Positions 1 through 11,345 of a stretch of 11,345 nucleotides of DNA are shown in pieces. Below the pieces are notes generated by a model. The model searched no databases and was not told the DNA's origin. It worked only from the letters and a program-made list of their open reading frames with translations. This stretch comes from Clostridia bacterium (lineage in GTDB: Bacteria > Bacillota > Clostridia > Oscillospirales > Acutalibacteraceae): NCBI GenBank assembly GCA_900764115.1, contig CAAFMR010000420.1:1-11345 (forward strand), read 5' to 3'. How positions within the stretch are numbered: the first letter of the stretch is position 1; each line of letters opens with the position of its first letter. A program made the translations under genes and the position numbers.

Positions 1-866
1 CGGAAATCGTGATGATCGACATTAACAACGAGAAGGCGCTGGGTGAGGCGCTGGACATCCGGCAGGGAACGCCCTTCTGCGCCCCCTGCTCTATCTATGC
101 CGGCAGCTATCCGGATGCGGCGGATTCCAATATTGTGATCCTCACCTCCGGCGTCGCCCGTAAGCCCGGTCAGTCCCGGTTGGAGCTGGCGCAGATCAAT
201 GTGAATATCACGAAATCCATCATTCCGGAGATTACCCGCTATGCACCGGACGCCACCTACATTATTGTGTCCAACCCGGTGGATGTGCTGACCTATGCTT
301 TCCATAAGCTGTCGGGTCTGCCGGAAAATCGCATCATTGGCTCCGGCACCATCCTGGATACTGCCCGGCTGCGGGCGCGGCTGTCGGAATACTATGGCAT
401 CAGCCAGAGCAATGTCCACGCCTATGTGTTCGGCGAGCATGGCGATTCTTCCTTCATCCCCTGGTCGGTGGCGAACATCTCCAATGTGCCGATTAAGGAA
501 TGTCAGACGGTGTTCCACGGGGATAAGCTGGAGAACCCGGTGCTGGATCTCAAGGAGATCGAGGACTATGTGCGGAAATCCGGCGCCCGGGTGATTGCCC
601 GCAAGGGAGCCACCTTCTACGCCGTGTCCATGTCGGTGTGCCATATATGTAAGTGCATTCTCAATGGGATCAACACCACCATGACGGTGTCCACCATGAT
701 GCACGGGGAATACGGCATTGACGATGTGTGTCTCAGCACCCTCAACGTGGTAGGGCGGGACGGCGTGCGCAGCAAGGTGAATATTCCGCTGAACGACAAC
801 GAGGTACAGCTGCTCCGGCATAGCGCCGACACCCTCAAGGGCGTCATCGGCAGTCTGGAAATCTGA
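1..866 (+). CDS. LDH/MDH-family dehydrogenase, probable malate dehydrogenase (5' partial)
   Basis: NAD-dependent 2-hydroxyacid dehydrogenase, cut by the window edge; the reading frame is open from base 3. About 25-30 N-terminal residues with the Rossmann glycine motif are missing. Overall it looks like bacterial L-lactate dehydrogenase: NPVDVLTYA, GSGTILDTARLR (catalytic-partner Asp at 357-359, substrate-binding Arg at 366-368) and GEHGDS (catalytic His at 438-440). However, the specificity loop reads GVARKPGQSR, so LDH position 102, Gln in lactate dehydrogenases, is Arg (codon 159-161). In this superfamily Arg at that site selects oxaloacetate/malate. Fumarase follows 18 bases downstream, which supports malate dehydrogenase interconverting oxaloacetate and malate with NADH in the cytoplasm. 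Homology-based pipelines would probably label it L-lactate dehydrogenase. The family is certain; substrate preference is inferred. Confidence 0.85.
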   Translation, partial: EIVMIDINNEKALGEALDIRQGTPFCAPCSIYAGSYPDAADSNIVILTSGVARKPGQSRLELAQINVNITKSIIPEITRYAPDATYIIVSNPVDVLTYAFHKLSGLPENRIIGSGTILDTARLRARLSEYYGISQSNVHAYVFGEHGDSSFIPWSVANISNVPIKECQTVFHGDKLENPVLDLKEIEDYVRKSGARVIARKGATFYAVSMSVCHICKCILNGINTTMTVSTMMHGEYGIDDVCLSTLNVVGRDGVRSKVNIPLNDNEVQLLRHSADTLKGVIGSLEI

Positions 867-874
867 GAAAGGGG
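867..874 (+). promoter_or_regulatory. Ribosome binding site setting the fumarase start
   Basis: GAAAGGGG lies immediately after the dehydrogenase stop, 10 bases before the ATG at 885. An in-frame TTG at 876 is only one base from this site, so ATG 885 is chosen as the start. The same GAAAGGGG form precedes hdrA (3561-3568) and the FlxB-like gene (6953-6960). Confidence 0.75.
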
Positions 875-884
875 ATTGAACAGG

Positions 885-2261
885 ATGGAATATCGGATCG
901 AACACGATTCTATGGGAGAAATGCAGGTGCCTGCCGACCGTCTCTGGGCGGCGCAGACCCAGCGCAGCCATGAGAATTTTAAAATCGGGGTGGACATTGA
1001 AACGATGCCCCGGGAGATCACCCACGCATTCGGTATCCTCAAGAAAGCGGCGGCGCTGGCGAACGCCCAGCTCAAGCCCGAAAAAATGACGGCGGAAAAG
1101 GTGACGGCGATTGCCGCCGCCTGTGATGAGGTCATTTCCGGGGCGCTGAACAGCCATTTCCCGCTGGTGGTATGGCAGACCGGCTCCGGCACCCAATCGA
1201 ATATGAATGCCAACGAGGTTATTGCGAACCGTGCCAATCAGATTGCCGGCAAAAAGTTGTGCCACCCCAACGACGACATCAATATGAGCCAATCCTCCAA
1301 CGATACATTCCCCACCGCCATGCACATTGCGGCGGTGCTGGCGATTGAGGATAAGCTGCTGCCCGCTGTGGAAGAGCTGGTGGCGACCTTTAAGCGGCTG
1401 GAGGCGGAGAACGAGGGCATCGTCAAGTCCGGGCGCACCCATCTGCAGGATGCGACCCCCATCAAATTCAGCCAGGAGATCTCCGGCTGGCGCTCCAGCC
1501 TGGAGCGGGATGCCGCGCTGCTGCGTCTGGCGGTGAAGCCGCTGTATGAGCTGGCGCTGGGCGGCACCGCCGTGGGCACCGGGCTGAATGCCCCTGTCGG
1601 ATTTGCGGAGCTGGTGGCTGCCAAAACAGCGGAGCTGACCGGCAAGCCCTTTGTCACGGCACCCAACAAATTCCATGCCCTCACCTCCAAGGATGAGCTG
1701 GTGTTCGCCCACGGAGCGATCAAAGCCACTGCCTGCGATATGATGAAAATTGCCAACGATGTGCGCTGGCTTGCCAGCGGTCCCCGGGACGGGCTGGGGG
1801 AGATCCACATTCCCGAAAACGAGCCCGGCTCCTCCATTATGCCCGGTAAGGTGAACCCCACCCAGTGCGAGGCGGTCACCATGGTGGCGGTGCAGGTCAT
1901 CGGCAACGATGTGGCGGTGGGGATGGCGGCATCTCAGGGCAATTTTGAGCTGAATGTGTTTATGCCGGTCACCATCTATAATTTCCTGCAGTCTGCCCGG
2001 CTGCTGGCGGAGGCGATCGTGTCCTTTAATGACAACTGTGCCGTGGGCATCACCGCCAACCGGGAGAAGATGAACCACAATCTGCATAATTCCCTCATGC
2101 TGGTGACGGCGCTCAATCCCTACATCGGCTATGAGAACGCCGCCAAGACGGCGAAAAAAGCCTTTAAGGACAATATCTCCCTGAAGGAGGCCTGCGTGGA
2201 GCTGGGCTTCCTGACGGCGGAGCGGTTCGATGAGGTGTTCCATCCGGAACAGATGGTCTGA
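885..2261 (+). CDS. fumC: Class II fumarate hydratase (fumarase C)
   Basis: Iron-independent fumarase of the aspartase/fumarase superfamily, interconverting malate and fumarate in the cytoplasm. The 458 residues match the usual FumC length. Visible motifs are TGSGTQSNMN (about 99-108), SSNDTFPTA (138-146), GRTHLQDATP with the active-site His186, and the superfamily signature GSSIMPGKVNP (315-325), which carries the catalytic loop serine. The N-terminus is complete, with the typical E-x-D-S-M-G-E opening. It sits between a probable malate dehydrogenase and the Hdr/Flx/fumarate-reductase genes, so it likely supplies fumarate from malate for reduction to succinate. Aspartase is the main alternative. 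The neighbours and overall sequence favour fumarase. Confidence 0.93.
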   Translation: MEYRIEHDSMGEMQVPADRLWAAQTQRSHENFKIGVDIETMPREITHAFGILKKAAALANAQLKPEKMTAEKVTAIAAACDEVISGALNSHFPLVVWQTGSGTQSNMNANEVIANRANQIAGKKLCHPNDDINMSQSSNDTFPTAMHIAAVLAIEDKLLPAVEELVATFKRLEAENEGIVKSGRTHLQDATPIKFSQEISGWRSSLERDAALLRLAVKPLYELALGGTAVGTGLNAPVGFAELVAAKTAELTGKPFVTAPNKFHALTSKDELVFAHGAIKATACDMMKIANDVRWLASGPRDGLGEIHIPENEPGSSIMPGKVNPTQCEAVTMVAVQVIGNDVAVGMAASQGNFELNVFMPVTIYNFLQSARLLAEAIVSFNDNCAVGITANREKMNHNLHNSLMLVTALNPYIGYENAAKTAKKAFKDNISLKEACVELGFLTAERFDEVFHPEQMV

Positions 2262-2278
2262 CAGGGAGGTTTTTCCGT

Positions 2279-3085
2279 ATGAAAGTCAGTTATTTTCCCG
2301 GCTGCACCCTGCGCACCAAGGCGAAGGAGCTGGATGCCTATGCCCGGGAATGTGGGGCGCTGCTGGGGGTCGAGCTGTGCGAAATTCCCGATTGGCAGTG
2401 CTGCGGCGGGGTGTTTTCCTCTGCCAAAGATGAGATTGCCTCCAAGCTGCCCTCGGTGCGGGCGCTGGTGGCGGCGCGGGAGGCGCAGCAGCCGTTGGTG
2501 ACGGTGTGCGCCGCCTGTCACAACGTCATCAAGCAGACCAACTATGCCATGCAGACCGACGAAACCTTTGCCGCTCGGGTGAACGCCTATATGGCGCAGG
2601 ATACGAACCCCGCCGCCCCCTATCACGGGGAGACGGCGGTGTACCACTATCTGGAGCTGCTGCGGGATACCGTGGGCTTCGATAAGGTGCGGGCGGCGGT
2701 GAAGCACCCCCTCACCGGACAGAAGATCGCCGCCTATTACGGCTGCCTGCTGCTGCGCCCCGGCAAGGTGATGGTGTTTGACGACCCGGAGAATCCCCGG
2801 ATTCTGGAGGAATTCATCCGGGCGCTGGGGGCGGAGCCGGTGCTGTATGCCCAGCGCAACGAGTGCTGCGGCGGGTATACCGTGCTGGAAAACCCGGCGG
2901 GCGCTCAAAAGCGCTCCCGGGCGGTGAGCGAGGATGCGGCGGCGCACGGCGCTCAGCGGATCGTTACCGCCTGCCCTCTGTGCCGGTATAATCTGGAGAA
3001 GAACGGCAGCCCCCTGCCGGTGGTGTATTTCACCGAGCTGCTGGCGGAGGCGCTGGGGGTAAAGGCGCCGGCGGCAGACGAATAA
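2279..3085 (+). CDS. hdrB: HdrB-like heterodisulfide reductase subunit B (two CCG domains)
   Basis: Resembles HdrB, the subunit that holds two non-cubane [4Fe-4S] clusters and delivers electrons to a disulfide or another high-potential acceptor. Two complete cysteine-rich CCG domains are visible: C9, C41-C42, C77 and C80, then C156, C196-C197, C232 and C235. The second begins in YYGCLLLRP, typical of HdrB. The length (268 residues) is somewhat short of methanogen HdrB but lacks nothing obvious. The ATG has GGGAGG 9 bases upstream. It starts 17 bases after fumC. In methanogens this subunit reduces CoM-S-S-CoB, which a clostridial host would not make, so the physiological acceptor here is unknown. 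A link to the downstream fumarate-reductase-like pair is inferred from context. Confidence 0.9.
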   Translation: MKVSYFPGCTLRTKAKELDAYARECGALLGVELCEIPDWQCCGGVFSSAKDEIASKLPSVRALVAAREAQQPLVTVCAACHNVIKQTNYAMQTDETFAARVNAYMAQDTNPAAPYHGETAVYHYLELLRDTVGFDKVRAAVKHPLTGQKIAAYYGCLLLRPGKVMVFDDPENPRILEEFIRALGAEPVLYAQRNECCGGYTVLENPAGAQKRSRAVSEDAAAHGAQRIVTACPLCRYNLEKNGSPLPVVYFTELLAEALGVKAPAADE

Positions 3086-3167
3086 GGTGCGTATGACCGG
3101 CGTTTTGCGGCTTTGGCTGTTTGCGTGAGAGCCGCCTGGATTCCGCAAGAAAGGAAGGATCCTGAAG
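3086..3167 (+). other. Longest intergenic gap, with two competing inverted repeats
   Basis: These 82 bases between hdrB and hdrC are the largest gap in the run. GCGGCT (3107-3112) can pair with AGCCGC (3130-3135), and overlapping TTGCGG (3105-3110) can pair instead with CCGCAA (3143-3148). The stems are only 6 base pairs with long loops and no T-tract follows, so a terminator is unlikely. It could be a weak RNA processing or translation-control structure, or chance. AAGGAAGG at 3151-3158 is the ribosome binding site for hdrC. Confidence 0.3.
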
Positions 3168-3560
3168 ATGGACACGAAGAATGAACGGCTGCGGGAGCAG
3201 GTGCTGCGCATGAGCGGCGTCAACCCCCGCAAATGTATGCGCTGCGGGAAATGCTCCGGCACCTGCCCCTCCTATGACGAGATGGAGTATCATCCCCACC
3301 AGTTTGTTTCCGTGGTGGAGAACGGCGATCTGGAGACGCTGATGCAGTCGCCCTCCGTCTATAAGTGCTTGTCCTGTTTCGCCTGCGTGGATCGCTGTCC
3401 CCGGGGCGTGGAGCCGGCAAAGCTCATTGAGGCGGTGCGGCTGGCGGTCATCCGACAGAAGGATGGCAACCATATGACCGCCGACGATATTCCGGCGCTG
3501 GTGGACGAGGCGCTGCCCCAGCAGGCGGTTATGAGCGCGCTGCGGAAATATTCCAAGTAA
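3168..3560 (+). CDS. hdrC: HdrC-like heterodisulfide reductase subunit C (dicluster ferredoxin)
   Basis: Small electron-transfer subunit that wires HdrA to HdrB. The 130 residues hold two CxxCxxCxxxCP motifs, at C23/C26/C29/C33 and C67/C70/C73/C77, predicted to bind two [4Fe-4S] clusters. The second is followed by the RGVEPAKLIEAVR segment typical of HdrC. The start has AAGGAAGG 9 bases upstream. hdrA follows 16 bases after the stop, so the two are almost certainly co-transcribed. There are no membrane segments, so it is HdrC of the soluble HdrABC type rather than part of a membrane-bound HdrDE enzyme. Some bacterial annotations call this a 4Fe-4S dicluster protein; the HdrB and HdrA neighbours settle the assignment. 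Confidence 0.9.
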   Translation: MDTKNERLREQVLRMSGVNPRKCMRCGKCSGTCPSYDEMEYHPHQFVSVVENGDLETLMQSPSVYKCLSCFACVDRCPRGVEPAKLIEAVRLAVIRQKDGNHMTADDIPALVDEALPQQAVMSALRKYSK

Positions 3561-3576
3561 GAAAGGGGATACCGCC

Positions 3577-5571
3577 ATGCAAAGAATTGGCGTGTTTGTG
3601 TGCCATTGCGGCACCAATATTGCCGGCACGGTGGACGTCAAGGCTGTAGCCGAGGCGCTCAGCCATGAGCCGGGTGTGGTGATCGCCACCGATTATCCGT
3701 ATATGTGTTCCCAGGCAGGACAGGAGATGATTCGGGAGGCGATCGCCGCCCATCATCTGACCGGGATCGTGGTCTGCTCCTGCTCCCCCCGGATGCACGA
3801 GGCGACCTTCCGCAAGACGGCGGCTGCCGCCGGCATCAACTCCTATATGGTGGAGATCGCCAACATCCGGGAGCAGTGCTCCTGGGTGCATAAGGATATG
3901 CCCACCGGCACCGAAAAAGCCATCATCCTCGCCAAGGCGGCGGTGGCAAAGGTGCACCTCAATGCTCCGCTGACCCCCGGCGAAAGCCCGGTCACCAAGC
4001 GGGCGCTGGTCATCGGCGGCGGTATCGCCGGCATCCAGACGGCGCTGGATATTGCCGACGCCGGGTTCCCGGTGGATATCGTGGAGACGAAGCCCACCAT
4101 CGGCGGCAAGATGGCGCAGCTGGATAAAACCTTCCCCACCCTGGACTGTGCCGCCTGCATCCTGACCCCGAAGATGGTGGATGTGGCGCAGAATGAGAAA
4201 ATTCGGATTTTCTCCTATTCCGAGGTGACCGCCGTCAAGGGCTTTGTGGGCAATTTTGATGTTACCATCAAGCGCAAGGCGCGGTATGTCAAAGAGGCCG
4301 TCTGCACCGGCTGCGGTGCCTGCACCGAAAAGTGCCCCATGAAGAAGGTGCCCAACGAGTTCAATCTGGGTATGGATAACCGCCATGCCATCTATATCCC
4401 CTTTGCCCAGGCGGTGCCGAAGGTGGCGACCATCGACCCCAACTACTGTCTGATGCTGAAAAACGGCAAATGCGGTGTCTGCTCCAAGGTGTGTACCGTG
4501 GGCGCCATCGACTATCAGGCGAAGGACGAGTATGTGGAGGAGCAGTACGGCGCTATTGTGGCGGCGACGGGCTTTAACCCCATCTCCATGGAAAAATTCG
4601 ACGAGTTTGCCTATTCCCAGTCCAAGGATGTCATCACCTCTCTGGAGCTGGAGCGGCTGATGAACGCTGCCGGACCTACCGGCGGCACCCTGCTGCGTCC
4701 CTCCGATGGGGAGCATCCCCACACCATCGTGTTTGTGCAGTGTGTAGGCTCCCGGTGCGCTGCCTGTGCGGATAAAGGCAAGGAATATTGCTCTAAGATC
4801 TGCTGTATGTACACCGCCAAGCATGCCATGCTCATCCGGGATAAATACCCGGATACCGAGGTGTATGTGTTCTATATTGACGTGCGTACCCCCGGCAAGA
4901 ATTTTGACGAGTTCTACCGCCGGGCGGTGGAGGAGTACGGCGTCCACTATATTAAAGGTATGGTGGGTAAGGTGACCCCCGAGGGGGGCAAGCTCCATGT
5001 GCAGGCATCCGACCTGCTGGATAACCGGCAGCGGCACATCGACGCCGATCTGGTGGTGCTGGCGGCGGCGATCGAGCCGGATAAATCCGCCCGTCCGCTG
5101 GCGACCATGCTGACCGCCAGCATGGACACCAACGATTTCTTCACCGAGGCGCACCCCAAGCTGCGCCCGGTGGAAAGCCCCACCGCCGGCGTGTTCCTGT
5201 CCGGCACCTGCCAGGGTCCCAAGGATATTCCGGAGACGGTCTCCCAGGCGGGCGCGGCAGCGGCAAAGGTGATCGGGCTGCTGGCGAAGGATAAGCTGAT
5301 GGGCAATCCCTGCGTGGCACATTCCGACGAGATGATGTGCAACGGCTGCTCCACCTGCGAGCGGGTCTGCCCCTACGGTGCCATCACCTATGTGGACAAG
5401 GAGTTCCGAATGCCCGACCGCACCACGAAGGTGCGTCGGGTGGCATCGGTCAATGAGGCGGTCTGCCAGGGCTGCGGCGCCTGCACGGTGGCGTGTATGT
5501 CCGGGGCGATGGATCTGCGGGGCTTCACCAACAGACAAATTATGGCGGAGGTGGATGCGATATGCCGATGA
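3577..5571 (+). CDS. hdrA: HdrA-like flavoprotein, candidate electron-bifurcating subunit
   Basis: Full-length HdrA (664 residues, like the methanogen protein), the FAD subunit that in HdrABC complexes splits electron pairs between ferredoxin and HdrB. In order: an N-terminal HdrA domain with FVCHCG (C9, C11), YMCSQAGQE (C44) and CSCSPRMHE (C67, C69); a dinucleotide fold with GGGIAGIQTA (147-156); GGKMAQLDKTFPTLDCAAC (176-194), well conserved in HdrA; an inserted ferredoxin domain (C243/246/249/253, with C291, C299/302/306); a Cys-rich stretch around 389-410; and a C-terminal two-cluster ferredoxin domain (C588/591/594/598 and C630/633/636/640). GAAAGGGG lies 8 bases before the ATG. The 3' end overlaps the next gene. 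Bifurcation is known for the methanogen enzyme and inferred here. Confurcation, the reverse direction, is equally possible from sequence. Confidence 0.93.
   Translation: MQRIGVFVCHCGTNIAGTVDVKAVAEALSHEPGVVIATDYPYMCSQAGQEMIREAIAAHHLTGIVVCSCSPRMHEATFRKTAAAAGINSYMVEIANIREQCSWVHKDMPTGTEKAIILAKAAVAKVHLNAPLTPGESPVTKRALVIGGGIAGIQTALDIADAGFPVDIVETKPTIGGKMAQLDKTFPTLDCAACILTPKMVDVAQNEKIRIFSYSEVTAVKGFVGNFDVTIKRKARYVKEAVCTGCGACTEKCPMKKVPNEFNLGMDNRHAIYIPFAQAVPKVATIDPNYCLMLKNGKCGVCSKVCTVGAIDYQAKDEYVEEQYGAIVAATGFNPISMEKFDEFAYSQSKDVITSLELERLMNAAGPTGGTLLRPSDGEHPHTIVFVQCVGSRCAACADKGKEYCSKICCMYTAKHAMLIRDKYPDTEVYVFYIDVRTPGKNFDEFYRRAVEEYGVHYIKGMVGKVTPEGGKLHVQASDLLDNRQRHIDADLVVLAAAIEPDKSARPLATMLTASMDTNDFFTEAHPKLRPVESPTAGVFLSGTCQGPKDIPETVSQAGAAAAKVIGLLAKDKLMGNPCVAHSDEMMCNGCSTCERVCPYGAITYVDKEFRMPDRTTKVRRVASVNEAVCQGCGACTVACMSGAMDLRGFTNRQIMAEVDAICR
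5547..5552 (+). promoter_or_regulatory. Ribosome binding site inside hdrA for the MvhD/FlxD-like gene
   Basis: GGAGGT within the last codons of hdrA lies 9 bases before the ATG at 5562 and 15 before a second in-frame ATG at 5568 (which forms ATGA with the hdrA stop). Spacing favours 5562. Either choice gives translation coupled to hdrA. Confidence 0.6.
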
Positions 5572-5996
5572 ACGAATATCAGCCGAAGATCGTGGCATTC
5601 TGCTGCAACTGGTGCTCCTATGCGGGCGCCGACCTGGCGGGCAACAACCGGCTGGCGTACCCCGCCGATGTGAAGATCATCCGGGTACCCTGCTCCTGCC
5701 GGGTGAACCCTATGTTCATTCTGCGGGCGTTCCAGCGGGGGGCGGACGGGGTCATCCTGTGCGGCTGTCACCCCGGCGACTGCCATTATACCTCCGGTAA
5801 TTACTATGCCCGCCGCCGGATGGCGCTGCTGTTCTCCATGCTGGATTATCTGGGCATTGAGCGGGAGCGCACCCGGGTGGAATGGGTCAGCGCCGCTGAG
5901 GGCGCCAAGTTTGCGGCGACGATGAACGATTTTGTGTCCACGGTGGCGGCGTTGGGCGAAAATAAGCGATTGGAGGATTGGCGATGCAAACGATAA
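5562..5996 (+). CDS. flxD: MvhD/FlxD-like [2Fe-2S] electron-transfer protein
   Basis: Small iron-sulfur protein of the MvhD family, which in methanogens passes electrons from hydrogenase to HdrA and in Flx-Hdr complexes from the NADH module to HdrA. The 144 residues match the family length. Conserved cysteine blocks are FCCNWCSYAGAD (C14, C15, C18), PCSCRVNP (C44, C46) and CGCHPGDCHY (C67, C69, C74), the known [2Fe-2S] region. No hydrogenase large or small subunit is nearby; the neighbours downstream are Flx-type genes, so FlxD is the better name. It overlaps hdrA by 10 bases and the next gene by 13. The alternative start at 5568 would drop two residues only. Confidence 0.92.
   Translation: MPMNEYQPKIVAFCCNWCSYAGADLAGNNRLAYPADVKIIRVPCSCRVNPMFILRAFQRGADGVILCGCHPGDCHYTSGNYYARRRMALLFSMLDYLGIERERTRVEWVSAAEGAKFAATMNDFVSTVAALGENKRLEDWRCKR
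5972..5976 (+). promoter_or_regulatory. Ribosome binding site setting the FlxC-like start
   Basis: GGAGG lies 7 bases before the ATG at 5984, inside the end of the flxD-like gene. An in-frame TTG at 5978 would have only one base of spacing, so ATG 5984 is preferred. Confidence 0.7.
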
Positions 5997-6976
5997 CCCG
6001 TGAGGATCTCATTGCCCGGGCGGCGGCGCTGCTGGCAGACGGCACGGTGGATCGGGTGCTGGGCTGGCAAGCCGGCGCGTTCGGCTATGACGTGACCCCG
6101 GCGCTGTTCCGCACCCCGGAGGCGCTGGAGCAGTCCTTTGTCTGGAACAGCTTTTGCGGCGCTAATTTTTCCAAGTATCTCATTAAAGAGACCGGCAAAA
6201 GCGACGGCAAGGTGCTGGTGTTTCTCAAGCCATGCGATACCTATAGCTTCAATCAGCTGCTGACCGAGCATCGGTTTGACCGGCAAAAGGTATATGTCGT
6301 GGGCGTCCCCTGCGACGGGATGCTGGATGCCGGACGGCTGCAGCAGGCGGCGGGAGAGATCCGCTCTGTCCGGGAGGACGGGGAGACGGTGCTGGTGGAG
6401 ACTCTGTATGACGGCGAAAAGACGCTGGAGCGGGCGGAGCTGCTGCCCGACCGCTGCGTGCATTGCAAATCCAAGCAGCATGTCGCCTATGACGAGCTGC
6501 TGGGCGAGGACGGCACGGTGCTGGACAGCCACCGGTTTGACGAGGTGGAGCGGCTGGAGCAGCTGACCCCGGACGAGCGGTATGCTTTCTGGCAGAATGA
6601 GCTGTCCCGGTGCATTCGCTGCAATGCCTGCCGGGATGTGTGCCCCGCCTGCACCTGCGAGCGGTGCGTGTTCGACAATCCCAATTCCGGGGTGGAAAAC
6701 AAGGCGGCAGCCACCTCCTTTGAGGAGCAGATGTTCCATATCATCCGGGCATTCCATGTGGCGGGGCGCTGCACCGATTGCGGCGAATGCTCCCGGGTCT
6801 GCCCGCAGCATATTCCGCTGCACCTGCTCAACCGGAAATTCATTAAGGACATCGACAATCTCTACGGCGAGTATCAGGCGGGCGCCGAGGTAGGCAGCCG
6901 CGCGCCCATCGTCAACTATACCGTCGAGGATCCGGAGCCCCGTGAGGCTGTGGAAAGGGGGAGCCGCCATGCGTAA
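5984..6976 (+). CDS. flxC: FlxC-like 4Fe-4S dicluster protein, F420-hydrogenase beta-like
   Basis: Iron-sulfur subunit of the Flx NADH module. The N-terminal half (1-200) has motifs of the coenzyme F420 hydrogenase/dehydrogenase beta type, such as GWQAGAFGYD and FLKPCDT. The C-terminal half carries two ferredoxin motifs, C210/213/216/220 and C263/266/269/273, predicted to bind two [4Fe-4S] clusters. Extra cysteines occur at C158xxC161 and in CPACTCERC (220-228), so a further metal site is possible. The 330-residue protein has no signal or membrane segment. It overlaps the upstream gene by 13 bases and the downstream gene by 8. It likely relays electrons between FlxA/FlxB and FlxD-HdrA. The FlxB and FlxC labels could be swapped relative to published Desulfovibrio naming. 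Confidence 0.75.
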   Translation: MQTITREDLIARAAALLADGTVDRVLGWQAGAFGYDVTPALFRTPEALEQSFVWNSFCGANFSKYLIKETGKSDGKVLVFLKPCDTYSFNQLLTEHRFDRQKVYVVGVPCDGMLDAGRLQQAAGEIRSVREDGETVLVETLYDGEKTLERAELLPDRCVHCKSKQHVAYDELLGEDGTVLDSHRFDEVERLEQLTPDERYAFWQNELSRCIRCNACRDVCPACTCERCVFDNPNSGVENKAAATSFEEQMFHIIRAFHVAGRCTDCGECSRVCPQHIPLHLLNRKFIKDIDNLYGEYQAGAEVGSRAPIVNYTVEDPEPREAVERGSRHA

Positions 6977-7997
6977 GATCGAATTAGAGCAGTTGGATAC
7001 GCTGCTGGCGGCGCTGGCAGAGAAGGCTGCCCTGTATCTGCCGGTGGATACCGCCGCCGGCGCCCGGTATGAGCGCTATGAGGCAGGAAAAAAGCTGTCC
7101 GGGGCGCTGAACACCGGTCGCGGGGTCAAGGATTTCTTCTTTCCCAAGACCGAAAATCTGATGGATTTCAAGGTGGAGGGCAAGACCATCGAGATCGAGG
7201 ATACCCGCCGGGAGCAGGAGGATTTCATCCTGTTCGGGGTGCGGGGCTGCGATGTGCAGGCGCTGGAGGTGCTGGATCGGGTGTTTCTGGCTCCGCCGAC
7301 CGATAGCTATTATCAGGAGCGGCGGACGCATGGCGTAATTATTTCGCTGGCGTGTGACCGCCCTGCCGAGACCTGTTTCTGCGGCACCTTTGGCATTGAT
7401 GCCGCCGATCCGGCAGGGGACGTGACCTGCTGGAAAACGGCGGATGCCCTGTATCTGAATGCCAAGACTGAGAAGGGTGCGGCATTGCTGGCGCAGCTGG
7501 AGACGGTCACCGCCCCCGCCGATGAAACGGCGGCGGACGAGGCAAAGGCGACCGCCCGCCGGCGGTTGGAGACGTTGCCGTTGGCGACCCTGTCGGCGGA
7601 TGCCTTCGGCGCCGGGAAAACGGAGCAGTTCTTCAATGCCCCGGAATGGGCGGAGCTGTCCGAATCCTGTCTGGGCTGCGGCACCTGCACCTTTGTATGC
7701 CCCACCTGCCAGTGCTACGATATTAAGGATTTCAATACCGGTCACGGGGTCAAGCGGTTCCGCTGCTGGGATAGCTGTATGTATTCCGAATTCACCAAAA
7801 TGTCGGCGGGGCAGCCCCGTCTGACCCAGCTGGAACGGTTCCGCCAGCGGTTTATGCACAAGCTGGTGTATTACCCCACCAACAACGACGGGCTGTTCTC
7901 CTGCGTGGGCTGCGGGCGGTGCCTCAACAAATGCCCCATCCGGATGAACATCGTCAAGGTGATGAAAAAGCTGGGAGGAGGCGCACAGGATGCTTGA
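6969..7997 (+). CDS. flxB: FlxB-like 4Fe-4S dicluster protein (AsrA / sulfhydrogenase beta-like)
   Basis: Iron-sulfur subunit resembling AsrA of anaerobic sulfite reductase and the beta subunit of archaeal sulfhydrogenases, which always pair with a flavin NAD(P)H module like the next gene. The N-terminal domain (1-225) has FILFGVRGCDVQALEVLD (87-104) and CFCGTFG (136-142). Two ferredoxin motifs follow: CLGCGTCTFVCPTCQC (234-249) and CVGCGRCLNKCP (312-323). The length is 342 residues. GAAAGGGGG (6953-6961) lies 7 bases before the ATG, inside the upstream gene. It overlaps both neighbours by 8 bases (ATGCGTAA and ATGCTTGA). No sulfite reductase AsrC or hydrogenase catalytic subunit is present, so those functions are unlikely. 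A role as relay from FlxA is inferred. Confidence 0.8.
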   Translation: MRKIELEQLDTLLAALAEKAALYLPVDTAAGARYERYEAGKKLSGALNTGRGVKDFFFPKTENLMDFKVEGKTIEIEDTRREQEDFILFGVRGCDVQALEVLDRVFLAPPTDSYYQERRTHGVIISLACDRPAETCFCGTFGIDAADPAGDVTCWKTADALYLNAKTEKGAALLAQLETVTAPADETAADEAKATARRRLETLPLATLSADAFGAGKTEQFFNAPEWAELSESCLGCGTCTFVCPTCQCYDIKDFNTGHGVKRFRCWDSCMYSEFTKMSAGQPRLTQLERFRQRFMHKLVYYPTNNDGLFSCVGCGRCLNKCPIRMNIVKVMKKLGGGAQDA

Positions 7998-8820
7998 GAA
8001 AGAACCGCTGATGCCGGTGATCGGCGTGGTGACGGATATCCGGATCGACACCCCGGACGTGAAAACCTTTCGGGTGGTAACGCCGGAGGGCAAAAAGGCG
8101 TTTGACCATATGCCCGGTCAGTGTGCGATGCTGTCTGTGCCCGGAGTGGGGGAGGCAATGTTCTCCATCACCTCCTCGCCGACGAACACGGAGTTTATGG
8201 AGTTCTCCATCAAAAAGTGCGGCTGCGTCACCGAATGGCTCCACGCCATGGAGGTGGGACAGCAGATCACCATCCGCGGCCCCTATGGGCGGCCCTTCCC
8301 GGTGGATACGGAGTTTGCCGGACACGACCTGCTGTTCATCGCCGGCGGCATCGGGCTGGCGCCCCTGCGCTCGGTGATTAACTATTGCCGCCATTATCGG
8401 GAGCGCTACGGCAAGATTGATATTGTCTACGGCTCCCGCAGCAAGCAGGATCTGGTGGACTATCGGGAAATTATTGAGGAATGGGAACAGGATGCGGGCG
8501 TGAGCGTGCATCTCACCATCGACCGGGAGCAGCCGGAATGGGACGGTCATGTGGGGTTTGTGCCCAATTATGTGAAGGAGTTGGGCTTCTCCACCGATAA
8601 GATCGCCGTGCTGTGCGGTCCGCCCATTATGATTAAGTTCACCCTGGCGGGGCTGCAGGAGCTGGGCTTTGATAAGACCCAGGTGTATACCACTCTGGAG
8701 CTGCGGATGAAGTGCGGCATCGGCAAATGCGGGCGCTGCAACGTGGGCGCCAAGTATGTGTGCAAGGATGGCCCGGTGTTCCGCTGTGACGAGCTGGACG
8801 AGCTGCCCAACGAATATTAA
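7990..8820 (+). CDS. flxA: FlxA-like FAD/NAD(P)H-binding oxidoreductase subunit with [2Fe-2S]
   Basis: NAD(P)H entry or exit point of the Flx module, in the ferredoxin-NADP reductase fold family with AsrB and sulfhydrogenase gamma subunits. Order: FAD-binding barrel (about 8-105) with MFSITSSP (57-64) in the position of the flavin-binding RxYS motif and RGPYGRPFPV (96-105); NAD(P)H domain with IAGGIGLAPLRS (117-128), YGSRSKQDL (147-155) and CGPPIMIKF (209-217); a C-terminal [2Fe-2S] site with C242, C247, C250 and C258. The 276-residue length is normal. The start overlaps the upstream stop by 8 bases, with a GGGAGGAGG ribosome binding site at 7973-7981. Whether it prefers NADH or NADPH cannot be read reliably; Flx complexes are described as NADH-linked. 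Confidence 0.9.
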   Translation: MLEKEPLMPVIGVVTDIRIDTPDVKTFRVVTPEGKKAFDHMPGQCAMLSVPGVGEAMFSITSSPTNTEFMEFSIKKCGCVTEWLHAMEVGQQITIRGPYGRPFPVDTEFAGHDLLFIAGGIGLAPLRSVINYCRHYRERYGKIDIVYGSRSKQDLVDYREIIEEWEQDAGVSVHLTIDREQPEWDGHVGFVPNYVKELGFSTDKIAVLCGPPIMIKFTLAGLQELGFDKTQVYTTLELRMKCGIGKCGRCNVGAKYVCKDGPVFRCDELDELPNEY

Positions 8821-8851
8821 GCGCAGATAAGAGCAGAGGAGACGGATATAT

Positions 8852-9526
8852 ATGGAGAATATGGTGAATGTCTACCTGTTCGGTAAGCAGTACAGCGTGC
8901 CGGACAATCTGACGATTATGCGGGCGATGGAATACGCTGGATACCAGCTGGTGCGGGGCTGCGGCTGCCGCAACGGCTTCTGCGGCGCCTGTGCCACCAT
9001 CTACCGCATCAAGGGCGACCGCACCCTGCGCACCTGTCTGGCGTGCCAGACCAAGGTGGAAAACGATATGTATGTGGCGACGCTGCCGTTCTTCCCGCTG
9101 GTGAAACAGGTGTACGATATAGAAAAGATCCGCCCCACCGAGCAGATTATGATGCAGCTGTATCCGGAGATCTATGCCTGCGTGGGCTGCAACGCCTGCA
9201 CCAAGAGCTGCACCCAGGGGCTGAATGTGATGCAGTACATCGCCTATGCCCAGCGGGGCGAGTTCGACAAGTGCGCCGAGGAGTCCTTTGACTGTGTGAT
9301 GTGCGGCGTTTGCTCCTCCCGCTGCCCGGCGGGGATCTCCCATCCCCAGGTGGCGATGCTGGCGCGGCGGCTCAACGGCAAGTATCTGGCGCCCAAGTCG
9401 CAGCATCTGGCGGATCGGGTGCAGGAAATCCAGGACGGTACCTTTACCGAGCTGATCGAGGCGTTGATGGATAAGCCCATTGAGGAAATGAAAGAGCTGT
9501 ACAACCATCGGGAAATTGAGAAATAA
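8852..9526 (+). CDS. Fumarate reductase-like iron-sulfur subunit, modified cluster set
   Basis: Resembles FrdB/SdhB and the front part of TfrB of thiol:fumarate reductase, and would pass electrons to the flavoprotein encoded next. The N-terminal plant-ferredoxin domain has a [2Fe-2S] site at C39, C44, C47 and C62 (GCGCRNGFCGAC). The C-terminal part has two CxxCxxCxxxC motifs, C110/113/116/120 and C148/151/154/158. In ordinary FrdB/SdhB the last site lacks one cysteine and binds [3Fe-4S]; here it is a full four-cysteine motif, so [4Fe-4S] is predicted. The 224 residues are close to FrdB length, with no CCG domain of the kind fused in TfrB. The start follows GAGGAG (8836-8841) by 10 bases. It may take electrons from HdrB or HdrC; that link is inference. 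Confidence 0.85.
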   Translation: MENMVNVYLFGKQYSVPDNLTIMRAMEYAGYQLVRGCGCRNGFCGACATIYRIKGDRTLRTCLACQTKVENDMYVATLPFFPLVKQVYDIEKIRPTEQIMMQLYPEIYACVGCNACTKSCTQGLNVMQYIAYAQRGEFDKCAEESFDCVMCGVCSSRCPAGISHPQVAMLARRLNGKYLAPKSQHLADRVQEIQDGTFTELIEALMDKPIEEMKELYNHREIEK

Positions 9527-9538
9527 GGAGGGCGCAGT

Positions 9539-11137
9539 ATGTATCCGAAGGAACTGGAAGCATCCCTGAAGGCAGTGGAGGCGGCACGGGCGGCGAATAT
9601 CGCCTATGAGCCGGCGCGTATGACTGCCGACGAGAAGGACGCCCTGCTGGCGGCGTACCATCCCGACTATAAAAAGAGCGAGTTTGCTACTCTGCAGATC
9701 GGTGCCAACAAGGGGGAGCAGGTGCCCCACGAGCTGTGCGAGATGCTGCAGGCGCACAGCCGGATCACGGCGGCGGACGTGGATCTGTCTGCGGTGAAAT
9801 ACGATGTGGACGTGCTGATCATCGGCGGCGGCGGGGCAGGTGCTTCGGCGGCGATCGAGGCGGATAACGCCGGCGCCAATGTGATGATCGTCACCAAGCT
9901 GCGCATCGGCGATGCCAACACCATGATGGCAGAGGGCGGCATTCAGGCGGCAGATAAGCCCAACGATTCCCCCGCCATTCACTTTGTGGACGCTTTCGGC
10001 GGCGGGCATTATGCCGCCAAGCGGGAGCTGCTGGCGAAGCTGGTGTGTGATGCCCCCGAAGCCATCCAGTGGCTCAACGATCTGGGGGTGGAATTTGACA
10101 AGGCGCCGGACGGCACCATGATCACCACCCACGGCGGCGGTACCTCCCGCAAGCGGATGCACGCCGCCAAGGATTATTCCGGGGCGGAAATTATGCGTAC
10201 CCTCCGGGACGAGGTGCTGAACCGGAGCATCCCGGTGGTGGATTTCACCGCCGCCATTGAACTGATTCTGGATGAAAACGGCAAGGCGGCAGGCGCCGTG
10301 CTGATGAATATGGAAACCAAGGAGCTGATGGTCGCCCGGGCAAAAACGGTGATCATCGCCACCGGCGGTGCCGGACGGATGCACTATCAGGGCTTTCCTA
10401 CCTCTAACCATTATGGCGCCACCGCCGATGGGCTGGTGCTGGGCTATCGGGTGGGGGCAAAGCTGCTGTATGCGGACACGCTGCAGTATCACCCCACCGG
10501 CGCAGCCTATCCCCAGCAGATTTTCGGCGCCCTGGTGACCGAAAAGGTGCGCTCTCTGGGGGCTAAGCTGGTGAACCGGGACGGCAAGGTGTTCATGCAC
10601 CCGCTGGAGACCCGGGATGTGGCGGCAGCCTCCATCATCCGGGAATGCTCCGACCGGGGCGAGGGCGTGGATACCGGCAGCGGCGAGGCGGTGTGGCTGG
10701 ATACCCCGATGATTGAAGCCATCGGCGGCGAGGGCACCATCGAAAAGCGCATCCCCGCCATGATGCGGATGTTCGCCAGCTACGGCATCGACATCCGCAA
10801 GGAGCCGATTCTGGTATATCCTACCCTCCACTATCAGAACGGCGGGCTGGACATCACCGTGGACGGGATGACCACCACGGTGGAGAACCTGTATGTGGCG
10901 GGTGAGGCTGTCGGGGGCATCCACGGACGCAACCGGCTGATGGGCAACTCCCTGCTGGATATCATCGTGTTTGGCCGTACCGCCGGCAAAAATGCCGCCG
11001 CCAAAGCTAAGGATGTGACGGTGGGGGCGCTGACGCTGGAGCATATCGCCCGGTTTGATGCTGAGCGGGCGGCGGCGGGCGTGGAAACGGACGCTGTTTC
11101 GCCGAAGCTGCTGCCGGATTACCGACACACTAAGTAA
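9539..11137 (+). CDS. Fumarate reductase-like flavoprotein without flavinylation histidine
   Basis: FAD-containing catalytic subunit of the FrdA/SdhA/TfrA/NadB family, predicted to reduce fumarate to succinate. Residues 1-87 are an extension before the FAD motif DVLIIGGGGAGASAA (91-105). Substrate-site residues known from FrdA appear conserved: QYHPTG (His318), TE (334-335), Arg359 in TRDV, HYQNGG (His431) and NRLMGNSLLD (Arg466). The His that covalently attaches FAD in FrdA/SdhA is replaced by Asn127 in NTMMAEGG, so FAD is probably non-covalent. Only about 50 residues follow the last conserved block, so most of the usual C-terminal helical domain is absent. The AGGAGGG site (9526-9532) is 6 bases upstream. 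L-aspartate oxidase is an alternative, but no other NAD genes are near and an FrdB-like partner is adjacent. Fumarase and malate dehydrogenase upstream favour fumarate. Confidence 0.85.
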   Translation: MYPKELEASLKAVEAARAANIAYEPARMTADEKDALLAAYHPDYKKSEFATLQIGANKGEQVPHELCEMLQAHSRITAADVDLSAVKYDVDVLIIGGGGAGASAAIEADNAGANVMIVTKLRIGDANTMMAEGGIQAADKPNDSPAIHFVDAFGGGHYAAKRELLAKLVCDAPEAIQWLNDLGVEFDKAPDGTMITTHGGGTSRKRMHAAKDYSGAEIMRTLRDEVLNRSIPVVDFTAAIELILDENGKAAGAVLMNMETKELMVARAKTVIIATGGAGRMHYQGFPTSNHYGATADGLVLGYRVGAKLLYADTLQYHPTGAAYPQQIFGALVTEKVRSLGAKLVNRDGKVFMHPLETRDVAAASIIRECSDRGEGVDTGSGEAVWLDTPMIEAIGGEGTIEKRIPAMMRMFASYGIDIRKEPILVYPTLHYQNGGLDITVDGMTTTVENLYVAGEAVGGIHGRNRLMGNSLLDIIVFGRTAGKNAAAKAKDVTVGALTLEHIARFDAERAAAGVETDAVSPKLLPDYRHTK

Positions 11138-11162
11138 CGAAAAAAGAGGGGAAGTATACTGT

Positions 11163-11345
11163 ATGACCGACTTATTGGAAGCGTTGATGATTTTCTGCTT
11201 TGGTCTGTCCTGGCCAATTTCTATCCGCAAATCCTGGGTCTCCCGCACCGCTAAGGGCAAAAGCCTGTTTTTTGAGGTGTTTCTGCTGGTGGGCTATATC
11301 TGCGGCATCGTGCGTAAGATTATGCTGTCGGTGAATCCTGCCACA
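11163..11345 (+). CDS. Small membrane protein, PQ-loop/SWEET-like start (3' partial)
   Basis: The first 61 codons of a new gene run off the window end. ATG 11163 has AGAGGGGA (11145-11152) 10 bases upstream. Two hydrophobic segments are visible, about residues 4-21 and 36-54, separated by a basic loop. The stretch WPISIRKSWVSRTAKGKS (17-34) resembles the first half of a PQ-loop repeat (Pro, hydrophobic, Lys-Ser, Ser/Thr, Gly, Ser pattern) found in SWEET/SemiSWEET and related small transporters, with Ile in place of the Gln. It does not look like a fumarate reductase cytochrome b or anchor: there is no heme-ligand His in what is visible. It starts only 25 bases after the flavoprotein gene, so it may share the transcript, but a functional link is unproven. 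Confidence 0.6.
   Translation, partial: MTDLLEALMIFCFGLSWPISIRKSWVSRTAKGKSLFFEVFLLVGYICGIVRKIMLSVNPAT

Follow-up and report, generated by a model that had tools for sequence, protein, structure and literature searches.

The window analysed here, a DNA stretch of 11,345 bp from a relative of uncultured gut Clostridia, was annotated from its open frames and from Pfam and NCBIfam profile scans, which together defined the gene names. All the named frames were intact and lay on one strand in the order mdh-fumC-hdrB-hdrC-hdrA-flxD-flxC-flxB-flxA-frdB-frdA (Table 1). The intergenic spacing ranged from -13 to 82 bp, with 17 bp between fumC and hdrB and the widest gap between hdrB and hdrC. NCBIfam scores were below the curated cut-offs for all but fumarase (for the mdh fragment, see below), and the Hdr, Flx and Frd names were thus given by best match and gene order. 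The genes, the single strand and the spacing of at most 82 bp described in an earlier note were borne out by frames, coordinates and profile matches, as was its claim that a cytochrome b or anchor gene is absent, none being found among the window genes. No ferredoxin gene was found in the window.

Table 1. Genes and open frames of the window.
Feature	Position	Strand	Assignment
mdh	3..866	+	lactate/malate dehydrogenase family; 5' end beyond window
fumC	885..2261	+	class II fumarase, TIGR00979 above cut-off; scans took 888-2261
hdrB	2279..3085	+	CCG/HdrB-like; two CCG motifs
hdrC	3168..3560	+	HdrC-like; two 4Fe-4S motifs
hdrA	3577..5571	+	HdrA2-like; 664 aa; FAD plus 4Fe-4S motifs
flxD	5562..5996	+	FlpD/MvhD, 185 bits
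flxC	5984..6976	+	4Fe-4S protein
flxB	6969..7997	+	sulfhydrogenase-beta-like 4Fe-4S protein
flxA	7990..8820	+	DHODB-like NAD/FAD/[2Fe-2S] protein; proposed NADH entry
frdB	8852..9526	+	[2Fe-2S]/4Fe-4S protein
frdA	9539..11137	+	FAD_binding_2 fumarate-reductase flavoprotein
small hydrophobic ORF	11163..11345	+	open at window end; PQ-loop-like by eye

The Mdh fragment scored 308.8 against the NCBIfam L-lactate dehydrogenase model TIGR01771, above its cut-off of 303.55. Residue 53 of the fragment, at the specificity position, is Arg, which was kept in 77 of 77 Mdh homologues of at least 50% identity (from the fetched loci, some genomes being counted twice); lactate dehydrogenases have Gln there. 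The earlier assignment of a fumarase and a probable malate dehydrogenase upstream of the cluster therefore stands for the fumarase (TIGR00979) and needs qualification for Mdh, which passed TIGR01771 yet carries Arg instead of Gln.

HdrA, HdrB, HdrC and MvhD/FlxD homologues were all present together in the window, as FlxABCD-HdrABC requires. HdrA gave 678 bits against PDB 5odc (HdrABC-MvhAGD of methanogens) and keeps all cluster ligands; its E359 and K415 align to E356 and K409 of Methanothermococcus thermolithotrophicus HdrA and were present in 113 of 113 rows. The available text of PMC12054007 ties E356/K409 to bifurcation and describes both as kept by most sequences of several archaeal HdrA types; being so widespread, these residues fit bifurcation without proving it. 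The ten CCG cysteines of HdrB (C9, C41, C42, C77, C80 and C156, C196, C197, C232, C235) were invariant in an alignment of 115 rows, and HdrB is expected to carry two non-cubane clusters. Since it retains the full ligand set of a disulfide-reducing site, a thiol product is possible. The best matches of FlxA and FlxB were the sulfhydrogenase gamma- and beta-like families, respectively, below cut-off, and FlxC matched only 4Fe-4S domains. An NAD-binding domain was found in FlxA by the profile scan.

FrdA consists of an N-terminal extension (residues 1-85) and a FAD_binding_2 domain (91-472), and PF02910 was not matched in it. The FrdA model gave flavocytochrome c3 and E. coli FrdA as best matches. 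The catalytic set comprises H318, T334, E335, R359, H431, and R466, of which T334 was present in 161 and the other five in all of 162 rows; they correspond to substrate-binding and proton-donor residues of the E. coli enzyme. Asn127 aligns to the flavinylation His of SdhA (Asn in 161 of the 162 rows, His in one), and the FAD of FrdA is probably non-covalent. FrdB carries a [2Fe-2S] motif (C39, C44, C47, C65) and two four-cysteine motifs (C110-C120 and C148-C158), the twelve cysteines being invariant in 155 of 155 rows. By sequence, the last cluster has C151 as a fourth cysteine in all 155 rows instead of the [3Fe-4S] pattern. L-aspartate oxidase NadB was rejected for FrdA (TIGR00551, 271.8 bits, cut-off 452.75), and a membrane quinol:fumarate reductase (complex II) was rejected because there is no anchor gene in the window, no flavinylation His and, by sequence, no [3Fe-4S] motif.

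The class sample comprised 391 genomes, of which 54 held FrdA of the window type; loci with at least 7.2 kb fetched upstream were counted as long. hdrA shared the frdA cluster in all 43 long class loci and lay upstream of frdA in 59 of 60 long loci of close relatives. Window-type HdrA was held by 53 of the 54 FrdA genomes (exception G077, whose contig ends in flxC), and FrdA by 53 of 54 genomes with window-type HdrA (exception G038, whose contig ends at flxB). The linkage of hdrA and frdA exceeds chance, and the operon is common and tightly conserved among Clostridia; the hdr/flx-frdBA linkage for which the earlier note had proposed a genome survey thus held within the class. One exception, L080, carries frdBA without hdr/flx and shows no HdrA in its assembly (~1.2 Mb, which may be incomplete), and counts against the complex. 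A fumarase gene lay within the fetched stretch in 38 of the 54 class loci and in 35 of the 43 long ones. None of the 54 carriers had a match over cut-off to DsrC (one below it; the E. coli control was positive), to Sdh cytochrome b (the anchor search covering PF01127) or to MenA. RnfD/RnfE/NqrB were found in only 26 of the 54 carriers, a point against the bifurcating reading, as many carriers show no evident ferredoxin sink.

Outside the class, the phylum sample contained 38 genomes with window-type FrdA. In 17 of them, 13 with at least 7.2 kb upstream, no hdr/flx gene lay near FrdA, which suggests that FrdBA is able to use other donors. The same type of frdBA elsewhere in Bacillota lies beside Hdr genes in other arrangements or without any, which points to frdBA as a module. 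In the phylum sample, frdBA was also seen near succinyl-CoA synthetase or CoA-transferase genes. Distant relatives (~50% identity) adjoin PrpD, PrpF, an isocitrate/isopropylmalate-type dehydrogenase and a cytochrome b561-Fer4 protein.

Judged from its sequences, the product of the operon is quite probably an electron-bifurcating NADH:fumarate reductase (Flx-Hdr-Frd) that works in the cytoplasm and without quinone, and a path from NADH to HdrA that branches to ferredoxin and fumarate without quinone is the best reading. NADH would be oxidised by FlxA, with FlxB, FlxC, and FlxD relaying the electrons to the HdrA-bound FAD. A split there would send the low-potential electron to ferredoxin and the high-potential one by way of HdrC and both HdrB clusters into FrdB and then the FAD of FrdA; FrdA would reduce fumarate, supplied via mdh and fumC, to succinate. 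The net reaction would be 2 NADH + fumarate + oxidised ferredoxin -> 2 NAD+ + succinate + reduced ferredoxin, with a free energy of -33 to -49 kJ/mol as calculated from assumed potentials. The ferredoxin-saving cytoplasmic fumarate reductase of the earlier note gains support from the co-occurrence of the genes, the kept bifurcation and catalytic residues, and the failure of DsrC, Sdh cytochrome b and MenA to score over cut-off in any of the 54 carriers, whereas the single physical complex, direct HdrB-to-FrdB transfer, bifurcation, stoichiometry, and direction are what we infer. Biochemical proof of this assembly was not found in the literature.

If Flx and Hdr merely conducted electrons to FrdAB and ferredoxin was not reduced, the operon would encode a simple NADH:fumarate reductase. 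That reaction alone is strongly exergonic (~ -68 kJ/mol, calculated from assumed potentials), and the lack of a ferredoxin gene in the window and the limited occurrence of Rnf-type genes among carriers agree with it. However, a full HdrA, with Lys and Glu in every row and all cluster ligands, would then stand idle, and this enzyme is considered unlikely. Both CCG motifs kept in HdrB would also suit a pair of enzymes linked through a thiol carrier, in which HdrB reduces a small or DsrC-like disulfide and FrdAB oxidises the thiol to reduce fumarate, but FrdB has no fused CCG thiol module, unlike TfrB, the fused FrdB-HdrB subunit of the methanogen thiol:fumarate reductase, for which CoM/CoB thiols are the donors. 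A DsrC-like carrier or direct transfer has been considered for tubeworm symbionts (available text of PMC11636981). DsrC, the sole carrier searched, was nevertheless missing over cut-off from all carriers, and such an arrangement appears very improbable.

Hdr systems can be reversible in principle, and the succinyl-CoA synthetase and CoA-transferase neighbours of frdBA in the phylum sample would suit succinate oxidation with ferredoxin electrons confurcated to NAD+. Yet this direction would be 33-49 kJ/mol uphill under standard conditions, and the flavinylation His, which E. coli-type enzymes need in order to oxidise succinate, is replaced by Asn in FrdA; the comparable operon of Pseudoclostridium thermosuccinogenes comes from a succinate producer (PMC7282089, in its available part), and reverse running can scarcely be expected. 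An enoate other than fumarate as the true substrate, to which the neighbours of the ~50%-identity relatives might point, is hardly credible, as fumC and mdh precede the window cluster, fumarase recurs in most class loci and the catalytic residues are invariant and of the fumarate-reductase type, though compatible with other dicarboxylates.

The novelty that the earlier note implied for the bifurcating reductase did not survive, because the same make-up and coupling have already been proposed for P. thermosuccinogenes (PMC7282089), with a related proposal for tubeworm symbionts (PMC6315080), both sources being available in part. For the former, a thermophile, the available text describes a 'succinate operon' with ferredoxin-coupled, NADH-driven fumarate reduction, cites a 2019 preprint by Koendjbiharie and van Kranenburg for the coupling, and reports the operon to be up ~4-fold when CO2 was limiting, a rise that was not significant for every subunit. 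That operon and the window each line up a fumarase, seven Flx-Hdr genes (a count read there from locus tags that rise by five), a pair of fumarate reductase genes and a gene for a hypothetical protein, as matched by description and not by sequence; that operon belongs to another organism, and the order inside its seven Flx-Hdr genes is not part of the likeness. In the tubeworm symbionts, tfrAB accompanies flxABCD-hdrABC, and direct electron feeding was proposed (excerpts of PMC6315080). According to partial descriptions (PMC6315080, PMC11636981), the symbionts and Thioflavicoccus share with the window the Flx-Hdr genes and a soluble fumarate reductase pair, but their cluster has a reductive TCA setting with korABCD and ATP citrate lyase. 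In Riftia symbionts, tfrAB is given as the exception to cluster co-expression (PMC11636981, in part), which counts against a complex.

In the E-type SdhABE (8-methylmenaquinol:fumarate reductase, Wolinella succinogenes; available text of PMC2680327), a second [4Fe-4S] replaces [3Fe-4S] in the iron-sulfur subunit and the partner is a ten-cysteine HdrB-like protein, just as the window pairs an FrdB with two four-cysteine motifs and a ten-cysteine HdrB; in contrast, SdhABE is membrane-associated, Tat-exported and without HdrA, HdrC, and Flx. The best NCBIfam match of HdrB was SdhE (NF042965, 141.8 bits), but a dedicated SdhE as sole partner was rejected because the score is below the cut-off of 500 and HdrB sits with HdrA and HdrC. 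TfrA was the best NCBIfam match of FrdA (329.9, cut-off 718) and TfrB reached 35.5 (cut-off 385); TfrAB identity was rejected in view of these scores and of separate ORFs without FrdB-HdrB fusion. Methanogen TfrAB resembles the proposed complex in being soluble and in FrdB-like and HdrB-like modules acting together, whereas it is fused and thiol-fed and the window has separate genes and NADH entry. Methanogen HdrABC-MvhAGD has in common with the window HdrB, HdrC, MvhD and an HdrA core that carries the bifurcation-linked residues, but in the window system NADH would enter through Flx in place of a hydrogenase, and fumarate would replace the heterodisulfide. Desulfovibrio vulgaris FlxABCD-HdrABC has the same seven subunit kinds, no FrdAB being named in the available descriptions. 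It reportedly serves in ethanol metabolism, by the title of a 2015 study of Ramos et al.

Tentatively, FrdBA may be a discrete complex II branch (extended at the N-terminus and shortened at the C-terminus, with non-covalent FAD and two [4Fe-4S] clusters in FrdB) that acts as a plug-in module: its E-type FrdB-HdrB docking on HdrABC-Flx would give bifurcating quinone-free fumarate reduction in many Clostridia, and elsewhere in Bacillota it would work with HdrCB alone, multi-HdrA assemblies or a cytochrome b561 protein on fumarate or other enoates. If the bifurcating reading is true, many uncultured Clostridia would form succinate without quinone or membrane, and part of the ~350 mV drop from NADH to fumarate would be conserved in reduced ferredoxin, which could serve H2, Rnf or biosynthesis. 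It would also add one more HdrA-based bifurcator, give HdrB a non-disulfide partner, and make the second [4Fe-4S] of FrdB and HdrB a concrete testable interface. The operon idea itself having been proposed (PMC7282089, in its available part), new here are the class-wide frequency, the linkage, the invariant residues, Asn in place of the flavinylation His, the E-type FrdB likeness, the missing over-cut-off matches to DsrC, Sdh cytochrome b and MenA in carriers, and the modular frdBA.

The L080 homologue of the small ORF downstream of frdA matched no Pfam family. Homologues of this ORF lay within 200 bp 3' of frdA in 17 of 80 loci, and it is possibly a member of the operon.

The operon is best read, from its gene content and conservation, as what the earlier note had proposed, a predicted NADH-driven, electron-bifurcating fumarate reductase. 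The cluster is real and conserved; its novelty did not stand, since this kind of operon is already proposed in print, in the text available from PMC7282089. What is new is the near-exclusive pairing of HdrA with FrdA, an E-type signature suggesting a Frd docking site, the finding that no carrier scored over cut-off for DsrC, Sdh cytochrome b or MenA, and FrdBA behaving as a module outside the class. In the accessible parts of related reports, flxABCD-hdrABC is proposed to feed tfrAB (thiol:fumarate reductase) directly in tubeworm symbionts (PMC6315080), tfrAB is an exception to co-expression in such symbionts (PMC11636981), and other roles are given to Frd and Hdr-Flx (PMC12887300); the portions seen of PMC5861303 (terms in references only) and PMC6046458 held nothing bearing on a bifurcating fumarate reductase. 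No publication was found under the phrase electron-bifurcating fumarate reductase, and a literature search with most subscription journals outside its reach found no biochemical proof. Among the PDB sequence matches of FrdA, HdrA, HdrB and FrdB, no structure was named as such a complex.

Eleven genes lie in the window in the same direction, followed by the beginning of a twelfth. Reading frames are intact, intergenic gaps run from -13 to 82 bp, and domain assignments agreed with the identities previously given to these genes. The mdh product scored as L-lactate dehydrogenase (NCBIfam); Arg was present at the specificity position, which we take to be the site separating malate from lactate dehydrogenases, in the window and in 77/77 homologues of at least 50% identity from the fetched loci. 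Promoter-like sites in the window numbered 6, close to the mean for shuffled sequence (4.2). Terminator-like sites numbered 12, against a shuffled mean of 7.6, and the three of them on the + strand all lie inside reading frames. A homologue of the small hydrophobic ORF was found at most 200 bp from frdA in 17 of 80 loci. For the hypothetical protein 3' of the Pseudoclostridium thermosuccinogenes operon, the available text of PMC7282089 suggests a succinate transporter.

Features of the window and of related loci
Feature	Source	Position	Description
Gene order	window		mdh (5' end missing), fumC, hdrB, hdrC, hdrA, flxD, flxC, flxB, flxA, frdB, frdA, small hydrophobic ORF
Small hydrophobic ORF	window	11163-11345	3' of frdA; PQ-loop-like by eye
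Homologue of small ORF	L080	11618-11944	no Pfam family matched
hdrA	L133	G179:C34:71787-73771	match split into two overlapping parts (residues 1-253 and 251-664)
HdrA and MvhD cluster	L217	3860-12520	beside GlcD-like, two HdrD-like, GcvH-like and FeFe-hydrogenase-like genes (by eye)

A FrdA scan with one genome per species gave at least 592 matching stretches, of which 570 were confirmed among those listed and 80 loci were kept. Among these kept loci from the matches listed, hdrA was upstream of frdA in 59 of the 60 whose upstream sequence reached at least 7.2 kb, and fumC was present in 53/57 with at least 9 kb upstream. The exception for hdrA, L080, carries frdBA and the small ORF with no hdr or flx within 9 kb upstream and no HdrA in its 1.2 Mb assembly; it is either a split-off frdBA pair or an incomplete genome. 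The class sample was a draw of 391 genomes. They belong to the same class as G001, which carries the closest locus (L001), and the window was assumed to fall in this class too. FrdA was found at E<=1e-80 in 54 of them, and all 54 loci were fetched. The earlier note had called for a survey of the hdr-flx-frd order, and the association was kept: hdrA lay within the cluster in 43/43 class loci with at least 7.2 kb upstream. Gene order matched that of the window in 42 of these; in the remaining one, L125, frdBA precedes hdrBCA. Contig ends shortened a further 11 loci, with flxA still beside frdBA in 10.

The reverse search with HdrA gave matches in 57/391 class genomes. Three were removed: in G043 and G071 the match was a part-length hit to a different reading frame of 1013 aa, and in G028 it was of 49% identity and in another kind of cluster. 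FrdA was also present in 53 of the remaining 54. The single HdrA genome lacking FrdA has a 5.3 kb contig that stops at flxB, and the single FrdA genome lacking HdrA (G077) has a contig end inside the operon. Because the forward and reverse searches agree, this HdrA and this FrdA co-occur almost without exception in the class sample. The split HdrA of L133 is either a frameshift or an assembly error.

Conserved residues were examined in alignments of FrdA (162 rows including the window, from 211 locus hits, at least 48% identity, 500-600 aa, identical rows once), FrdB (155 rows, from 204 hits and the window), HdrB (115 rows, from 122 and the window) and HdrA (113 rows, from 121 and the window, with the best HdrA per locus and extra copies left out). 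In the text seen of PMC2680327, E-type enzymes are characterised by a second [4Fe-4S] cluster replacing [3Fe-4S], and the SdhE of these enzymes is related to heterodisulfide reductases and has ten cysteines. Similarly, the window pairs a FrdB with two four-cysteine motifs and a HdrB with ten cysteines, which were kept in 115/115 rows; unlike in E-type enzymes, this HdrB belongs to a full HdrABC. The signature suggests a Frd docking site, where FrdAB would dock on HdrB and end the high-potential branch. The Lys and Glu of HdrA that are linked to bifurcation in the available part of PMC12054007 were found in 113/113 rows. NADH would enter through FlxA. With potentials of +33, -320 and -420 to -500 mV, the coupled reaction was computed to be exergonic by 33 to 49 kJ/mol. 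The FrdB structure model was weak (pLDDT 66.8, pTM 0.43), and the FrdA fold comparison covered residues 68-527 with nothing firm for residues 1-67; V207C is reportedly an E. coli mutant.

Electrons might instead reach FrdA from a quinone or a DsrC thiol carrier. In the relatives' genomes, Sdh cytochrome b (PF01127) was found in 0/54 FrdA-positive class genomes (7/14 controls positive), MenA over cut-off in 0/54 with two weaker matches (9/14 controls), and DsrC over cut-off in 0/54 with one weaker match (1/14 controls); these tests covered DsrC, PF01127 and MenA, in genomes many of which are MAGs of unknown completeness. As PF01127 and MenA were each 0/54, these gene contents argue against a quinone-linked enzyme in class carriers, and the DsrC carrier was rejected for the class sample. 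NadB and Tfr membership was ruled out by score. RnfD/RnfE/NqrB was present in 26/54 carriers, the only group searched, and Rnf was rejected as the general ferredoxin sink; reduced ferredoxin may therefore often go elsewhere.

Outside the class, 38 Bacillota genomes with this FrdA were counted, omitting L173 (second copy in G484); absence was called by tblastn (1e-6, 40% coverage, frdA strand, within 12.5 kb), and upstream sequence was below 7.2 kb in 6/38 phylum and 11/54 class loci. Near frdBA, hdrA was found in 16/38, hdrBC without hdrA in 4/38, a doubtful hdrC alone in 1/38 (L177, 28%, probably spurious), and no hdr or flx in 17/38, among which 13 have 7.2 kb or more of upstream sequence. 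The FrdA tree (quick method, 92 rows, arbitrary root, several long branches; L126 and L127, with FrdA cut by contig ends, omitted) showed clustering of layouts (24 changes vs a shuffled mean of 42.9). Four phylum loci and L125 form one clade with the layout frdBA-hdrBCA-flx. In nine loci (L150, L156-L158, L172, L211-L214), frdBA follows hdrC, hdrB, two or three hdrA-like genes and flxD, with succinyl-CoA synthetase downstream; these are possible larger bifurcating assemblies. L159, L161, L170 and L171, with hdrC-hdrB-frdB-frdA, no hdrA or flx nearby and class I fumarase beside three of them, encode a predicted Hdr-linked fumarate reductase. Because the association recurs in different gene orders, a functional link of FrdBA with Hdr is supported. 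In one hdr-free layout, frdBA adjoins class I fumarase and malic enzyme; the loci lacking hdr indicate that FrdBA can use other donors.

In L208 and L209, a pyruvate carboxylase gene (Pfam in L208, by eye in L209) immediately precedes frdBA, with no hdr nearby. L175, L176 and L177 encode FrdBA relatives of about 50% identity. Genes nearby encode PrpD (L175, L176), PrpF (L175) and, in L176, an isocitrate/isopropylmalate-type dehydrogenase. After frdA comes a protein with both 4Fe-4S and cytochrome b561 parts, confirmed by Pfam in L176 and judged similar by eye in the other two loci; these FrdBA relatives are perhaps membrane-linked reductases of aconitate-like enoates. The sole clear case of Hdr without Frd in the class, G028, has a GlcD/HdrD/MvhD/FeFe-hydrogenase-like cluster by eye. 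The genes of L217, also named by eye, point to a further Hdr-based assembly that includes a 2-hydroxyacid dehydrogenase.
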